Assembly (NCBI RefSeq): GCF_014647475.1
Contig: NZ_BMPG01000001.1
Coordinates: 62,001-126,000 of the forward strand
Source: Halocalculus aciditolerans
GTDB taxonomy: Archaea; Halobacteriota; Halobacteria; Halobacteriales; Halobacteriaceae
Direction of reading: 5' to 3'
Length of the DNA stretch: 64,000 nt
The notes beneath the pieces are model-generated. The model saw only the letters and a program-made list of their open reading frames with translations, made no database searches and was not told where the DNA came from. Positions 1 to 64,000 of this stretch are shown in pieces. A program made the translations under genes and the position numbers. Numbering within the stretch: position 1 is the first letter of the stretch; each line of letters starts with the position of its first letter.

Positions 1-213
1 CTGGCCGGGAGCCGTCCGGTCGGGGTCGTCGAGCGTGTCGTGGACGAGCGTCGTCGTGATGGTGAGGACGTCGTCCGGCGCGGCGTCGACGACGGTGTCG
101 ACGGCCGCGTCGGAGTCCGGCGCGTCCGCGAGCAGCGTCACGGCCTCGCGCTCGGCGTTGTAGCCGCGGCTCGTCAGTCGACGAACCACCCGCACCGGCT
201 CCTCTAAGGGCAC
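1..213 (-). CDS. polD1: DNA polymerase D small subunit DP1, N-terminal part (runs off the window)
   Basis: Partial gene whose first 71 codons are present. It begins with GTG at 213 and reads off the left edge without a stop. The N-terminus (MPLEEPVRVVRRL, then SRGYNAEREAVTLL) matches my memory of haloarchaeal DP1 proteins, the small subunit of the euryarchaeal replicative polymerase PolD. The later phosphoesterase (proofreading exonuclease) domain would lie outside the window. It is divergent from the signal peptidase gene and lies close to orc1 and the origin, which fits a replication gene. The assignment rests only on the N-terminus; an unrelated haloarchaeal protein remains possible. Confidence 0.7.
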   Translation of the reverse strand, partial: MPLEEPVRVVRRLTSRGYNAEREAVTLLADAPDSDAAVDTVVDAAPDDVLTITTTLVHDTLDDPDRTAPGQ

Positions 214-307
214 ACCGTCTCACGAGGCCGTCGGAGGAAATAGGACTTCCGGATGACGGAGGCGAAGCAAGAAGGTTCAAACCCCCGGTCCCCATAGCAT
301 CGGCGTA

Positions 308-1231
308 ATGAGAGATGGCGACACCCCCGACCCGCGCGACGGCCCGCGGGCCGCCATCAGTTGGTTCCTCCGCACGGACAACGGCGTCGTGCTCTTCTTC
401 CGCGAGATGCTGTCCAGCGCGCTCGCCGTCGCGCTTGTCGGCCTCGTCCTCTTCGCGGCGTCCGGCCTCTGGCCGCCGCTCGTCGCCGTCGAATCCGGCA
501 GCATGGACCCGCACCTGAAGAAGGGCGACCTCGTCTTCGTGATGGAGGAACACCGCTTCGCGCCCGACGCCGCCTACACCGACACCGGCGTCGTCACCTA
601 CACCGACGGGAAAGACGTGGGCTACACGAAGTTCCACAGCTACGGCGACGTCGTCGTCTACGAACGCGACGGCCGGAACAACTCCACGCCCGTCATCCAC
701 CGCGCGCGCTTCTGGGTGAACGAGAGCGAGAACTGGTACGGGAAAGCCGACCCAGCCTACCTCGACCCCGCGTGGGACAACTGCGAGGAACTCCCGAACT
801 GCCCCGCCCCCAACAGCGGGTTCGTCACCAAAGGCGACGCGAACCCCCTCTACGACCAGGTCTGGGGGATCAGTAAGCCCGTCCACCCGACGTGGATACA
901 GGGCACCGCCGAGTTCCGCGTCCCGTGGCTCGGCTGGATCCGCCTCATCGCCTCCGGCCAGAGCCCGACCCTCGCTCTCCTCGACGCCGGCCACGTCGTC
1001 GACCCGGCGACCGCCACCACCGGCGTGACGTCGACGAACGCGACCGCCTCGAACGCGACCGCCTCGAACGCGACCGCAGTCGAGAACATACCGGCGACAA
1101 CGACAACAGCGGCCGCGACGATGCCGACCGCGACCGTGTCACCGGTGAGTGCATCCGAAACGACGGCCGAGGAGGGGGTCGGAGCGCCGCGTTCGGCGTC
1201 GAGCCGTCCTGGAACGCCGAGCGCGGCGTGA
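308..1231 (+). CDS. sec11: Type I signal peptidase (S26B, Sec11-like)
   Basis: Membrane serine protease that removes Sec signal peptides on the outer face of the membrane. A hydrophobic segment at about residues 37-60 is followed by the catalytic serine motif ESGSMDP (Ser65). The archaeal/eukaryotic-type His is in PVIHRARF (His131) and an acidic residue in TKGDANP (about Asp177), so this is the Ser-His type and not the bacterial Ser-Lys type. The protein has 307 residues. Its C-terminal tail is Thr/Ala/Ser-rich and repeats the pentapeptide ASNAT three times, which may be a glycosylated low-complexity extension. ATG at 308 follows the GC-poor stretch near 270-300. Confidence 0.93.
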   Translation: MRDGDTPDPRDGPRAAISWFLRTDNGVVLFFREMLSSALAVALVGLVLFAASGLWPPLVAVESGSMDPHLKKGDLVFVMEEHRFAPDAAYTDTGVVTYTDGKDVGYTKFHSYGDVVVYERDGRNNSTPVIHRARFWVNESENWYGKADPAYLDPAWDNCEELPNCPAPNSGFVTKGDANPLYDQVWGISKPVHPTWIQGTAEFRVPWLGWIRLIASGQSPTLALLDAGHVVDPATATTGVTSTNATASNATASNATAVENIPATTTTAAATMPTATVSPVSASETTAEEGVGAPRSASSRPGTPSAA

Positions 1232-1275
1232 GTTGAGTCGGGGCATCGAGTCCGCGTCTGCCGGTGCGTCGCGGG

Positions 1276-1296
1276 AACCCCCCGGTTTCTCCTGCG
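1276..1296 (-). promoter_or_regulatory. ORB-like element (reverse orientation, weaker match)
   Basis: The reverse complement contains GGAGAAACCGGGGGGTT, which keeps the central GAAAC-like core and the G-string of haloarchaeal origin recognition boxes. It lies about 60 bp from a better match in opposite orientation. The first half of the motif is degenerate. Confidence 0.5.
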
Positions 1297-1358
1297 CGCA
1301 CGCAGGGGAGCGCGTTCGCGGGTGGCTCGGACCGCGTGGCGTGTCGGCGGTTCGAAGG

Positions 1359-1379
1359 CTCCAGTGGAAACAGGGGGGT
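1359..1379 (+). promoter_or_regulatory. ORB-like element downstream of orc1
   Basis: CCAGTGGAAACAGGGGGG is a near-perfect haloarchaeal ORB core (dyad CCAGTGGAAAC plus G-string). It is almost identical to the element that overlaps the orc1 leader at 2938-2958, but lies beyond the 3' end of orc1. Confidence 0.75.
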
Positions 1380-1451
1380 CGTGCGCGCGAGAGGGTCCGC
1401 GGCGAGAAGCAGTCGGCGGGTCACTCTCCGCGGCGAGAAGCAGTCAGCGAG

Positions 1452-2924
1452 TCACTCTGAGTCGAAGCGCGCTTGGACGAACGGGGCGACGTTCTCGATG
1501 TCGCCGAGCCGGGAGTCGGCCTGGAGGACGGCCTCCGTCTCGTCAATCGGGACAGAGAGGCTGATCTCCTTCGTGCGGCCGTAGCGGCCCTTGGAGACGA
1601 CGACGGCGTTCACGATGCCGAGCATGTCGAGTTCGCTGATGAGGTCGGTGACGCGGCGCTGGGTCAGGACGTCGGCGTCGATCTCGTCGCAGAGGCGTTT
1701 GTAGATGTTGTAGACCTCGCCGGTGTTGATGTTGTGGACGCCGTTGTCCTCCAGCATCATGATGGCGTAGAGGACGAGTTTCGACTGCGTCGGGAGCGTC
1801 CGGACGACTTCGACGACGCGGTCGAGTTCGATCTTGTCCTGTGCGCGGCGGACGTGCTCTTCGTTCACCTCGTCCGCCTGGTCGCGCTCTGCGAGCTCGC
1901 CCGCGGTGCGGAGGAGGTCGAGCGCCCGGCGGGCGTCCCCGTGTTCTTGCGCCGCGAACGCCGCACAGAGCGGGATGACGTCGTCGGAGAGCGCGTCCGC
2001 CTTGAACGCCGTCTCCGAGCGGTGCTGGAGGATGTCCCGGAGCTGGTTCGCGTCGTACGGCGGGAAGACGATCTCCTCCTCGCCGAGCGAGGATTTCACG
2101 CGCGGGTCGAGGAAATCCGTGAACTTCAGGTCGTTACTGATACCGATAATGGAAACGCGGGAGTTGGTGAGCTCCGAGTTCATCCGGGAGAGGTTGTAGA
2201 GCGTGTCGTCGCCGGATTTCTCGACGAGTTTGTCGATCTCGTCGAGCATGATGACGGCGACCCGCTCGACGTAGTCGACGGCCTCGAAGAACACGGAATA
2301 AACGCGGTCGGTCGGCCACCCCGTCATCGGGACTTCCTCCATCTCCGCTCTGTCCTCCTCCCGCTGCTCGATGGCGTTCTCGACTTCGCGCACGCTCGAG
2401 AAATCCGTATCGTCGAGGGCGTCTGTGTCGTCGAGCGCGCGCTCGCGGAGGCCTTCGAGTTCCTCGACGCGCTCGCGGATGAACTCGCGGTTCTGGTCGA
2501 TGAAGGTGTTCGCGAGCTGCGCGAGCACCCGGTACTGGGTGTCCGTCACCTCGCAGTTGATGTACTCGACCTCACAGGGGACGTCGTACTTTCGTGAGGT
2601 GTTCTCTAACTCCTGACTGACGTACTTCGCCGACGCCGTCTTCCCCGTCCCCGTCTTCCCGTAGATGAGGATGTTCGACGGCGTCTCCCCGCGGAGCGCG
2701 GCGACCAGGATGGTCGCCATGTTGTTGATCTGCTCGTTACGGTGGGGGAGTTCGTGCGGGGTGTAGGACGGCCGGAGGACCTCCTTGTTCTCGAAGATCG
2801 GCTCACCGCTGAGGAGGTCGTCGAAGAGCCCGTCGCCTTCGTCCTCCTCGAGGACGTCGTCGATCTCGACCTCGAAGGAGCGGTCTGCGGTCCGCCTGTC
2901 TCCCGTCGGGTTATCGTCTGCCAT
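1452..2924 (-). CDS. orc1: Orc1/Cdc6 family replication initiator
   Basis: Origin-binding AAA+ ATPase that recognises ORB elements and recruits MCM. The 490-residue protein has an acidic N-terminus, Walker A GKTGTGKT (about residues 89-96), Walker B VIMLDEIDKL (about residue 225), a sensor-1 region with GISND, and a C-terminal winged helix ending in PFVQARFDSE. I chose ATG at 2924 (MADDNPTGD) over the upstream GTG at 2939, because the conserved acidic start follows it and an ORB occupies 2938-2958. Its position beside a 1.4 kb ORB-rich gap and the oap genes marks it as the initiator of the main chromosomal origin. Confidence 0.96.
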   Translation of the reverse strand: MADDNPTGDRRTADRSFEVEIDDVLEEDEGDGLFDDLLSGEPIFENKEVLRPSYTPHELPHRNEQINNMATILVAALRGETPSNILIYGKTGTGKTASAKYVSQELENTSRKYDVPCEVEYINCEVTDTQYRVLAQLANTFIDQNREFIRERVEELEGLRERALDDTDALDDTDFSSVREVENAIEQREEDRAEMEEVPMTGWPTDRVYSVFFEAVDYVERVAVIMLDEIDKLVEKSGDDTLYNLSRMNSELTNSRVSIIGISNDLKFTDFLDPRVKSSLGEEEIVFPPYDANQLRDILQHRSETAFKADALSDDVIPLCAAFAAQEHGDARRALDLLRTAGELAERDQADEVNEEHVRRAQDKIELDRVVEVVRTLPTQSKLVLYAIMMLEDNGVHNINTGEVYNIYKRLCDEIDADVLTQRRVTDLISELDMLGIVNAVVVSKGRYGRTKEISLSVPIDETEAVLQADSRLGDIENVAPFVQARFDSE

Positions 2925-2937
2925 AGCTGAGTGGCGC

Positions 2938-2958
2938 ACCCCCCTGTTTCGACTGGAG
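2938..2958 (-). promoter_or_regulatory. ORB element in the orc1 leader/promoter
   Basis: The reverse complement contains CCAGTCGAAACAGGGGGG, which differs from the 1359-1379 element mainly at one base of the dyad. It ends about 14 bp upstream of the orc1 ATG, so Orc1 binding here could both mark the origin edge and repress its own transcription. Confidence 0.75.
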
Positions 2959-3607
2959 TGACCTCCACGGGTCGCAGAACGGGTCGAGAACGCCGAGATA
3001 CGGCGTTTCGACCGGCCACGAGCGACGGGCGGTGCAGTTGATGCAGGAGAAACAAAGGAAACGGGAGAGACAAATAAGTTTCGATGGTCGAACGGTCGGG
3101 CGAGGAGCGACGGCCGCTACGCGCGCGAGCGGTGGGCTAGCGACGACGGAGCCACCGACGACTGAACGACGCCGACCGACGGGTGGCGGTTTCACGTGGA
3201 AAGCGGAACGTCGAAAGAGCTCACACGGGGCGGAAGCGTTCGTGACGGACAGAGCGAGGTAAGCAAAGTGAGAGAATGAGCGAGGGATGAGTACACGAGT
3301 GCACGTGGGATCGTCGTCGGGGCGTCCTCGAGTCGAACAGAGGGGAAAGTGCGGCGGGCCGAGGACCGCGGGCGCGACCGGCTCCCCGTCGGACCGGTCA
3401 GTCGCGACATCGGTGGGACGGGTTCGGAGCCGTTCAGGCCTACTAGTGGACTAGAAGTCGACCCCGCATACCCTAGAGATGTACTAGTACGAATTCCGGC
3501 GGACGGAGGACGATTCGACGCGGTTTCGTTCGTCGACGGGCGAGCGTTTCGAGTGGAACGGCTCTCGGAGAACTAGTGACGGTAGGGGGGAGATCGGTTG
3601 ATTCGGA

Positions 3608-3636
3608 GTTCCACATGAAACGGATGGGTATGGGGT
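3608..3636 (+). promoter_or_regulatory. ORB-like element (degenerate G-string)
   Basis: GTTCCACATGAAACGGATGG followed by TATGGGG keeps the GTTCCAC...GAAACG core of haloarchaeal ORBs with an interrupted G-string. It lies just outside the strong reverse element at 3649-3679. Confidence 0.55.
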
Positions 3637-3648
3637 CGGGGCGGGGCG

Positions 3649-3679
3649 TACCCCCACACCCCTTCGTTTCAACTGGAAC
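3649..3679 (-). promoter_or_regulatory. ORB element, left arm of the origin core
   Basis: The reverse complement reads GTTCCAGTT followed by GAAACGAAGGGGTGTGGGGG. This is a full haloarchaeal ORB with dyad, GAAACGAAGGGG core and extended G-string. It is inverted relative to the element at 3863-3891, and the AT-rich stretch lies between the two. Confidence 0.85.
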
Positions 3680-3705
3680 GGAGACAGGCGACGGGTGGGG
3701 ATTAC

Positions 3706-3815
3706 GAAACCACTCTAGACAGGAAACACCTAAGTAGTAACCAACGCAACCAAACCCGTACTAGAACTAGATGAGATTTCTAGAGGGCGTTCTTGGCTGT
3801 ACAATTACAACTCTC
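3706..3815. other. AT-rich putative DNA unwinding element
   Basis: The stretch is distinctly AT-rich in a GC-rich genome. It carries several CTAGA/CTAG steps and runs such as CCTAAGTAGTAACCAACG, AGATTTCTAGAG and GTACAATTACAACT. It is flanked by inverted ORBs at 3649-3679 and 3863-3891, the arrangement expected for the duplex-melting site of a haloarchaeal origin. Confidence 0.75.
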
Positions 3816-3828
3816 GCGGGCTGCCGGG

Positions 3829-3851
3829 GTTCTCCTGTCGGGGCGGGGGGT
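3829..3851 (+). promoter_or_regulatory. Possible degenerate ORB next to the right arm
   Basis: GTTCTCCTGTCGGGGCGGGG then GGT carries a long G-string after a partial dyad, in the same orientation as the strong element that starts 12 bp downstream. The GAAAC core is missing, so the match is weak. Confidence 0.4.
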
Positions 3852-3862
3852 CCCTCGTGGCC

Positions 3863-3891
3863 GTTTCCACCCGAAACGAAGGGGTGGGGGT
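3863..3891 (+). promoter_or_regulatory. ORB element, right arm of the origin core
   Basis: GTTTCCACCC followed by GAAACGAAGGGGTGGGGGT is a full haloarchaeal ORB. It forms an inverted pair with 3649-3679 around the AT-rich stretch. Confidence 0.85.
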
Positions 3892-4143
3892 GTCCCGGTC
3901 TTGCCGGCCCTCTCGCTCGCATCGACCACCAGCGGCCGTGTTCACGCCTAGCACGACCACTCTCATTCTCGCTCGCTCGCCCATCCGACGACGACCCCCC
4001 GGCTTCCTCTCGACGACGCCCGCCCCGCTTTCTCCTCTCAATCCTTCTCCGAACCGTTTCATCACTTCCTCCCACCTCATCCGCCCACTCGGTCAATCGC
4101 GATCTCCGCCGCGCCGGACAGCTCGCCCGGGGAGAGCGGGCCT

Positions 4144-4201
4144 CGACGCCGACGTTGCGCCTTGACGTGGATCGACGCCGCCGTTGCGCCTTGACGTGGA
4201 T
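4144..4201. repeat. 29-bp tandem duplication upstream of oapA
   Basis: Two adjacent 29-bp copies (4144-4172 and 4173-4201) share GTTGCGCCTTGACGTGGATC and differ at one base. They lie between the origin core and the oapA promoter (TATA-like CCTTAAGG near 4243). Confidence 0.85.
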
Positions 4202-4332
4202 CGATGGGTGTGGTGGCGTATCGGTCGCGAACGTCTGACAAAGCCTTAAGGTCGCCCGCTGGTTCTATCGCAACCAACGTACGCGCCTGCGACAGGCTTA
4301 CCACGACGTGGGTGCGTATTGGAGTGAAAAGG

Positions 4333-4980
4333 ATGGGACTGCTCGCAGATCTTCGATCGAGTGTGACGAATGTAACGTCGCGGCTCTTCACCGGTGAGTC
4401 CGACGAACCGAAACGAATCGGCATCTACGGCCCGCCGAACGCCGGGAAGACGACGCTCGCCAATCGCATCGCGCGCGACTGGACCGGCGACGCGATCGGT
4501 CCGGAGAGCCACGTCCCGCACGAGACGCGGCGAGCGCGCCGCAAGGAGAACGTCGAGATCGAACGCGACGGGTCGACGGTCTCCATCGACATCGTCGACA
4601 CGCCGGGCGTGACGACGAAGGTCGACTACGAGGAGTTCCTCGACCACGGGATGGAGAAAGACGAAGCCGTGAAGCGCTCCCGGGAAGCGACGGAGGGCGT
4701 CGCGGAAGCGATGCACTGGCTGCGCGAGGACGTCGACGGCGTCATCTACGTCCTCGACTCGACGACCGACCCGTTCACGCAGGTGAACACGATGCTCATC
4801 GGCATCATCGAGAGCCAGGACCTCCCCGTCCTCATCCTCGCGAACAAGACGGACTTGGAGGACTCCAACATCCAGCGCATCCGGAACGCGTTCCCCCAAC
4901 ACGAGACCATCTCCCTCTCGGCGCTCGAAGGCAGCAATATGGACGAAGTCTACGACCGCATCGCGGAGAAATTCGGGTGA
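4333..4980 (+). CDS. oapA: Origin-associated Era/Der-type GTPase OapA
   Basis: 215-residue small GTPase. It carries the P-loop GPPNAGKTT (about residues 33-41), the G3 motif DTPGV and the G4 motif NKTD, with an SLSALEGSN segment as G5-like loop. Haloarchaea conserve this GTP-binding protein next to the main origin; its exact role in replication or ribosome biology is not settled. I chose ATG at 4333 (MGLLADLRSSV) because the upstream in-frame extension has intergenic composition. It is the first gene of oapABC and overlaps the next by a possible GTGA junction. Confidence 0.92.
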   Translation: MGLLADLRSSVTNVTSRLFTGESDEPKRIGIYGPPNAGKTTLANRIARDWTGDAIGPESHVPHETRRARRKENVEIERDGSTVSIDIVDTPGVTTKVDYEEFLDHGMEKDEAVKRSREATEGVAEAMHWLREDVDGVIYVLDSTTDPFTQVNTMLIGIIESQDLPVLILANKTDLEDSNIQRIRNAFPQHETISLSALEGSNMDEVYDRIAEKFG

Positions 4981-4985
4981 TCACG

Positions 4986-5369
4986 ATGGCCGAATCAACG
5001 AAACAGAACGAGGGCGTGCAACTCGACCTCATCAGGGCGGAGAAACTCGAGAACAAGACGACGATGGAGAAGATCCGCCTCATCCTCGACACCGTCCACA
5101 ACGGCGATATCGTCGTCCTCGAAAAAGGCCTCACGCCGGACGAGGAGTCGAAGCTCATCGAGGTCACGATGTCGGAGATTAACCCCGACGGCTTCACGGG
5201 CATCGAGATCGAGTCGTTCCCGACGTCGAAAGCCCAGGACTCCACGCTCTTCGGCCGCCTCATGGGGAAGGAGGAGGAGACGAAGATGACCGTCATCGGG
5301 CCGGCGAACCAGATTCAGTCGCTCCACAAGGACGACACGGTGCTCAGCACGATCATCTCGAACCGCTAA
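4986..5369 (+). CDS. oapB: Origin-associated protein OapB (DUF2073 family)
   Basis: 127-residue conserved archaeal protein of the DUF2073 type, with a highly conserved body including IRLILDTVHNGDIVVLEKGL and a C-terminal STIISNR. There is no catalytic motif I can name. It is the middle gene of oapABC. A GTG at 4977 would overlap the oapA stop as GTGA and give three extra residues; ATG at 4986 (MAESTKQ) is the alternative preferred here. Its stop overlaps the oapC ATG (TAATG), so the genes are probably translationally coupled. Confidence 0.88.
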   Translation: MAESTKQNEGVQLDLIRAEKLENKTTMEKIRLILDTVHNGDIVVLEKGLTPDEESKLIEVTMSEINPDGFTGIEIESFPTSKAQDSTLFGRLMGKEEETKMTVIGPANQIQSLHKDDTVLSTIISNR

Positions 5370-6064
5370 TGCCTCACGAGTGCACGAACTGCGGTCACGT
5401 CTTCCCCGACGGTTCGAAGGAGATGCTCTCGGGGTGTCCGGACTGCGGCGGGAAGAAGTTCCAGTTCCGTCCCGCGTCCTCGAAGCGCGACGAGGCGGCG
5501 TCGGCGGACGAACCGGCCGAGGACGCCGCGCCGGCACGGCCCGCGGCGGCGGACGCGCCGAGCAAGGCCGAACAGCTCCTCGACGAGTCCGGCGACCGCG
5601 AGGACGTCGCACAGGCGAGCGCGCGCAGCGAGATGGTTCGCGACGACGACCTCCCGAAACAGGAACAGCGGCCGGCGGACGCCGACGCCGCTGCCGCCGA
5701 AACCGCGCCGGACGCGGAGGCCGCGGACGCCGAGCCCGAGTCGGACGCGCCGGACATGGCGTCGCTCCGCGGGCAGCTCGACGATACGGCGAGCGAGGAC
5801 GCCGGCACCGGCGGCCTCGTCGGGTCGCCCGTCGGGCCTTCCGTTGAGTCGTCCGTCGAGGACTCGGAGCCGGACGCCGCGGAGATGGAGCAGATCCGCG
5901 AGGAGCTCAATGCGCAGTTCGAATCCATCAAGGTGCTCGCGCCCGGGCAGTACGAGCTCAACCTCATGGAGCTCTACGACCGCGACGAGTACATCATCGC
6001 GCTCCAGCAGAACGGTCGCTACGTCATCGAAGTCCCGGACGGCTGGGACGACAAAGACGAGTGA
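5369..6064 (+). CDS. oapC: Origin-associated zinc-ribbon protein OapC
   Basis: 231-residue protein with an N-terminal zinc ribbon (CTNCGHVF, then CPDCGGKKF; Cys pairs about residues 5-8 and 22-25). A long Ala/Glu/Asp-rich, probably disordered middle follows, then a conserved C-terminal block (about 195-228) with LAPGQYELNLMELYDRDEYI. Conservation limited to the two ends is typical of OapC. It is the last gene of the origin-proximal oap operon. The function is unknown; the zinc ribbon suggests nucleic acid or protein binding. Confidence 0.88.
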   Translation: MPHECTNCGHVFPDGSKEMLSGCPDCGGKKFQFRPASSKRDEAASADEPAEDAAPARPAAADAPSKAEQLLDESGDREDVAQASARSEMVRDDDLPKQEQRPADADAAAAETAPDAEAADAEPESDAPDMASLRGQLDDTASEDAGTGGLVGSPVGPSVESSVEDSEPDAAEMEQIREELNAQFESIKVLAPGQYELNLMELYDRDEYIIALQQNGRYVIEVPDGWDDKDE

Positions 6065-6177
6065 CGCGGCCGGCGAGCAGTCCCTCTCTCTGTCGCTCGA
6101 CGCGCGGGCGACGTTGTCTTCTCGCGCGGGTTGCCGGAGTCGGAGTACCCTAAGGACGCCCGCGTTTACCCGGTGGT

Positions 6178-7653
6178 ATGTTCGACGCGCTGAGCGAACG
6201 CGTCCGACGGGTGCTCGCGCGGTTCCCGGCGGTGCTGGCGCGTCTCGGTCTCGTGGAGCGAGAGAAGGCGGACGAGGCGTTCGACCTCGCGGTGCCGGCG
6301 ATGGTGACGGGCGGTCTCCGGACGGTGCTGCGGACGTCGGATTTCCTGATGGTGTCGCTGGCGGCGGGGACGTCGGCGGTGGCGGGCCTCGAACTCGGCT
6401 TCCAGTACTACTTCATCGCGTTCGGGCTGGCGCTCGCGCTCACCTCGGGCACTATCAGCGTCGTGTCGCGGCTGAAGGGCGCGGGCGACGACGCCGCGGC
6501 GGACTTCGCCATCAAGCAGAGCCTCTGGCTCGCGCTCCTCGTCTCCCTGCCGCTGACGGCCGCGACGTGGGTGTACGCGACGCCGCTCGTCGGCCTGCTC
6601 ACCCCGGACCCGGCGACGGTGCGACAGGGCGCGACCTACCTCCGCATCGTGATGCTCTCCGCGGTCTTCCGGTTCTGGAGCATGATCGCGGCTCGCGCGC
6701 TCGCGGGGGCGGGCGACACGAAGACGCCGATGTACGTCCGGCTCGTCACGCTCCCGACGAACCTCCTCCTGAACGCCCTCCTCATCTTCGGGCTCTTCTT
6801 CTTCCCGCGACTCGGCATCGCGGGCGCGGCTATCGGGACGACGGTGGCGAACGCCGTCGCGGGCCTCGCGTTCCTCGGCATCCTCCTCTCGGGGCGCTGG
6901 AGCGTGACCCTCCCCGTCCGCGGGAAGCAGTGGGATACGGCGGTGGCGGCGGAACTCGTCCGCGTCGCGCTCCCGCTCGCGGGCACGCGGCTGTCACGGA
7001 CGTTCGGCCGCTTCCCCTTCCTCTTCGTGCTCGGCGTCATCGGGACGGACGTCGTCGCGGCGTACGCCATCGGTCGGCGCGTCATGCTACTCGCGTTGAT
7101 GCCGGCCTGGGGGTATTCGACCGCCGCGTCGACGCTCGTCGGGCAGGCCGTCGGCGCGGAGCGAGACGAGGAGGCCGCCGACTACGGCTGGCAGACGCTC
7201 CGAATCGCGCTCGTCACCCAGCTCCTCGTCGCCGCGGTCATCTTCGTGCTCGCGCGTCCCATCGCCGCGGTGTTCGGGGCGGCGAACGCCGACCTCACCG
7301 TGACGTTCATCCGCGTCTTCGGCCTCGGCGTCGCCGGGTTCAGCGTCTCCCGCACGCTCCGCGGCGGCCTCCGCGGCGCGGGCGACACCCGCTGGCCGTT
7401 CTACGGCGGCGTCCTCGGCACCTACGTCGTCCGCCTCCCGCTCGCCTTCCTCGCGCTCCCCGTCGGCTTCGTCGTCGCCGCCGGCCCCCTCGGCCCGCTC
7501 CCACGCGTCGCCGTCGCGCCCGGCCTCGGCCTCGGACTCGCCGCCGTCTACGCCGCTATCGTCGGCGACATGTACGCTCGCGCGGCCGTGAACTTCGCGC
7601 GGTTCGCCTCCGGCGCGTGGAAACACGTCGGCGCGACCCCGACCGCCGACTGA
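6178..7653 (+). CDS. MATE family multidrug/sodium antiporter
   Basis: 491-residue membrane protein with about 12 hydrophobic segments in two MATE-type repeats, starting after a short cytoplasmic N-terminus. FDLAVPAMVTGGLRTVLRTSDFLMVSLA opens repeat one (quoted only as a family marker in parts: FDLAVPAM, TSDFLMVS), and a second half begins near residue 255 with ELVRVALPLAGTRL. The family exports cationic drugs or metabolites in exchange for Na+ or H+. The substrate cannot be read from the sequence. It stands alone, with its own upstream region containing a TACCCTAAGG promoter-like stretch. Confidence 0.88.
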   Translation: MFDALSERVRRVLARFPAVLARLGLVEREKADEAFDLAVPAMVTGGLRTVLRTSDFLMVSLAAGTSAVAGLELGFQYYFIAFGLALALTSGTISVVSRLKGAGDDAAADFAIKQSLWLALLVSLPLTAATWVYATPLVGLLTPDPATVRQGATYLRIVMLSAVFRFWSMIAARALAGAGDTKTPMYVRLVTLPTNLLLNALLIFGLFFFPRLGIAGAAIGTTVANAVAGLAFLGILLSGRWSVTLPVRGKQWDTAVAAELVRVALPLAGTRLSRTFGRFPFLFVLGVIGTDVVAAYAIGRRVMLLALMPAWGYSTAASTLVGQAVGAERDEEAADYGWQTLRIALVTQLLVAAVIFVLARPIAAVFGAANADLTVTFIRVFGLGVAGFSVSRTLRGGLRGAGDTRWPFYGGVLGTYVVRLPLAFLALPVGFVVAAGPLGPLPRVAVAPGLGLGLAAVYAAIVGDMYARAAVNFARFASGAWKHVGATPTAD

Positions 7654-7824
7654 CCTCGACCCTGCCTCCGACGACCACTGACTGACGCCGCCCGTGCCTC
7701 CGACGACCACTGACTGACGCCGTCTTCCGCGCCGCCGCCCACCGTTCCCGCCACGCCTTGCTCGCCCGCCGCCGGCGACCGCGAACGGCCCGGGTTTAAG
7801 GCGTCCGCGTGCACACACCCTGCT

Positions 7825-7905
7825 ATGAGCAAGGCAACGAAGATTGTGCTCGGAACCGTCGGCGTCGCCGCCGTAGCAAGCCTCTTCCTGATGGTCGCCG
7901 TCTGA
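7825..7905 (+). CDS. 26-residue single-span membrane peptide
   Basis: ATG at 7825 opens a 26-codon frame encoding MSKATKIVLG, then TVGVAAVASLFLMVAV and a stop. It is a single hydrophobic helix with a basic N-terminus. A promoter-like GGTTTAAGG lies about 30 bp upstream. The next gene (GTG at 7908) begins 2 bp after its stop, suggesting a small operon. Peptides of this type are common in haloarchaea and mostly uncharacterised. Confidence 0.7.
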   Translation: MSKATKIVLGTVGVAAVASLFLMVAV

Positions 7906-7907
7906 GG

Positions 7908-8690
7908 GTGTTCGACGAGCGAACACTCCACCCCGAGGTCGAGGCCGTCCGCGACGCGCACGCGCCGGACGCCCTCGTCCTCGACGCGACGAAAGACTTC
8001 GAAGCGCTCCCGGAGCCGGCGCTCGACGAGCTCGCGCTCCGCACCGACGCGCTCGACCCCGCCGACTACGACCCCGACTGGGTCCCCGACGAGGGGCCGG
8101 CGTTCCTCGACCGGCTCGCCACCCGCGAGCTCACTATCGGCGCGCCCGGCGACGGGAGCGTCGCGTGGACGACGCAGACCACGCCGCCCGTGATACTCGT
8201 CAAACCCCGCGTGCAGGGGTCGCCGGAGGGATTCGTGGCGTTCCTCGTCGCGGAGGCGCTCGTGGAAGCCGGCGCGGGCCTCCCCGAGCACTTCCTCGGG
8301 TTCTTCCGCGAGCAGTACCCGGACTTCGCGGACGCCGTCCCCGGCGACGCCACTGACACGTACCAGCTCGCCGCCGCCTGCCTCGACGCCTACCGCGGCC
8401 TCCACACCCGCGACGTCTTCGAATCGTGGGCGGCGGAGAGCGACTACCCGGTGCTCGCCGAGGCGTGGCGGGACGCCGGCGAGCGCGTCCAGCCGCGCCT
8501 CGACGGCCTCGCCCGCGAGGTCGCGCGCGGCTCGACGGGGTTCAGCGACGCCGCGGAACTCGCGTGCAGCGGCGTGAAACACGGCCTCGACGTGCCGACG
8601 CCGTTCGGCGCGCTCGACTCCATCGCCTACCGGAACCACGGCGCGGCCTACGCCGTCCGCTGGGCGGCGAAACTCTTCGAGAACGACTAG
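7908..8690 (+). CDS. Conserved haloarchaeal protein of unknown function
   Basis: 260-residue acidic soluble protein, start GTG at 7908 (VFDERTLHPEVEAV). I see no catalytic motif or membrane segment. Conserved-looking blocks include TTPPVILVKPRVQGSPEGF, HFLGFFREQYPDF and the C-terminal FGALDSIAYRNHGAAYAVRW. It directly follows the 26-residue membrane peptide and converges on the next minus-strand gene with no gap between the stop codons. I recognise it as a haloarchaea-specific hypothetical family without a known function. Confidence 0.8.
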   Translation: MFDERTLHPEVEAVRDAHAPDALVLDATKDFEALPEPALDELALRTDALDPADYDPDWVPDEGPAFLDRLATRELTIGAPGDGSVAWTTQTTPPVILVKPRVQGSPEGFVAFLVAEALVEAGAGLPEHFLGFFREQYPDFADAVPGDATDTYQLAAACLDAYRGLHTRDVFESWAAESDYPVLAEAWRDAGERVQPRLDGLAREVARGSTGFSDAAELACSGVKHGLDVPTPFGALDSIAYRNHGAAYAVRWAAKLFEND

Positions 8691-9293
8691 TCAGTCGTTA
8701 CAGCGGACGGTGATTTCGCCGTCCGCGCTGAGTTCGACGACGCCCGAGCAGAGCGCCTCGAACGCGTCGAGCGCGGCCTCGTCGTGGACTTCCTCGGAGA
8801 CGTGGAAGAGGCCGACCGCGTCGTACTCCTCCAGGAGGTCGACGATACGCGCGAGCGCGTCGGTCGCGCGCTCCTCGTCGGCGTAGTACGCGAGCTCCGT
8901 GATGGAGTCGAAGCTCACGCGGCGCTTTCCGTCTGTGTTCGCGAGGAAGTCCTCTGTTACTTGGACGATGCCGTCGACGTCCTCGGGTCGGGAGACGTAG
9001 CGCACGCCGTCGCCGTTCCGCCGCGAGTAGCCGCGCTCGACCGAGAGCGTGTCGAGAATAGTGGCTTTCGGGCCGTCGTCGCCGCCGAGCGTGGCGACGC
9101 CGTAGTGGTCGAGCTTCTGTTCGACTTCCCGGGCCGTCGTCCGCGTCGAGATAACGAGGAGCGCGTCGGTGTCGGTCTTCAGGAAGTCCGTGTCGATGCG
9201 GTCCGTCTCGGCCGTGCTCGGGTGGCGGAGCAGGACGGCGGTCCCCCCGGGAACCGCGTCCGGCGCACCCTCGATGGCCAGCCGGTACTCCAT
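8691..9293 (-). CDS. HTR-like/KaiC-like protein lacking a Walker motif
   Basis: 200-residue protein resembling the haloarchaeal 'HTR-like' RecA-fold family. It begins MEYRLAIEGAP and includes PGGTAVLLRHPSTAETDRID, ALLVISTRTT, RRVSFDSITELAYYA and a C-terminal ITVRCND. The arrangement of beta strands is KaiC/RecA-like, but no GxxxxGKT P-loop is present, so ATP hydrolysis is unlikely. Role unknown; possible signal or regulatory partner. It has its own promoter region, which precedes the 18-bp repeat tract. Confidence 0.7.
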   Translation of the reverse strand: MEYRLAIEGAPDAVPGGTAVLLRHPSTAETDRIDTDFLKTDTDALLVISTRTTAREVEQKLDHYGVATLGGDDGPKATILDTLSVERGYSRRNGDGVRYVSRPEDVDGIVQVTEDFLANTDGKRRVSFDSITELAYYADEERATDALARIVDLLEEYDAVGLFHVSEEVHDEAALDAFEALCSGVVELSADGEITVRCND

Positions 9294-9408
9294 ACGTTCT
9301 GCACCGCCGCGGGCGACTTAATCCTGCGGGGTTCCCGGGGAGAACCGGACGGAATCGGCGACAGCCGCCGCGGTCGCCACACGCTTGCGTCGTTGAGACC
9401 GCCGCGGT

Positions 9409-9480
9409 AACCGGTAGGCCGACGGGGACCGGTAGGCCGACGGGGACCGGTAGGCCGACGGCAACCGGCTGGCCGACGTC
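9409..9480. repeat. Four tandem 18-bp repeats
   Basis: Four consecutive 18-bp units (9409, 9427, 9445, 9463) share ACCGGTAGGCCGACGGG; the last unit is degenerate (CTGG for TAGG). Each contains the palindrome ACCGGT or the related ACCGGC. The array fills the divergent intergenic space between the HTR-like gene and the methyltransferase gene. Confidence 0.9.
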
Positions 9481-9537
9481 GACGTCCGGCGGGCGGAGAG
9501 GAGAATCGTTTTCCCCGCCACACTCGTTCGCCCGTGT

Positions 9538-10218
9538 ATGAGTGTTCGCGAAGAGTTCGACGCGTGGGCGGCCGAGGGCCGCGATAAGGGGATGGAGGAC
9601 CGCCACTGGCACACGGCGAAGCAGGCGCTCGCCCGGATGCCGGTCGAAGCGGGCGACACGGTCCTCGACCTCGGGACGGGGAGCGGGTACGCGACCCGCG
9701 CGCTCCGCGAGCGCGACGTCGGACGGGCGTACGGTCTCGACGGCGCGCCCGAGATGGCGCGGAACGCCCGTTCCTACACGGACGACGGGAACGTCGGCTT
9801 CGTCGTCGGCGACTTCGGGAGCCTCCCGTTCGCGGACGACAGCATCGACCACGCCTTCTCGATGGAGGCGTTCTACTACTCGGACGACCCCATCGAGACG
9901 CTGGAAGAACTCCGCCGCGTCCTCCGGCCGGGCGGGACGTTCTACTGCGCCGTCGACTTCTTCGAGGAGAACACGTACAGCCACGGCTGGCAGGACACCA
10001 TCGAGGTCGACATGACGCTCTGGAGCAAGCAGGAGTACCGCGACGGCTTCCGCGACGCCGGCTTCTACGTCGCCGAACAGGACAACCTCGCGGACCGCGA
10101 CGTCGAAATCCCCCCCGCGTCCGAGTTCCCGACCGAGCATTACGACACCCGCGAGGACATGGTCGAACGCTACCGCGTCCTCGGCACGCTCCTCACCGTC
10201 GGCGTCGCCCCCGAATAA
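9538..10218 (+). CDS. Class I SAM-dependent methyltransferase
   Basis: 226-residue methyltransferase of the Methyltransf_11 / ubiE-like type. Motif I is VLDLGTGSGYATRAL (about residues 42-56), the acidic residue after beta 2 is in GLDGAPEMA, motif II is VVGDFGSLPFADDSIDHAFS, and motif IV/V ends in LRRVLRPGGTFYC. A substrate cannot be assigned. It stands alone, preceded by the 18-bp repeat array; ATG at 9538 lies just after a GAATCGTTTTCC stretch. Confidence 0.85.
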   Translation: MSVREEFDAWAAEGRDKGMEDRHWHTAKQALARMPVEAGDTVLDLGTGSGYATRALRERDVGRAYGLDGAPEMARNARSYTDDGNVGFVVGDFGSLPFADDSIDHAFSMEAFYYSDDPIETLEELRRVLRPGGTFYCAVDFFEENTYSHGWQDTIEVDMTLWSKQEYRDGFRDAGFYVAEQDNLADRDVEIPPASEFPTEHYDTREDMVERYRVLGTLLTVGVAPE

Positions 10219-10395
10219 CGCGACGCGAACCCGACGACACCGCGCTTTCGACACCTCTATCTCCGCGCTATCGCGCTCACCGAATCTCACCCGGGAACTT
10301 CCAGTCGAACCGCCGGATGGACTGTGCGAACTATCGCGTTATAGCCGTTAAGAGCCGGTGGAATCGAATACGGCCTTCCGGAGGAACTCCGACGA

Positions 10396-10418
10396 ACACC
10401 CCTTCGTTTCGCTTGGAG
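10396..10418 (-). promoter_or_regulatory. Solitary ORB-like element
   Basis: The reverse complement reads CTCCAAGC followed by GAAACGAAGGGGTGTT. Its GAAACGAAGGGGTG core is identical to the origin-core ORBs at 3649-3679 and 3863-3891. It lies in the convergent space between the methyltransferase and the ABC permease, so it is not in a promoter position. Confidence 0.6.
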
Positions 10419-10422
10419 GCGC

Positions 10423-12177
10423 TTAGAGTTCGATACGACCGCCGAGCCGTTCGACGACGAGGAAGCTGGCGGCGGAGACGACGAGGAGGACGGTGCCCAT
10501 GGCGGTGGCGGGGCCGAGGTCGGGGCCGGTGCTGCGGTTCCCGAGGTACTGCTCGACGGCGATGGGCATCGTGTAGCTGCCGGGATCCTGCGTGAGGATG
10601 ATGGTGGCGTCGAACTCGCCGATGCTGATGGCGAACGCGAACGCCGCGCCGGCGACGAGCGCGGGGAGGACGACGGGGAGGGCGACGTCACGGAAGGCTC
10701 GCATCCGCCCCGCGCCGAGGGTGCGGGCGACTTCGAGCGTGCGGTCGTCCACGCGGGCGATGGCGGGGGCGACGGTGCGGGCGACGAAGGGGTAGCCGCC
10801 GACGGCGTGCGCGAGGACGATGGCGAGCGGGCCGGCGACGACGACGCGGGAGCCGGCGACGTCGACGCCGAAGACGAGGGTGCGGAGGAGGCCGAGGCCG
10901 ACGATGACGCCGGAGACGGCGAGCGGGGCCATGAGGACCGCGCCGAGGACGCCGCGTCCCCTCCCCTCGCGTTCGGTGACGAGCGCGACGGCGGTGCCGG
11001 CGGGGAGCGCGACGGCGGCGGCTCCGACGGCGAAGAGGAGGGAGTTCACGACCGCCGTCGCGGGGTCGGTACGTCCCGGGCCGGCGGTCTGGCTGGCGAG
11101 GAAGGCGTAGTTCGAGAGCGTGAACCCGCCCGCGCCGCGGACGCTCGCGTACACCATGCTCGCCATCGGGAGGACGAACATGACGAGGGCGGCGACGGCG
11201 ACGACGCCGACGGCGAGGCGGCCGCGGTCGGGGCGACCGAGGACGCGGCGGCGCGGCGGCGGGCTGCCCGCCGAGCCCGCCGACTGCCCGCGCTCGTAGC
11301 GGATGTAGACGTAGGTGAGCGAGAGAGTGACGACGGCTTCGACGACGGCGAGACCGGCGGCCTCGGTGAGCTTGAGGTTGTTCGCGAGCGCGTAGAGCCA
11401 GACTTCGACGGTGGCGAGCCGCAGGCCGCCGAGCGCGAGGACGATGGGGAACGCCATGAAGTTAAAAATGAAGGCGAGGAGGACGCTCGCGCCGAACGCG
11501 GGGGCGAGCTGGGGGAGGAGGGCGTCGAGGGCGGCGCGGCGTCGGTTCGCGCCGAGGGTGCGGGCGACGGCGACGGTTCGGTAGTCGGCGGTCTCGTACG
11601 CGGCGAGGACGAAGCGCGTGATGAGCGGGGCGTTGTAGAAGGCGAGCGCGAGGACGACGAGCGGGAGGGTGAACGCGAGGTCGAGCGTCGGAAGGCCGGC
11701 GGCGGCGAGGAGCGCGTTGATGGTGCCGTGCGTGCCGAAGGAGGCGGTGAAGCCGACGGCGACGAGGATGGCGGGGAGGACGAAGGGGACGACGGTGAGG
11801 GAGGTGGCGACGTCGCGGCCGGGGAACTCGTAGCGCGCGAGGACGTAGGCGATGGGGAGGCCGAGCGCGACGGAGGCGAGCGTGCCGAGCGTCGCGATAG
11901 TGACGGTGCGCCCGAAGATACCGAAGGCGACCGGGGGGAAGCCGGCGTTCGCCCACGCGCGCAGGCCGGCGGGCACGCCGAGCGGGTCGGCGAACGCGCC
12001 GGCGAGCGCGCCGACGTAGAAGGGGTCGGTGAGGACGCCGACGACCGGCGCGAGGAGCGGGCCGTCCTCGGGCGCGACCGCGGACGCGAGGAGCGCGCCG
12101 ACGGGGTAGTAGAAGAAGACGACGAGCGCCGCGGCGATGGGGAGGCCGACCGCGAGCCGCCACGTCCGCGCCTTCAC
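10423..12177 (-). CDS. Two-domain ABC transporter permease (ThiP/FbpB-like)
   Basis: 584-residue permease with two fused binding-protein-dependent inner-membrane domains, about 12 hydrophobic segments in all. The EAA-type cytoplasmic loops read YRTVAVARTLGANRRRA in the first half and LEVARTLGAGRMRAFRDVALP in the second. This layout is typical of thiamine (ThiP) or ferric iron (FbpB) importers. I chose GTG at 12177 (VKARTWRL); an upstream TTG gives an unlikely extension. No binding protein or ATPase gene lies next to it, so partners must be encoded elsewhere or the transporter is incomplete. Substrate unknown. Confidence 0.87.
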   Translation of the reverse strand: MKARTWRLAVGLPIAAALVVFFYYPVGALLASAVAPEDGPLLAPVVGVLTDPFYVGALAGAFADPLGVPAGLRAWANAGFPPVAFGIFGRTVTIATLGTLASVALGLPIAYVLARYEFPGRDVATSLTVVPFVLPAILVAVGFTASFGTHGTINALLAAAGLPTLDLAFTLPLVVLALAFYNAPLITRFVLAAYETADYRTVAVARTLGANRRRAALDALLPQLAPAFGASVLLAFIFNFMAFPIVLALGGLRLATVEVWLYALANNLKLTEAAGLAVVEAVVTLSLTYVYIRYERGQSAGSAGSPPPRRRVLGRPDRGRLAVGVVAVAALVMFVLPMASMVYASVRGAGGFTLSNYAFLASQTAGPGRTDPATAVVNSLLFAVGAAAVALPAGTAVALVTEREGRGRGVLGAVLMAPLAVSGVIVGLGLLRTLVFGVDVAGSRVVVAGPLAIVLAHAVGGYPFVARTVAPAIARVDDRTLEVARTLGAGRMRAFRDVALPVVLPALVAGAAFAFAISIGEFDATIILTQDPGSYTMPIAVEQYLGNRSTGPDLGPATAMGTVLLVVSAASFLVVERLGGRIEL

Positions 12178-12570
12178 CGCCCGCCCACCCGTGACATTAC
12201 CCGGTAATCGCACTCGGTGATACTTCAATCCGCGGAATCAGAAGCCGGCCTCCACACCCCGATTTCGCGGGTCGCCGTCGCCCGCGCGGCGGTGTTCAGC
12301 TAAGCGAAAGCCGGCCGGTCAGCCGCCCGCGGGTGGAAATTCGAACGGGGGCGAGCGGTCGTGAGCCGAGCCGTTCACGAGAACGGAGTTCTCGTGAGCC
12401 GACCAGAACGCTCCGCGTTCTGGTGACGACGCACGGGTCGCCCGGACAACGCGGGGGTGCTTTCGGAAACGTCGACCTCTCTCCGTCTCACCTGTCTGAA
12501 TCTGCTCCCCTGAACACTATCCACCCGCGCACCCCGAACGTTCAAGCCCTGACCCGCGCAAGCCACGAGC
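12178..12570. other. Divergent intergenic region with two perfect hairpins
   Basis: This 393-bp gap lies between the divergent ABC permease and AI-2E family genes. It contains a hairpin at 12375-12397 (arms TCACGAGAAC/GTTCTCGTGA) and a second at 12403-12423 (arms CCAGAACG/CGTTCTGG). A pyrimidine-rich stretch and CGTTCAAGCC, a possible promoter for the downstream gene, follow. No small gene is convincing. Confidence 0.7.
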
Positions 12571-13566
12571 GTGCCATCTCGCCGCACCGTCACGACCGGC
12601 GTCCTCGTCGCCGTCCTCGGCCTCGCCGCGGCCATCCTCGCGGACGTCCTCGCGACCGTGTTCTTCGCCGTCACCGTCGCCGCCCTCCTCATTCCCGTCT
12701 ACGAGTGGTTCCACGACCGCGGCCTCCCGCCGTGGTGGGCGTCCGCCGCGACGTCCGTGCTCGCGTTCGTCGGCACGCTCGTCCCGCTCACCGTGCTCGC
12801 GGGCCTCGTCTACCTCCGCCGCGACCTCTTCGTCGACCTCGCGCAAGCCATCCCCCGCGAGCTCACCATCGCCGTCTCCGGGTTCACCTACACGGTCGAC
12901 CTCACGCCGTTCCGCGCGGACATCGTCGCCGCCGTCGCCAACCTCGCCTTCGACGTCGCGAGAGCCCTCCCCGTCCTCTCACTCAAACTCACGCTCTTCG
13001 CCATCCTCATCTTCGCGCTCGTCATGCACCACGACGACGCCACCGCCGCCTTCATCGCCCCCGTTCCGGCCCGCTACCACGACCTCGTCCGCCGGTTCAG
13101 CGACCGCGCGCGCGCCACTCTCTACTCCATCTACGTCCTCCAGGCCGCCACCGCCGCCGCCACCGTCGCCCTCGCCCTCCCCGTCTTCCTCCTCCTCGGC
13201 TACCCCTTCCCGTTCACGCTCGCCCTCGTCGCCGGCATCCTCCAGTTCCTCCCCATCGTCGGCCCGAGCCTCCTCGTCGGCGCGCTCGCCGTCTGGAAAC
13301 TCACCATCGGCGACACGACCGGCGCGGTCGTCCTCCTCGTCGCCGCCGGCGTCCTCGTCGCCTGGCTCCCCGACGTCCTCGTCCGCCCCCGCCTCTCCCG
13401 CCGCACCGCCCACCTCCCCGGCAGCCTCTACTACATCGGATTCGTCGGCGGCCTCCTCACCGTCGGCCCCGTCGGCATCATCGCCGGCCCGCTCGTCGTC
13501 GCGCTCGCCGCCGAAGCCGCCCAGCTCCTCGCCGCCGAAAACACCGCCCAGCGGACGCTCTCCTAG
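12571..13566 (+). CDS. AI-2E family (PerM/UPF0118) membrane transporter
   Basis: 331-residue membrane protein with about seven hydrophobic segments and the family C-terminal block with GYPFPFTLALVAGILQFLP, then GPVGIIAGPLVV. AI-2E members include the autoinducer-2 exporter TqsA and Na+/H+ antiporters, so the name does not fix the substrate. Start is GTG at 12571 (MPSRRTVTTG). It is monocistronic and ends 3 bp before the end of the convergent rhodanese gene. Confidence 0.88.
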   Translation: MPSRRTVTTGVLVAVLGLAAAILADVLATVFFAVTVAALLIPVYEWFHDRGLPPWWASAATSVLAFVGTLVPLTVLAGLVYLRRDLFVDLAQAIPRELTIAVSGFTYTVDLTPFRADIVAAVANLAFDVARALPVLSLKLTLFAILIFALVMHHDDATAAFIAPVPARYHDLVRRFSDRARATLYSIYVLQAATAAATVALALPVFLLLGYPFPFTLALVAGILQFLPIVGPSLLVGALAVWKLTIGDTTGAVVLLVAAGVLVAWLPDVLVRPRLSRRTAHLPGSLYYIGFVGGLLTVGPVGIIAGPLVVALAAEAAQLLAAENTAQRTLS

Positions 13567-13569
13567 CTC

Positions 13570-14370
13570 TTAGTTCCGCTCGGTCGGCCGCCCCGCCGCC
13601 TCCCACGCCGTCATACTCCCCTCGAAGAACGCGACGTCCTCGAAGCCCAGCCACCGCAGAACGACGTAGGTGTGACTGATGCGCCGCGCCGTGTTACAGT
13701 AGAGGACGATTTCCTCGCCGCGCTCCACGCCCTTCGACGCCAGCACCGCCTCGACGGCCTCGCGCGGTTTCAGCCCGCGCGACTCCTCGTCGACGAGCTC
13801 GCGCCAGTCGAGGTTCACCGCGCCCGGCACGTGGCCCTCCGCGTACTCCTCCGGCGACCGCGTGTCCACCACGACCGCGCCCGACTCGACCGCCGCCGCC
13901 ACCGCCGCCACGTCCACCAGCGGCGTCTCCGCCGGCCGCTCCACCTCGTAGACCGACTCCTCCACCTCGACCGACCCCGACTCCACCGGATGCTCGCGCG
14001 TCCACGCCGAGTAATCGCCGTCGAGGAACCGGAGTTCTCCCTCTCGCTCGTGTCCCATCACGAGCGCCGTCACGAGGAAGCGCGCCGCGAACACGCCGTG
14101 CGTGTCGTCGTACGCCACCAGCGTATCCGACGGCTCGACGCCCCGCGATTCGAGGAGCGCCCGCCACTCATCCGGGTCCGGGAGCATCCCCTCGCCGCCC
14201 TCGCCGTCGGCGTCTACTGCCCGGAACGCGTCGAACGGGATGTTCACCGCGCCCGGTACGTGCCCGATTCCGTCGTACTCCCAGTTGTCTCGCACGTCCA
14301 CGACGACCACGTCCGGGTCGTCGCGGTGAGCGGCGAGCCACTCCGCGGAGACGACGACGTCTTCGTCCAT
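13570..14370 (-). CDS. Sulfurtransferase with two rhodanese domains
   Basis: 266-residue cytoplasmic protein with two rhodanese domains (about 5-120 and 140-262). The second domain holds the catalytic loop VLYCNTARRIS, whose Cys accepts sulfane sulfur from donors such as thiosulfate or 3-mercaptopyruvate. The first domain is inactive-looking (VAYDDTHGVFA). I start at ATG 14370 (MDEDVVVSAEW), since the upstream extension is intergenic in character. It is divergent from another two-domain rhodanese gene at 14589, so the pair may share a control region. Confidence 0.92.
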   Translation of the reverse strand: MDEDVVVSAEWLAAHRDDPDVVVVDVRDNWEYDGIGHVPGAVNIPFDAFRAVDADGEGGEGMLPDPDEWRALLESRGVEPSDTLVAYDDTHGVFAARFLVTALVMGHEREGELRFLDGDYSAWTREHPVESGSVEVEESVYEVERPAETPLVDVAAVAAAVESGAVVVDTRSPEEYAEGHVPGAVNLDWRELVDEESRGLKPREAVEAVLASKGVERGEEIVLYCNTARRISHTYVVLRWLGFEDVAFFEGSMTAWEAAGRPTERN

Positions 14371-14588
14371 ACACGCGCTTCGTTCCGCCGCGGCTAAACT
14401 CTCGGGAACCACGCGCCACCTGTCCGCGGTCCGAGATAGCGGCGGAAATTGCTGACTCCGGCCGCCGTCGGTTCGCTCTCCGCGAGTGGCCCGCGCCACT
14501 CCCGGCAATCGTTTCCGGGAGAGGAGACCGTCGGGGAGTCCTGCCCGGGTAGGGGGGAACTAAGGGAGCGCCGCACGAGAACCCGCAT

Positions 14589-15455
14589 ATGGTCGAAGAC
14601 GACTACGCGAACGACGTACTCGTGAGCGCCGACTGGGTGGAAGCCCGACTCGACGACTTCGCGAGCGACGACGACGACCTCCGCCTCGTCGAGGTCGACG
14701 TCGACACCGAAGCCTACGACGAAGCCCACGCCCCCGGTGCCATCGGGTTCAACTGGGAGACCCAGCTCCAGGACCAGACGCAGCGCGACATCCTCGAGAA
14801 GCAGGACTTCGAAGCGCTCCTCGGCGAACACGGCATCAGCGAGGACTCCACCGTCGTCCTCTACGGCGACAACTCCAACTGGTTCGCCGCCTACACCTAC
14901 TGGCAGTTCAAGTACTACGGCCACGAAGACGTCAAACTCCTCGACGGCGGTCGCGACTACTGGCTCGAAGAGGGCTACGAGACCACCGACGAGGTCCCCG
15001 AGTACTCGAGCGTGAACTACACCGCTCGCGGGCCCTTCGAGGGCATCCGCGCGTACCGCGACGACGTCGAGAAGGCCGTCGACCGCGGCGTTCCGCTCGT
15101 CGACGTCCGCTCGCCCGAGGAGTACAGCGGCGAGATCCTCGCGCCCCCCGGACTGCAGGAGACCGCGCAGCGCGGCGGCCACGTCCCCGGCGCGAAGAAC
15201 GTCTCCTGGGCCGCGACCGTCCAGGACGACGGCCGCTTCAAGTCCAAGGAGGACCTCGCGGACCTCTACGAGGCCGAAGGCGTGACGAACGACCAGGAGG
15301 TCGTCGCCTACTGCCGCATCGGCGAGCGCTCCTCCATCGCGTGGTTCGCGCTCCACGAACTCCTCGGCTACGACGACGTCACCAACTACGACGGCTCGTG
15401 GACCGAATGGGGCAACCTCGTCGACGCCCCCATCGAGACCGGCAGCGGAGAGTAA
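14589..15455 (+). CDS. tssA: Thiosulfate/3-mercaptopyruvate sulfurtransferase
   Basis: 288-residue two-domain rhodanese. The N-terminal domain lacks a catalytic Cys (VLYGDNSNWFA). The C-terminal domain carries the active loop VAYCRIGERSS with the catalytic Cys, and HVPGAKNVSW typical of the family. It transfers sulfane sulfur to cyanide, thiols or sulfur-carrier proteins. It is preceded by a TATA-like GAACTAAGGG about 25 bp upstream of the ATG, suggesting leaderless transcription. Its divergent neighbour encodes a related protein from which it is clearly diverged. Confidence 0.92.
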   Translation: MVEDDYANDVLVSADWVEARLDDFASDDDDLRLVEVDVDTEAYDEAHAPGAIGFNWETQLQDQTQRDILEKQDFEALLGEHGISEDSTVVLYGDNSNWFAAYTYWQFKYYGHEDVKLLDGGRDYWLEEGYETTDEVPEYSSVNYTARGPFEGIRAYRDDVEKAVDRGVPLVDVRSPEEYSGEILAPPGLQETAQRGGHVPGAKNVSWAATVQDDGRFKSKEDLADLYEAEGVTNDQEVVAYCRIGERSSIAWFALHELLGYDDVTNYDGSWTEWGNLVDAPIETGSGE

Positions 15456-15681
15456 CGCGGTTCGGAAGGAGCGAGCGAAGCGAGCGACTGAGAACCGCGA
15501 GAAGGCGAGCGGCGAGCAGAGCGACACGCGAGCCAGCGCGACACGTCACTCGCGCGAGAACCGCGGGAACGCGAACGGGCCGAAGGCCCGTGAGCGTCCG
15601 CGGATCAATCCATCTCTCTCGTTCTTTCACGCCGGATAGCGGCCGCTTCACGATGCTGTCTCGGTGAGAATCCCGCTCTGC
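15456..15681. other. Intergenic region with GAGCGAAGCGAGCG-type short inverted repeats
   Basis: This convergent gap between the sulfurtransferase and the second Orc1/Cdc6 gene contains GGAGCGAGCGAAGCGAGCGA and CGGGCCGAAGGCCCG. Such short palindromes are common in haloarchaeal intergenic DNA and may act as terminators. I find no ORB and no gene here. Confidence 0.6.
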
Positions 15682-16806
15682 TCAGAGTCGTTCGCGGACG
15701 GCGTCGGCGTCGTAAGCGAGGCGGAGGGTCCGCGAGCGCCCGCGGCCTTCGAGCTGTTCGTAGTCGGCGTCGATGAGTTCGAGCTGGTCGAGTTTGTTCA
15801 CGATCTCCGTGTAGCGGGTGTAGCCGAGGCCGGTCTCGTCGCTGAAGGCCTCGTAGACGTCGCCGGCGCGCTTCCCGTCGTGGTCGACGATGACGCGGAG
15901 GAGCGACCGCTCGGTGTCGTTCAGGCCGTCGATGCGGCGGGCGAGGTGGATGTGGCGCGCTTCCTCGCTCATCGCCTCGACGTCTTCCGATTCGACGGTC
16001 TTGCTCGCGCGGCTCTCCGCGTGCAGGCCGGCGCGGCGGAGGAGGTCGATGCCGACGCGGACGTCGCCCGCGTTCACCGTCACGGACGTCACCTGGTTGA
16101 GGACGTCCGAGGGGACTGCGCCCTCGCGGAACCCGACTTTCACGCGTTGCGCGAGGATGTCCCGGAGTTCGTCGTGGCCGTACCGGTTGAAGTAGGCTTC
16201 CTCGGGGCGGAACACGGACTGGACGCGGCCGTCGAGCGACTCGATGACGTCGAGGTCGAGGTCGGAGGAGATCGCGATGACCCCGACCTTCGCGCCCGGA
16301 TGCGCCTCGTGCGCCCGCAAGAGCGAGTAGAGGGCGTCAGACGCCTCGTTCTCGTAGAAGAGGTAGTTCACGTCGTCCAACGCCACCACCAGCACTTCTT
16401 CCTCCTCGACGAGGTGGTCGGCGACCTGCCCGAACAGCTTCTTGAAGGAGATCCCCGACGCGGGCGGCTCGTACTCGAAGATGGACTCGAACACCCGCGA
16501 GAACACCGCGTATCTGGTCGAATCCACCTGACAGTTCACGCGCACCGTCCGCACCCCGCGCTGCCCGCCGAGCTCCCCGAAGAGCTTCTGCACCGCCGTC
16601 GTCTTCCCCGTCCCCGGCGGCCCCCGGACCATCACGTTCAGCGGGCGGTTCCCCCGGACCGCCGGCCGGAGGGCGTACTGGAGGGTCTGAAGCTGCGACT
16701 CCCGATGCTGGAACACCTCCGGGACGTAGTCGATCTCGAAGACGTGCTCGTCGCGGAAGACCGTCTCGTCCCACGACAGCATTCCCTCCTCGGGATCGTC
16801 AGCCAT
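15682..16806 (-). CDS. Second Orc1/Cdc6 family protein
   Basis: 374-residue AAA+ protein of the archaeal Orc1/Cdc6 family, shorter and diverged from the origin-linked Orc1. Walker A is GPPGTGKTTA (about residues 63-72) and Walker B is VLVVALDDVNYLF (about 144), where DDVN replaces the more usual DE. A C-terminal winged-helix region carries GYTRYTEIVNKLDQLELI. A promoter-like GGCTTAAGTAG lies about 30 bp upstream. No ORB is visible around it, so it may act at the main origin, at another replicon, or outside initiation. Confidence 0.92.
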   Translation of the reverse strand: MADDPEEGMLSWDETVFRDEHVFEIDYVPEVFQHRESQLQTLQYALRPAVRGNRPLNVMVRGPPGTGKTTAVQKLFGELGGQRGVRTVRVNCQVDSTRYAVFSRVFESIFEYEPPASGISFKKLFGQVADHLVEEEEVLVVALDDVNYLFYENEASDALYSLLRAHEAHPGAKVGVIAISSDLDLDVIESLDGRVQSVFRPEEAYFNRYGHDELRDILAQRVKVGFREGAVPSDVLNQVTSVTVNAGDVRVGIDLLRRAGLHAESRASKTVESEDVEAMSEEARHIHLARRIDGLNDTERSLLRVIVDHDGKRAGDVYEAFSDETGLGYTRYTEIVNKLDQLELIDADYEQLEGRGRSRTLRLAYDADAVRERL

Positions 16807-17041
16807 CGCCTAAACAACGCCCACGCCGCTACTTAAGCCTTCGCGGGATGTTCACCACGGATGACGAAACCGAGACGGAGACGCCGTCACGAAGCCGAAC
16901 TCGACTCGCGCTTCCGACACCTGCTCTCGGCTCAAAGCCACGACTCACTCCCCTCGCTACCTCCTCCGCGGGCTCCCCGCTCGTCGCCGCCCGGCAACCT
17001 CGCGCTCCGTCGAACCTGGTCGGAGCAGAGGTCCTCCCTGC

Positions 17042-17064
17042 TCGAGGAAGCTACGCTTCCTCGA
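17042..17064. terminator. Hairpin overlapping the stop of the MutS-like gene
   Basis: Arms TCGAGGAAGC and GCTTCCTCGA around TAC overlap the stop codon at 17051-17053. The stable stem at a gene end suggests a terminator or 3'-end structure. No clear U-tract follows on the minus strand. Confidence 0.45.
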
Positions 17065-19042
17065 ATTTGTCGAGGAGTCGGTCGTAGAACGCGCCGCGGT
17101 CGGCGTCGCCCTCGCCGGTGGCGAGTTTCTCGACGATGAGTTCGGGCGTGGAGCGCGCAAGCAGGTCTTTCTCGGGGGAGCGCTGGACGACGAGGTCGCC
17201 GTCTTCGAGGCCGACGGCGCGGATGCCGTCGACGGCGACGTCGTAGTCGGCGGCGTCCCGTATCTCGCCGGCGAGGTGGCTGACGAACACGCCGGACGCG
17301 TCGCTCGCGTGGAGTTCTTCGAGGATGCCGGCGATGATTTTCGCGGACGCGCCGGGTTCGGTGATGGATTCGAGTTCGTCGACGAGGACGAGTCTGGTGC
17401 GGTCGCCCTCGGTGAGCGCGGCGAAATCCCGGAGGGTCGCTTCGAACGCGCCGGCGTCGAGCGTCCCCTGCGACTTCGCGTAGTAGTGGAGCTCGCGGAT
17501 TTCCGGAACGCGCGCCGATTCGGCGGGGACGGGCAGCCCCATGTGGCCGAGGACGACGACGAGCGCGACGAGGTCGAGCGTGCTCGTCTTCCCGCCGGAG
17601 TTCACACCGGAGAGGAGGGCGACGCCGTCGACGCCGTAGTCGACGGGTTCCACCTCGTCGAAGTCGACGTCGAGGAGGGGGGAGCGGCCGGCGTCGATGT
17701 CGAAGCCCGCGCCGCCGCGGTCGGGGAGGACGCAGTCGAAGTCGCGGGCGAAGCGGGCGACGGCGAGTTCGACGTCGCGCTCTAAGGCGTTCCGCACGAG
17801 CTCGGCGGCGGGCGCGCGGAGGTCGGCGAGCGTGTCGGCGAGTTCGCGTTTCCGCCGGGCGGCGCGGCGGTCGCGCGCCGCGGTGAGGTTCTCGCGGAGG
17901 CGCGCGACGGCGTTCTCGTCGCGCTCTACGGGGTAGGTGGGGTCGTCGTCGAAGGCGTCGCGTGCGACCTCGGCCTCCTCGGGTTTCAGGTCGAGCGCGT
18001 CCACCATCGTCTCCCGCGCCGTCTCGACGGCCGCCGTGTACTCTTCTTCGAGTTCGCGCGAGAGCAGTCTGTCCGCGCCCGCGCCCTGCTCGACGAGCGA
18101 GAGGAGGTCCGCGCCCTCGATGGTGACGTCGCGCTCCCGGATGGCCTCCCTGAGTGCGTCGTTCGCGGCGCTCTCGCCCATCCCGGCGGCGGCGTCGAGG
18201 TCGTCGACGGCGTCCGTGAGCCGGTCGAGCTCGTCGTCGCCGACGACGCTCCCGTCCGGCGCGAGGTCCGCGAGCGCCGCCTCTAGCGCGTCGAGGTCGC
18301 AGGGCGCGTCCATCCCCGCCGCGCGATGGACGGCGACGGCGGCCTCTAGGCGCTCCCGGTTCGCCGCGAAGAACGCCAGCGGGCGTTCGGGAACGACGCT
18401 CGCCGGGTCGTCGAACGCACCCGGTTCCACGCGCACGTCGCCCTGGACGTCGACGCCCGCGAACGCCTCGTCTATCGCGACGACCGTCGAGTACCCCCGC
18501 GCGAGTTCGGCGAGGCCGCGCGCGTCCTCTACGACTTCGACGCTCATCTCCGGGAACGCCTCGCGGGCCTTCGCGTAGCGCTCCGCGTCCTTCGTCGCCA
18601 GACACCGGTCGCGAACGCGAACGTCGCCCGGTCGGCGGAGCGGCCGCACGCCTTCGAGCGCCGCCAGCACGGCGTCGTCGGGGTCGCGCGTCATCGCGCC
18701 CGCCGAGAACTGCTGGACCTCCTCGATGCGCGAATCCACGCTGCTCGGGTAGAAGGTCTCCACGCGCTTCGCCGCGTAGTCCGTCACCGTCCGCTCTCTG
18801 AGGAGGTCGAGGGCGTCGTCGTAGATCTCGCGCGCCCGGTCCGTCGCCAGGAAGCCGCCGGGGTCGTCGTGGCGCGCGCGAATCGCGCCCTGCACGATGC
18901 GCGCCGCCCGCCCCTCGCTCACGCCCGGCGCGCCCGCCACCGCCGCGACGTCCTCGCGTTCCAGCGCGCCGGCCGGGTCGTCGAGCTCGCGGAGCGCCGC
19001 CGCCGTCTTCTCGCCCACCCCCGGAATCGCCTCCAGTTCCAT
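17051..19042 (-). CDS. MutS-like ATPase with N-terminal helix-hairpin-helix
   Basis: 663-residue MutS family protein. It starts MELEAIPGVGEKTAAALREL, a helix-hairpin-helix DNA-binding motif followed by a second (GVSEGRAARIV). A central coiled-coil lever/clamp region follows (about 250-420). The ATPase domain has Walker A ALLSGVNSGGKTST (about residue 475) and Walker B LVLVDELES (about 555). It lacks the mismatch-recognition domain I of MutS1, so it is more MutS2/MutS5-like and probably acts on branched or recombination DNA, not on mismatches. ATG at 19042 fits the conserved N-terminus. Confidence 0.88.
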   Translation of the reverse strand: MELEAIPGVGEKTAAALRELDDPAGALEREDVAAVAGAPGVSEGRAARIVQGAIRARHDDPGGFLATDRAREIYDDALDLLRERTVTDYAAKRVETFYPSSVDSRIEEVQQFSAGAMTRDPDDAVLAALEGVRPLRRPGDVRVRDRCLATKDAERYAKAREAFPEMSVEVVEDARGLAELARGYSTVVAIDEAFAGVDVQGDVRVEPGAFDDPASVVPERPLAFFAANRERLEAAVAVHRAAGMDAPCDLDALEAALADLAPDGSVVGDDELDRLTDAVDDLDAAAGMGESAANDALREAIRERDVTIEGADLLSLVEQGAGADRLLSRELEEEYTAAVETARETMVDALDLKPEEAEVARDAFDDDPTYPVERDENAVARLRENLTAARDRRAARRKRELADTLADLRAPAAELVRNALERDVELAVARFARDFDCVLPDRGGAGFDIDAGRSPLLDVDFDEVEPVDYGVDGVALLSGVNSGGKTSTLDLVALVVVLGHMGLPVPAESARVPEIRELHYYAKSQGTLDAGAFEATLRDFAALTEGDRTRLVLVDELESITEPGASAKIIAGILEELHASDASGVFVSHLAGEIRDAADYDVAVDGIRAVGLEDGDLVVQRSPEKDLLARSTPELIVEKLATGEGDADRGAFYDRLLDKFEEA

Positions 19043-19127
19043 TCGTTCTCTCCCCTCTACTCCTCCCACGGGGAAAACGGTTCGCGCTCTATCACCGGGA
19101 TAGTCGAAGTGTTCGTCTTCCCCGCAG

Positions 19128-19736
19128 TCAGCGCCGCAGCAGGAATATCGCGTTCCCGATGCCGATGGCGAGCGCGTACGCGGTGACGGCCATCGACGCG
19201 AGCGCGAGCGTCGACCCGGTCGCGCCGACGACGCCCCAGTCGAGCAACGCGAGCGCCCACTGGCCGGGGACGCGGAACACCGGCACGCCCCGCACTCCGG
19301 CGTAGCCGAGGCCGAAGAGGACGACGAAGACGCCGACGACCTCCGGGCCGGCGAGCGTCTTCGCCGTCGTCGCGAGCATCCCCGGCGACGGCAGCGCGCG
19401 CCGCCGTCGCCCCTTCGTCCGCGGGTTCACGCGCCGCTCTCGTCCGCCGACCGCTCGCAGAACCGCGCGGAGGACGCCGCCGACGACGAGGCTCACCAGA
19501 TAGAGGTAGGTCGCGACGCCCGCCCAGTAGCCAGCGCCGCCGAGCCCCGGCAGGAACGCGTTCTGCGGCGCGTCGAACCCCGCGAGCACGAGGTAGCCCG
19601 GTAGTCGGAGCGGGCCGACCGGGAGGAACGCGGCGAGCACGAGCAGCGAGAGCGCGACGAGCGTCCAGTGGACCTCGCGGCCGGCGAGCACGCGCGCCGC
19701 CCGCGAGAGCGAATCCGAACCGTCGCGTCCATCCAT
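19128..19736 (-). CDS. Haloarchaeal multi-pass membrane protein of unknown function
   Basis: 202-residue protein starting at ATG 19736 (MDGRDGSDSLSRAARVLAGR). It has about five hydrophobic segments: LVALSLLVLAAFL, a segment with YWAGVATYLYLVSLVVGG, and C-terminal spans with VVGVFVVLFGLGYAGV and ALASMAVTAYALAIGIG. A basic loop (RRVNPRTKGRRRRA) separates the halves. No family is recognised. It lies between the MutS-like gene and tatCo, all on the same strand, with 50 bp to tatCo. Confidence 0.72.
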   Translation of the reverse strand: MDGRDGSDSLSRAARVLAGREVHWTLVALSLLVLAAFLPVGPLRLPGYLVLAGFDAPQNAFLPGLGGAGYWAGVATYLYLVSLVVGGVLRAVLRAVGGRERRVNPRTKGRRRRALPSPGMLATTAKTLAGPEVVGVFVVLFGLGYAGVRGVPVFRVPGQWALALLDWGVVGATGSTLALASMAVTAYALAIGIGNAIFLLRR

Positions 19737-19786
19737 ACCTCTCTCGTTTCCCCGCTCCGGCAAGGCGTTTTCCCCTTCCGCTCTCC

Positions 19787-20968
19787 CTAGTTCCCCGTCC
19801 ACCGCAGGAGCGCGAGCGTCCCCTCGAAGAGCAGAATCATCGTCACGGCGACGAGGACCGGCGTCACCCCGGAGACGTCGATGCTCGTGAACATGAAGGA
19901 GACGCCGACGAACGCCCCCCAGAAGAGGAGGCGGCGGGACTCCAGCCACTCCCGCGTGGTGAGGTTCATCATGATCGCGAGCATGATGAAGAGCGGGAGC
20001 TGGAAGACGAGCGCGAGATACCCCATCACGATGAGAATCATGCTGAACGTCGACGTGAGCGCGAGCGCGGAGTCCGCGACGACGCTCGAATACCCGATGA
20101 GGTACGCGAACGAGGCGGGGAGCACGATGAAGAACGCGAACAGCACGCCGACGACGGCGAGCAGGAGGCTCGTCGGCACCGCCGCGAGGTAGTACCGCCG
20201 CTCGTGCGGGTAGAGCCCCGGCCGCATGAACGCGTACGTCTCGTAGACGAAGACCGGGAGCGCGACGACGATGCCCGCGAGGCTCGCGACCTTGAACTGC
20301 GTGATAACGAGGTCGAGCGGCGCGTAGAGGTGCGGGCGAATCCCCGCCGAGGACCCCGGGAGCACCTGCGCCCAGATGACGTTGATGAGCGTGTCGCCGA
20401 ACGGGTAGAGGAGCACGCTAATCGCGCCCGCGACGCCGACGACGATGGCCGCCCGGAACACCATCTCCTCGACGTGCTCCGCGAGCGGGAGTTCCTCGTC
20501 GTCGGGCGCGGTCTGTGGCTCCTCGATCACCGGCTCGTTCTCCGGCGGCGTCTCCGGGTCCTCCGGCACGACGGGAAACGCCTCGTCACCAGCGCCGGCC
20601 GCCGAACCCCCGCCGCCGACGCGCTCGACGGCCGACGGCAGCTCCGGCCAGTGGTCGACCCGCTCCCCGACATCGCCCCCCTCGTCGACGTCGGTAGTCT
20701 CGTCGCCGCTCTCGCTCTCCGCGGCGGTGTCCGCGCTCGGGTCGTCCGCGTCTCCGTCCTCGTCGTCGAGGGGACTGACGGGTTCGGAGACGGTGTACTC
20801 CTCGTCGCTCTCGGGTTCGGACGTCACGTCCGCTTCGACGCCGTCGCTCTCGTCGATGCGTTCAACCGCGGACGGGAGGTCCGGCCACGGGTCGTCGACG
20901 CGCTCGATGGCTGACCGCAGGTCCCCCTCGCGGGAGTCGCTGTCCGGGTCGTCCGGCGCGCCGGTCAT
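19787..20968 (-). CDS. tatCo: Sec-independent twin-arginine translocase TatC (TatCo type)
   Basis: 393-residue Tat translocase subunit. The first ~170 residues are a very acidic cytoplasmic extension in which DPWPDLPSAVERI and DHWPELPSAVERV repeat. The TatC core with six membrane spans starts at LPLAEHVEEMVFRAAIV; the loop VYETYAFMRPGLYPHERR is the signature that binds the twin-arginine motif. Haloarchaea export most proteins through Tat, folded. The gene is divergent from tatCt (21061), which carries two TatC domains; the 92-bp spacer probably holds both promoters. Confidence 0.95.
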   Translation of the reverse strand: MTGAPDDPDSDSREGDLRSAIERVDDPWPDLPSAVERIDESDGVEADVTSEPESDEEYTVSEPVSPLDDEDGDADDPSADTAAESESGDETTDVDEGGDVGERVDHWPELPSAVERVGGGGSAAGAGDEAFPVVPEDPETPPENEPVIEEPQTAPDDEELPLAEHVEEMVFRAAIVVGVAGAISVLLYPFGDTLINVIWAQVLPGSSAGIRPHLYAPLDLVITQFKVASLAGIVVALPVFVYETYAFMRPGLYPHERRYYLAAVPTSLLLAVVGVLFAFFIVLPASFAYLIGYSSVVADSALALTSTFSMILIVMGYLALVFQLPLFIMLAIMMNLTTREWLESRRLLFWGAFVGVSFMFTSIDVSGVTPVLVAVTMILLFEGTLALLRWTGN

Positions 20969-21060
20969 TACTGGTTGGTGTAGGCCACCGCCACGTTATA
21001 GGCTTTTTACTCTCCGGCGACGGGAAGATTGATAATCGACAGTCGGCTACGCGAAGTACA
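20969..21060. promoter_or_regulatory. Divergent tatCo/tatCt promoter region
   Basis: This 92-bp spacer separates two divergent essential translocase genes. It holds an AT-rich run (GTTATAGGCTTTTTACTC, 20994-21011) and GATTGATAATCGACAG (21029-21044), candidate TATA regions for tatCo and tatCt respectively. Confidence 0.55.
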
Positions 21061-23301
21061 ATGAGTAGTTCCGACCGTTTCCTGGACGAGGACACGGCCC
21101 GAGCCGTGAACTCGGGCCGGGAAACGGCCGGCGTGATGCTCCGCACGGTCCAGAAACGCCTCCAGAAAGTCTTCATCGCGTTCGTCGTCGGACTCTTCGC
21201 CGGCATCGTCGCGATGCGCGTCTACATCTGGCCGCGCCTGAAAGCGGACCTCGTCACGAACCCCGCCATCGACATCATCTTCCAGACGCCGTTCGACGTC
21301 ATCCTCCTCCAGGTGAAAATCGGGATGATCGTCGGCGGCTTCGTCGCCCTCCCCGTCCTCCTCTACTTCGCCCGCAACCAGCTCGTCGAACGCGGCATGC
21401 TCCCCGACGTCGAGGTCGCGTGGTGGAAGACCGCCGTCGTCGGCGCGATCGGCCTCGTGCTCTTCGCGCTCGGCGTCGCGTACTCCTACCTCCTCTTCTT
21501 CCCCATCATGTTCGACTTCCTCGCGTCGAACGCCGTCTCCGCGAGCCTCAAACCGACGTACAGCATCGTGATGTGGACGAACTTCATCGTCGTGCTCGCG
21601 CTCTCCTTCGGGCTCGCCGCCCAGCTCCCGCTCGCCATGGGCGGCCTCTCCTACTTCGAAGTCGTCCCCTACGAGACCTTCCGCGACAACTGGAAGTACG
21701 CGGTCGTCGCCATCTTCGCCTTCGGCGCGCTCTTCTCGCCGCCCGACCCCTTCACGCAGATTATGTGGGCCGCGCCGCTCCTCATCCTCTACGGCCTCAG
21801 CCTCTACATCGCGAAGGTCGTGACGACGATGCGCCGCGGGAGCGAACGCCTCGACCTCGTCGACGTCGTCGTGTCCCGCTGGAACTTCGAACTCGGCGGC
21901 GCGGTCGTCGCCGGCGCGCTCGGCTACGCCATCGCGGCCTACGGCGCGATTCCGGTCGTGAACGACCTCCTCGCCTGGGCCGGCTCCGACGTCACCCTCC
22001 CCGCCGTCGACCCCCTCGTGCTCGGCGCGGGCTTCGGTGTTCTCGGCCTCGTCGTCGCCGTCCTCGCCGTCGTCTACGTTGAAATCGAGGCCGCCGCTTC
22101 GCAGGAAGCCGCCGTCTACGGCGGGCAGGCCCGCGACCCCGAAAACCTCAACCTCTCCATCCTTGACGCCGACGCCGTCCGCGCCGCGCCCGACGAGCGG
22201 TTCTACGCCATGGACGAGGACGAGGCCGTCCGGCTCGCCGGCGAAGCGATGGAGGACGACCAGCCCGAGAAGGCCCAGGCCATCCTCGACCGCTTCGACT
22301 CGGCCGAAGAAGCGAAAGAAGCCGAGCGCGAAGCCGCCGAAGCCGCCGGCGAAACCCCCTCAGACGCTGTCGACGAGGCAGGCGAAACGGACGGAGACGA
22401 AACCGGGGAAGGAGAAGACGAGGGCGAGGGGAACCTCCTGACCCGGACGAGCGCGGGGATGCTCAACCCCTTCACGGAGGAGGAGACGACCGAAGAGGAC
22501 GTCGGCGGATACTACTACGACATCGCGTTCGTCCTCGACAGCCTCCGGTCGCGCGCCATCTGGCTCGTCGGCTGGTTCATGCTCGTGCTCGCGGTGACGT
22601 TCTACGTGCTCTACGCGGGCGCGCTCGGCGACCTGAAGCGGAACTTCCTCTCCCGCCTCCCGCCCCAGGTCGTCGGCGACGTGACGCTCGACGTCGTCAC
22701 CCTCCACCCGGTCGAGGCGCTCGTCTTCATGGCGAAGGTGTCCGCGCTCTTCGCGGCCATCATGACGCTCCCCGTCTTCCTCTACTTCGCGTGGCCCGCG
22801 CTCGAAGACCGCGGCGTCATCCGCGCGCCCCGCCGCATCGTCGCGCTCTGGTTCACCGGCCTCGTCGGCGCGCTCGTCGTCGGCAGCGTCGTCGGCTACC
22901 TCTACATCGCGCCCGGCATCATCTCCTGGCTCGTCTTCGACGCCGAACAGGCCGGGATGCAGATTACCTACCGCGTCTCGAACTTCCTCTGGCTCGTCTT
23001 CCTCACCACCGCCGGCATCGGCCTGCTCGCCGACGTCCCCATCACGATGTGGCTCCTCTACCTCTCCGACCTCCTCTCCTTCCGCACGATGTACGAGCGC
23101 TGGCGGGTGGCCGTCGTCGGCTCCTTCGTCGTCGGCGCGCTCGTCACCCCGGAGAGCGTCTACACGATGTTCATCGTCGCGTTCCCGCTCGCCGGCGCGT
23201 TCCTCCTCGGCCTCGGCGTCCTCTACCTCGTCACGCTCGGCGGCCGCCGCGAGGGCGGCGGCGGCTCCGACGACCCGCGCGCGTCCCGGAGCACGCGCTG
23301 A
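21061..23301 (+). CDS. tatCt: Double-TatC twin-arginine translocase subunit (TatCt type)
   Basis: 746-residue fusion of two TatC domains, a form specific to haloarchaea. The first domain (about 35-255) contains RDNWKYAVVAIFAFGALFSPPDPF and LYFARNQLVERGML. A middle section adds two further spans and a long acidic linker (about 385-475, rich in EAKEAEREAAEAAGE-like sequence). The second TatC domain (about 490-725) includes FAWPALEDRGVIRAPRR and YERWRVAVVGSFVVGALVTP. It is essential for Tat export in the haloarchaea studied. Together with the divergent tatCo it makes the receptor part of the translocase; no TatA gene is in the window. Confidence 0.96.
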   Translation: MSSSDRFLDEDTARAVNSGRETAGVMLRTVQKRLQKVFIAFVVGLFAGIVAMRVYIWPRLKADLVTNPAIDIIFQTPFDVILLQVKIGMIVGGFVALPVLLYFARNQLVERGMLPDVEVAWWKTAVVGAIGLVLFALGVAYSYLLFFPIMFDFLASNAVSASLKPTYSIVMWTNFIVVLALSFGLAAQLPLAMGGLSYFEVVPYETFRDNWKYAVVAIFAFGALFSPPDPFTQIMWAAPLLILYGLSLYIAKVVTTMRRGSERLDLVDVVVSRWNFELGGAVVAGALGYAIAAYGAIPVVNDLLAWAGSDVTLPAVDPLVLGAGFGVLGLVVAVLAVVYVEIEAAASQEAAVYGGQARDPENLNLSILDADAVRAAPDERFYAMDEDEAVRLAGEAMEDDQPEKAQAILDRFDSAEEAKEAEREAAEAAGETPSDAVDEAGETDGDETGEGEDEGEGNLLTRTSAGMLNPFTEEETTEEDVGGYYYDIAFVLDSLRSRAIWLVGWFMLVLAVTFYVLYAGALGDLKRNFLSRLPPQVVGDVTLDVVTLHPVEALVFMAKVSALFAAIMTLPVFLYFAWPALEDRGVIRAPRRIVALWFTGLVGALVVGSVVGYLYIAPGIISWLVFDAEQAGMQITYRVSNFLWLVFLTTAGIGLLADVPITMWLLYLSDLLSFRTMYERWRVAVVGSFVVGALVTPESVYTMFIVAFPLAGAFLLGLGVLYLVTLGGRREGGGGSDDPRASRSTR

Positions 23302-23346
23302 CGCCGCATCGAGCTGAGTGGAGTCGGCGGCGAACGCACCGCTTAA

Positions 23347-23370
23347 CTAATACCTCGGTAATACTCGGGT
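23347..23370 (+). promoter_or_regulatory. Promoter with TAATACnTCGG direct repeat before the RHH gene
   Basis: Two direct copies, TAATACCTCGG and TAATACTCGGG, lie back to back at about 23349-23370 and end at the start codon of the RHH gene; the upstream TTAACTAATA is TATA-like. Paired half-sites just at a promoter would suit binding of a ribbon-helix-helix dimer pair and autoregulation. Confidence 0.55.
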
Positions 23371-23547
23371 ATGCCGAAGATATCCGTGGACGTGCCGCAG
23401 GAGCTCCTCGACGACCTCGACGCGCACGTCGGCGACGACGGGAAGTTCGTGAACCGCTCCGACGCCATCCGCTCGTCCCTCCGCAAGACCCTCGACATCC
23501 TCGACGACATCGACGCTCGCCACGGGAGGCTCGACGATGACGAGTGA
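23371..23547 (+). CDS. Ribbon-helix-helix (CopG/NikR-like) regulator
   Basis: 58-residue protein beginning MPKISVDVPQELLDDLD, a typical RHH beta strand and helix. The following NRSDAIRSSLRKTLDIL forms the second helix. RHH proteins dimerise and insert a two-stranded beta ribbon into the DNA major groove. It lacks the C-terminal metal-binding domain of NikR. Its 3' end overlaps the transporter gene that starts at 23537 by 11 bp, so the two are coupled and the protein probably controls this transporter operon, perhaps through the direct repeat at its own promoter. Confidence 0.85.
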   Translation: MPKISVDVPQELLDDLDAHVGDDGKFVNRSDAIRSSLRKTLDILDDIDARHGRLDDDE

Positions 23548-24268
23548 CGAAACCCGCGTCGGCACGCTCGACACCACCGGCGTCGACACGTCGCTCATCG
23601 CGCTCGTCGGCCTCTTCGTCACCGCGCTCGTCACCGCCCAACTCATCTCCGCGAAGCTCCTCGCGTTCGCGCTCCCGCTCACGATTCCGGTCGTCGGCGC
23701 GGCGCTCGTCTTCCCCGGCGGCACCTTCGCCTACGCCGTCACCTACTTCGCGACCGACTGCCTGAGCGAGCTCTACGGCCGCCGCGTCGCCCGAACCGCC
23801 GTGAACGTCGGGTTCGCGATGAACTTCGTCCTCCTCGCGCTCGTCTGGGTCACCGTGCAGTCTCCCGCCGCCTCCGCCCCGGCGAACTTCGAAGGCGTCG
23901 TCCTCTCCGCCACCCCCATCGTCCTCGGCTCCCTCCTCGGCTACCTCGTCAGCCAGAACTGGGACGTCTTCGCCTTCCACGCCCTCCGCCGCCGCACCGA
24001 CGGCGCACACCTCTGGCTCCGCAACATCGGCTCGACTGGTACCAGCCAGCTCCTCGACACCATCGTCTTCACCCTCGTCGCCTTCGTCGTCGCCCCGCCC
24101 CTCCTCGGCACCGGCAGCGCGATGCCCACCGGCGCGGTCGTCTCCCTCATCGCCGGCCAATACCTCGCCAAACTCCTCTTCGCCCTCGCCGACACCCCCT
24201 TCGTCTACGCCGCCGTCGGCTACATCCGCGACCGAAACGACGTCCAGCCCCCGAGCTACGCGGACTGA
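23537..24268 (+). CDS. Queuosine/archaeosine precursor transporter (YhhQ/VUT family)
   Basis: 243-residue membrane protein with about six spans. VUT/YhhQ features include FPGGTFAYAVTYFATDCLSE, YGRRVARTAV, VSQNWDVFAFHALRRRT and LWLRNIGSTGTSQLLDTIVF. Bacterial members import preQ0/preQ1 and related 7-deazaguanines. In haloarchaea the logical use is uptake of an archaeosine (tRNA position 15) precursor. The start lies inside the RHH gene, so the two are translationally linked. The substrate is inferred from the family. Confidence 0.88.
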   Translation: MTSDETRVGTLDTTGVDTSLIALVGLFVTALVTAQLISAKLLAFALPLTIPVVGAALVFPGGTFAYAVTYFATDCLSELYGRRVARTAVNVGFAMNFVLLALVWVTVQSPAASAPANFEGVVLSATPIVLGSLLGYLVSQNWDVFAFHALRRRTDGAHLWLRNIGSTGTSQLLDTIVFTLVAFVVAPPLLGTGSAMPTGAVVSLIAGQYLAKLLFALADTPFVYAAVGYIRDRNDVQPPSYAD

Positions 24269-24308
24269 TCTACGGTTTCCGGTCCGTCGCCGCTCTGTGA
24301 CCCCCCGC

Positions 24309-24518
24309 CTACGACGATGACGAGGCGTAGAGCGCCGCGGCGACGACGGCGGCGACGGCGAGGACGACGCCGCCGAGCGCGGCGAGACCGTAGACCAGCC
24401 CCGCCACGAGTGAGTTCCCGCCCGAGGCGACGTGCGTCAGTCCCGCCGCGAACGAGAAGAGCGCGCCGACCATGCCGCCGACGAACAACACGTCCCCCGG
24501 CGAGATTCCGTCGGGCAT
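24309..24518 (-). CDS. Small two-span membrane protein
   Basis: 69-residue protein, start ATG 24518 ([14 protein letters not shown]). Two hydrophobic helices are [18 protein letters not shown] and [20 protein letters not shown], and the end is a Ser run (ASSSS). No family is recognised. The upstream extension to 24545 adds only basic residues and was left out. It lies between the convergent YhhQ gene and a cupin gene on the same strand. Confidence 0.6.
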
Positions 24519-24591
24519 TGACGGTAGCTTCTCGCGTCGCTCCAAAGACCCACCGCTCCACCGCCGACGGCGACCCCGAGACGCCCGCGTC

Positions 24592-25089
24592 CTACTCTTC
24601 TTCGTCCTCGCTCGTCGCCGCCGCGTACCCGCGGGCGTCGCCCTCTTTGAACCACGCCTCGAACTCGCGTCCCTCCACCTCGCCCGGCGCGCCGCCGACC
24701 ATCACGCCCACGCCCTCGGCGTCCGGATACCGAACGACCTCCGGCTCCCGCATCGTCGACACCACGAGATACCGGAGGACGCCGTCGCCGTCGTTCACCA
24801 CGCGGTGGCCGCCGTCCTCCCCCGTCGGGAACGCCGCGTAATCACCCGCCCTCAGCGCGTGCTCGCCGTCGCTCGCGCGGAGCATCCCCGTGCCCGAGAG
24901 CACGAACAGCGCCTCCTCGTTCGCCGCGTGATAGTGGTACGGCCACGCCGAATCCCCCGGCTCCAGCTCGTAGAGACTACACCCCAACTCCTCGCCGCCA
25001 GCCGCCGCGCCGAGCCGTTTCCGCCGGAACCGCATCCGCTCGGTCTCCGTCTCAGACCACTCGACGTCCGCCTCGTTCACTGGCTCCAT
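24592..25089 (-). CDS. Cupin-domain protein
   Basis: 165-residue single-cupin protein. Motif 1 is [19 protein letters not shown] (His52, His54, Glu58/59 as likely metal ligands), and motif 2 includes [19 protein letters not shown] with a His ligand. The C-terminal tail is acidic (SEDEEE). Cupins of this type bind a metal and either isomerise small molecules or sense them; no substrate is indicated. ATG at 25089 fits; the gene follows rlmE on the same strand with a 48-bp gap. Confidence 0.85.
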
Positions 25090-25137
25090 ACCGGGAGCGT
25101 ACGGAGAACACCGAGAAAAACGGCTCGCCGAAACGAC

Positions 25138-25917
25138 CTACTCCTCTCTCACGGACGCGAACCCGAAGTTCGGCTTCACGTCCTCGACCTCGACCGTCAC
25201 CTCGTCGCCCTCGCTCGCGTCGCTCACGAAGAGCGTGTAGCCGTCGACTTTCGCGATGCCGTCGCCCTCGTCGCCCTCGCCCACGATTTCGACGTCGAGG
25301 ACGTCGCCCTCGCTGACGGGCGCGTCGAGCTTCGACTTCGCGACGACGTAGAGCTCGCTCGACGACTCCCGGGAGGCGTCCGGACTCATCACGCGCACGT
25401 AGTTGAACTCCTCCTCGACGTCGTCCACGAAGCCCCGGAAGTCCTGGCCGTCGAAGACTTTCGCGACGAAATGCCCGCCCTCCTTCAGGACCTCTTGGGC
25501 CGTTTCGAACGCCTGCCGCGCGAGGTAGACGGAGCGCGCGTGGTCGAGGCTGTACTCGCCCGTCATGTTCGGGGCCATGTCGGAGACGACGATGTCGACG
25601 CCGCCCGGCCCCGCCGCGCGCTTGATGTCGTCGCGCGTGTCCTCGTCCGTCATGTCGCCCTTGACCGTCTCGACCTCGGCGTCGTAGCCGTCGAGGTAGT
25701 CGATGCGCTGGAGGTCGACGCCGACGACGCGACCGCGCGCGCCGACTTCCTCCGCCGCGACCTGCATCCACCCGCCCGGTGCCGCGCCGAGGTCCACGAC
25801 CGTCATCCCGTCCGTGAGCAGGTCGACCTCGCGGTCGAGCTGCTTCAGCTTGTACGCCGACCGCGCCCGATACCCCTGCTGTTTCGCCTTGTTGTAGTAG
25901 TGGTCCTTCCCGCTCAT
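25138..25917 (-). CDS. rlmE: 23S rRNA 2'-O-ribose uridine methyltransferase RlmE (FtsJ/RrmJ) with TRAM domain
   Basis: 259-residue methyltransferase that modifies the ribosomal A-loop U (E. coli U2552 equivalent). The FtsJ core covers about residues 1-195: SAM motif [15 protein letters not shown] and the K-D-K-E tetrad in [23 protein letters not shown] and SSELYVV. Archaeal members add a C-terminal TRAM RNA-binding domain, here about 200-259 ([20 protein letters not shown]...KPNFGFASV in part). ATG at 25917 gives the canonical start [20 protein letters not shown]. Confidence 0.95.
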
Positions 25918-26109
25918 CTTGCACCACGAAAGGAGACGCGGCGGTTTACGGGCTTCGCTCCCTCTCCCCGAACCGGCGTCGCCCGCGGAGGCGTCGACGA
26001 ATCACTCGCCTCCGCCCGCTGGCACCGCGTTTTCCCTTCGCCCCGTCCGCGTTCACGCGCGCGCGTACCGTGTAGCTTTTTACGGGTCCCTCTCGTAGCC
26101 GACAGCAAG

Positions 26110-26847
26110 ATGTTCAAGGCGATCGTGAGCGCCGAGACGCTCCGGACCACGCTCGACTCCGTGAGCGTGCTGGTGGACGAATGCAAGATCCACCTGAACG
26201 AGGACGGCCTCGAAATCCGGGCCGTCGACCCCGCAAACGTCGGTATGGTCGACCTCGGCCTCGACGCCGACGCGTTCGAATCGTACGAGGCCGACGGCGG
26301 CCTCATCGGCGTCAACCTCTCCCGACTCGAAGACATCGCCGGCATGGCTAACTCCGGCGACCTCGTCCACCTCGAACTCGACGAGGAGACCCGGAAGCTC
26401 CACATCCAGATCGACGGCCTCGAATACACTCTCGCGCTCATCGATCCCGACTCCATCCGCCAGGAACCCGACATCCCCGACCTCGACCTCCCCGCCCGCG
26501 TCGTCGTCGAAGGCGCAGACATCGACCGCGCCGTCCGCGCCGCCGACATGGTCTCTGACCACATCGCCCTCGGCGTCGCAGACGACCAGTTCTACATCGA
26601 CGCCGAAGGCGACACCGACGACGTCCACCTCGAACTCGACCGCGACGACCTCATCGACCTCGACGCCGGCGACGCCCACTCCCTCTTCAGCCTCGACTAC
26701 CTCAAAGACATGAACAAGGCCATCCCGAAGGACGCCGAGGTCACCCTCGAACTCGGCGAGGAGTTCCCCGTCAAACTCCACTTCGACATCGCCGAAGGTC
26801 TCGGAACTGTCACCTTCATGCTAGCCCCGCGTATTCAGTCGGATTAG
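26110..26847 (+). CDS. pcn: DNA polymerase sliding clamp PCNA
   Basis: 245-residue clamp that forms a homotrimeric ring and tethers polymerase, ligase and nucleases via PIP boxes. The N-terminal domain begins [20 protein letters not shown]. The interdomain connecting loop region has [19 protein letters not shown], and the C-terminus MLAPRIQSD carries the PCNA hydrophobic tail. The surface is highly acidic, as usual in halophiles. Start ATG at 26110 follows a TTTTTACGGG promoter stretch. A pyrimidine-rich tract follows the stop and probably ends the transcript. Confidence 0.97.
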
Positions 26848-27148
26848 GGTCTGAGGCGGTCGATTTCTACATCTTCTCCCCCTCTTTCAGCCTCTTTTCT
26901 TCGGGTCTTTCGACGCTTCCGAAGCCCCGGCCTCGTTCGCGTCCGCAGCGCGGCATCTCACTCCCTCCCAGCGGTCGGTCGTGAGACTCTGCCGCGCTGC
27001 GAACTCGGGTCTGGTCCGCGAACGAGTCCGCCAGGGCGGGACCTTCGGTCCCGCTTGCTCTCCCTCGGTTCTCCGAACCTCGCGAGAACCCTTCGATTCC
27101 CACCCGCTGAATTATCGACCAGCAGACTGCTAGCGGCTGTTCGGCCGG
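26848..27148. other. Intergenic region after pcn, with terminator-like tract
   Basis: The stop of pcn is followed by a pyrimidine-rich run with several T clusters (about 26862-26911), a likely transcription terminator. A hairpin at 27036-27054 has arms GCGGGACC/GGTCCCGC around TTC. No gene is seen. Confidence 0.6.
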
Positions 27149-27973
27149 CTACTGCGCCCCGGTTTCCCGGTTCTCGACCCGCCGGAGGAAGGCGCGCAGT
27201 TCGCGGAAGGCCGCATCGTACTCGTCTCTGAGGACGTGGTGGCCGGCGTCGGGGACGTGGACGAGGCGACCGTTCTGGAGTTGGTCAGCCATCTGGAGGT
27301 CGGTGACGCGCTCTGTGACTTCTCCGTCGCGGCGGAGGACGAGTGTCGGACACTGGACGTCGGGGAAGGCGTCGGCGAGGTGAGGATACCCGAGACGGGC
27401 GATTTCGGCGATCTGAGGGCGGAGTTGGCTGTCGGCGAGGGCTTGGCGGTGGGCGCGTTCGGAGTCGGGGTCGTCGTACTCCGTCCGGAGGTCGTCGACG
27501 GAGCGGCCGGCGAGTTCGGCGACGTTCTCGCGGACGAACGCGGCGCGTTCCGCGGGGCCGGGGTCGCCGGGTTCGGGGCGCATTCCGGCGGGGTCTTCGA
27601 GGACGACGGCGCGCGGAACGTCGGGGTGTTCGACGGCGGTCCAAGCGGCCGTGGAGCCGCCCATCGAGTGCCCGTAGAGGATGGGGTTCGAGAGGTCGAG
27701 GGCGTCGCAGACGCCGACGAGGTCGGCGATGCGGGCGTCGATGCCGTAGCCCGATTCGGGGGCGTCCGACTCGCCGTGGCCGCGGGCGTCGTAGAGGACC
27801 ACGTGGTAGTCCTCGGAGAGGTCGCCGGCGAGCCGATAGCGACACGCCGCGTTCTCGTAGAAGCCGTGAAGGACGACGAGCGGCGGGTCGGCGGGGTCGC
27901 CGACGCGGTACGCTTGGAGCGTGGCAGCGTCGACGTCGACGCGTTCGGCCGTCCAGCCCGCCGGGCGGTCCAT
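27149..27973 (-). CDS. Alpha/beta hydrolase
   Basis: 274-residue alpha/beta hydrolase. It shows the oxyanion region VVLHGFYENAAC, the DARGHGES strand, the nucleophile elbow GHSMGGS (Ser about 99), a catalytic acid region LVLRRDGEVTERV and the catalytic His in VPDAGHHVLRDE. ATG at 27973 (MDRPAGWTAERV) is chosen; the long upstream frame overlaps the divergent uracil-DNA glycosylase gene. Such enzymes hydrolyse esters, lactones or epoxides; the substrate is not indicated. Confidence 0.9.
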   Translation of the reverse strand: MDRPAGWTAERVDVDAATLQAYRVGDPADPPLVVLHGFYENAACRYRLAGDLSEDYHVVLYDARGHGESDAPESGYGIDARIADLVGVCDALDLSNPILYGHSMGGSTAAWTAVEHPDVPRAVVLEDPAGMRPEPGDPGPAERAAFVRENVAELAGRSVDDLRTEYDDPDSERAHRQALADSQLRPQIAEIARLGYPHLADAFPDVQCPTLVLRRDGEVTERVTDLQMADQLQNGRLVHVPDAGHHVLRDEYDAAFRELRAFLRRVENRETGAQ

Positions 27974-28055
27974 ACCGAGGTGTTCCGCTGCGCCGGCAAA
28001 GCCGTTCCGCCCGCGGACCGCGTCGTTCTTGCCTGCTCGCGTCTGACACGCCGCT

Positions 28056-28679
28056 ATGGCGGAGTTCCCGAACCCCGAGGAGGCGAACCCCATCGAGCCG
28101 GGGTGTGCGCGCTGTCCGCAGCTCGTCGAGGCCCGCGAGTGCATCGCGTGGGGCGTCGGCCCGCTGGACGCGGACGTCGTCGTGGTCGGCGAAGCGCCCG
28201 GCGCGGGCAACCCGGACGCCGACCAGTGGAGAGGCGGGAACTGGACGGGGATGTCCTACACGGCCCGGCATTCGGGGCGCATCGTCCGCGACCTCCTCGA
28301 CGACGCCGGCTACCCGGACGCGTACTACACAAATGCAGTGAAATGTTTCCCGCCGGACGGCGAGGGGTCGAATCGCGAGCCGGCTCGCGAAGAGCTCGCG
28401 AACTGCTTCCCGCACCTCGAAACGGAGCTCGGGCAGGTCGAACCACGCGTGGTCGTGACGACGGGGACGCACGCCACGCGGGTGCTCTTCGAGCGGGCGG
28501 GGCGCGAACTCGACTCGCTCACGGACGCGATTCTGGAGCCCGTCCCCTGCCCGCCGCTCGACACCACGGTGCTTCCCGTCCTCCACCCGGCCTACCAGCA
28601 CATGTGGATTTCGCGGCTCGGCATGGACTACGAGGCGTACGTGGAGCGGCTCGCGGACGAACTCGACGCGCTCGTCTGA
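28056..28679 (+). CDS. Uracil-DNA glycosylase, Fe-S family 4/5-like
   Basis: 207-residue base-excision repair enzyme. Cys17, Cys20, Cys97 and Cys117 are placed as in the 4Fe-4S uracil-DNA glycosylases (CARC; KCFPP; ANCFP). Motif A is GEAPGAGNPD and the motif B His is in VLHPAYQHMW. It removes uracil from DNA, important in GC-rich halophile DNA because of cytosine deamination. ATG 28056 (MAEFPNPEE). It is divergent from the hydrolase and converges on the decarboxylase gene with 3 bp between the stops. Confidence 0.92.
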   Translation: MAEFPNPEEANPIEPGCARCPQLVEARECIAWGVGPLDADVVVVGEAPGAGNPDADQWRGGNWTGMSYTARHSGRIVRDLLDDAGYPDAYYTNAVKCFPPDGEGSNREPAREELANCFPHLETELGQVEPRVVVTTGTHATRVLFERAGRELDSLTDAILEPVPCPPLDTTVLPVLHPAYQHMWISRLGMDYEAYVERLADELDALV

Positions 28680-28682
28680 TTC

Positions 28683-29285
28683 TCACTCGTCGCCGTCTCG
28701 CTCCGCGAGCACCGACTCGCCGGCGGTGACGCGCTCGGTTTTCTCGACGCGGACGTCGTCGAGCGTGTACTCGGGCGGGAGGCGGACGTCGGCGCGGCTG
28801 CCGAAGGAGATGTGGCCGAGTTTGTCGCCGCGTTCGACGACCGCGCCGGGTTCGAGGTAGGGGTGGATGCGGCGGGCGAACGCGCCGGCGATGAGGACGA
28901 CCTCGTGCCGGCCGAACGTGTAGGTGACGCGCTCGTTCCGCTCGGAGGACTTCGTGAACGCCGGGCGGTGCGCGCCCGGGGAGCGTTCGACGTCTTCGAG
29001 GAAGCCGTCGAGGGGCGCGCGGTTCACGTGGATGTCGGTGACGTTCATGAAGACGCCGACGCGGACGCGGCCGTCGTCGTCCTCGCGGACCACGGAGACG
29101 CGGCCGTCCGCGGGTGAGACGACGCCCTCGTCGGGCGCTGTTCGGTCGGGGTCGCGGTGGAACCAGAGGACGAAGCCGGCGGCGACGAGGCCGACCGCGC
29201 CGAAGAGCGGTGAGACGAGGGCGAGGGCGAACCCGCCGACGAGCGCGTAGACGGCGTAGCGGGTGGCTCCCGGAGCGAACTGCAT
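28683..29285 (-). CDS. asd: Archaetidylserine decarboxylase (PssD-like)
   Basis: 200-residue membrane enzyme of the phosphatidylserine decarboxylase family. Two hydrophobic segments (about 10-45) are followed by FHRDPDR, SPADGRV, NVTDIHVNRAPLDG and the self-cleavage site GHISFGSRAD, where cleavage at Gly-Ser yields the pyruvoyl group. It converts archaetidylserine to archaetidylethanolamine. In haloarchaea PssA/PssD also act on the lipid attachment of archaeosortase substrates. I chose ATG 29285 (MQFAPGATRYAVY) over an upstream ATG in the divergent priL promoter. Confidence 0.92.
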   Translation of the reverse strand: MQFAPGATRYAVYALVGGFALALVSPLFGAVGLVAAGFVLWFHRDPDRTAPDEGVVSPADGRVSVVREDDDGRVRVGVFMNVTDIHVNRAPLDGFLEDVERSPGAHRPAFTKSSERNERVTYTFGRHEVVLIAGAFARRIHPYLEPGAVVERGDKLGHISFGSRADVRLPPEYTLDDVRVEKTERVTAGESVLAERDGDE

Positions 29286-29383
29286 GGTGTCCGGGACTCG
29301 ACACGGCCCGTTGGGTGTTTCGGTCTCACCCCACCGGAACCCGGGGCGTTTATCGGCGTTCACGCTCAACTATCGGGCCAGTT

Positions 29384-30484
29384 ATGGAGGCGCGCCACGC
29401 CCGCTATCCGTTCCGGCAGGAAGCCCGCGAAGCGGTGTCTGCGGCGGGCGTCGACCTCGTCGAACTCGTCCGCGACGACGACGCCGTCGTCGAACGCGCC
29501 GCCGAGCGCGTCACGAACGCCGTCACCGAACGCGACATCGGCGACGCCCACCCGGACGACCGCGTCGAACTCCTCTCCTACCCGGTCGCGCGCGTCCTCG
29601 TCTCCATCGTCGACGAGCACGTCCTCGTCCGCCGGTACGCCGCCGCGGAAGCGCAGGCGGCGTTCGACCGGTTCGACGCCGACCTCCGGGCGAGCGACAC
29701 GGAGCTGAAGAGCGTCAGCGGCCCCGACATCACGGTCGAGGAGTTCCTCGCGGAGTTCGGCCTCGACGCGCAGGTCCGGGAGACCGCGGACGGCTACGAC
29801 GTCGGCGTCGGCGCGTACCTCCCGCTTTCTGCCTCCCTCAAGGACGAGCAGTGGCGGCTCGTCCACCGCGCGCTCGACGGCGGCGACGTCCCCGTGAGCG
29901 AGACGGAGCTCCACCACCTCCTCCAGCAAGCCGTGGAGGACCGGGTCGCCGACGGCCTTCCCCTCACTGTTCCGGACGAGATTACCGACGAGCTCGGCCC
30001 GCAGGTCGGCGAAATCCGCGGCGTCCTCGACGACCTCGACCTCACCCGTGACATCGACATCGTCGTCCCCGAACTCTTCCCGCCCTGCATGAAGAACCTC
30101 CTCGAACGCGTCCGCGCCGGCGACCACCTCCCCCACCACTCCCGCTTCGCCATCACCGCCTTCCTCGGGAATATCGGCCTCGAAACCGACGAAATCGTCG
30201 ACCTCTACGAGGTGAACCCGGGGTTCGGCGAGGAGATGACGCGCTACCAGACCGACCACATCAAAGGCGAGACGAGCCCGACCGAGTACACCGCGCCCGC
30301 CTGTGCGACGATGAAGTCCTACGGCGACTGCGTGAACCCGGACGCGCTCTGCGAGCACATCAGCCACCCGCTCTCCTACTACGAAGCGAAGATCGACGAC
30401 GCCGACGAGGAAGAAGCGATCGACTGGCGAGAGCGCGACGACGGCGACGATGCAGAACCGGACGAGTCCGAGGAAGGCGCGTAA
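29384..30484 (+). CDS. priL: DNA primase large subunit PriL
   Basis: 366-residue regulatory subunit of the archaeal/eukaryal primase; it assists initiation of RNA primers with the catalytic subunit PriS. The C-terminal domain holds the Fe-S cysteines in FPPCMKNLLERV, APACATMKSYGDC and NPDALCEHISHPLSYY. ATG at 29384 (MEARHARYPF) is consistent with the conserved N-terminus. The catalytic priS is not in the window. The gene ends directly against the stop of a convergent small membrane gene. Confidence 0.95.
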   Translation: MEARHARYPFRQEAREAVSAAGVDLVELVRDDDAVVERAAERVTNAVTERDIGDAHPDDRVELLSYPVARVLVSIVDEHVLVRRYAAAEAQAAFDRFDADLRASDTELKSVSGPDITVEEFLAEFGLDAQVRETADGYDVGVGAYLPLSASLKDEQWRLVHRALDGGDVPVSETELHHLLQQAVEDRVADGLPLTVPDEITDELGPQVGEIRGVLDDLDLTRDIDIVVPELFPPCMKNLLERVRAGDHLPHHSRFAITAFLGNIGLETDEIVDLYEVNPGFGEEMTRYQTDHIKGETSPTEYTAPACATMKSYGDCVNPDALCEHISHPLSYYEAKIDDADEEEAIDWRERDDGDDAEPDESEEGA

Positions 30485-30685
30485 TCAGTCGTACTGCGTC
30501 GACAGCCACCAGCCCGCGCCGGCCATCGACACGACGAACACGACGATACCCGCGAGGACCGTGAGCGCGCCGCTCTCCCCGAGACTGCTCCCGGAGACGC
30601 TCGCGCCGCCGATGACGATGACGTAGAAGAGGACGACGCCGATCAGCGCCACCGCAGCCTCCACGACCGTCTCCCGTTCGACCAT
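30485..30685 (-). CDS. Small two-span membrane protein
   Basis: 66-residue protein starting at ATG 30685 (MVERETVVEAA). Two helices, VALIGVVLFYVIVIGGA and LTVLAGIVVFVVSMAGAGWWL, are separated by a Gly/Ser turn, and the end is STQYD. It has the look of a conserved haloarchaeal membrane protein of unknown function. The stop codon directly abuts the stop of priL. Confidence 0.75.
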   Translation of the reverse strand: MVERETVVEAAVALIGVVLFYVIVIGGASVSGSSLGESGALTVLAGIVVFVVSMAGAGWWLSTQYD

Positions 30686-30848
30686 TATGCCCGCGTCTAC
30701 CCCAGCGCGCGGGAAAAACGTTCCGAACCCCCGCGACCCGCTGCCCCCGGCCGATTCCGCCGCCTCACCCCGCCCAGACCCCTCGCCTTCCGGTCGAGCC
30801 GCCCGCGCTAGCCGCGTTCTTTTACCGCCTGTAGCCCGTAGAGCACGT

Positions 30849-31487
30849 ATGGTGCAATCGAAACACACCCGCACCTCGCTCCACCGGAAGACGCCCCTCT
30901 CACCGGGCGGACCGACGGCGACGCGCGCCGACCGCGCGCGCAGCGAGCCGATGGCCGTCGAACCACTCGGCGGCGGCCGCTACGACGTCGTCACCCACGA
31001 CGACCACGTCTACACCGTCACGCTCCCCGAGAGCCGGTGTACGTGTCCGGACTCGAAATACCGCGGCGAGAACTGCAAGCACATCCGCCGCGTCGCCATC
31101 GACGTGACCGAACGCCGCGTCCCCGCGCCCGGCCAGGAGGAGACGCCCTGTGCGGACTGCGGCGCGGCGACGTTCACCCCCGAGGACGACGACACGCTCG
31201 CCTACTGCCCGCGGTGTACGCTCCGCCCCGGCACCTACGTCCGCGACCGCGAGCGCGGCGACGTCCTCGTCGTCCGCGACACCACCAGCGAGCGCGCCGA
31301 CGAGACCGCGATTCCGGGGGCCGACCACACCGTCGCCTCCTACCCGACGAACGGGGAGTACGCGGCGAACGACGTCGTCGTCGACGTCCTCTACCCGCTC
31401 GGGAGCGACGTCGACCCCGCCGACCTCGACGCCCGACGGCTCCGCTCGTACGCCTTCCCGCGCGGCCGCCTCGAACGCCTCGACTAA
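30849..31487 (+). CDS. SWIM zinc-finger protein
   Basis: 212-residue protein with a SWIM motif [15 protein letters not shown] (CxC...CxH, about residues 64-78). A second zinc-ribbon pair follows (CADCGAATF...CPRC, about 101-121), and then a beta-rich C-terminal part. SWIM fingers bind DNA or protein partners, for example with SWI2/SNF2 ATPases, MuDR transposases and recombination mediators. The position next to hjc may hint at a repair link. ATG at 30849 has a TATA-like TTCTTTTACCG about 30 bp upstream. Confidence 0.85.
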
Positions 31488-31987
31488 CCGAGCATCTCGA
31501 CCGCTTCGTCCACGTCGAGGACGCCCTGCGCGAGCGCGTTCAACACCTTCCGACGGTTCTCCGCGGCGTCAGCCTCGCTCTCGTCCGCCTCGCCCGCGGC
31601 CTTCAGCTCGGTGATCGTCTCCCCGTCTTCGAGCGCCGTCTCCCTCTTCACGCGGTAGTTCCCGCCGTCCGTCACGTGGAGGTCGGAGGGGTGGAAGAAG
31701 TACCAGTCCTCCCGGTCGAACCGCACGCCGATCTTCGGTTTCGCGCCGAAGTTCTGCGAGAAGTAGACGAGCGCCTCCACCTCCTCGCCCGTGAGGTAGA
31801 TGGGCTTCCCGGACGACGACTTCGCCTCCACCGCGTAGAACACCGTGCCGTCGCCCGCGAGCACGTCCGGCAGCTCCCGCGTCGTCGCACTGCCCGACGC
31901 CGGCGCGCGCATCACCGCGAACCCCGCCTCGTCCAGGCGGTTCACGAGCTCGCGCTCCCGCCGGTCGCCCTTCTTGTTCTGCACCAT
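31484..31987 (-). CDS. hjc: Holliday junction resolvase Hjc
   Basis: 167-residue archaeal resolvase. The nuclease core (about 1-100) has [14 protein letters not shown], the catalytic [10 protein letters not shown] and the E-x-K motif [13 protein letters not shown]. It cuts four-way junctions symmetrically during recombination. The C-terminal ~50 residues form an acidic extension. The protein starts at ATG 31987 (MVQNKKGDR); a possible upstream extension is an artefact of 24-bp repeats. The last codons overlap the end of the SWIM gene by 4 bp. Confidence 0.95.
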
Positions 31988-32044
31988 CTCGATACCCTCA
32001 CTCCGCTCCCGCCGTGCATAAACCGGGCGATACCCCACGCCCGC

Positions 32045-32092
32045 ACCGACGTCCACCGCCGCACCCGAACCGACGTCCACCGCCGCACCCGC
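32045..32092. repeat. 24-bp tandem direct repeat
   Basis: Two adjacent copies, 32045-32068 and 32069-32092, share ACCGACGTCCACCGCCGCAC followed by CCG; the last base differs. A partial third copy lies just upstream. It occupies the spacer between the divergent hjc and formate/nitrite transporter genes and could affect either promoter. Confidence 0.85.
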
Positions 32093-32181
32093 ATCCACAT
32101 CTCCCGTCCCGCCGCGCCCCCGCTCGGCGACGTCGTGGACGGCCCGACCGCTTAACTCGCTCACTCCTGAAGGCTTCGACA

Positions 32182-32982
32182 GTGCCAACCGACACGTCTC
32201 ATTTCGCCGGCTCGACGTCGAGCACGGACATCCTCGCTCGGCAGATCCACTCCGGGCTGAACCAGCTCGAACGCTCCGCGTCCGGCCTCTTCCTCTCCGC
32301 GTTCTCCGCCGGTCTCGACATCGGCTTCGGCCCGCTCTTCATGGCCGTCATCCTCACCATCTCCGCCCCGTCCTTCGGCGACCCCCTCAAATCCCTGCTC
32401 GTCGCCAACGCCTACGCCGTCGGCTTCATCTTCGTCGTCCTCGGCCGCACCGAACTCTTCACCGAACACACCACGCTCGCCGTCCTCCCCGTCATCGACG
32501 GCCGCGCGAGCGTCCTCCAACTCCTCCGGCTCTGGGGCGTCGTCTACGTCGGGAACGTCGTCGGCGCGACCATCTTCGCGGTCGCGCTCGCCTGGCTCGC
32601 CCCCGAATACGGCATCGCCGAACCCCGCGTCTTCGCCGAGATGGCCGGCCCCATCGTCCACCACGACGCCTTCGCCCTCTTCGCCGGCGCGATGCTCGCC
32701 GGCTGGCTCATGGGCCTCCTCTCCTGGCTCGTCGGTGCCGCCGACTCGACTCTCTCCCGCCTCGTCGTCGTCTGGCTCGTCGCCGCCGTCATCGGCCTCG
32801 CCCACCTCCCGCACTCCATCGCCGGCACCGTCGAAGTCGTCGCCGCCGTCCTCACCTCCTCCGACTTCACCCTCTTCGACTACGGCCGCTTCGCCCTCTT
32901 CGCCACCACCGGCAACGTCGTCGGCGGCACCGTCTTCGTCGCCCTCCTCAAGTACGGCCACATCGTCCGCGGCGGCGAATAA
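32182..32982 (+). CDS. Formate/nitrite transporter (FNT) family protein
   Basis: 266-residue membrane protein with six helices in the FNT (FocA/NirC) pattern. Hallmarks are [38 protein letters not shown], a central loop [11 protein letters not shown] and [23 protein letters not shown] pentamers conduct formate, nitrite or hydrosulfide. No neighbouring gene points to which one. The start is GTG at 32182 ([10 protein letters not shown]); a TATA-like CGCTTAACTCGC is about 30 bp upstream. Confidence 0.9.
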
Positions 32983-32987
32983 CCCAA

Positions 32988-33614
32988 CTACCACGCCAGC
33001 TCGCACGCGAGCGTCTCCTCGCTCTCCGTAGCGGCCTCGTACTCCTCGCGGATGATGGAAAATCGGTGCTGGTCGGTGACGCCCCCGTCCGGCCGCGCGG
33101 AGTGCTGACGGAGGAGTCCCTCGTGCCGTCCGCCGTATCGCTCGACGTAGCTCTCGATCATCCGCTTCGACCGCTCGTTCCCCGCCGCACACGTCGTGTA
33201 GTAGGCGTCGAGGTCCAACACCTCGAACGCGAGTTCGACGAACGCACACGCACGCTCCGTCCCGTACCCCCGGCCCCAGTACTCCTTCGCCAGCACGATA
33301 TCGGAGCCCGCGCGCTTCTCGTCCCACTCCGGCAGGAGCGACGCCGTCCCCACCAACTCCCCCGCTTCCTCCGTCGCCCGTATGAGGTAGCGCGCCCGCT
33401 CGCGCCCCCGCCACTGCTCGTCCACGACTTCCACGAACTCCGCGACCTCCCCCAGATTCTCCAGACGGAACCACGGCATCTCCGCCGTCGACGCCTCCCA
33501 ATCCTCCCGACGCACGAGGTCGTAGAACTCGAAGTAATCCGTCTCCGCGACGCCCATCCGCTCCAACACTAACCGCTCCGTCTCGATCCGCTCCGGGAAC
33601 AACCCATGCGACAT
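32988..33614 (-). CDS. GNAT acetyltransferase (RimJ/RimL-like)
   Basis: 208-residue N-acetyltransferase. It starts MSHGLFPERIETERLVLERM, the typical RimJ-like ETERL opening. Motif A (acetyl-CoA loop) is EYWGRGYGTERACAFVELAF, and the N-terminal catalytic domain keeps YTTCAAGNERSKRMIESYVER. These enzymes acetylate N-termini of ribosomal proteins or small amines; the substrate is open. ATG at 33614. It converges on the FNT gene with 5 bp between the stops. Confidence 0.9.
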   Translation of the reverse strand: MSHGLFPERIETERLVLERMGVAETDYFEFYDLVRREDWEASTAEMPWFRLENLGEVAEFVEVVDEQWRGRERARYLIRATEEAGELVGTASLLPEWDEKRAGSDIVLAKEYWGRGYGTERACAFVELAFEVLDLDAYYTTCAAGNERSKRMIESYVERYGGRHEGLLRQHSARPDGGVTDQHRFSIIREEYEAATESEETLACELAW

Positions 33615-34068
33615 ACCACTCCCTCGAACCCACACCGTAGAAGGCCTATCGAGGCCGGCCACGCTGACCGCAACACCCAAGGGTACTTGAACGCCACAGT
33701 GAACTGAGAGATTCTCCCGAGACCGTCAGGACAGCCACGGCAACGCGCGAGAACCCGCGCAGGAACGCTCGACAGCGCCGGAGAACGACACGAGATAACG
33801 TTCGCGACCCGAGCGGTCCGCTAGGACCCGGCAGGGTCGCGATTCACTCGCGCGACGGAATGCGCGAGCGGCGATAGCCGCGAGCGAAGGAGCGCGAGGC
33901 CGACGACCGAAGGACGCGAACGTAGTGAGCGGACTGAGGGAGGAGTGCTTTTTCCCCAAGTTTTTGCCGAGCGAGCGAAGCGAGCGTGGTTCGAGAGGCG
34001 CGCAGCGCCTCTCGTCATCCCGCGAGACGCGTAGCGTCTCGCTTACGACAGCGCAAAAAGTGGGTCCC
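33615..34068. other. Gene-free region with palindromes downstream of radA
   Basis: A 454-bp stretch with the promoter side of the GNAT gene on one end and the 3' end of radA on the other. It contains GAGCGAGCGAAGCGAGCG-type repeats, a hairpin at 33993-34013 (GAGAGGCG/CGCCTCTC) and one at 34023-34041 (CGAGACGC/GCGTCTCG). No ORF has gene-like composition. Confidence 0.65.
34054..34062 (-). terminator. T-tract terminator of radA
   Basis: Directly after the radA stop, the minus strand reads CCCACTTTTTGCGC. A T-run soon after the stop is the usual archaeal intrinsic terminator signal. A hairpin follows 13 bp further down. Confidence 0.5.
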
Positions 34069-35100
34069 TTATTCGGGCTTCAGGCCGGCGTTCTCGACGC
34101 GCATGATGCCTTCGCCTTCGGCGAGGTTGGGGGCGTCGACGAGGCGGACGATGCGCTTGTTCCCCTTCGATTTCTTGAGGTAGATGCGGAAGGTGGAGGT
34201 GTGGCCGAGGATGTTCCCGCCGATGGGTTTCGTCGGGTCGCCGAAGAAGGCGTCGGGGTTGGACTGGACCTGGTTGGTGACGAGGATGGCGGTGTTGAAC
34301 AGGTCGCCGATCCGCATGAGGTCGTGGAGGTGTTTGTTGAGTTTCTGCTGGCGGGAGGCGAGCTCGCCGCGGCCGACGTATTCGGCGCGGAAGTGGGCGG
34401 TGAGGGAGTCGACGGAGACGAGGCGGACCGGCCACTCGGATTCTTCGCGTTCGCCGGCGACCTCTTTCGCTTTCTCGGCGAGGAGGATCTGGTGGTTGGA
34501 GTTGAAGGCTTTCGCGACGTGGATCTTGTCGAGGAAGCTCTGGACGAGTTCGTCCATGGCTTCTTCGTCGTCGGGGCTGCCCTCGACGCCGTGGAGTTCG
34601 AAGGCGTCTTCGAGGACGTCGTCTTCGAGGCCGCGGACCATATCGTCGATACGCTCGGGGCGGAAGGTGTCTTCTGTGTCGATGAAGATGGTGGAGCCTT
34701 CGAGGCCGCCGTGCTCGCGGGGGAGTTGGACGTTCACGGAGAGCTGGTGGCTGATCTGGGATTTCCCGGCACCGAACTCGCCGTAGACTTCGGTGATGGA
34801 CTGCGTCTCGACGCCGCCGCCGAGGAGTTCGTCGACTTCGGGGATGTTCCACGTGAGCTTCCCGATCTGTTCGCGTCGTTCGAGGACGTCCGTCCCGGTC
34901 TCGAAGCCGCCGACGTCGGCGGCTTCGCGCGCGCCGTTGATGATGTCTGCGGCGGAGGATTCGCCGACGTCGGCGGTGTTGGAGAGCTCGCCGGGGCTGG
35001 CGACGGCGATGCTCTGGTAGGACTCGTAGCCGGCGTCGCGGAGCTTCTCCGCGGTCGCGGGGCCGACACCGGGCAGGGATTCGAGGTCTGCTTCAGGCAT
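34069..35100 (-). CDS. radA: RadA recombinase
   Basis: 343-residue archaeal RecA/Rad51 orthologue for homologous strand exchange. The N-terminal helix-hairpin-helix domain is [20 protein letters not shown]. The ATPase core shows Walker [10 protein letters not shown] (about residue 104) and Walker B region [14 protein letters not shown]. Strand-exchange loops contain [15 protein letters not shown] and [15 protein letters not shown]. No intein interrupts it. ATG at 35100 with a promoter-like GGGTTTATCCCC upstream; it is divergent from nmd3. Confidence 0.98.
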
Positions 35101-35301
35101 ACACCCTGCTTGTTCCCCCTCGGGGATAAACCCTCGTAAACAGCAGACTGAAAGTGAAACTGGCGGGCGTGACAGGGACACGCAGCCGCGCCGTGCGAGG
35201 GTTTATTCGCTATACTCCGCCCACGTCGTCGTCGGCCACACTCCGTCCGCGTCGGCGGCCGTGGCGGGAAACTTATCCCCCCTAGTGGCCTAGGCGCGGC
35301 T
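35101..35301. promoter_or_regulatory. Divergent radA/nmd3 promoter region
   Basis: The 201-bp spacer holds GGGATAAACCCTCG (35122-35135; on the minus strand a TATA-like GTTTATCC for radA) and AAACTTATCCCC (35268-35279) for nmd3, about 30 bp before its ATG. A palindrome CTAGTGGCCTAG lies at 35282-35293. Confidence 0.55.
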
Positions 35302-36405
35302 ATGACTGCCGACGCCGCTACGTTCTGCCCGCGGTGCGGCGACCCCGTGGAGCCCGCCGAGGTCGGCGCGACGCGACGGGAGCGCTCGCTCTGCAACGAC
35401 TGCTACTTCGAGGACTTCGACCTCGTCGACGTCCCCGAACGCGTCCACGTCACCGTCTGTGCGCACTGCGGGGCCATCCACCGCGGTCGCCGCTGGGTCG
35501 ACGTCGGCGCGCGCGACTACACGGACATCGCCATCGAGGAGACCACGGAGGCGCTCGGCGTCCACAAGGGCGCAGAGGAGTTCTCCTGGCAGGTCGAACC
35601 CGAACAAGTAGACGAGACGACCATCCGCATGCACTGCTTCTTCTCCGGCGTCGTCCGCGGCGAACCGATGACGGAGGAGATCACCGTACCCGTCCGCATC
35701 GGGAAGCAGACGTGCAAGCGCTGCGGGCGGAAGGCCGGCGACTACTACGCGAGCGTCGTCCAGATTCGCGGCCACGACCGCGAACCCACCGACGAGGAGA
35801 TGGACCGCGGGAAGGAGATCGCGAACGAGATGGTGACGGCGATGGAGGCGACCGGCGACCGGAACGCCTTCGTCACCGACGTCTCCGAGAAGCCCGAGGG
35901 CCTGAACATCAAGCTCTCCACGACGAAGCTCGGAAAGCGCGTATCGAACAAGCTCATCGAGGAGTTCGGCGGCGACGTCTCCGCCTCGGAGACGCTCGTC
36001 ACCGAGGACGAGGACGGGAACGAGGTCTACCGCGTCACGTTCGCCGTTCGCCTCCCCCAGTTCACTCCCGGCACCGTCATCGACCCCGAGGACGGCGACG
36101 GCCCCGTGCTCGTGCGGAGCACGCACGGGAACCTGAAAGGCGTCCGCCTCGCCACCGGCGACACCTACGAGGCCGCCTTCGAGGACGGCGCGAACCCGGA
36201 CGCGAAGAAACTCGGGACGCGCGAGGACGGCGAGACGACGACGGTCGTGGCGGTGGAGGACGACCACGCCGTTCAGGTGCTCGACCCCGTGACGTACGAG
36301 GCGAAGACCGTCCCGCGCCCCGACTACTTCGACGCCGACGCCGACGAAGTGCGCGTGTTCAAATCACGCTCCGCCCTCCACGTCCTCCCCGACGCCGATG
36401 CGTGA
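35302..36405 (+). CDS. nmd3: NMD3-like ribosome export/assembly factor
   Basis: 367-residue archaeal homologue of the eukaryotic 60S export adaptor Nmd3. Zinc-binding pairs appear as FCPRCGDP, LCNDCYF, VCAHCGAI and KQTCKRCGRKAGDYY, followed by the conserved FVTDVSEKPEGLNIKLSTTK and the beta-rich C-terminal domain. In archaea, without a nuclear envelope, it probably acts in large-subunit maturation or quality control. The stop overlaps the start of the Taw2-like gene by 8 bp, so the two are an operon. Confidence 0.95.
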   Translation: MTADAATFCPRCGDPVEPAEVGATRRERSLCNDCYFEDFDLVDVPERVHVTVCAHCGAIHRGRRWVDVGARDYTDIAIEETTEALGVHKGAEEFSWQVEPEQVDETTIRMHCFFSGVVRGEPMTEEITVPVRIGKQTCKRCGRKAGDYYASVVQIRGHDREPTDEEMDRGKEIANEMVTAMEATGDRNAFVTDVSEKPEGLNIKLSTTKLGKRVSNKLIEEFGGDVSASETLVTEDEDGNEVYRVTFAVRLPQFTPGTVIDPEDGDGPVLVRSTHGNLKGVRLATGDTYEAAFEDGANPDAKKLGTREDGETTTVVAVEDDHAVQVLDPVTYEAKTVPRPDYFDADADEVRVFKSRSALHVLPDADA

Positions 36406-37435
36406 CCACACTCTCGCCGCCGTCGTCCCCGAGACGGAGACGGAGGACGCCATCGCCGCCTTCGAGTCCCGCGGCTGCTACGACGACACGCGCAAAGTCG
36501 TTCCGAGCGCGACGCGGGGCCTGATGGAGGTCCCCGTCACCGACCACCCGGGGAGCGACGCCGACTACGAGATCGTCGTCCAATCCGACCCCGACTACCG
36601 GAACGCGGGTCTCGACGCCGAACTCGCCGACCGCGGGTGGAGCGCAGACGAAATCGACGCCGCGCCCTCGTCGTGGGCCGTCGTCGGCGACGTCATCCTC
36701 GTCAGGTTCCCCGAAGACTACCCCGACGAGCGCCGAGAGACGGTCGCCGACGCCCTCCTCTCAGTCCACGGGAACGTCGACACCGTCCTCGCCCGGAGGG
36801 GTATCGACGGCGAGTTCCGGACGCCCGACGTCGAAGTCGTCGCCGGCAGCGGTGATACGGAGACCGTGCACGTCGAGCACGGCACGAAGTACGCCCTCGA
36901 CCTTTCTACTGTGATGTTCAGCCCCGGGAACCAGGCGGAGCGCGCTCGAATGGGCGGCGTCGTCTCCGAGGGCGAGCGCGTGCTCGACATGTTCGCCGGC
37001 ATCGGCTACTTCACGCTCCCGATGGCGCGCGCCGGCGCGCACGTCGCCGCCGTCGAAGCCAACCCCGACTCCTTCCGCTTCCTCGCCGAGAACGTCCAGC
37101 TCAACGAGGTCGCAGCGAACGTCGACACCTACCTCGGTGACTGCCGGGAGGTCGCACCCGAACTCGACCCCGCAGAGCGCGTCGTTCTCGGCTACTACGA
37201 CGCCTTCGACCCCGACGCCGGCTACCTCGACGCCGCCCTCGACGCCGTCGCTTCGGGTGGAACCCTCCACGTCCACACCGCCTGCCCCGACGACCGCCTC
37301 CCCGACCGCCCTCGCACGCGCCTCCTCGACGCCGCCGAGCGCGCCGGACGCACGGTCGAAATCGACGCCGTCCGCGACGTGAAATCCCACAGCGAGGGCG
37401 TCACGCACGCCGTCCTCGACGTCACCGTCGACTGA
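36398..37435 (+). CDS. taw2: tRNA-Phe wyosine aminocarboxypropyltransferase (Taw2/TYW2-like, Trm5 family)
   Basis: 345-residue class I SAM enzyme of the Trm5/TYW2 group. The MFSPGN segment (about 170) is the TYW2/Taw2 form. SAM motif I is VLDMFAGIGYFTLPMA and motif II VAAVEANPDSF. The catalytic-site segment is VVLGYYDAF and lacks the NPP(Y) motif of the m1G37 methyltransferase Trm5. I therefore infer transfer of the 3-amino-3-carboxypropyl group from SAM to the wyosine intermediate at tRNA-Phe position 37. The start is ATG 36398, overlapping nmd3. Confidence 0.85.
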   Translation: MRDHTLAAVVPETETEDAIAAFESRGCYDDTRKVVPSATRGLMEVPVTDHPGSDADYEIVVQSDPDYRNAGLDAELADRGWSADEIDAAPSSWAVVGDVILVRFPEDYPDERRETVADALLSVHGNVDTVLARRGIDGEFRTPDVEVVAGSGDTETVHVEHGTKYALDLSTVMFSPGNQAERARMGGVVSEGERVLDMFAGIGYFTLPMARAGAHVAAVEANPDSFRFLAENVQLNEVAANVDTYLGDCREVAPELDPAERVVLGYYDAFDPDAGYLDAALDAVASGGTLHVHTACPDDRLPDRPRTRLLDAAERAGRTVEIDAVRDVKSHSEGVTHAVLDVTVD

Positions 37436-37481
37436 CGCGCCCCGGCGGAACGGTTTTCGGGCGTGAGCCAGTACTCGGGGT

Positions 37482-37565
37482 ATGGACCGACAGCAGTGGA
37501 TCGCGCTGTTCCTCTCCGGTCTGATGCTCTCGTCGGCGATCGTCTACGTCATCGCGCTCGTCTGA
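37482..37565 (+). CDS. 27-residue single-span membrane peptide
   Basis: ATG 37482 opens MDRQQWIALFLSGLMLSSA followed by IVYVIALV and a stop. This is one transmembrane helix after a short polar start. A promoter-like ACGGTTTTCGGG lies about 25 bp upstream. The sequence is typical of very small haloarchaeal membrane proteins, for which no function is known. Confidence 0.7.
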   Translation: MDRQQWIALFLSGLMLSSAIVYVIALV

Positions 37566-37642
37566 ACGCGCACGCCGCGAAGTCCCGGACAGAAATGCGC
37601 GCGTTGGCTCGCAGTCCGTTGCGGGCGCACCGAACAGCCCGC

Positions 37643-39448
37643 TCAGTCGACGTCCCAGACGTCCGCCATCGGGCTGGAACGCTCGCGACTCGACCCCTCT
37701 GACTCGCCGGCGGACGACTCATCGCTCGCTCGCGCGGCACTCCTCTTCCCGTCGTTTTCTGCCGTGTTCGTCGGCGTCGACTGCGTGCGCGACGTCGGCG
37801 TTCCCTCGCTCGTCGCCGCCGTCGCCAACTCGGCGTCGAGCTCGGGGAGCTCCGGCTCGCTCATCCGGTCGACCTGCTCGGCGAACCACGGCGGCATGTC
37901 GGTGCGCGCGCGCTCGAAGACGTCGAGGATGCTGCCGTCGACGATGTACGTGTCGCCGTAGTCGTCCGGCGCGCGCACGACCCGCCCGCACGCCTGAATG
38001 AGCGTGCGGAGCGCGGCGCGGTAGTACCACGCCCACTGGCCGTCCTCTAAGCGCTGTGCGACCCGCGAATCGCCCGTGTTGAGGAACGGGGCCTTGCAGA
38101 GCACCTGCCACCTCGCGAGGTCGCCCTTCAGGTCGAGCGCCTCCTCCATCTTCACGGACAGGAAGGCCTCCGGGTCGTCGCTCGCCTTCCACGCCTCCAA
38201 CTCGGCGTCCCGGTTCTCCGAGGCGTGCGTACGCACGCGGTCGCCGAGCCCTAACTCTCGGAGGTGGTCGTGGAGCCGTTCCTGAATGCCGTAGGAGTGG
38301 CAGTGCACGATGCCCTTCTCCTCCGGGTGGGCGGCCATCACGCGCCCGATGGTCTCCGCGACCTTCGGGAGCGTCGCGTCCCGCTCGTCGTACGTCATCC
38401 TCCCCTGCGTCACGTCGTAGAGCGGGCGGTTCTCGACGGGAAAGGTGTGGTCGACGTCGACGAGCGCGACGTTCGACGGGTCGAGACCGACGCTCCGGCA
38501 GAACGCCTGCTTGTTGAGGATCGTCGCCGAGAGGAGCGCGAACCGGTTCGCGCGGTCCCACACGGTGTGTTTGAGGTAGCGCTCGGGATTCATCGGCTTC
38601 ACCGTGATGTCGCTCCCGTCCTGGTCGACCACCCACGTCGTCGCCGACTCGTGGTCGCGGTAGTCCTCCACGAACCACTCCAGCTCTCCGATGAGCTCCT
38701 GCAAGCGGTCGCGTTCTGCGGCTTCGTCCGCCGTCAGCTCGTCCTGCCCGAGGAGTTCGTCCTTCGCGCTCTCCGACGCCGCGATGACGCGGTCCGCGAA
38801 GCGCGCCGCGCCCTCCACGCGCCCGTCGACGTCCGGCACGTTCAGGTCGCCCCAGATGGGGACCGTCCGCGGCGACAGCTCGATGGTCGCGTACATCTCC
38901 GCCCACTCCGCCAGCCCGTGCGCCTCGTCGATGACGCAGACGTCACGCGTCCTGAACACCTCGCTCCCGGCGGTCCGCATGAAGTACGCCAGCGTCATCG
39001 CCGCGTAATCACGCGCCGACGCGATCGAACGGTCCGCGAAGTACGGACACCGATGCTTCACCGCGCAGTCGTACCCCCGCTCTCGCGCACACGGCGCGCG
39101 GTCGACCGGCGTGTTCTCCTCACTCGGCAGGATACACGAGTAGTTCCGCTTCCCCCGAATCAGCTTGAGGTCCTCCAGCAGGTCGTCCTCGGCGACGTCG
39201 TCCAGCTGACTCACCTGCGGCGTCGTGTAGTACGCCCCCGTCGGCTCCGACGGCGACACCTCGTCCGCCCGGTCCGCACACCCCATGATGGCGCGCGCGA
39301 GCAGCGACTTCCCCGACCCCGTCGGCGCGCGCACCAACACCACGTCGTTCCCCGCCTCGAACGCGTCCCGAACGTCCGAGAGCGCCCGCTCCTGCGTTCC
39401 TCTGTAGGACGGCGCGGGGAACTCCTCGTGGATGCGCGCGGACTTCAC
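37643..39448 (-). CDS. XPD/DinG-type superfamily 2 helicase with Fe-S cysteines
   Basis: 601-residue DNA helicase. Walker A is RAPTGSGKS (about 40-48), and the four Fe-S cysteines of XPD/DinG enzymes are Cys105, Cys120, Cys128 and Cys134 (YSCILPS, APCARERGYDCAVKHRCPY). The DEAH box is at 174-177 (VIDEAHGL), and motif VI is in LIQACGRVVRAPDDYGD. The last ~80 residues are a Ser/Glu-rich tail. It unwinds 5'-3' in repair or R-loop removal. ATG at 39448 (MKSARIHEEF); the gene is alone on its strand. Confidence 0.92.
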   Translation of the reverse strand: MKSARIHEEFPAPSYRGTQERALSDVRDAFEAGNDVVLVRAPTGSGKSLLARAIMGCADRADEVSPSEPTGAYYTTPQVSQLDDVAEDDLLEDLKLIRGKRNYSCILPSEENTPVDRAPCARERGYDCAVKHRCPYFADRSIASARDYAAMTLAYFMRTAGSEVFRTRDVCVIDEAHGLAEWAEMYATIELSPRTVPIWGDLNVPDVDGRVEGAARFADRVIAASESAKDELLGQDELTADEAAERDRLQELIGELEWFVEDYRDHESATTWVVDQDGSDITVKPMNPERYLKHTVWDRANRFALLSATILNKQAFCRSVGLDPSNVALVDVDHTFPVENRPLYDVTQGRMTYDERDATLPKVAETIGRVMAAHPEEKGIVHCHSYGIQERLHDHLRELGLGDRVRTHASENRDAELEAWKASDDPEAFLSVKMEEALDLKGDLARWQVLCKAPFLNTGDSRVAQRLEDGQWAWYYRAALRTLIQACGRVVRAPDDYGDTYIVDGSILDVFERARTDMPPWFAEQVDRMSEPELPELDAELATAATSEGTPTSRTQSTPTNTAENDGKRSAARASDESSAGESEGSSRERSSPMADVWDVD

Positions 39449-39593
39449 TCTGCCAGAAGTCGACGCCGCCCACAGCCTTAGGTTGTGTGTCTCGACACTC
39501 GACGCCGACCCGTCGTCCTCGGGCTTCGACGCCGGCAGCGACGCCCGGAACCACCCGAGTCCCGACGGCTCCGGGCCGCCGCTCAGTACGCGT

Positions 39594-39845
39594 TCACGCC
39601 GAGCCGACGTCCTCGCCCTCGGAGTCGACGTCGCCGGCGGCCAGCGCTTCGACGTCGGACTGGTCGGCGTCCTCGGGGAGGCGCTCGATGCACTCCGTGC
39701 AGAGGAAGAACTCGCTCCCGTCGCCGAACTCCAAGACGAGACCGCCGGGGTCGGGTTTCTTCAGCGTCCCGAAGTCCCAGAAGTCGCCGATGCCACCGGC
39801 GACGTGGACGCGCCGGCCGCAGCCCTCGCAGCGTCGCGTGCTCAT
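39594..39845 (-). CDS. Small zinc-binding haloarchaeal protein (CxxC...CxxC)
   Basis: 83-residue protein with CEGCGRRVHVAGGIGDFWDF near the N-terminus and LCTECIERLPED at about 50, forming a probable zinc site. The C-terminus is acidic. It belongs to a conserved haloarchaeal family of unknown function. Its promoter region contains the direct-repeat pair at 39892-39986. Confidence 0.8.
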   Translation of the reverse strand: MSTRRCEGCGRRVHVAGGIGDFWDFGTLKKPDPGGLVLEFGDGSEFFLCTECIERLPEDADQSDVEALAAGDVDSEGEDVGSA

Positions 39846-39891
39846 ACGGGCTGGAGGGGAGTAATCCGTTTAGGTGTGACTGATTCGCACC

Positions 39892-39986
39892 GTATAGTAG
39901 CAACGTATCCTGTAACACGGATTGGTTTCTACCCCTCACGTGGGTTATTGACCCAGTATAGTAGCAACATTTATCCTGTAACACGG
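39892..39986. repeat. Pair of 29/31-bp direct repeats in an AT-rich spacer
   Basis: Copy 1 (39892-39920) and copy 2 (39956-39986) both run GTATAGTAGCAAC...ATCCTGTAACACGG; copy 2 has two extra bases and one substitution in the middle. The 35-bp spacer between them contains TGGGTTATTGACCCA, an inverted repeat. The block is markedly AT-rich in comparison with the genome and lies between the small zinc protein and the DUF3800 gene. Confidence 0.9.
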
Positions 39987-40092
39987 TGTTAGGTACAATT
40001 GAGGATGCGGCACTGGCGGCTCGCGTTACGCACCGTCGTGCCGGTTAGGGTCGCGAGGTAGTGGCTCACGACCCGATGACATCCGGTTCTAC

Positions 40093-40992
40093 TCAGAGCT
40101 CTTCGAGCAGATACGTCTTCACGACCGAATTGTCGATTTCGTCGACAAGTGCTCTGTACGGGTTATCCGTCGTCGGTGCCGGTTCGTTCGGTATTCCACG
40201 TCCCAGTAGCCACGCCAGGACGAGAGAGCGAACGCCCTCACCCTTTACCGGGCGGACGTCTTCGAGGTGATACGGCTGAACCGGGCGTTCAGCGGGCTGA
40301 ATCCATGAACTATCGAGCGAATCCACCGGGCCGTCTATGGCAGTCAACGAACCACCGTCGTTCAGGTAGTTCCGAATGTATCCCGCCACGTAATCTGCTG
40401 CGTTCGATTCTGGATACGTTCTGTCGGCGTCCTGAAGAAAAGCGAGATAAACCGGACACACTCCCTGCTCGAACCCGGTATCGAAGTCGCTTCTCGTCTG
40501 CCGTCGAAGGGTGTCGGTGAATCCTTGATACGGATCAGGTTTGCCATCGTGAAGGAGAACGGCGCGGCTCTGTGCGATTCGCTCTGCATCGGTGGCGAGC
40601 GCCGACGTTATCGACTTCTTTGCAGCCACACTAGACGCGGCAGCGTGCGCTCTATTCGAATGTGAGCCGGAGCAGACGACTGCGGACCACGAGACATCAG
40701 TCTCGTCCAAATCCGTTATGAAGCCTCCGACTCTCTCCTGTCGCTCCTCAGGAGTCATCCCGCGGTGCCGAACGGTAGAGACCGACTTATGTTCGAACGG
40801 TCGAAGGTCGTTCTCTACCATCGCTGAAACGAGCGCAGTTTCGTCCGCTCGCAGGGCGCGCACCGCAACAGCGACGTAGTAGTCGCTCCCCGTCGCATCG
40901 TTACCTGATTCGTCGACTCCGACGACCATCGTGGCGGTGTAACTCTCCCCCGTCGGTGACTCAATCGATAGGGGACGGAGGTTTGACGACAT
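40093..40992 (-). CDS. DUF3800-type protein (DESG motif)
   Basis: 299-residue protein with the DUF3800 signature VGVDESGN (about residue 24). An RNase H-like arrangement follows, with later acidic residues in LLHDGKP, TAIDGPVDS and the C-terminal ALVDEIDNSVVKTYLL. DUF3800 proteins are found in defence islands and mobile elements and are predicted RNase H-fold enzymes; activity is unproven. Base composition is clearly less GC-rich than its neighbours, with A/T-ending codons frequent, which suggests horizontal transfer. Start ATG 40992; an internal ATG at residue 22 (MVVGVDESG) is an alternative. Confidence 0.82.
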   Translation of the reverse strand: MSSNLRPLSIESPTGESYTATMVVGVDESGNDATGSDYYVAVAVRALRADETALVSAMVENDLRPFEHKSVSTVRHRGMTPEERQERVGGFITDLDETDVSWSAVVCSGSHSNRAHAAASSVAAKKSITSALATDAERIAQSRAVLLHDGKPDPYQGFTDTLRRQTRSDFDTGFEQGVCPVYLAFLQDADRTYPESNAADYVAGYIRNYLNDGGSLTAIDGPVDSLDSSWIQPAERPVQPYHLEDVRPVKGEGVRSLVLAWLLGRGIPNEPAPTTDNPYRALVDEIDNSVVKTYLLEEL

Positions 40993-41100
40993 CTACCGGA
41001 ATCTGAACGCGTTCCGTGTTAAACCTCGCGCCTGCCCGTCCGACTGACCGACGTCCTGCCGGGCGCACGTTTTTCGAGGACGACGTACGAACCGACAGGT

Positions 41101-41964
41101 ATGGACGTGAACTGCGAGGGGTGTGCGGGCTGCTGCGTCGACTGGCGGCCGCTCGTCGACGCGCCCGGTCACGACCACGAGCGCCGCGGGCCGCGACAGC
41201 CGCTCGACGACACGTACAATCTCGTGCCGCTGACTCGCGCGGACGTCCGCGCGTTCGTCGACGCCGGCCTCGCGGACGCGCTCACGCCGCGCGTCTGGCG
41301 CGCGGAAGCCGACGACGACTCGGTCGAAATCGACGGCTACGACCTCGCCGCCATCGGCGACCGCCCCGTCTTCTTCGTCGGCATCCGGAAACCCCCGAAG
41401 CCCGTCGCGCCCTTCGACGCCGACGCGCACTGGCTCCCCGCCTGCGCCTTCCTCGACCCGGACACCCTCCAGTGTCGCATCCACGGCTCCGAGCGCTATC
41501 CGGCTGAGTGCGCGGACTACCCCGGCCACAACCTCGTGCTCGACGTCGAGACGGAGTGCGAGCGCGTCGAGGCCGCGTGGGGCGGCGAGCGCCTCCGCGA
41601 CGACACGCCGCCCGACGACCTCCCCGGCTTCCTCCTCGGCCCCGCCGCCGTCGGCGAGAAGGTCTTCGCCTACCCCGACCCCGACGACCTCGACGGCGTC
41701 GTCGGGCGCATCGCGGCCGGCGACCCGACGAAGCGGGACCGCGCGCGCTTCGTCGCCGCCGCCTGCGGCCACGCCCCCGGCACGCTCGCCACGAACGACG
41801 CGAAACGCGAGCAGGCGTTCGAGACCGCGATGGCCGCCGACTCCTGGGTCGGCCGCGCCATCGACGAGTGGACGGAGCGCGCCGATACGGACACCCCCGA
41901 CCCCGGACTCGGCGAGCGCGTGGAGGACGCGCGGGGCGCGCCGTCGACGCCCGGGTGGAGTTAA
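41101..41964 (+). CDS. YkgJ family cysteine-cluster protein
   Basis: 287-residue protein with the N-terminal CEGCAGCC cluster (about residues 5-12) and further cysteines in PACAFLD, LQCRIHG and AECADYPGH. This is the UPF0153/YkgJ pattern, thought to bind zinc or an Fe-S cluster. The C-terminal half is long and less conserved. It starts an apparent three-gene operon (41101-43587) with an NAD(P)-binding protein and a membrane protein. Function unknown. Confidence 0.85.
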   Translation: MDVNCEGCAGCCVDWRPLVDAPGHDHERRGPRQPLDDTYNLVPLTRADVRAFVDAGLADALTPRVWRAEADDDSVEIDGYDLAAIGDRPVFFVGIRKPPKPVAPFDADAHWLPACAFLDPDTLQCRIHGSERYPAECADYPGHNLVLDVETECERVEAAWGGERLRDDTPPDDLPGFLLGPAAVGEKVFAYPDPDDLDGVVGRIAAGDPTKRDRARFVAAACGHAPGTLATNDAKREQAFETAMAADSWVGRAIDEWTERADTDTPDPGLGERVEDARGAPSTPGWS

Positions 41965-41989
41965 ACCCGCGGCGGGAGACTATCCGCGT

Positions 41990-42892
41990 ATGCACGTGCT
42001 CGTCACCGGCGCGAACGGCTTCGTCGGCCGCCGCCTCACCCCCGCGCTCGTCGCCGCCGGTCACGACGTCACCGCGCTCGTCCGCGACGCGAGCGCGTAC
42101 GACGCCCCCGACGGCGTCCGCGTCGTCGAAGGCGACCTCCTCGACCCCGCGACCGCCCGCCCGGCCTTCGACGGCGTCGAGGCCGCCTTCTACCTCGTCC
42201 ACTCCATGACCGCCGGCGGCGACTTCGAGGAGCGCGACCGCCGAATCGCCGAATCGTTCGCCGACATGGCCGCCGCCGCCGGCGTCGCCCGCGTCGTCTA
42301 CCTCGGCGGCCTCGGCGCGGACGCCGACGACCTCTCCCCGCACCTCCGCTCCCGCCGCGAGGTCGAAACCGTCCTCCGCGACGCCGCCTACGACCTCACC
42401 GTCCTCCGCGCCGCCATCGTCGTGGGCGCGGGGTCGGTGGGCTTCGACATCGTCGTCCAACTCGCGAAACGCCTCCCCATTATGACGACGCCGCGATGGG
42501 TGCGCACGCCCTGCCAGCCTATCGCGTCCGCCGACCTCGTCGCCTACCTCGTCGGCGTCCTCGACCACCCCGAAACGGCCGGGGAAACCTACGAGGTCGG
42601 CGGCCCCGACGTCCTCACCTACGAGGCGATGATTCGACGCGTCGCCGCCCTCCTCGGGAAACACCCCGTCGTCCTCCCCGTGCCCGTGCTGTCTCCCGGT
42701 CTCTCCGCACACTGGGTGGACCTCGTCACCGACGTCCCCCGCGAGGTCGCCCACCCGCTCATCGAAGGCATGAAAAATCCCGTCGTCGTCACCGACGACC
42801 GCATCCGCGACGTCGTCCCCGTCGAGCTGACGAGTTTCGACGACGCCGCGACCGCCGCGCTCCGCGCCATGGGGGAGGGCGTCCGCCGGTGA
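41990..42892 (+). CDS. NAD(P)-binding atypical SDR (NDUFA9-like/YwnB-like) protein
   Basis: 300-residue Rossmann-fold protein. The nucleotide-binding loop is VLVTGANGFVGRRL (about 3-16), followed by ALVRDAS, GDLLDP and YLVHSMTAGGDF, all typical of the atypical SDR group related to complex I NDUFA9 subunits. It keeps VVYLGGLG but lacks the classical YxxxK pair in that place, so it may bind NAD(P)H without ordinary SDR catalysis. It overlaps the next gene as GTGA (42889-42892). Confidence 0.87.
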   Translation: MHVLVTGANGFVGRRLTPALVAAGHDVTALVRDASAYDAPDGVRVVEGDLLDPATARPAFDGVEAAFYLVHSMTAGGDFEERDRRIAESFADMAAAAGVARVVYLGGLGADADDLSPHLRSRREVETVLRDAAYDLTVLRAAIVVGAGSVGFDIVVQLAKRLPIMTTPRWVRTPCQPIASADLVAYLVGVLDHPETAGETYEVGGPDVLTYEAMIRRVAALLGKHPVVLPVPVLSPGLSAHWVDLVTDVPREVAHPLIEGMKNPVVVTDDRIRDVVPVELTSFDDAATAALRAMGEGVRR

Positions 42893-43587
42893 CCGCGCCG
42901 GAATCACTGGACGTCCCGCGCGCCGCGTGGGCGTACGAGAGCATCCTCGACGCCCTCCCCGGCGTCTCCGTGCCGCCGTGGGTCGCCGTCGGCGGCCACT
43001 TCGCCGGGTTCGAAGCGCTCGTGCTCCTCGGCGCGTGGCTCGACGGTCGATGGGCCGCCGTCCTCCCCGCGACCGTCGTCGTCGCCGTCGCCGCCGCCGG
43101 GAGCGCCTTCACCTTCGACATCGCCGCGCGCGTCCGCGAACGCGACCCGCCCGACTGGTACGTCTCCCGCCTCTTCGCCTCGAACGTCGAGTTCCTGTTC
43201 GCCGTCACCGCCTACGCCGTCTTCCTCACCGCCGCGCTCACCCGCGACCCCGGCCTCGTCGGCGACTTCGCCGGCGGCTACCCCCTCCCGACGTTCGTCG
43301 CGCTCGTCGTCGCGTGGGACGTCTCCTACCGCATCGCCGCCGGCTGGTGGGCCGCCGTTCTCTCCCTCTACCGGACGCTCCGCGACCCGTCGACCGCCCG
43401 CCGCTTCCGCGGCGTCGACGCCCGCATCGCCGCGTTCGCGCTCGCCCAGCTCGCACTCGTCCCCGTCGTCCACGCGCCCGGCCGCCTGTGGCTCTCGCTC
43501 GCCATCTGCGGACACGTGCTCGCAGTCCTCGCCGTTCTCGCTACCGCAGAAGTCGTCGGCCGCGTCAGTTCCGATTCAGCTTCTTGA
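42889..43587 (+). CDS. Haloarchaeal multi-pass membrane protein
   Basis: 232-residue protein, start GTG 42889 inside the stop of the SDR gene (GTGA). It shows about six hydrophobic segments, including VAVGGHFAGFEALVLLGAWL, FLFAVTAYAVFLTAAL and a C-terminal LWLSLAICGHVLAVLAVLATAEVV. An aromatic-rich core (YPLPTFVALVVAWDVSYRI) separates two halves. Family not recognised. The tight overlap suggests that it works with the SDR protein, perhaps as a membrane partner. Its end overlaps the convergent DUF5786 gene by 23 bp. Confidence 0.78.
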   Translation: MTAPESLDVPRAAWAYESILDALPGVSVPPWVAVGGHFAGFEALVLLGAWLDGRWAAVLPATVVVAVAAAGSAFTFDIAARVRERDPPDWYVSRLFASNVEFLFAVTAYAVFLTAALTRDPGLVGDFAGGYPLPTFVALVVAWDVSYRIAAGWWAAVLSLYRTLRDPSTARRFRGVDARIAAFALAQLALVPVVHAPGRLWLSLAICGHVLAVLAVLATAEVVGRVSSDSAS

Positions 43588-43738
43588 ACTGGTCGATGAG
43601 CCGCTCCGCGGAGTCTCCCGAATCGTATTCGATCTTCCCCCGGAAGTTCGTTCTCTCGTCGTCGTCGGAGATGTCGACACTCGCGTTCTTCCGCTCGCGC
43701 CGTTCGTGCTCGTCCTCATCGAAAGAACCGATTGACAT
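43565..43738 (-). CDS. DUF5786-like small acidic protein
   Basis: 57-residue protein starting at ATG 43738 (MSIGSFDEDEHERRERKN) and continuing through GKIEYDSGDSAERLIDQFKK. This is the pattern of a conserved haloarchaeal family (DUF5786) of short acidic proteins without known function. It is monocistronic, with an AT-rich upstream stretch (ATTATTGGGTACG on the minus strand, about 30 bp upstream), and its 3' end overlaps the membrane protein gene. Confidence 0.85.
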   Translation of the reverse strand: MSIGSFDEDEHERRERKNASVDISDDDERTNFRGKIEYDSGDSAERLIDQFKKLNRN

Positions 43739-43838
43739 GGTGTCCCATCACACGATTAGACGTACCCAATAATGAATGTAACGGATGCTCACGACTCGGT
43801 GACGCACGAGCTCGAAGAACCGAAAGAATCCGGACCGC

Positions 43839-44123
43839 TCAGAGCGACTTCTGCTCGCCGCCGTCGACACCCATCGGGGTCGGGTCGCGGTCCGAGTAAC
43901 CGATACGCCCGACAGATTCCGCGGGGAGCGCCCCGTAGACGGCCGCCGCGGCCTCGTCCGCGTTCGAGAACTCCGTCTCGCCCGCGGTCTCCAGCACGTC
44001 CGCGAGCGAGGCGTCCCCACCGGGGTGGGAGATGGTCGCGTCGCCGCTGTTCGCCGCGAGCTCACTCGCCGTCGCCGGGTAGCTCTGAGACTCGCACAAC
44101 TGCCAGACGTCTTTCAATGCCAT
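43839..44123 (-). CDS. DUF5789-like haloarchaeal protein
   Basis: 94-residue acidic protein: MALKDVWQLCESQSYPATA, then a block with LADVLETAGETEFSNADEA and a C-terminal GRIGYSDRDPTPMGVDG. It resembles a haloarchaeal family (DUF5789) that is widespread but uncharacterised. Its promoter is part of the inverted TATA arrangement at 44144-44188. Confidence 0.8.
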   Translation of the reverse strand: MALKDVWQLCESQSYPATASELAANSGDATISHPGGDASLADVLETAGETEFSNADEAAAAVYGALPAESVGRIGYSDRDPTPMGVDGGEQKSL

Positions 44124-44143
44124 CGACCGTTACAAACCGCCTA

Positions 44144-44188
44144 TCCTTAATGAACTTTGTCTACAATTTCTGCGTGTGTCATTAAGGA
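44144..44188. promoter_or_regulatory. Divergent promoter with perfect inverted repeat
   Basis: TCCTTAATGA (44144-44153) and TCATTAAGGA (44179-44188) form a perfect 10-bp inverted repeat with 25 bp between. Each arm looks like a BRE/TATA element. The left one is correctly placed for the minus-strand DUF5789 gene (about 24 bp from its ATG); the right one faces the PHP gene (ATG 44246). Confidence 0.65.
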
Positions 44189-44245
44189 ACCTTAACCCCC
44201 TTTCGTCCCCCGAAGCTACACCATCCGCCCCACCCACCACCCGAC

Positions 44246-45079
44246 ATGGTCTACGCGGATCTCCACGCCCACACCACGAACTCCGACGGCGAACTCACCC
44301 TCGACACCCTCCCCGACGCCGCCCGCGCCGCCGACGTCTCCGTCGTCGCCATCACCGACCACGACCGCCTCCACCCCGACCTCCACGACCCCGTCACCGA
44401 ACTCGACGACCTCACCGGCTGTCGCGACGGCTCGGACCCCGACCTCACCGTCGTCCACGGCATCGAACTCCGCGTCGAAGCCCCCGAGGAACGCGTCGAC
44501 CTCCTCGGCTACGGCGTCACCCGAACCCCCGAACTAGAAGCCGAAATCGAACGCCTCCAAGCGGACCGCCGAACGCGCGGCCGCCGCATCATCCGGAACG
44601 TCGAATCCTGCCTCGACATCGACCTCGACCTCGAAGCCCGCGACGGAATCGGCCGCCCCCACGTCGCCCGCGCCGTCGTCGCTCACCCCGACACCGCGTA
44701 CACGGAAATCGGGCAGGTCTTCGACGACCTCATCGGCGACGGCGGCCCCTGCTTCGTCGCTCGCGACGTCCCCGACTTCGAGCGCGGCCGAGAACTCCTC
44801 GCCGACGCCTGCGGCCTCGTCGGCCTCGCCCACCCCCTCCGCTACGACGACCCCGAATCCGCCCTCGAGCTCACCGCCGACCTCGACGCCGTCGAACGCT
44901 TCTACCCCTACGACCGCCCCGTCGGCAACGCCCCGACCGACGACGGCACCGACCTCGTCGACGCCGCCATCGACGCCTACGACCTCCTCCCCACCGGCGG
45001 CAGCGACGCCCACGCCACCACCCTCGGCAAAGCCGGCCTCACCGAATCCCAGTACGAGGCCGTCGCACGCCGCCTCTGA
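44246..45079 (+). CDS. PHP-domain phosphoesterase
   Basis: 277-residue PHP protein. The metal-binding motifs are ADLHAHTTNSDGE (motif I), ITDHDRLH (motif II), HGIELRVE (motif III) and GSDAHATTLG (C-terminal motif); the histidine and aspartate set is complete, so it is likely active. Stand-alone PHP enzymes are 5'-nucleotidase/3'-exonucleases (TrpH/RnaAM) or histidinol phosphatases. The length and motif spacing suit the TrpH-like group. Confidence 0.88.
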   Translation: MVYADLHAHTTNSDGELTLDTLPDAARAADVSVVAITDHDRLHPDLHDPVTELDDLTGCRDGSDPDLTVVHGIELRVEAPEERVDLLGYGVTRTPELEAEIERLQADRRTRGRRIIRNVESCLDIDLDLEARDGIGRPHVARAVVAHPDTAYTEIGQVFDDLIGDGGPCFVARDVPDFERGRELLADACGLVGLAHPLRYDDPESALELTADLDAVERFYPYDRPVGNAPTDDGTDLVDAAIDAYDLLPTGGSDAHATTLGKAGLTESQYEAVARRL

Positions 45080-45145
45080 CCCGCGACACCGCCCGTAACC
45101 GCCGCGGCCGCCAACCTCATACCCGCCCATCCCTAATCATCCCTC

Positions 45146-45307
45146 ATGCGGTGTCACTACTGCGACTCCAACGCCGACCTCTCCGTCGAGAAGGACGGCG
45201 TCCGCGTCGCACTCTGTGAAGACCACTTCCAGGACCGCCTGGACGAACTGGCCGACTCCGACGCGCTCGCCGAACTCCGAGAGCAACTCGACATCGACCG
45301 AGCCTGA
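45146..45307 (+). CDS. DUF6757-like small zinc-binding protein
   Basis: 53-residue protein beginning MRCHYCDSNADLSVEKDG, with LCEDHFQDRLDEL and REQLDIDRA at the C-terminus. The Cys-x2-Cys and Cys-x2-His pairs suggest one zinc. It resembles a short haloarchaeal family (DUF6757) without known function. ATG at 45146 follows CCCTAATCATCCCTC. It directly precedes the non-coding repeat array. Confidence 0.82.
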   Translation: MRCHYCDSNADLSVEKDGVRVALCEDHFQDRLDELADSDALAELREQLDIDRA

Positions 45308-45375
45308 CGAGTCACCCCCTCCAACCACCCCGCCGCGACGCACCCGTGGCCCGCGGCCCGGCATCCCCACCACGC

Positions 45376-45512
45376 TTTAAGTCGTTCCCGCGACATCGCG
45401 GGAATCTCCGATTCCCGCTATTCAGCCAGAAGTCTTCGACTTCTGGCGATAAGCAGTAGATACGAAGCACTTCTCAGCACCCTACGCCGCGTAGCCACTG
45501 CTCCGCGTTGCC
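45376..45512 (+). repeat. Array unit A (with hairpin insertion)
   Basis: Begins TTTAAGTCGTTCCCGCGA, then carries an extra 56 bp with palindromes at 45386-45403 (TCCCGCGA/TCGCGGGA) and 45425-45447 (GCCAGAAGTC/GACTTCTGGC). It continues with the shared GATAAGCAGTAGATACGAAG (45448-45467), CACTTCTCAGCAC and CTACGCCGCGTAG. Confidence 0.8.
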
Positions 45513-45528
45513 CCTCCCCCGACGTTCC

Positions 45529-45615
45529 TTTAAGTCATTCCCGCGATAAGCAATAGATACGAGCGAGGTGCGGCGCGAGTTCTGCGCCGGCACACTACTC
45601 CCACAGAGCCGACCG
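45529..45615 (+). repeat. Array unit B (variant)
   Basis: TTTAAGTCATTCCCGCGATA at 45529 leads into AGCAATAGATACGA. The following segment differs from the other units and forms a stem CGGCGC/GCGCCG around GAGTTCT, then returns to CACACTAC. The 5' part is conserved while the downstream stem is replaced. Confidence 0.75.
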
Positions 45616-45636
45616 GCCGTCGACGGCACTCATTCG

Positions 45637-45716
45637 TTTAAGTCGTTCCCGCGATAAGAAGTAGATACGAAGCACTTCTCGGCACACTACGCCGCGTAGC
45701 CGCTGCTCCGCGTTGT
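45637..45716 (+). repeat. Array unit C
   Basis: TTTAAGTCGTTCCCGCGATA at 45637, then AGAAGTAGATACGAAGCACT, TCTCGGCACACTACGCCGCG and TAGCCGCTGCTCCGCGTTG. It is nearly identical to units A and D apart from single substitutions. Confidence 0.85.
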
Positions 45717-45730
45717 CGTCTCCTCATTCG

Positions 45731-45800
45731 TTTAAGTCGTTCCCGCGATAAGCAGTAGATACGAAGCACTTCTCAGCACACTACGCCGCGTAGCGACGCG
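45731..45800 (+). repeat. Array unit D
   Basis: TTTAAGTCGTTCCCGCGATA at 45731, then AGCAGTAGATACGAAGCACT, TCTCAGCACACTACGCCGCG and TAGCGACGCG. After this the array passes into unrelated palindromic sequence. Confidence 0.85.
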
Positions 45801-45937
45801 TACCCTCGCGGCTTCGCCGCTCGCTCGTCCCACGCGTGCACGCAAGCACGTGTGGCTCACTGGCCGAGCGGTCGTTTCGCTCAGGCTCGTCGCTCACGCC
45901 TCGACTCACGCTGTTCGTCTTAGCGTTCGCTCGTTCC

Positions 45938-45968
45938 GAGCCTGAGGCAGCAACGCCGCCTCAGGCTC
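45938..45968. terminator. Strong hairpin (possible terminator of the array)
   Basis: Arms GAGCCTGAGGC and GCCTCAGGCTC form a perfect 11-bp stem around nine bases. It is followed by CGTGTACT, the same octamer that follows the hairpin at the ferredoxin 3' end (46032). Confidence 0.5.
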
Positions 45969-46009
45969 GTGTACTCACGGGTCGCTACGCTTCCCCGTTC
46001 GTTCTTTTC

Positions 46010-46898
<889 letters not shown>

Positions 46899-46902
<4 letters not shown>

Positions 46903-47297
46903 GCGAGCCCTACCCGCAGAAGACCGACGCCCACCCGCCGCGCATCGTCTACGACGACGAATGCGGCTTCTGCACGTGGTGTGCGCGCTTCGCCGCCCGC
47001 CACGGCGACTTCGAACTCGTCGGCTTCCACGAACTCACCCCCGACCAACTCGCCCGCCTCCCCGACGACTACGAACACTGCGCCCACCTCCTCACCGACG
47101 ACGCCGTCTACGACTGCGGCGCGTCAGCAGAACACGTCATCCGCCACCTCGTCCCCGCCCTCGACGGCGTCTTCCACGCCCTCAACTACGTCCCCGGCTA
47201 CGCCGCCCTCCGCGAGAGAACCTACCGCTGGGCCGCCGACCGCCGCGCTCTCTGGGGGAAACTCCTCAGGGAGTGCCCGCCCGCCGAAGACGACTGA
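46899..47297 (+). CDS. DCC family thiol-disulfide protein (DUF393)
   Basis: 132-residue protein of the DCC family. The signature is VYDDECGFCTWCARFAA (DxxCxxC, about 20-36), a thioredoxin-like fold with CxxC redox site. A Cys pair also appears in HCAHLL and YDCGAS. Start GTG 46899 overlaps the cupin stop. Likely a thiol oxidoreductase of unknown partner. Confidence 0.85.
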
Positions 47298-47434
47298 TAA
47301 CTCCGAGAATATCGCCGGGTGACGCTCGGCGGCAGATGCGCCGCGGTTCGGCAGACGCGGCGCGACTCGCACGTCTCTCGCCGTCTGTCGACCCGGCTCG
47401 TACGTCTCTCGCCGTCTGTCGATCCGGCTCGTCC
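47298..47434. other. Intergenic direct repeat ACGTCTCTCGCCGTCTGTCG
   Basis: Two copies of ACGTCTCTCGCCGTCTGTCG lie at 47371-47390 and 47402-47421, followed by ACCCGGCTCGT or ATCCGGCTCGT, a period of 31 bp. It lies in the convergent gap between the DCC gene and the glutamine amidotransferase gene. Confidence 0.75.
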
Positions 47435-48136
47435 TTAGTCGTCGCTCGCGACTTGGAGGTCGCGTGCGCCGTCGGCGAGCGCGAGGAAGTTGTCGAAGAG
47501 GCGTTTCGCTTCGCAGGCGGCTTCGAAGTTCTCGGCGTTGATGCCGCCGAGCACCTCGGCTTTCCGCTCGTCGCTCAGGGCGTCCTTGCTGTTCGTGATG
47601 TGCTCGGCGGTCTCCGTGTCGTACTCGGGGTGGAACTGGACGCCGTACGCGCTCCCCTTCTTGAAGGCGTGGACGCCGTAGTCGTTCTCCGCGAGGAGGT
47701 CCGCGCCCGGAGGGAGCGCCGTCACCGCGTCCGAATGCGTCGTGAACACCGTGAAGTCGCGGTCGATGCCCGTGAAGAGCGCGTCCTCCGTCGTCCGCGA
47801 GACCGTCCGATAGCCGATTTCGTACTCGCCCATCCCTTCCACTGTCCCGCCGAGCGCCTCCGCGACGACCTGATGGCCGAAACACACGCCGAGAATGGGG
47901 ACGTCGCGCTCTGCGGCGGCGGCGACGTACTCCACGAGACCGTCGATCCACGGCTCCTCCCAGTAGACGGAGGACCGCGACCCCGTGACGACGATGCCGT
48001 CGAAGTCGAAACCGCCGGGGAGGTCGCCGTCGACGGCGTCGAACTCGGTGAGGGCCGCGTCGATCTCCCGCTGGAAGTTCCGGGCCGTCCGCGACCCGTC
48101 GTGCGCGGCGTTCAGTAGCGCGACGCGTAGGCTCAT
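47435..48136 (-). CDS. Class I glutamine amidotransferase
   Basis: 233-residue GATase-1 domain protein of the GMP-synthase-like/YLR126C type. It has the nucleophile elbow VCFGHQVVAEALGG (Cys about 85), the catalytic FHPEYD His and Glu, and an N-terminal IVVTGSRSSVYWEEPW. Stand-alone proteins of this type hydrolyse gamma-glutamyl bonds of small peptides or amines; the partner synthase is not adjacent. ATG 48136. Confidence 0.88.
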   Translation of the reverse strand: MSLRVALLNAAHDGSRTARNFQREIDAALTEFDAVDGDLPGGFDFDGIVVTGSRSSVYWEEPWIDGLVEYVAAAAERDVPILGVCFGHQVVAEALGGTVEGMGEYEIGYRTVSRTTEDALFTGIDRDFTVFTTHSDAVTALPPGADLLAENDYGVHAFKKGSAYGVQFHPEYDTETAEHITNSKDALSDERKAEVLGGINAENFEAACEAKRLFDNFLALADGARDLQVASDD

Positions 48137-48341
48137 ACTCGTTCTATTCGGTTCTGCGTGAAAACACCTTTCGCCACTGGCAGTGTCTACGGGCGTCGAT
48201 GACGGACCGGAGAACGCGACCCGCCGCGGCGGGAGGCCGCGGCGAGCGGATGGATGTGGTTCGTGGTGCGTTCACACCACAGTGACACTGTGTCACGCAG
48301 TACCTATCTCGGTTCGGGAGGCGGAAAATCTGGCCTCCGTC

Positions 48342-51128
48342 CTAGGACTCCGCGACCTCACGGAGGACGTCGGGCGCGTCCTCCAGCGCCTCGTCGAGTC
48401 TCTCGCTCTCCGGGCCGCCGCCCTGCGCGAAGTCCGCGGGGCCGCCGCCGCCGCCGCCGACCATACCTGCTAATCGGCCGACGACCTGCCCCGCGTTCAC
48501 GTCGACGCCGTCGGGGACCGCGACGACGAACTGCGCGCCGTCCTTCCCGGAGCCGACCACGGCGATTTTCCCGTCCGCTTGGATGGCGTTCGCCGTCGCC
48601 TGCAGGTCGTCCATGTCGCCGTCGACGCGCTGCACGACCGCCGTCACGCCCGCGACGTCGAACTCCTCGCCCTGCGCGCCGCCGGACGCCCGCGCTTCCG
48701 CGAGCTCCTCTTTCAGCTCCTCGACGCGCTTCCCCCGGGCCTTCCACTCGTCGAAGAACCGCGCCGCAGTCTCTGGCACCTCCCTCGGCGAGACGTCGAA
48801 CGTCGCCGCCGCTTCGAGGAGGTAATCCTCCGTCTCCTCGATCTGCTCGATGGCCGCCTCCCCCGCGGCGAACGTGAGGCGCTCCACGCCGTCCTGGATG
48901 CGCTCCGCGTTCAGGATCTTGATCGTCCCGATGTCACCCGTCCGGGAGACGTGCGTCCCCGCGCACGCCTGCACGTCCTCCGCGACGTGGATGAGCCGGA
49001 TGTTCTCCCCCGCCGGAATCCCGCCCTGATAGAGGTCGAACCCGTGCTCCGCTTCGGCCTCGTGGCGGTGCGGCCACTCCTGCTCCACCGGCGTGTTGTC
49101 CGTCACGATGCGGTTCGCGAGCCGCTCGATCTCCTTCACTTCCTCCCTGTCGATTCGCTCGAAGTGCCGGACGTCGATGCGCGAGGAGTCCGTGCCCTTC
49201 TGCGCGCCCGCCTGCCGGACGTGGTCGCCGAGCACCTTTCGGGCCGCGTGCACGACGACGTGCGTCGCCGTGTGGTGTTGCATCAGCCGCCGCCGCCGAC
49301 CCACGTCCACCTGCCCGCGCACGAACTCGCCCTTCCCCGGACTCTCGTCCGTCCGATGCAGGATGACGCCCGACTCCGACTGCACGTCCGTCACCTGCAC
49401 CGTCACGTCGTCCGTGGACAGCGTCCCCCGGTCCGCCGGCTGCCCGCCGCCCTCCGGGTAGAACATCGTCTGGTCGAGCACGACGTCGTACACCGTTTCG
49501 CCCTCCTCGTCCTCGCGCTCGAAGACGTCGAGGACGACCGCCTCGAACTCGACGCGCTCCTGGTCGTCGTAGTAGAGCTGCTCCGTCTCCGGGAGGTCGA
49601 CGAGCCGGTCGTCCCGGGAGTCCTCCTCCTCGAACGCCGACCCGCCCTCGTGGCGCGAGGCGACGAGCGAGTAGAAGTCGTCCGGCGCGTCCACCGTCGC
49701 GCCTTCCTCGTCGGCGATGGCTTCGACCATGTCCGGCTGGATGCCGTGGGAGTCGTAGAGCTCCACGAGCTCGCTCGTCGGAATCGGCTCGCCCTCGCTC
49801 GCGTACTCCTTGGCGAGCTGGCGGACGCGACGCCCCCCGCGCTCTAAGGTCTCCTCGTACTTCGACACCTCCGAGCGGACGATCTGCCGGATCGTGTCGC
49901 GGTTCTCGTAGCCGAGGCGCTCGGCCTGCATATCAACGAGCTCGTCGATGGGCGCGTCCACGCCCACGCTGTCCACGAGGCGCTTCGTCCGCCGGAGCAC
50001 CATCCGCGCGAGATACCCCGTCCCCACGTTCGACGGCACGATACCGTCGCCGAACATGTAGGCGAGCGTGCGGACGTGGTCCGCGATGGCGTAGATGTCC
50101 TCCAGCGGCTCCATCAGCGCCGTGAGCTCCTCGACGTCGACGTCGAGCTTCTCCGCGATGGTGTCGCGCGCGGACTCCATGTCCTCCGCCTCGTCGATGT
50201 CCATGTGGCCCGCGAGCTTCGCCGCGTGATGGAGCGTGTCCTCTTCCTCCGCCGTGAGTTCGATGCCGGCGTTCTCCTTCAGGAACTCGATGGTCTCCGG
50301 GTAGATCGCCTCGTAGACCGTCGGCGTCCCCTGACTCACCCACGTCCACCGCTCGAGCCCGTAGCCCGTGTCCACGATGTACGTGTCCATCGGCGAGTAC
50401 AACTTCCCGTCGCCCATCTCGTACTCCCCGTCCGGGTCCTCTTCCATCGACATGAAGACCAGCGTCGCCACCTCCGCGCCCTTATAAATAACCTCGAACG
50501 CGGGACCGGCGTTCCCGCCGCCGTACCACGGGTCCTCGATGTACGTCACGTCCTCGAGGTCCGCACCCATCGAATCGAGGAACAGGTCGCAGTACTCGAC
50601 CGTTTGATCCTTCCAGTAGACCTCGCCCTCGTAGGCGTACTCGTCGCCGACGTCCTCCCGCGCGTTGAACACCGTATGCGACATCATCTCGAACGCCATC
50701 GTATGCCGGCCGGTCTTCCCGACGTTGTCGATGTCCTGCATCCGAATACACGGCTGACTGATACACAGCGGATTCGCCGGCGGCGGCGTCTGGCCCGACG
50801 TGACCAGCGGCTGGAAGTCGTAAATCGACGCCTGCGTCAGCAGCACGTCGTCCCGCCACCGATTCGCCGCCACCGGATACGGATCCACCCGCTCGTGCCC
50901 GTGCTCCTCGAAGAACGAGAGGAACGCCTCCCGCATCTCACCGAGCTCGTACTCCTCGTCGAACGCCGGATTATCGATGAACTGGTAGTCCTCACACGGC
51001 GGCTCCCCGCACGTCGACCGCTCCGCATCCCGCGTCCAGAAGTGCGCGCCACACTCCGAACACTCCGCCCGACGAAACCCCTCCTCCTCGAAATAGTCGA
51101 GACGGTACTCCGCTTCGAGTTCACTCAT
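48342..51128 (-). CDS. alaS: Alanyl-tRNA synthetase (archaeal type)
   Basis: 928-residue enzyme that charges tRNA-Ala and edits Ser/Gly mischarging. An N-terminal zinc-like ECSECG...CGEPPCEDY segment precedes the class II core ([22 protein letters not shown] in part). The editing domain has [15 protein letters not shown] and [13 protein letters not shown]. The C-terminal C-Ala domain contains [18 protein letters not shown] and [15 protein letters not shown]. The start is ATG 51128 ([13 protein letters not shown]). A TATA-like GGATTTAGTCGG lies about 35 bp upstream. Confidence 0.97.
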
Positions 51129-51490
51129 TACCCCAGAATCACCGACGAACCGACTAAATCCTTCCGCAAAAAGCCCTACGCCGCCGCTCTGCGGCGGCGT
51201 ACCCCTTTTTATGTCCCACCCCCGCCGTCGGCCCACGCAAGCGGGGCGGCCGGAGGCCGCCCCGCGGCATCACGTGCTTCACCGCCTTTCTGCGACCGCT
51301 CCGCTCTGCCCCGGTTCCGCGACAGCGCCGCCCCACCCCGCTTCCGCCCCGTTTCCGCTCCGGGTTGCCCCTCGACGTTCTGTGACCGTTCGCCGTCCTG
51401 GCCGCTCGGGCGCGACGACCGACATAGTGGGTCGCGACGAGTCCCGCCGCGGCCCCCTCGCTTTTGCCGCGTCCCGTCGACCGATCAGGT
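51129..51490. other. Divergent intergenic region with two strong hairpins
   Basis: The 362-bp gap contains the alaS promoter at its left side and a GTCCCGTCGACCGATCAGG stretch before the GST gene at its right. Between them lie a hairpin at 51185-51211 (TACGCCGCCGC/GCGGCGGCGTA, with CCCCTTTTT after it on the plus strand) and another at 51241-51265 (GCGGGGCGGC/GCCGCCCCGC). No gene is evident. Confidence 0.7.
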
Positions 51491-52510
51491 ATGGGTCGCA
51501 TGATCGACGGGGAGTGGCATACGGACGCAGAACAGCTGTCGAAGAGCGAGCGCGGCGAGTTCCAGCGCGACCAGACGTCCTTCCGCGACTGGATTCGGGG
51601 GACGCGACGCGGCCCCGACGACGTCGTCGAGGACGGCCCGGAACCGGAGGCGGGCCGCTACCACCTCTACGTCTCCTACGCGTGCCCGTGGGCGCACCGC
51701 GTCCTCCTGACGCGCGCCCTGAAGGGCCTGGAGGACGCCATCGACGTCTCCGTCGTCGACCCCGTTCGCGTCGACCAGGGCTGGGAGTTCGACGCCGAAA
51801 AGCCCGGCACGACGCCGGACAAACTCTTCGGGAGCGACTACCTCCGCGAGGTCTACGCGCGCGCCGACCCCGACTACACGGGTCGCGTCACCGTCCCCGT
51901 CCTCTACGACACCGCCGAGGACGCCATCGTGAACAACGAGTCCGCGGAGATCATGCGGATGCTCGACACCGCCTTCGACGACTACGCGGAGAACGACGTG
52001 GACCTCTACCCCGAAGGCTACCGAGAGGAGGTCGACGACCTCATCGAGCGCATCTACGATCCGATCAACAACGGCGTCTACAAGGCGGGGTTCGCGGGCA
52101 CGCAGGACGCCTACGAGGACGCCGTGACCGACCTCTTCGACGCGCTCACGGAGTGGGACGCGACGCTCGGCACGCAGCGCTTCCTCGCCGGCGACCGGCT
52201 CACCGAAGCCGACCTCGCGATGTTCACGACGCTCTACCGCTTCGACGAAGTCTACCACACCCACTTCAAGTGCAACCACCGCGAGATAACCGACTACGAC
52301 CACCTCTGGGGCTACCTCCGCGACCTCTGCAACCTCCCCGGCGTCGAGGCGACCTGCGACATGCATCACGTCAAAGAGCACTACTACCGGAGTCACACGG
52401 ACCTGAACCCGAAGGGCATCGTCCCCATCGGCCCCGACCCGGACTTCTTCGCGCCGCACACCCGCGACGACCTCCCCGGCGACCTCCCCGACGCGCTCCG
52501 GACGCCGTAA
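51491..52510 (+). CDS. Glutathione S-transferase-like protein (ECM4/glutathionyl-hydroquinone reductase family)
   Basis: 339-residue protein with the ECM4 features: catalytic Cys65 in YVSYACPWAHRVLL, the long insertion with DKLFGSDYLREVYARADPDY, VPVLYD and NNESAEIMRML, and a C-terminal helical domain with DRLTEADLAMFTTLYRFD. Bacterial members reduce glutathionyl-hydroquinones. Haloarchaea use gamma-glutamylcysteine instead of glutathione, so the thiol cofactor here is probably different. ATG 51491 gives MGRMIDGEWHTDAEQ. Confidence 0.9.
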   Translation: MGRMIDGEWHTDAEQLSKSERGEFQRDQTSFRDWIRGTRRGPDDVVEDGPEPEAGRYHLYVSYACPWAHRVLLTRALKGLEDAIDVSVVDPVRVDQGWEFDAEKPGTTPDKLFGSDYLREVYARADPDYTGRVTVPVLYDTAEDAIVNNESAEIMRMLDTAFDDYAENDVDLYPEGYREEVDDLIERIYDPINNGVYKAGFAGTQDAYEDAVTDLFDALTEWDATLGTQRFLAGDRLTEADLAMFTTLYRFDEVYHTHFKCNHREITDYDHLWGYLRDLCNLPGVEATCDMHHVKEHYYRSHTDLNPKGIVPIGPDPDFFAPHTRDDLPGDLPDALRTP

Positions 52511-52600
52511 CACCGGCTGTCGCGGCGGCGACGCCGTGCGCCGTGATGCCGCGCGGACCCGACGGTTTTTCTACACGGGCGAGTATAGAGAAAGCATACT

Positions 52601-54823
52601 ATGGCGCTCTCCCGCCGCGCGTTCGTGAAGACCGTCGGCCTCGCCGGGGCGGCGGGCGGCGGCGTCGTCGCTTCCACCTCGCTGCAGGGCGGCGAGACGA
52701 AGAACGGCTGGCAGACCGTCGACTCGACGGTCGAAGGCACGCTCTACGACACCGTCATGTCCACCGCCGGCCCGGTCGCGGTCGGCGGCGACGGCGTCGT
52801 CCTCCTCCGCGAGCCCGGCGGCTGGCGGCCGATTCTCGAACACGGCCCGCACGTCGCCGGAAACGGCCTGCTCGCCGCGGACAGAACGGACGACCGCTCC
52901 GCGGTCTGGTTCGTCGGCGGCGGCGGCGCGGTCGGCCGCTACGACGTGCGTTCGAAGACGCTCATCGACTTCTCCGCGCCCGGCGGGAAGACGAGCTCGT
53001 GGGCGGACCTCTCCGTCGTCGGCTCCGCCGGCGACGAACGCGTCTTCCTCATCAACGGCTCCGGCGAGTTCGTCGCCGGCGACTTCTACGACGGCGGCGT
53101 CGACTGGAGCGACGTCCTCCAGACGGACGCGAAAGGCGTCTCCGAAGAGCAGGGCATCCCCGAGGACGAACCCGGCTCCGGCTCCTCCGCGCTCGGCCTC
53201 GACTTCGCCACCTCGAACGTCGGGTTCGCCTGCGACACGACGAGCGGCGTCTACCGCACGACGAACGCCGGGCAGTCCTGGCAGAAAATCGGCATCGAGG
53301 ACGCCCAGGTCGGCTTCCAGGACGTCGCCGCGCTCCCGAACGGCCGCGTCGTCGTCGCCGGCGGCGGCGGCCTCCTCTACAGTTATAACGGGTCGTCCTG
53401 GCGGAAACAGCAGATCGGCGACGACAACATCTACGCGCTGGAGACGGGGACGCGGACGGTCGCGTCCGGCGCGAACGGCGTCGTCTACGAGAAGGGGAGC
53501 TCCGGCTGGGAGTCGACGCAGACCTCGACGTCGAGCGCGCTCTACGGCATGGCGTACGACCGCACGGGCAACTACCCCGACATCGCCGTCGGCGACTCCG
53601 GCGTCATCGTCGAATCCGGCGACTACCAGGGGTCGCTCCCGAACACCATCGAACTCACCGGAGCGCAGGACACCTCGACGAGCTACAGGTTCAGCGTCAC
53701 GGACGTCGTCGCGCGCGGCCCGAACACGGAGAACGCGAAGGTCGAGGAGGGCCACGTTGCGAGCGGCGTCGTCGGCGGCGACACCGACACCTTCGGCTTC
53801 TCCGGCGACATCTCGACGTTCGCCGTCACCGGCGGCGACCCCGACAACCTCACCGTCACGGTGAACGGCGCGAAACGCTCGGCGTCCTCGCTCGGCACAG
53901 CGACGTGGGAGGCGATGGACGTCCCGTTCGACGGCGCGCTCTACGACGTCGTGAACGCCGGCGACGACTCCTACGCCGGCGGCGAAGGCGGGACGTTTCT
54001 CCACCGAACCACCGACGATGGCGACGCCTGGGAGGTCGTGGAGACGGGCGGGCCGCGCGGGAGCGGCGACGCCGTCCGAAAGCTCGCCGCGTCGACCGAC
54101 GGGAACGTCGTCTGGGCGGCCGGCGAATCCGGGTCGCTCGGCCGCTACACCGTCACCGCATCCACCGGCGACTCCGGCTCGCGGCCGAAGGACGGCTTCG
54201 ACGACCACTCACAGCCCGAGGGACACGCGGGCGGGTGGACGGCGCTCGCCGTCGCGGGCGACGCCGGGAACGAACGCGTCGTCGTCGCCGGCCAGTCCGG
54301 CGGCGTCTACACCGGCACGTACGCCAGCGGGAACGACGGCGTCTCCTGGCACGCCACCCGCATCACCGGCGGCGTCGCCGTCACCGCCCTCGACATGGAA
54401 ACCCCGCAGAACGGCTACCTCGCCGACGAGAACGGCGACATCTACCACACGACCGACGGCGGCCGGAACTGGGACCGCATCGGCATTGATGGTGGTGACG
54501 CCGACATCACCGACCTCGCCGTCCTCGGCCCCGAGGAAATCTACGCCAGCGCCGGCGACGGCACCGTCATCCGCTACAACGGCCGCGTGTGGACGAAGCG
54601 CTTCGCCGGCGCGAGCGGCCTGAACGCCGTCGACGCCCACGACGGCGACCTCATCGCCGCCGGCGCGAGCGGGAAAATCTACGCCAAAGGCACCTGGCAG
54701 TGGGAACCCCAGCCGACGCCCACGCAGGCCAGCCTCCACGGCATCGCCGTCGGCCACGACAACGCCCCGACGCTCGTCTCCGGCGGCGGCGGCACCGTCC
54801 TCCGACGACACACCAACAAGTGA
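52601..54823 (+). CDS. Tat-exported double beta-propeller (YCF48/BNR-like) protein
   Basis: 740-residue exported protein. A Tat signal SRRAFVKTVGLAGAAGGGVVA (quoted in parts: SRRAFVK, GLAGAAGGG) precedes two homologous halves (about 45-345 and 430-735). Each half has blades with GLLYSYNGSSW/GTVIRYNGRVW and VYRTTNAGQSWQKIG/IYHTTDGGRNWDRIG motifs typical of YCF48/BNR propellers. A beta-sandwich-like linker (about 350-430) has VEEGHVASGVVGGDTDTFGF. It is probably a surface or extracellular carbohydrate/protein binding factor. TATA-like GAGTATAGAG lies about 20 bp before ATG. Confidence 0.85.
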   Translation: MALSRRAFVKTVGLAGAAGGGVVASTSLQGGETKNGWQTVDSTVEGTLYDTVMSTAGPVAVGGDGVVLLREPGGWRPILEHGPHVAGNGLLAADRTDDRSAVWFVGGGGAVGRYDVRSKTLIDFSAPGGKTSSWADLSVVGSAGDERVFLINGSGEFVAGDFYDGGVDWSDVLQTDAKGVSEEQGIPEDEPGSGSSALGLDFATSNVGFACDTTSGVYRTTNAGQSWQKIGIEDAQVGFQDVAALPNGRVVVAGGGGLLYSYNGSSWRKQQIGDDNIYALETGTRTVASGANGVVYEKGSSGWESTQTSTSSALYGMAYDRTGNYPDIAVGDSGVIVESGDYQGSLPNTIELTGAQDTSTSYRFSVTDVVARGPNTENAKVEEGHVASGVVGGDTDTFGFSGDISTFAVTGGDPDNLTVTVNGAKRSASSLGTATWEAMDVPFDGALYDVVNAGDDSYAGGEGGTFLHRTTDDGDAWEVVETGGPRGSGDAVRKLAASTDGNVVWAAGESGSLGRYTVTASTGDSGSRPKDGFDDHSQPEGHAGGWTALAVAGDAGNERVVVAGQSGGVYTGTYASGNDGVSWHATRITGGVAVTALDMETPQNGYLADENGDIYHTTDGGRNWDRIGIDGGDADITDLAVLGPEEIYASAGDGTVIRYNGRVWTKRFAGASGLNAVDAHDGDLIAAGASGKIYAKGTWQWEPQPTPTQASLHGIAVGHDNAPTLVSGGGGTVLRRHTNK

Positions 54824-54871
54824 CTTGCTCGCTCGCCCATCGCGGCCGCCGACGCGAGTAGAATCGGGGCG

Positions 54872-55840
54872 TTACGCGTCGTTTTCGAGAGCGATGGACG
54901 CGAGCATCGCCTCCAACTGGACCTGTTCGTTCGCGCCCTCGGCGATGCGGTAGTCGGCTTCGCCGACGCGGTCCATGAGGTGGACGGCGGCCTTCTCGTC
55001 GACGTCGAACTCCCAGACGGATCGGTGGAGCTGGTCGATGATGTCGCCGCCGGCGAGGCCGCGCTCGGAGAGGAGCTCGTCGAGCGTGCTGCGCGCGGCG
55101 AGGAAGTCGCCGTCGAGGGTGTCGTTCACCATCGCTTCGATCTCCTCGGGGCGCGCGGTCGCGGTGATGGCGTAGACGGCTTCCTCGTCGACGACGTCGC
55201 CGGTCGCCGCGGCCTGCTGGAGGGCGTTCACGGCGCGGCGCATGTCGCCGTCGGCGGCGTAGACGAGCGCGTCAACGCCGTCCTCCGTGTACTCGACGCC
55301 CTCTTCCGCGGCGATGTGGCGTACGCGCTCGGCGACGGCGTCGTCTCTGAGTTTCGAGAACCGGAAGACCGCACAGCGCGACTGGATGGGGTCGATGATG
55401 CGGTTCGAGTAGTTACAGGAGAGGATGAACCGCGTGTTGTTCGAGAACTGCTCCATCGTCCGGCGGAGCGCGGACTGCGCGTCGTTCGTCAGCGCGTCCG
55501 CCTCGTCGAGGAAGATGATTCGATAGTCGTAGCCGCCGAAGGAGGTGCGCGCGAAGTTCTTGATGCGGTCGCGGACGACGTCGATACCGCGCTCGTCCGA
55601 GGCGTTCAGCTCGAGGAAGTTCTCCTGCCAGTCGTCTCCGTAGACTTCCCTCGCGATGCTCACGGCCGCCGTCGTCTTACCGGTTCCCGCGGGGCCGGCG
55701 AAGAGGAGGTGAGGGATGTCGTCGTGCTCGACGTAGCTCTCCAGGCGCGCGATGGTGTCCTCGTGGCCCGCGATGTCGTCGAGCGACGTCGGTCGGTATT
55801 TCTCGACCCAGATCTCCTGTCTGCCGGCGGCCTCGCTCAT
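54872..55840 (-). CDS. rfcS: Replication factor C small subunit
   Basis: 322-residue clamp-loader ATPase that opens PCNA on primer-template junctions. It shows the RFC box [16 protein letters not shown], Walker [14 protein letters not shown], Walker [12 protein letters not shown] and the arginine-finger motif [13 protein letters not shown]. No intein is present. I chose ATG 55840 ([11 protein letters not shown]). It is separate from pcn in this window (29 kb away). The large subunit gene is not in the window. Confidence 0.97.
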
Positions 55841-55957
55841 AGCGGAGTGAAAGAGAGTACGGTGCATAAAGCCCGCGAGACGGAGTGCGCGTCGCTCACA
55901 CCCGACACTCGTATCGGGTGGCTAACGTTTATCCCCTGAGGTGTCGTCCGCTCAGTC

Positions 55958-57013
55958 ATGACGCAGCTTCCAGCCCGCTCCCGAGCGGTCGCGCTCCTCC
56001 TCGCCGCCCTCCTCCTCTGCACCGCCGCCACGGGGACGGCGACGGCCGCGAGTCGCGCCGACGGCACGGTCGTCGTCGGCCCGAACGAGACGATTACCGA
56101 CGGCCTGAGCGCCGCCGGCGGCACCATCGAAATCTACGGCACCGTGCGGGGCGACGTGCAGGCCGCCGGCGGTTCCGTCGTCGTCGCCGACGGCGCGACC
56201 GTCACCGGCGACGTGCAGGCGACCGGCGGCGACGTCACCATCGCCGGATCCGTCGGCGGGAACGTCGACATCGCGAGCGGGAGCGCGACCGTCGCGCGGA
56301 ACGCCACGGTCGCCGGGAACCTCAGCGTCGCCGCGGGGAGCGCCGTCGTCGCCGGAACCGTCGACGGCGACGCCGCCGTCGGCGCGGACACCATCACGCT
56401 CGCGTCCACGGCGCGCGTCGGCGGCGACTTCGTCTACGACGGCACCCTCACCCGCGAAACCGGCAGCGAGGTCGCCGGCGACGTCCGCGAAGACCCGAGC
56501 CTCGGCGACGCCGGCATGGGGTCGGGTTTCTCCCTCCCGTCGTGGCTCGGCACCGCCTACGGCTTCCTCGTGAACCTCCTCGTCGGCGCGGTCCTCCTCG
56601 CCGCCTTCCCGCGATTCTCCCGCGACGTCGCCGACCGCGTCGCCGGCACGCCGCTCCGCGCCGCCGGCGTCGGCCTCCTCGCCCTCGTCGCGACGCCGAT
56701 ACTCCTCTTCGTCGTCGCCATCACCGTCGTCGGCCTGCCGCTCGCGCTCGCCGGCGTCCTCGTCTACGCCCTCGGCCTCTGGGTCGCCGCCGTCTACGGC
56801 CAGTACGCCCTCGGCGCGTGGCTCCTCTCCTACACCGACCGGACGAACCGCTACCTCGCGCTCCTCGTCGGCGCGCTCCTCCTCGCTCTCCTCCAGTTCG
56901 TCCCCGTGCTCGACGCCGTCGTCGGGTTCGCCCTCCTCGTCCTCGCGCTCGGCGCGCTCGCGTCCGCCCTCTACGCCCGCTACCGCGCCGCCGGCGAACT
57001 CGCGAGCGCGTGA
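55958..57013 (+). CDS. Polymer-forming (bactofilin-like) membrane protein
   Basis: 351-residue protein. A signal peptide-like segment (VALLLAALLLCTAATGTATA) is followed by a right-handed beta-helix (about 35-175) made of repeated short turns such as GTVRGDVQAAGGSVVVADG and GSVGGNVDIASGSATVA. Four hydrophobic segments at about 190-335 form the C-terminal membrane domain. Such haloarchaeal proteins combine a bactofilin-like domain with a membrane domain; a role in cell shape or envelope is inferred. First gene of a likely operon with samp2 and a GNAT gene. Confidence 0.88.
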   Translation: MTQLPARSRAVALLLAALLLCTAATGTATAASRADGTVVVGPNETITDGLSAAGGTIEIYGTVRGDVQAAGGSVVVADGATVTGDVQATGGDVTIAGSVGGNVDIASGSATVARNATVAGNLSVAAGSAVVAGTVDGDAAVGADTITLASTARVGGDFVYDGTLTRETGSEVAGDVREDPSLGDAGMGSGFSLPSWLGTAYGFLVNLLVGAVLLAAFPRFSRDVADRVAGTPLRAAGVGLLALVATPILLFVVAITVVGLPLALAGVLVYALGLWVAAVYGQYALGAWLLSYTDRTNRYLALLVGALLLALLQFVPVLDAVVGFALLVLALGALASALYARYRAAGELASA

Positions 57014-57052
57014 CGCGACACGCCTAAACCCGCGCGCCGACTCCACCACACT

Positions 57053-57253
57053 ATGCAGGTGACGGTCGAAGTAGTCGGCGGCGACACCCACGAGTTCGAC
57101 GCCGAAGGCGCGACGTACGCCGACCTCCTCGCGGAACTCGACTACAGCCCCCACGAGGTCGCCGTGCTCGTCGACGGCACGCCCGTCCCCGAAGACCAGG
57201 CGGTCGACGCCGACCACGTCCAAGTCGTCCGCCTCATCCGCGGCGGCTCCTAG
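57053..57253 (+). CDS. samp2: Ubiquitin-like small modifier protein SAMP2-like
   Basis: 66-residue beta-grasp protein, 25% acidic. It begins MQVTVEVVGGDTHEFDAEGA, contains TYADLLAELDYSPHEVAVLV and ends VRLIRGGS. SAMP2 is conjugated to protein lysines (sampylation) and provides sulfur for tRNA 2-thiolation after adenylation by UbaA. The usual C-terminus is Gly-Gly, but here one Ser follows it, so processing would be needed before activation. The stop is 3 bp from the ATG of the GNAT gene. Confidence 0.87.
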   Translation: MQVTVEVVGGDTHEFDAEGATYADLLAELDYSPHEVAVLVDGTPVPEDQAVDADHVQVVRLIRGGS

Positions 57254-57631
57254 ATGGCTCTCACCGTTCGCGCCGCCGCGCCCGACGACGCCCTCGACGT
57301 GCTCCGCGTGCTCGACGCCGCGATGCTCGAAACCACCGCGGAAACCGTCGAACGCCGCATCTCCGAAGGAACGGTCTTCGTCGCCGAAGCCGACGAGCGC
57401 GTCGTCGGCGCGCTCGTCGCCGTCCCCCGCGACGTCGGCGGCCACGTCGAAGCCGTCGCCGTCCGCCGCCGCCGCCGCGACCAGGGCGTCGGCTCCGCGC
57501 TCGTCGACGCCGCACACGACCGCTGGACGCCGCTCACCGCCGAGTTCGACCCGCACGTCCGCCCCTTCTACGAATCGCTCGGCTTCGAGGTCGAAGCGAA
57601 CGGCGACCGCTACCGCGGCCGACTCGACTGA
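57254..57631 (+). CDS. GNAT family N-acetyltransferase
   Basis: 125-residue GNAT protein. Motif A is AVRRRRRDQGVGSALVDAA (acetyl-CoA pyrophosphate loop RxxGxG/A), motif D/C includes FVAEADERVVGALVAV, and motif B FYESLGFEVEA. Start ATG 57254 directly follows the samp2 stop (TAGATG). Substrate unknown; co-transcription with samp2 may or may not be functional. Confidence 0.88.
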   Translation: MALTVRAAAPDDALDVLRVLDAAMLETTAETVERRISEGTVFVAEADERVVGALVAVPRDVGGHVEAVAVRRRRRDQGVGSALVDAAHDRWTPLTAEFDPHVRPFYESLGFEVEANGDRYRGRLD

Positions 57632-59005
57632 TCAGACGAGCGGCGCGACGAGGTCACGGCCCGCGTCGAGGAGTTCCGCGACGCGCTCGTCGCTCCCGGC
57701 TTCCGCGTAGACGCGCATCTTCGGCTCCGTTCCGGAGGGGCGGACGAGCAGCCACGACCCGTCCTCCAGAAGGACTTTGAAGCCGTCGGCGTCGTTCACG
57801 CGCTCCACGCGCTTCCCGGCGACGTCGTCGGGGAGCCGGTCGGCGAGTTCGCGGACGACGGCGTCCTTCCGGTCGTCCGGGCAGTCGATACTCACCTTGT
57901 CCTGGACGAAGTCGCCGAACGTCTCGCGGAGGCGGTCGGCGCGGTCGTCGAGCGGCTCCTCGCTCTCGACGGTCGCCGCGAGGAGCCCCATGAGCACGCC
58001 GTCCTTCTCCCGGATGTGCCCCCGAATACTGAACCCGCCCGACTCCTCGCCGCCCATCAGGGCGTCGCGTTCGCCCATCGCCGCCGCCACCCACTTGAAT
58101 CCGACCGGCGTCTCGACGACCTCCTCGCCGTGCGCCTCCGCGATGCGGTCGACGAGGAACGTCGTCGAGACGGTGCGGACCGCCGGTCCCGCATCCGATT
58201 CGAGGAGGTAGTCGTAGACGGCGGCGAAGAAGACGTTCTCGTCGAGGTGGCCGCGCTCCGGCGTGACGACCGCCACGCGGTCCGCGTCGCCGTCGTTCGC
58301 CACGCCGAGGTCCGCGTCGTGTTCGTCCACCGCCAGCGCGAGCCCCTGGAGGTTGTCCCGGCTCGGCTCCGGCGGCGTCCCGCCGAACTCGGGGTCGGTC
58401 TCGCAGCGCTGGCGAATCACGTCCGCGCCGGCGCGTTCGAGGAGGACGTCCGTGACGCCGCGCCCGCTCCCGTGCATCGCGTCGTACACCACCGTCACCC
58501 CCTCCAGGTCGGGGTCGAGGCGCTCGATGGCGTGTTCGAAGTGGGGCTCCGCGAAATCCACTTCCTCGATGCTGCCGCGCTCGCCGTCGGCCTCGACGGG
58601 CTCGCGGAGGTTCGCCTCGACGGCTTCCGTCACCTCGGGGAGCGCGGGCGCGCCGTCGCTCGGGATGAACTTCACGCCGTTGTACTCCGGCGGGTTGTGG
58701 CTCGCCGTGATGACGACCGCGCCGGCGAGGTCGCGGTCCACGATGCCGTACGCGACGAGCGGCGTCGGCGTGTCCCGCGGCGGCAGGAGGACGTCGTGGC
58801 CGTTCTCTGCGAGCACGTCCGCGACGGCCTCCGCGAACCCGCGACTCGACTCACGCGCGTCGTACCCCACCGCCACCGGCTCGCCGTCGCGGCCTTCCTC
58901 GGCGAGATAGTCCGCGACCGCCTGCGCCACCATCCGCAGCCGCGGCGTCGTGAACACGTCCAGCGTCGCCCGCCAACCGTCCGTCCCGAACGCGATTTCG
59001 TCCAT
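57632..59005 (-). CDS. Phosphoglucomutase/phosphomannomutase family protein
   Basis: 457-residue alpha-D-phosphohexomutase. Domain 1 carries the phosphorylated Ser motif TASHNPPEYNG (about residue 100). Domain 2 has the metal site GVANDGDADR (about 240), domain 3 the sugar loop GGEESGGFS (about 325), and domain 4 the phosphate-binding RPSGTEPKMRVY (about 425). It interconverts hexose-1-P and hexose-6-P for glycan or sugar nucleotide synthesis; Glc, Man or GlcN preference cannot be decided. The stop abuts the end of the convergent GNAT gene. Confidence 0.93.
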   Translation of the reverse strand: MDEIAFGTDGWRATLDVFTTPRLRMVAQAVADYLAEEGRDGEPVAVGYDARESSRGFAEAVADVLAENGHDVLLPPRDTPTPLVAYGIVDRDLAGAVVITASHNPPEYNGVKFIPSDGAPALPEVTEAVEANLREPVEADGERGSIEEVDFAEPHFEHAIERLDPDLEGVTVVYDAMHGSGRGVTDVLLERAGADVIRQRCETDPEFGGTPPEPSRDNLQGLALAVDEHDADLGVANDGDADRVAVVTPERGHLDENVFFAAVYDYLLESDAGPAVRTVSTTFLVDRIAEAHGEEVVETPVGFKWVAAAMGERDALMGGEESGGFSIRGHIREKDGVLMGLLAATVESEEPLDDRADRLRETFGDFVQDKVSIDCPDDRKDAVVRELADRLPDDVAGKRVERVNDADGFKVLLEDGSWLLVRPSGTEPKMRVYAEAGSDERVAELLDAGRDLVAPLV

Positions 59006-59099
59006 ACGCGACTACTCCGGGCGCGCCCGCAAAATCCCACCGGTCACTCACCGACCACTCGCCGGCCCGCGACGCCCCGGATCGCGACGCTGCCGCCGC

Positions 59100-59348
59100 C
59101 TACCGCTCGTCGTCGACGAGCGCCGCTTTCTCCGCGCGCGAGAGCTGTTTGATGGCGTACTCGCGGCTCATCGCCGCCGACTTCGACTCGTAGGACTCGA
59201 CGTGCACGAGCTCGACGGGCGTCCGCCCGCGAGTGTACTTCGCGCCCTCGCCGGCGTCGTGTTCGGCGACGCGCCGCTCGACGTCCGTCGTGTAGCCGGT
59301 GTAGTAGGTGTCGTCGGCGCAGACGAGGACGTAGACGTAGTGGGCCAC
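59100..59348 (-). CDS. Short GIY-YIG nuclease domain protein
   Basis: 82-residue single-domain protein of the UPF0213/YhbQ type. It starts with GTG 59348 ([13 protein letters not shown]), and the GIY-YIG motif appears as YVYVL...YTGYT. The helix residues are [23 protein letters not shown] and the C-terminal [18 protein letters not shown]. These proteins are candidate nucleases without settled function. It lies directly downstream of a 50-residue zinc-ribbon gene (26 bp gap) on the same strand. Confidence 0.88.
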
Positions 59349-59373
59349 GACCGGAGTCGTGGTCGCCGACGGG

Positions 59374-59526
59374 CTACGGTGTTTCGGTGTGGCGTCGCTG
59401 AGAGACCTCCGCGATGCCGGCGTTCGCCGAGCAGTTCGGGCAGGCGAGCAGGCGGCCGTCCATCCCGGCGAACACGCGAGCGAACTCCCGCGAGACGTGT
59501 TCACCACAGTAATCGCAACGTGGCAT
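59374..59526 (-). CDS. Small zinc-binding haloarchaeal protein
   Basis: 50-residue protein, ATG 59526: [19 protein letters not shown], then a second pair [15 protein letters not shown]. Two Cys-x2-Cys pairs form a zinc ribbon. This matches a widely conserved haloarchaeal micro-protein family without known function. It is followed by the GIY-YIG gene. Confidence 0.82.
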
Positions 59527-59851
59527 GTGTATCCGACGCACGGTCGGTATCCTGTCCTACGGCAGGCAACGATTTACGCCTTCCCCCGCACACTCTCCAC
59601 CTCACACCTCTCTCACTCTTCGCACCTCTCCGAACACTCGGACCGATCCCGTGATTTTGCTGCCCTTTCTCCTCTCCGCGAGGAGATGTCGACGAAACCG
59701 GCGGCGGGCGTCGGGGTCGACCCGCTGACCGCCGGCGAGCGCTCGCCCGCCGAACCGTGGTCGTTCGACCAGGGGTCACCTCCCACTTTCGGCCCCGAAC
59801 CCGCCGCAGACGGCCGGTAGACCGTGTCTTTATGGGAAGCCTTATTAACGG

Positions 59852-59857
59852 GGGAGG
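59852..59857 (+). promoter_or_regulatory. Shine-Dalgarno-like GGGAGG before the DUF1931 gene
   Basis: GGGGGAGGAAAAAACG lies 10-20 bp upstream of the ATG at 59873, a strong ribosome-binding site in a genome where most genes look leaderless. A TATA-like CCTTATTAACG lies just upstream (59840-59850). The two support this short gene. Confidence 0.6.
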
Positions 59858-59872
59858 AAAAAACGAAGTTGT

Positions 59873-60040
59873 ATGGCAGACCTCATCGTCAAAGCGGCTG
59901 TCAAGGAAGCGCTCAGTGACAAGAACGTTGCGTCGGACTTCTACGATGCTCTCGACGAAGAGGTCGAGGAGCTCCTCGAAGACGCCGCGCGCCGCGCCGA
60001 AGCGAACGGTCGCAAGACCGTCCAGCCGCGCGACCTGTAA
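59873..60040 (+). CDS. DUF1931 family histone-fold protein
   Basis: 55-residue protein: MADLIVKAAVKEALSDKNVA, then SDFYDALDEEVEELLEDAAR and NGRKTVQPRDL. It matches the DUF1931 family of archaeal single histone-fold proteins. Its ending RKTVQPRD resembles the histone alpha-3 start. DNA binding is likely but uncertain, because the acidic surface is unusual for a chromatin protein. The gene has its own promoter and a clear Shine-Dalgarno sequence. Confidence 0.88.
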   Translation: MADLIVKAAVKEALSDKNVASDFYDALDEEVEELLEDAARRAEANGRKTVQPRDL

Positions 60041-60090
60041 TCCGGTAGCTCTCCACCCGTTTTTTGCGACGCCACGCCCCGTAGCGACGC

Positions 60091-60783
60091 CTACAGCGCC
60101 CGAACCCGGACGCCGTCGTCGTCGCCGACGTGCACCTCGTCCGTCAGCCCCACGAACAGCCCGTGCTCGACGACGCCCGGCAGGCCCGCGAGGGCCGTCG
60201 CGAGTCCCGCGGGGTCGTCGATAGCACCGAAGTCGCAGTCGAGCACGAGGTTCCCGTTGTCCGTCACCACCGGGCCGTCCTTCCGCGTTGCCGCCCGCAG
60301 TACCGGGTCGCCGCCGAGCGCCTCGACGCTCGCCGACACCGTCGTCCGCGCGTCCGGCAACACCTCCACCGGCACCGGATGCGACAACGCGTTCGTGAGT
60401 TTCGACGGGTCGGCGACGACGAGGAAGTCGTCGGCGAACGCGTCCACGATTTTCTCCCGCGCGTGCGCCGCCCCGCCGCCCTTCACCAGCGCGTTCCCGC
60501 CCTCGAGCACCTCGTCCGCCCCGTCGATGGCGACGTCCACCGCGTCCACCTCGTCGAGTGACGCCAGCGGCACCCCCGCCGCCTTCGCGCGCTCCCGCGA
60601 CTGGAACGACGTCGCCACCCCGCGGATATCCAGGCCGGCGTCCGCCCGCCGCCCCAGCGCGTCGATAGCGCACGCCGCCGTACTCCCCGTACCTAGCCCG
60701 ACGACCATCCCGTCCTCGACGCGCTCGGCCGCGCTCTCGCCCGCACGCCGCTTCGCCGCCGTCTCGCTCGTGTCCTTCTCCAT
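60091..60783 (-). CDS. rpiA: Ribose-5-phosphate isomerase A
   Basis: 230-residue enzyme that interconverts ribose-5-P and ribulose-5-P. Conserved segments are VVGLGTGSTAACAI, DVAIDGADEV, LVKGGGAAHAREKIV, VVADPSKL and a C-terminal GVVEHGLFVGLTDEV. ATG 60783 (MEKDTSETAAKRRAG) fits the family start. It stands alone, upstream of nothing on its strand, and is followed by the DUF1931 gene's end on the other strand. Confidence 0.95.
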   Translation of the reverse strand: MEKDTSETAAKRRAGESAAERVEDGMVVGLGTGSTAACAIDALGRRADAGLDIRGVATSFQSRERAKAAGVPLASLDEVDAVDVAIDGADEVLEGGNALVKGGGAAHAREKIVDAFADDFLVVADPSKLTNALSHPVPVEVLPDARTTVSASVEALGGDPVLRAATRKDGPVVTDNGNLVLDCDFGAIDDPAGLATALAGLPGVVEHGLFVGLTDEVHVGDDDGVRVRAL

Positions 60784-60879
60784 ACCCGTATCCGACCGCG
60801 CCCGCCAGTAAAAGTACTCTCCACCGCAGCCACGACGCCGACGGACGACCGCCGACGACACCGCGAAAAACGAGACGAG

Positions 60880-61785
60880 CTATCCCAGGAGCTCGACGAG
60901 CAGCGCGTTCTGCCCGTGGAGGCGGTTCTCGGCCTGCCGCCAGACGAGCGAGCGTTCCGATTCGAGGACGTCGTCCGTGATTTCCTCGCCGCGGTGGGCG
61001 GGGAGGCAGTGCATGACGGCGGCGTCGTCGGGGGCGTGCGCGAGGAGGTCGGCGTCGAGTTGGAAACCGCCGTCGTAGAACGCTTCGAGCTTCGCCTCGC
61101 GCTCGGCCTCCTCGCCCATGCTCACCCAGACGTCCGTGTAGACGACGTCCGCGTCGGCGACCGCGTCAGTGGGGTCGTCGACGAGCGTCACGGTCCCGTC
61201 GTAGTTGCTCGCGCGGTCGGTGACGCCGTCGGCGAAGCCGTACCCGTCGGGGGTGGCGGCGACGACGTCGAGACCGACCATCGCCGCGCCGACGAGGAAG
61301 GACGCGCCGACGTTGTTCCCGTCGCCCACCCACGCGACGGTCGTGTCGTCGAACCCGCAGTGCTCGCGGATGGTGAGGAGGTCGGCGAGCGTCTGCACGG
61401 GGTGAGCGTCGTCGGAGAGCCCGTTTACGACGGGAACGCTCGAGTACTCGGCGAGCTCCTCTAAATCCTCGTGGGCGTTCACGCGCGCCATGACGCCGTC
61501 GACGTAGCCGGAGAGCGCGCGCGCCGTGTCCTTCACGGGTTCGCCGTTCCCGAGCTGGATGTCGTCCTCGCCGAGGAAGACGGCGTGTCCGCCGAGCTGC
61601 GTCAGCCCGACTTCGAAGCTCACGCGCGTCCGCGTCGAGGGTTTCTCGAAGAGCATCGCGAGACTCAGCCCGTCGAGGTCGTCGCGGGGCCGGCCGTTCT
61701 CGCGCGCCGCCTCGATCTCGGGGGCGTCGGCGAGGACGTCTTCGAGCGTCGATACTGGGAGGTCGTCGATGTCGAGCACGTTCAT
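60880..61785 (-). CDS. argF: Ornithine carbamoyltransferase
   Basis: 301-residue enzyme that makes citrulline from ornithine and carbamoyl phosphate. The carbamoyl-phosphate loop is FEKPSTRTRVSFE (about 46-58), followed by HPVQTLADL and the ornithine-binding MHCLPAHRGEE. It is the last gene of a minus-strand group with argE, an ArgB-like ORF and argX, with 4 bp between argE and argF. The biosynthetic role is supported by this context, as against catabolic ArcB. Confidence 0.95.
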   Translation of the reverse strand: MNVLDIDDLPVSTLEDVLADAPEIEAARENGRPRDDLDGLSLAMLFEKPSTRTRVSFEVGLTQLGGHAVFLGEDDIQLGNGEPVKDTARALSGYVDGVMARVNAHEDLEELAEYSSVPVVNGLSDDAHPVQTLADLLTIREHCGFDDTTVAWVGDGNNVGASFLVGAAMVGLDVVAATPDGYGFADGVTDRASNYDGTVTLVDDPTDAVADADVVYTDVWVSMGEEAEREAKLEAFYDGGFQLDADLLAHAPDDAAVMHCLPAHRGEEITDDVLESERSLVWRQAENRLHGQNALLVELLG

Positions 61786-61789
61786 GGCG

Positions 61790-62794
61790 TCACAGTCGTT
61801 GCGCGGCGGTTTCGAGGACGTCGACCGCGCGGTCGAAGTCGTCGAGGGCGATGCGTTCGTCGGGCGCGTGGTCGCGGTCGGAGTCCCCGGGGCCGTAGGT
61901 CGCCATCGGGCAGCTCCACGCGCCGTGGAAGATGTTCATGTCGCTCGTCCCCGTCTTCCGGAGGTGGGCTGGTTCGCCGCCGGCGTCGCGGATGCCGGCG
62001 CGGAGCGCGCCCGCGACGGGGCTCCGCGGCGACGTCATCACCGGCGGGATGTGTTCCGTCCACTCGACCTGTCCGCTCTCGACGGCGGCGTCGACGCGCG
62101 CCTGCACGCTCTCGACGGTCTCGCTCGGCGGCACGCGGAAAGAGGCGTCGACGCTGGCCTCGAAGGCGAGGCCGTCGTCGGCGACGCCGCCGCGCATCGA
62201 GACGGGTTTCGCCGTCACTTCCTCGAACACCGACTCCTGTGCGTCGAAGGCCGCCGAGACGCGCGCCCACCACGCCATCGCGTGTTCGAGCGCGTTCGGC
62301 TCCGGGCGGCTCGTGTGCTCCGAGTCGGTCTCGGCGGTGTACGCGCCCTTCGTGAGGCCGCGGTAGCCGAGCGTGACGGCGTTCCACCCCGACGGCTCGC
62401 CGTTCACGACGGCGGCCGGTTCGTCGCGGACGTCGACGAGGTGGCGCGCGCCCCGCGAGTCGGCTTCCTCGCCGACGACGGCGGCGAACGAGACGCCGGT
62501 CCGCACGGCCGCGGCGGCCATCGCCGCGAGCGGTCCCTTCGCGTCCACGCTCCCGCGCCCCCAGAGCTCGCCGCTCGCTTCTCGAACGGGGATGTCGCCC
62601 GGAACGGTGTCGATGTGGCTCGTCAGGAGGACGCGGTCGTCCGCGGGCGCGCGGACGTTCCCGACGTCGTCGCGGAAGACCTCGCGGTCGTGCTCCTCGA
62701 AGAACTCGACGAGGCGCGCACAGCACGCGTCCTCCTCGCCGGACACCGAGGGAATCTCCACCAGGTCGCGGAGCAGGGTTCGCGCGTCGGTCAT
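61790..62794 (-). CDS. argE: LysW-ornithine/lysine carboxypeptidase (ArgE/LysK)
   Basis: 334-residue M20 metallopeptidase. Metal ligands lie in LLTSHIDTVPGDIP (His/Asp), GRGSVDAKGPLAAM, the catalytic GEEADSRGARHLV, and NGEPSGWNAV. In the LysW pathway it releases ornithine (or lysine) from the carrier protein. The context with argX and argF favours the arginine branch. ATG 62794 (MTDARTLLRDLV). Confidence 0.92.
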   Translation of the reverse strand: MTDARTLLRDLVEIPSVSGEEDACCARLVEFFEEHDREVFRDDVGNVRAPADDRVLLTSHIDTVPGDIPVREASGELWGRGSVDAKGPLAAMAAAAVRTGVSFAAVVGEEADSRGARHLVDVRDEPAAVVNGEPSGWNAVTLGYRGLTKGAYTAETDSEHTSRPEPNALEHAMAWWARVSAAFDAQESVFEEVTAKPVSMRGGVADDGLAFEASVDASFRVPPSETVESVQARVDAAVESGQVEWTEHIPPVMTSPRSPVAGALRAGIRDAGGEPAHLRKTGTSDMNIFHGAWSCPMATYGPGDSDRDHAPDERIALDDFDRAVDVLETAAQRL

Positions 62795-62818
62795 GTGTCG
62801 ATGAGTCGCGCCACCGTT

Positions 62819-63139
62819 TCAGACTGCGCCCCGCGCGGCGAGCGCGTCGAGCACGGGCGTCCGATGCGGCGTCTCCGCGTCCACCGTCACGAGGTCGGCG
62901 TCGAGCGTCGCGGCGAGCCCCGCGCCCGACACGCCCGCGACCACGGGGACGACGCCGTCGGCGAGCGCCGCGGCCGCCTCGCCCGCGGCCGTCGCGCGAA
63001 CCGGCACACCGACCGCAGTGAGCGCCGGCACGGCGTCCTCGGCGACGACGGCGACGCGCTCGCCGTTCGCGTGCAAGTGCGCGATGTCGACGACCGCGCC
63101 CTCCGCGAGGTCGCCCGACGCCGCGACGACGGTCGTCAC
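62819..63139 (-). pseudogene. ArgB-like short ORF (probable remnant of acetylglutamate-type kinase gene)
   Basis: Open frame of 106 codons, start GTG 63139 (another GTG at 63148). Its beginning, VTTVVAASGDLAEGAVVDIA then HLHANGERVAVVAEDA, parallels the start of haloarchaeal [LysW]-aminoadipate/glutamate kinases: TTVVKIGGARA, DVAHL, ANGE, VVVVHGG. The catalytic KIGG and HGG glycine motifs are replaced. The remainder (ADGVVPVVAGVSGAGLAA) recalls short pieces of the kinase, but the ORF is less than half the normal length (about 280-320). It stands exactly where argC-argB-argD are expected. It could be a decayed argB, or a diverged new protein. Confidence 0.5.
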
Positions 63140-63203
63140 GCGAACCACCCGCGGTTCGCGTGGGGCCGCGAGTCGAAGCGCGAACGCGACCGTCTCGCGA
63201 GGG

Positions 63204-64000
63204 TCACGCGACCACCTCCGCCGCGGTGTCGTCGTCGGCTCTCGCTTCGAGCCAGTCGACGACGACGCCGGGGATGTCGACGTCCGTCGCGGTGTCGAGC
63301 GCCTTGAACTCGACCGTGTGGTTCACCTCGTGGACGGTGTAGCTGTCTCCCGTCTCCATGAGGTCGACGCCGAGCAGGCCGCCGCCGACCGCCGCGGACG
63401 CGCGCTCTACGAGCGCTTCCGCCTCCGCGTCGAGGTCGAACGCCTCGACGTCCGCGCCCTTCGCGGCGTTCGTCAGCCAGTGGTCCGAACTGCGCGCCAT
63501 CGCCGCGACCGGCTCGCCGTCGAGCGCGAGCACGCGGATGTCGCGTCCCGGCTTCTCCACGAACTCCTGGACGTAGAAGACGGAGTGCTCGTAGTGGCCG
63601 AGCGTCTCCTTGTGCTCCAGGATGGCTTCGGCGGCGCTCCGCGAGTCGATCTTCGCCATCAGCCGCCCCCACGACCCGACGACGGGCTTGAGGACGCAGG
63701 GATACCCGTAGGATTCGATGGCGGAGAGCGCGGCGTCCGCGGTGAACGTCACGGTCGTGTCGGGCGTCGGAACGCCCGCCTTCTCGAGCGCGATGCTGTT
63801 CTTCGCTTTGTCCGCGCAGATCGCCGCGGTCTCCGCGGAGTTCACCACGGGGACGTCGTAGGAGTCGAGGAACTCCGTCGCGTACGTCGACCGGCTCGTC
63901 GCGAGACAGCGGTCGAGGACGACGTCGAGCCCGTCGAACGCCTCGGGGGCATCCCCTACGGTGAGTTCGAGGTCGCGCACGTCGATTTTGGCGACCTCGT
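63204..64000 (-). CDS. argX: LysW-glutamate/aminoadipate ligase ArgX/LysX, C-terminal part
   Basis: Partial ATP-grasp ligase; the N-terminus lies beyond the right edge. The visible 265 codons include NSAETAAICADKAKNSIALEKAG (in part), PCVLKPVVGSWGRLMAKI, FYVQEFVEKPGRDIRVL and MARSSDHWLTNAAKGA, and the C-terminal GVDLMETGDSYTVHEVNHTVEFK. It attaches glutamate (or aminoadipate) to the C-terminal Glu of LysW/ArgW. The end lies 65 bp from the ArgB-like ORF. The partner argW would be to the right, outside the window. Confidence 0.92.
   Translation of the reverse strand, partial: EVAKIDVRDLELTVGDAPEAFDGLDVVLDRCLATSRSTYATEFLDSYDVPVVNSAETAAICADKAKNSIALEKAGVPTPDTTVTFTADAALSAIESYGYPCVLKPVVGSWGRLMAKIDSRSAAEAILEHKETLGHYEHSVFYVQEFVEKPGRDIRVLALDGEPVAAMARSSDHWLTNAAKGADVEAFDLDAEAEALVERASAAVGGGLLGVDLMETGDSYTVHEVNHTVEFKALDTATDVDIPGVVVDWLEARADDDTAAEVVA

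What the first reader, a model, noticed from the sequence alone, without database searches (positions are those of the whole stretch)
45376..45800. Four tandem promoter-like/RNA-like units in a gene-free region
Seen: TTTAAGTCnTTCCCGCGATA followed by AGnAnTAGATACGA occurs at 45376 (interrupted), 45529, 45637 and 45731, with start-to-start spacings of 153, 108 and 94 bp. Units A, C and D then share GAAGCACTTCTC, CACACTACGCCGCGTAG and CTGCTCCGCG. Unit B replaces the downstream part with another stem but returns to CACACTAC. Known: TTTAA-type boxes about 25 bp before a purine are haloarchaeal TATA/start-site signals. Inference: this may be an array of short RNA genes with a fixed promoter and 5' end and a variable body, or an array of binding sites. 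No ORF follows any unit, which argues against ordinary gene promoters.
Basis: partly seen in the sequence, partly recalled or inferred. Interest (0 to 1): 0.78.

Follow-up and report, generated by a model that had tools for sequence, protein, structure and literature searches.

The report
Extended promoter tied to RNA-polymerase epsilon
The four repeated units are copies of an undescribed promoter-like DNA element, found in salt-loving archaea almost only where the genome also carries the 'epsilon' subunit of RNA polymerase; that subunit has had no known role for 40 years, and the element gives a concrete place to look for one.

Summary
In detail: four tandem units (45376-45764, + strand) in a gene-free, convergent intergenic region. 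They belong to a widespread haloarchaeal element, TTTAAGTNNYTCTSGYSAYAA-N5-TAGATACGA. It spans a TATA box, the spacer and the predicted start site. Almost nothing beyond about +8 is conserved.

In 394 genomes of the class, a 21-nt core occurs in 160. The gene for RNA polymerase subunit epsilon (rpoeps) also occurs in 160; both occur in 152. Seven of the eight rpoeps-only genomes hold variant boxes. Four of the eight box-only genomes carry distant epsilon homologues. Most arrays flank rpoeps itself, and boxes also flank plasmid-borne homologues of about 30% identity. One plasmid group places the box directly before a structured non-coding region of about 440 nt.

The boxes are rarely the sole promoter of the next gene: rpoeps has its own leaderless TATA box, and boxes near other genes point either way. 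The chromosomal units show no RNA-folding excess.

Best reading: an epsilon-linked promoter class ('epsilon box') that fires short non-coding or leader transcripts and autoregulates rpoeps. The linkage is well supported. Direct use by epsilon is inferred. Transcription was not tested. Unit A is split by a dispersed palindromic repeat and is probably inactive.

The parts
45376..45393 (+). Unit A, 5' half of the box (TTTAAGTCGTTCCCGCGA, TATA box included)
45394..45449 (+). 56-nt insertion splitting unit A: two perfect hairpins, a copy of a dispersed palindromic repeat; CGA on both sides
45450..45465 (+). Unit A, 3' half of the box (TAAGCAGTAGATACGA); the TATA box is displaced by 56 nt, so the unit is probably inactive
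   Evidence: inference
45529..45562 (+). Unit B, intact 34-bp box; predicted start about 45559
45563..45636 (+). Unit B body; GGTGCGGCGC-GAGTTCT-GCGCCGGCAC hairpin like those in Halarchaeum units, not significant against shuffles
45637..45670 (+). Unit C, intact 34-bp box; predicted start about 45667
45671..45730 (+). Unit C body, shared with units A and D (GAAGCACTTCTC..CTACGCCGCGTAGC)
45731..45764 (+). Unit D, intact 34-bp box; predicted start about 45761
45765..46024 (+). Region after the last unit, rich in palindromes (e.g. 45937-45951/45955-45969); no ORF; where transcripts from the array would end or run antisense to the ferredoxin gene
   Evidence: inference
45146..45307 (+). Left neighbour, 53-aa Zn-ribbon protein; synteny anchor shared with two Halarchaeum genomes
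46025..46345 (-). Right neighbour, ferredoxin gene, convergent to the array; same slot in Halarchaeum

Best explanation
Each unit is an extended promoter of a dedicated class, an 'epsilon box': TATA box TTTAAGT, a conserved spacer and a conserved start region TAGATACGA. Shown: the element family exists, is intergenic, is homogenised within genomes, and is linked by co-occurrence and by position to the gene for RNA polymerase subunit epsilon and to its distant plasmid homologues. Inferred: RNA polymerase carrying epsilon, or epsilon itself, recognises the spacer/start region that ordinary haloarchaeal promoters lack, and starts short non-coding or leader transcripts there. Boxes beside rpoeps would make an autoregulatory loop; tandem copies raise dose or sensitivity. 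In the window, units B-D would fire rightward, ending in the palindromes before the ferredoxin gene or running antisense to it.
For: Sequence: columns 1-34 nearly invariant over 198 unique instances, almost no signal outside about -10..+38 relative to the first T. Co-occurrence: 34-mer in 107/394 genomes, 106 of them with strong rpoeps; 21-nt core 160, rpoeps 160, both 152. Seven of the eight rpoeps-only genomes hold GTCGCAA-type or one-mismatch variants. Concordance within families and genera: f5 has one strict-box genome and it is the one strong-rpoeps genome (G141); genera g20 and g37 have both or neither. Position: rpoeps is the commonest neighbour (41 upstream co-oriented, 13 convergent arrays); in Halococcus-type genomes with several rpoeps copies most listed copies have their own box; 18 of 20 sampled strict-negative genomes have a divergent box beside rpoeps. 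Distant homologues (about 30% identity) have the box next to the gene in two arrangements. Homogenisation: spacer differences 2.66 within genomes, 5.99 between genera. Epsilon is a known RNAP component that lets RNAP use native templates, 'biological relevance enigmatic' (PMC8305020).
Against: No transcript or protein-DNA contact was tested. rpoeps and some other neighbours have their own proximal leaderless promoter (TATA-like at -36..-20 in 27/35 rpoeps genes, 5/434 control windows), so the box is not simply the gene promoter. For other genes the last box points toward the start 44 times and against it 33 times. Epsilon has no Pfam domain, no profile match to TFB and only non-significant fold hits to TFIIB/Brf2/cyclins. 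In Fisher tests genomes are not independent.
Confidence: 0.6

Rival explanations
1. The units are small-RNA genes: the box is their promoter and the variable 40-100 nt body is a functional regulatory RNA; the tandem copies are a multicopy sRNA family.
For: Independent of gene promoters, no clear orientation bias except at rpoeps; units A, C and D share their body; Halarchaeum units and unit B carry 6-9 bp hairpins around GNNTTCT; a plasmid-borne relative of the box directly precedes a structured ~440-nt non-coding region.
Against: Across 196 chromosomal units the body has no folding excess (mean z 0.04 and 0.03, upstream control -0.05), is not conserved between loci and matches no Rfam family.
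Confidence: 0.3
2. The box is the operator/promoter of a regulon controlled by another DNA-binding protein; rpoeps is only its most conserved target and co-occurs because the regulon exists to supply epsilon.
For: The conserved spacer lies where a repressor or activator could bind, and rpoeps is the commonest neighbour.
Against: No other regulator gene is a constant neighbour; boxes track even ~30%-identical epsilon homologues on plasmids with different gene content.
Confidence: 0.25
3. Tandem boxes are decoys or landing sites for epsilon-RNA polymerase that titrate it or feed nearby ordinary promoters, with no functional transcript.
For: Arrays of several boxes, unconserved bodies, and placement 40-230 bp upstream of gene starts that have their own leaderless promoters.
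Against: Conservation covers a TATA box, AYAA at about -10 and the start region, as for a used start; some arrays sit between convergent genes with nothing to feed.
Confidence: 0.12
4. The box is a selfish or miniature mobile repeat that hitch-hikes with rpoeps.
For: Dispersed, multicopy, also on plasmids.
Against: No terminal repeats or target duplications seen; only the promoter-shaped core is conserved; the window slot is syntenic in two other species; no viral contig carries it.
Confidence: 0.03

Closest known systems
RNA polymerase subunit epsilon (rpoeps, OE_1279R) of Halobacterium salinarum
   Same: The gene the boxes track; plasmid homologues H1-H4, H9 and H10 are annotated with this name. 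Reported to let RNAP transcribe native templates (PMC8305020, citing Madon & Zillig 1983 and Leffers 1989).
   Different: I found no paper in the held library that describes a DNA target, promoter class or regulon for it.
Canonical haloarchaeal BRE/TATA promoter
   Same: TTTAA TATA box about 25-30 bp before a purine; A-rich element at about -10.
   Different: About 20 further positions between TATA box and start, and the start region itself, are fixed or nearly so; the region just upstream of the TATA box is pyrimidine/GC-rich.
Bacterial alternative sigma factors, and archaeal TFB/TBP paralogues with dedicated promoters
   Same: Works like: an accessory initiation component paired with an extended promoter that recurs beside its own gene.
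   Different: Epsilon is not detectably sigma or TFB: no Pfam match, HHalign probability below 1%, Foldseek not significant.
Tandem homologous bacterial sRNA arrays under one stress promoter (e.g. CcsR1-4, AbcR; from general knowledge)
   Same: Tandem near-identical units in a gene-free region.
   Different: Here the promoter is conserved rather than the RNA body, and no RNA structure is conserved in the chromosomal units.

Membership tests
Haloarchaeal core promoter | TATA-like box at about -30..-25 | tested here: met
   TTTAA invariant in 198 instances; position relative to the start is inferred
Haloarchaeal core promoter | Mapped transcription start downstream | not testable with these tools
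   No RNA data; public H. salinarum dRNA-seq exists
Promoter of the adjacent protein gene | Lies upstream of and co-oriented with a gene that lacks another promoter | tested here: not met
   33 of 77 last copies beside genes other than rpoeps are convergent; rpoeps has its own leaderless TATA in 27/35
Structured small-RNA family (chromosomal units) | RNA folding beyond shuffled sequence, or an Rfam match | tested here: not met
   Mean z 0.04 over 196 units; no Rfam match
Structured small-RNA family (plasmid relatives) | Conserved fold with compensatory changes after the box | tested here: met
   z -3.6 to -5.5 in seven loci against mononucleotide shuffles; 26 of 119 pairs with two-sided changes, 5 sequences; 5' helix 88% paired, slid controls at most 57%
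Epsilon-linked promoter class | Co-occurs with rpoeps across genomes | tested here: met
   152 genomes with both, 8 box-only, 8 rpoeps-only, 226 neither
Epsilon-linked promoter class | Lies beside the epsilon gene, including divergent homologues | tested here: met
Epsilon-linked promoter class | Direct recognition by epsilon or epsilon-RNA polymerase | not testable with these tools
   Needs binding or in vitro transcription
TFB/TFIIB family (for epsilon) | TFIIB domain or profile similarity | tested here: not met
   No Pfam match; HHalign E 0.2-0.5
TFB/TFIIB family (for epsilon) | Cyclin-like fold | tested here: inconclusive
   AF2 core helical, pLDDT about 85; Foldseek hits to Brf2, TFIIB and cyclins at E 0.6-2.8
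Mobile repeat / MITE | Non-syntenic position, presence in viruses | tested here: not met
   Syntenic slot in two Halarchaeum genomes; none in viral contigs

The most novel reading that the evidence does not exclude
Haloarchaea have a sigma-like mode of initiation outside the TBP/TFB paralogue scheme: RNA polymerase carrying subunit epsilon recognises its own extended promoter, mainly to make non-coding RNAs and to control its own gene, and the same factor-promoter pair has been carried by plasmids together with a structured ~440-nt RNA.
Probability: 0.45. Interest if true: 0.93.

Novelty: new variant of a known kind. Interest (0 to 1): 0.82.

Why it matters
Subunit epsilon was described in 1983 as the component that lets Halobacterium RNA polymerase transcribe native DNA, and a 2021 review still calls its relevance enigmatic (PMC8305020). 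The box gives it candidate target sites in a genetically tractable species: two in H. salinarum, both beside rpoeps. It suggests a dedicated promoter class in archaea tied to an RNA-polymerase subunit rather than to a TFB or TBP paralogue. It also flags a plasmid-borne family of epsilon homologues paired with a structured non-coding region that matches nothing in Rfam.

Tried and rejected
Rfam on the window and on plasmid loci: nothing above gathering score. RNA folding of units against dinucleotide shuffles: no excess. Hairpin around TTCT as a general feature: only Halarchaeum, the window genome and scattered others. Reading boxes as ordinary promoters of neighbours: rejected for lack of consistent orientation and because proximal promoters exist. 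My first gene calls were wrong-stranded in places (cluster CL1 was a shadow of rpoeps) and were replaced by a codon-trained caller. HHalign of epsilon against TFB: negative. Search for epsilon in viral contigs: none. Text search for the motif letters: only unrelated hits. A mention of an epsilon subunit in the RosR paper was glutamate mutase, unrelated. Three box-only genomes (G244, G312, G381) share the same variant site TTTAAGTTGCTCCGGCCACAA, read as unrelated; not followed up.

Full report
WHAT IS THERE. The window holds four tandem copies of a 34-bp element at 45376 (split), 45529, 45637 and 45731, all on the + strand, between a 53-aa Zn-ribbon gene and a convergent ferredoxin gene. Shuffled versions of the window give no match to its 21-nt core. 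One clear further copy lies elsewhere in the genome, at G000:C2:841609, between mutS and the 3' end of rpoeps. Unit A is split by a 56-nt copy of a dispersed double-hairpin repeat, which moves its TATA box away from its start; units B-D are intact. Two Halarchaeum genomes have the same gene order with one or two boxes in the same slot, in the same orientation.

THE ELEMENT. From 198 unique instances in many haloarchaea the consensus is TTTAAGTNNYTCTSGYSAYAASNNRTAGATACGA. Positions 1-7, 11-12, 15, 18, 20-21, 27-28, 30-31 and 33 are 98-100% fixed. Outside it there is only a weak CC/GC preference about 10 bp upstream and a purine-rich stretch just after. If position 31 is +1 (inference), the TATA box spans about -30..-24 and the invariant A-A falls at about -11/-10. 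The conserved spacer is unusual for an archaeal promoter. Copies within a genome resemble each other at the spacer (2.66 of 19 differences) more than copies in other genera do (5.99), even at unrelated loci, as expected for sites read by one trans-acting factor, although gene conversion could also contribute.

THE LINK TO EPSILON. The commonest neighbour is a gene whose plasmid homologues are annotated 'DNA-directed RNA polymerase subunit epsilon'. Across 394 genomes of the class, the 34-mer (up to one mismatch) is in 107, and 106 of these have a strong rpoeps; the exception, G366, is a draft whose contig is only about 5.9 kb and ends just after the box. With a 21-nt core the counts are 152 both, 8 box-only, 8 rpoeps-only, 226 neither; the reversed pattern hits one genome. 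Genomes are not independent, so the Fisher value (1e-87) should not be taken at face value. The pattern repeats inside lineages: family f5 has a single box genome by the strict 34-mer and it is the only strong-rpoeps genome (G141); within f1, f6, f7 and f14, and within genera g20 and g37, genomes have both or neither (read; the incomplete draft G366 aside). Seven of the eight rpoeps-only genomes carry ...GTCGCAA variants or one-mismatch cores. In 18 of 20 sampled genomes that failed the strict pattern, a divergent box stands beside rpoeps. Genomes with several rpoeps copies show boxes beside most listed copies.

DISTANT HOMOLOGUES. Twelve genomes have only distant epsilon homologues (about 29-43% identity). 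In six of them (G089, G349, G283, G396 twice, G292, G112) a box lies shortly downstream of that gene, same strand. Two plasmids have the same layout. In three other plasmids a box lies about 200 bp upstream of the homologue. In the first group the box is followed at once by about 440 nt without a convincing ORF that folds well beyond mononucleotide shuffles (z -3.6 to -5.5, seven loci), with 26 of 119 consensus pairs changed on both sides, a 5' helix supported against slid controls and no Rfam match. This is the best sign that the box is a promoter and that non-coding RNA is among its products. It was not tested for transcription.

WHAT IT IS NOT. The chromosomal units are not structured RNAs: 196 bodies give mean z 0.04. 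They are not simply the promoters of the next gene: rpoeps has its own TATA-like box 20-36 nt before its start in 27 of 35 cases against 5 of 434 control windows, and beside other genes the last box points toward the gene 44 times and against it 33 times. They are not viral. Gene calls here are my own heuristic, so the orientation counts are approximate.

HOW IT LIKELY WORKS. Shown: a conserved promoter-shaped element tied to epsilon in occurrence and position. Established: epsilon is an extra RNA-polymerase subunit of Halobacterium and some other haloarchaea that improves use of native templates, role enigmatic (PMC8305020). Inferred: epsilon-RNA polymerase recognises the box and starts short transcripts there, controlling rpoeps and a few neighbours (DsbA/FrnE-like, RlaP-like, mutS, menA-like genes are recurrent neighbours). 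Epsilon has an all-helical core ending in a possible helix-turn-helix; fold hits to TFIIB/Brf2/cyclins are not significant and profile comparison with TFB is negative, so membership of the TFB family is not claimed. For the window, units B-D are expected to fire rightward into a palindrome-rich stretch or antisense to the ferredoxin gene.

VERDICT. The linkage to epsilon is strong (I would put a functional link at about 0.9); direct epsilon use is at about 0.6 and untested.

Noticed in passing
window 45394-45449; G000 copies at C1:746001, C1:636357, C2:18280, C1:881973, C2:77657, C1:492054: A dispersed palindromic repeat (hairpins with variable arms, ending CCAGAA..TTCTGGCGACAAA) interrupts unit A. 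Its end resembles the box core TTCTGGCGACAAG, which may explain the in-register insertion.
   Followed up: partly
L219, L224, L221, L228, L218, L229, L252, L253: Plasmid or mobile epsilon homologue, then box, then ~440-nt structured non-coding region, then (where checked) an ORF beginning like MFDPNHYVHDQSYVPPINRPHA and a ~100-aa ORF. A possible new mobile module with an undescribed RNA.
   Followed up: partly
L254 (Natrinema thermotolerans plasmid), L256 (Halarchaeum pCBA1220-05), L257 (Halobacterium hubeiense pSTJ003): A second plasmid group of epsilon-like proteins with an acidic C-terminal extension; the box lies about 200 bp upstream of the gene. pSTJ003 also encodes a TATA-box-binding protein close by.
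   Followed up: partly
L058, L148, L107, L118, L163 (Haladaptatus): Boxes about 100-150 nt upstream of a TTAGTAnnnnTACTAA-type palindrome, in L058 and L148 before a small HTH gene; looks like a second operator between box and gene.
   Followed up: no
window 45800-46032: Several strong inverted repeats between the array and the ferredoxin stop codon, likely transcript ends.
   Followed up: no
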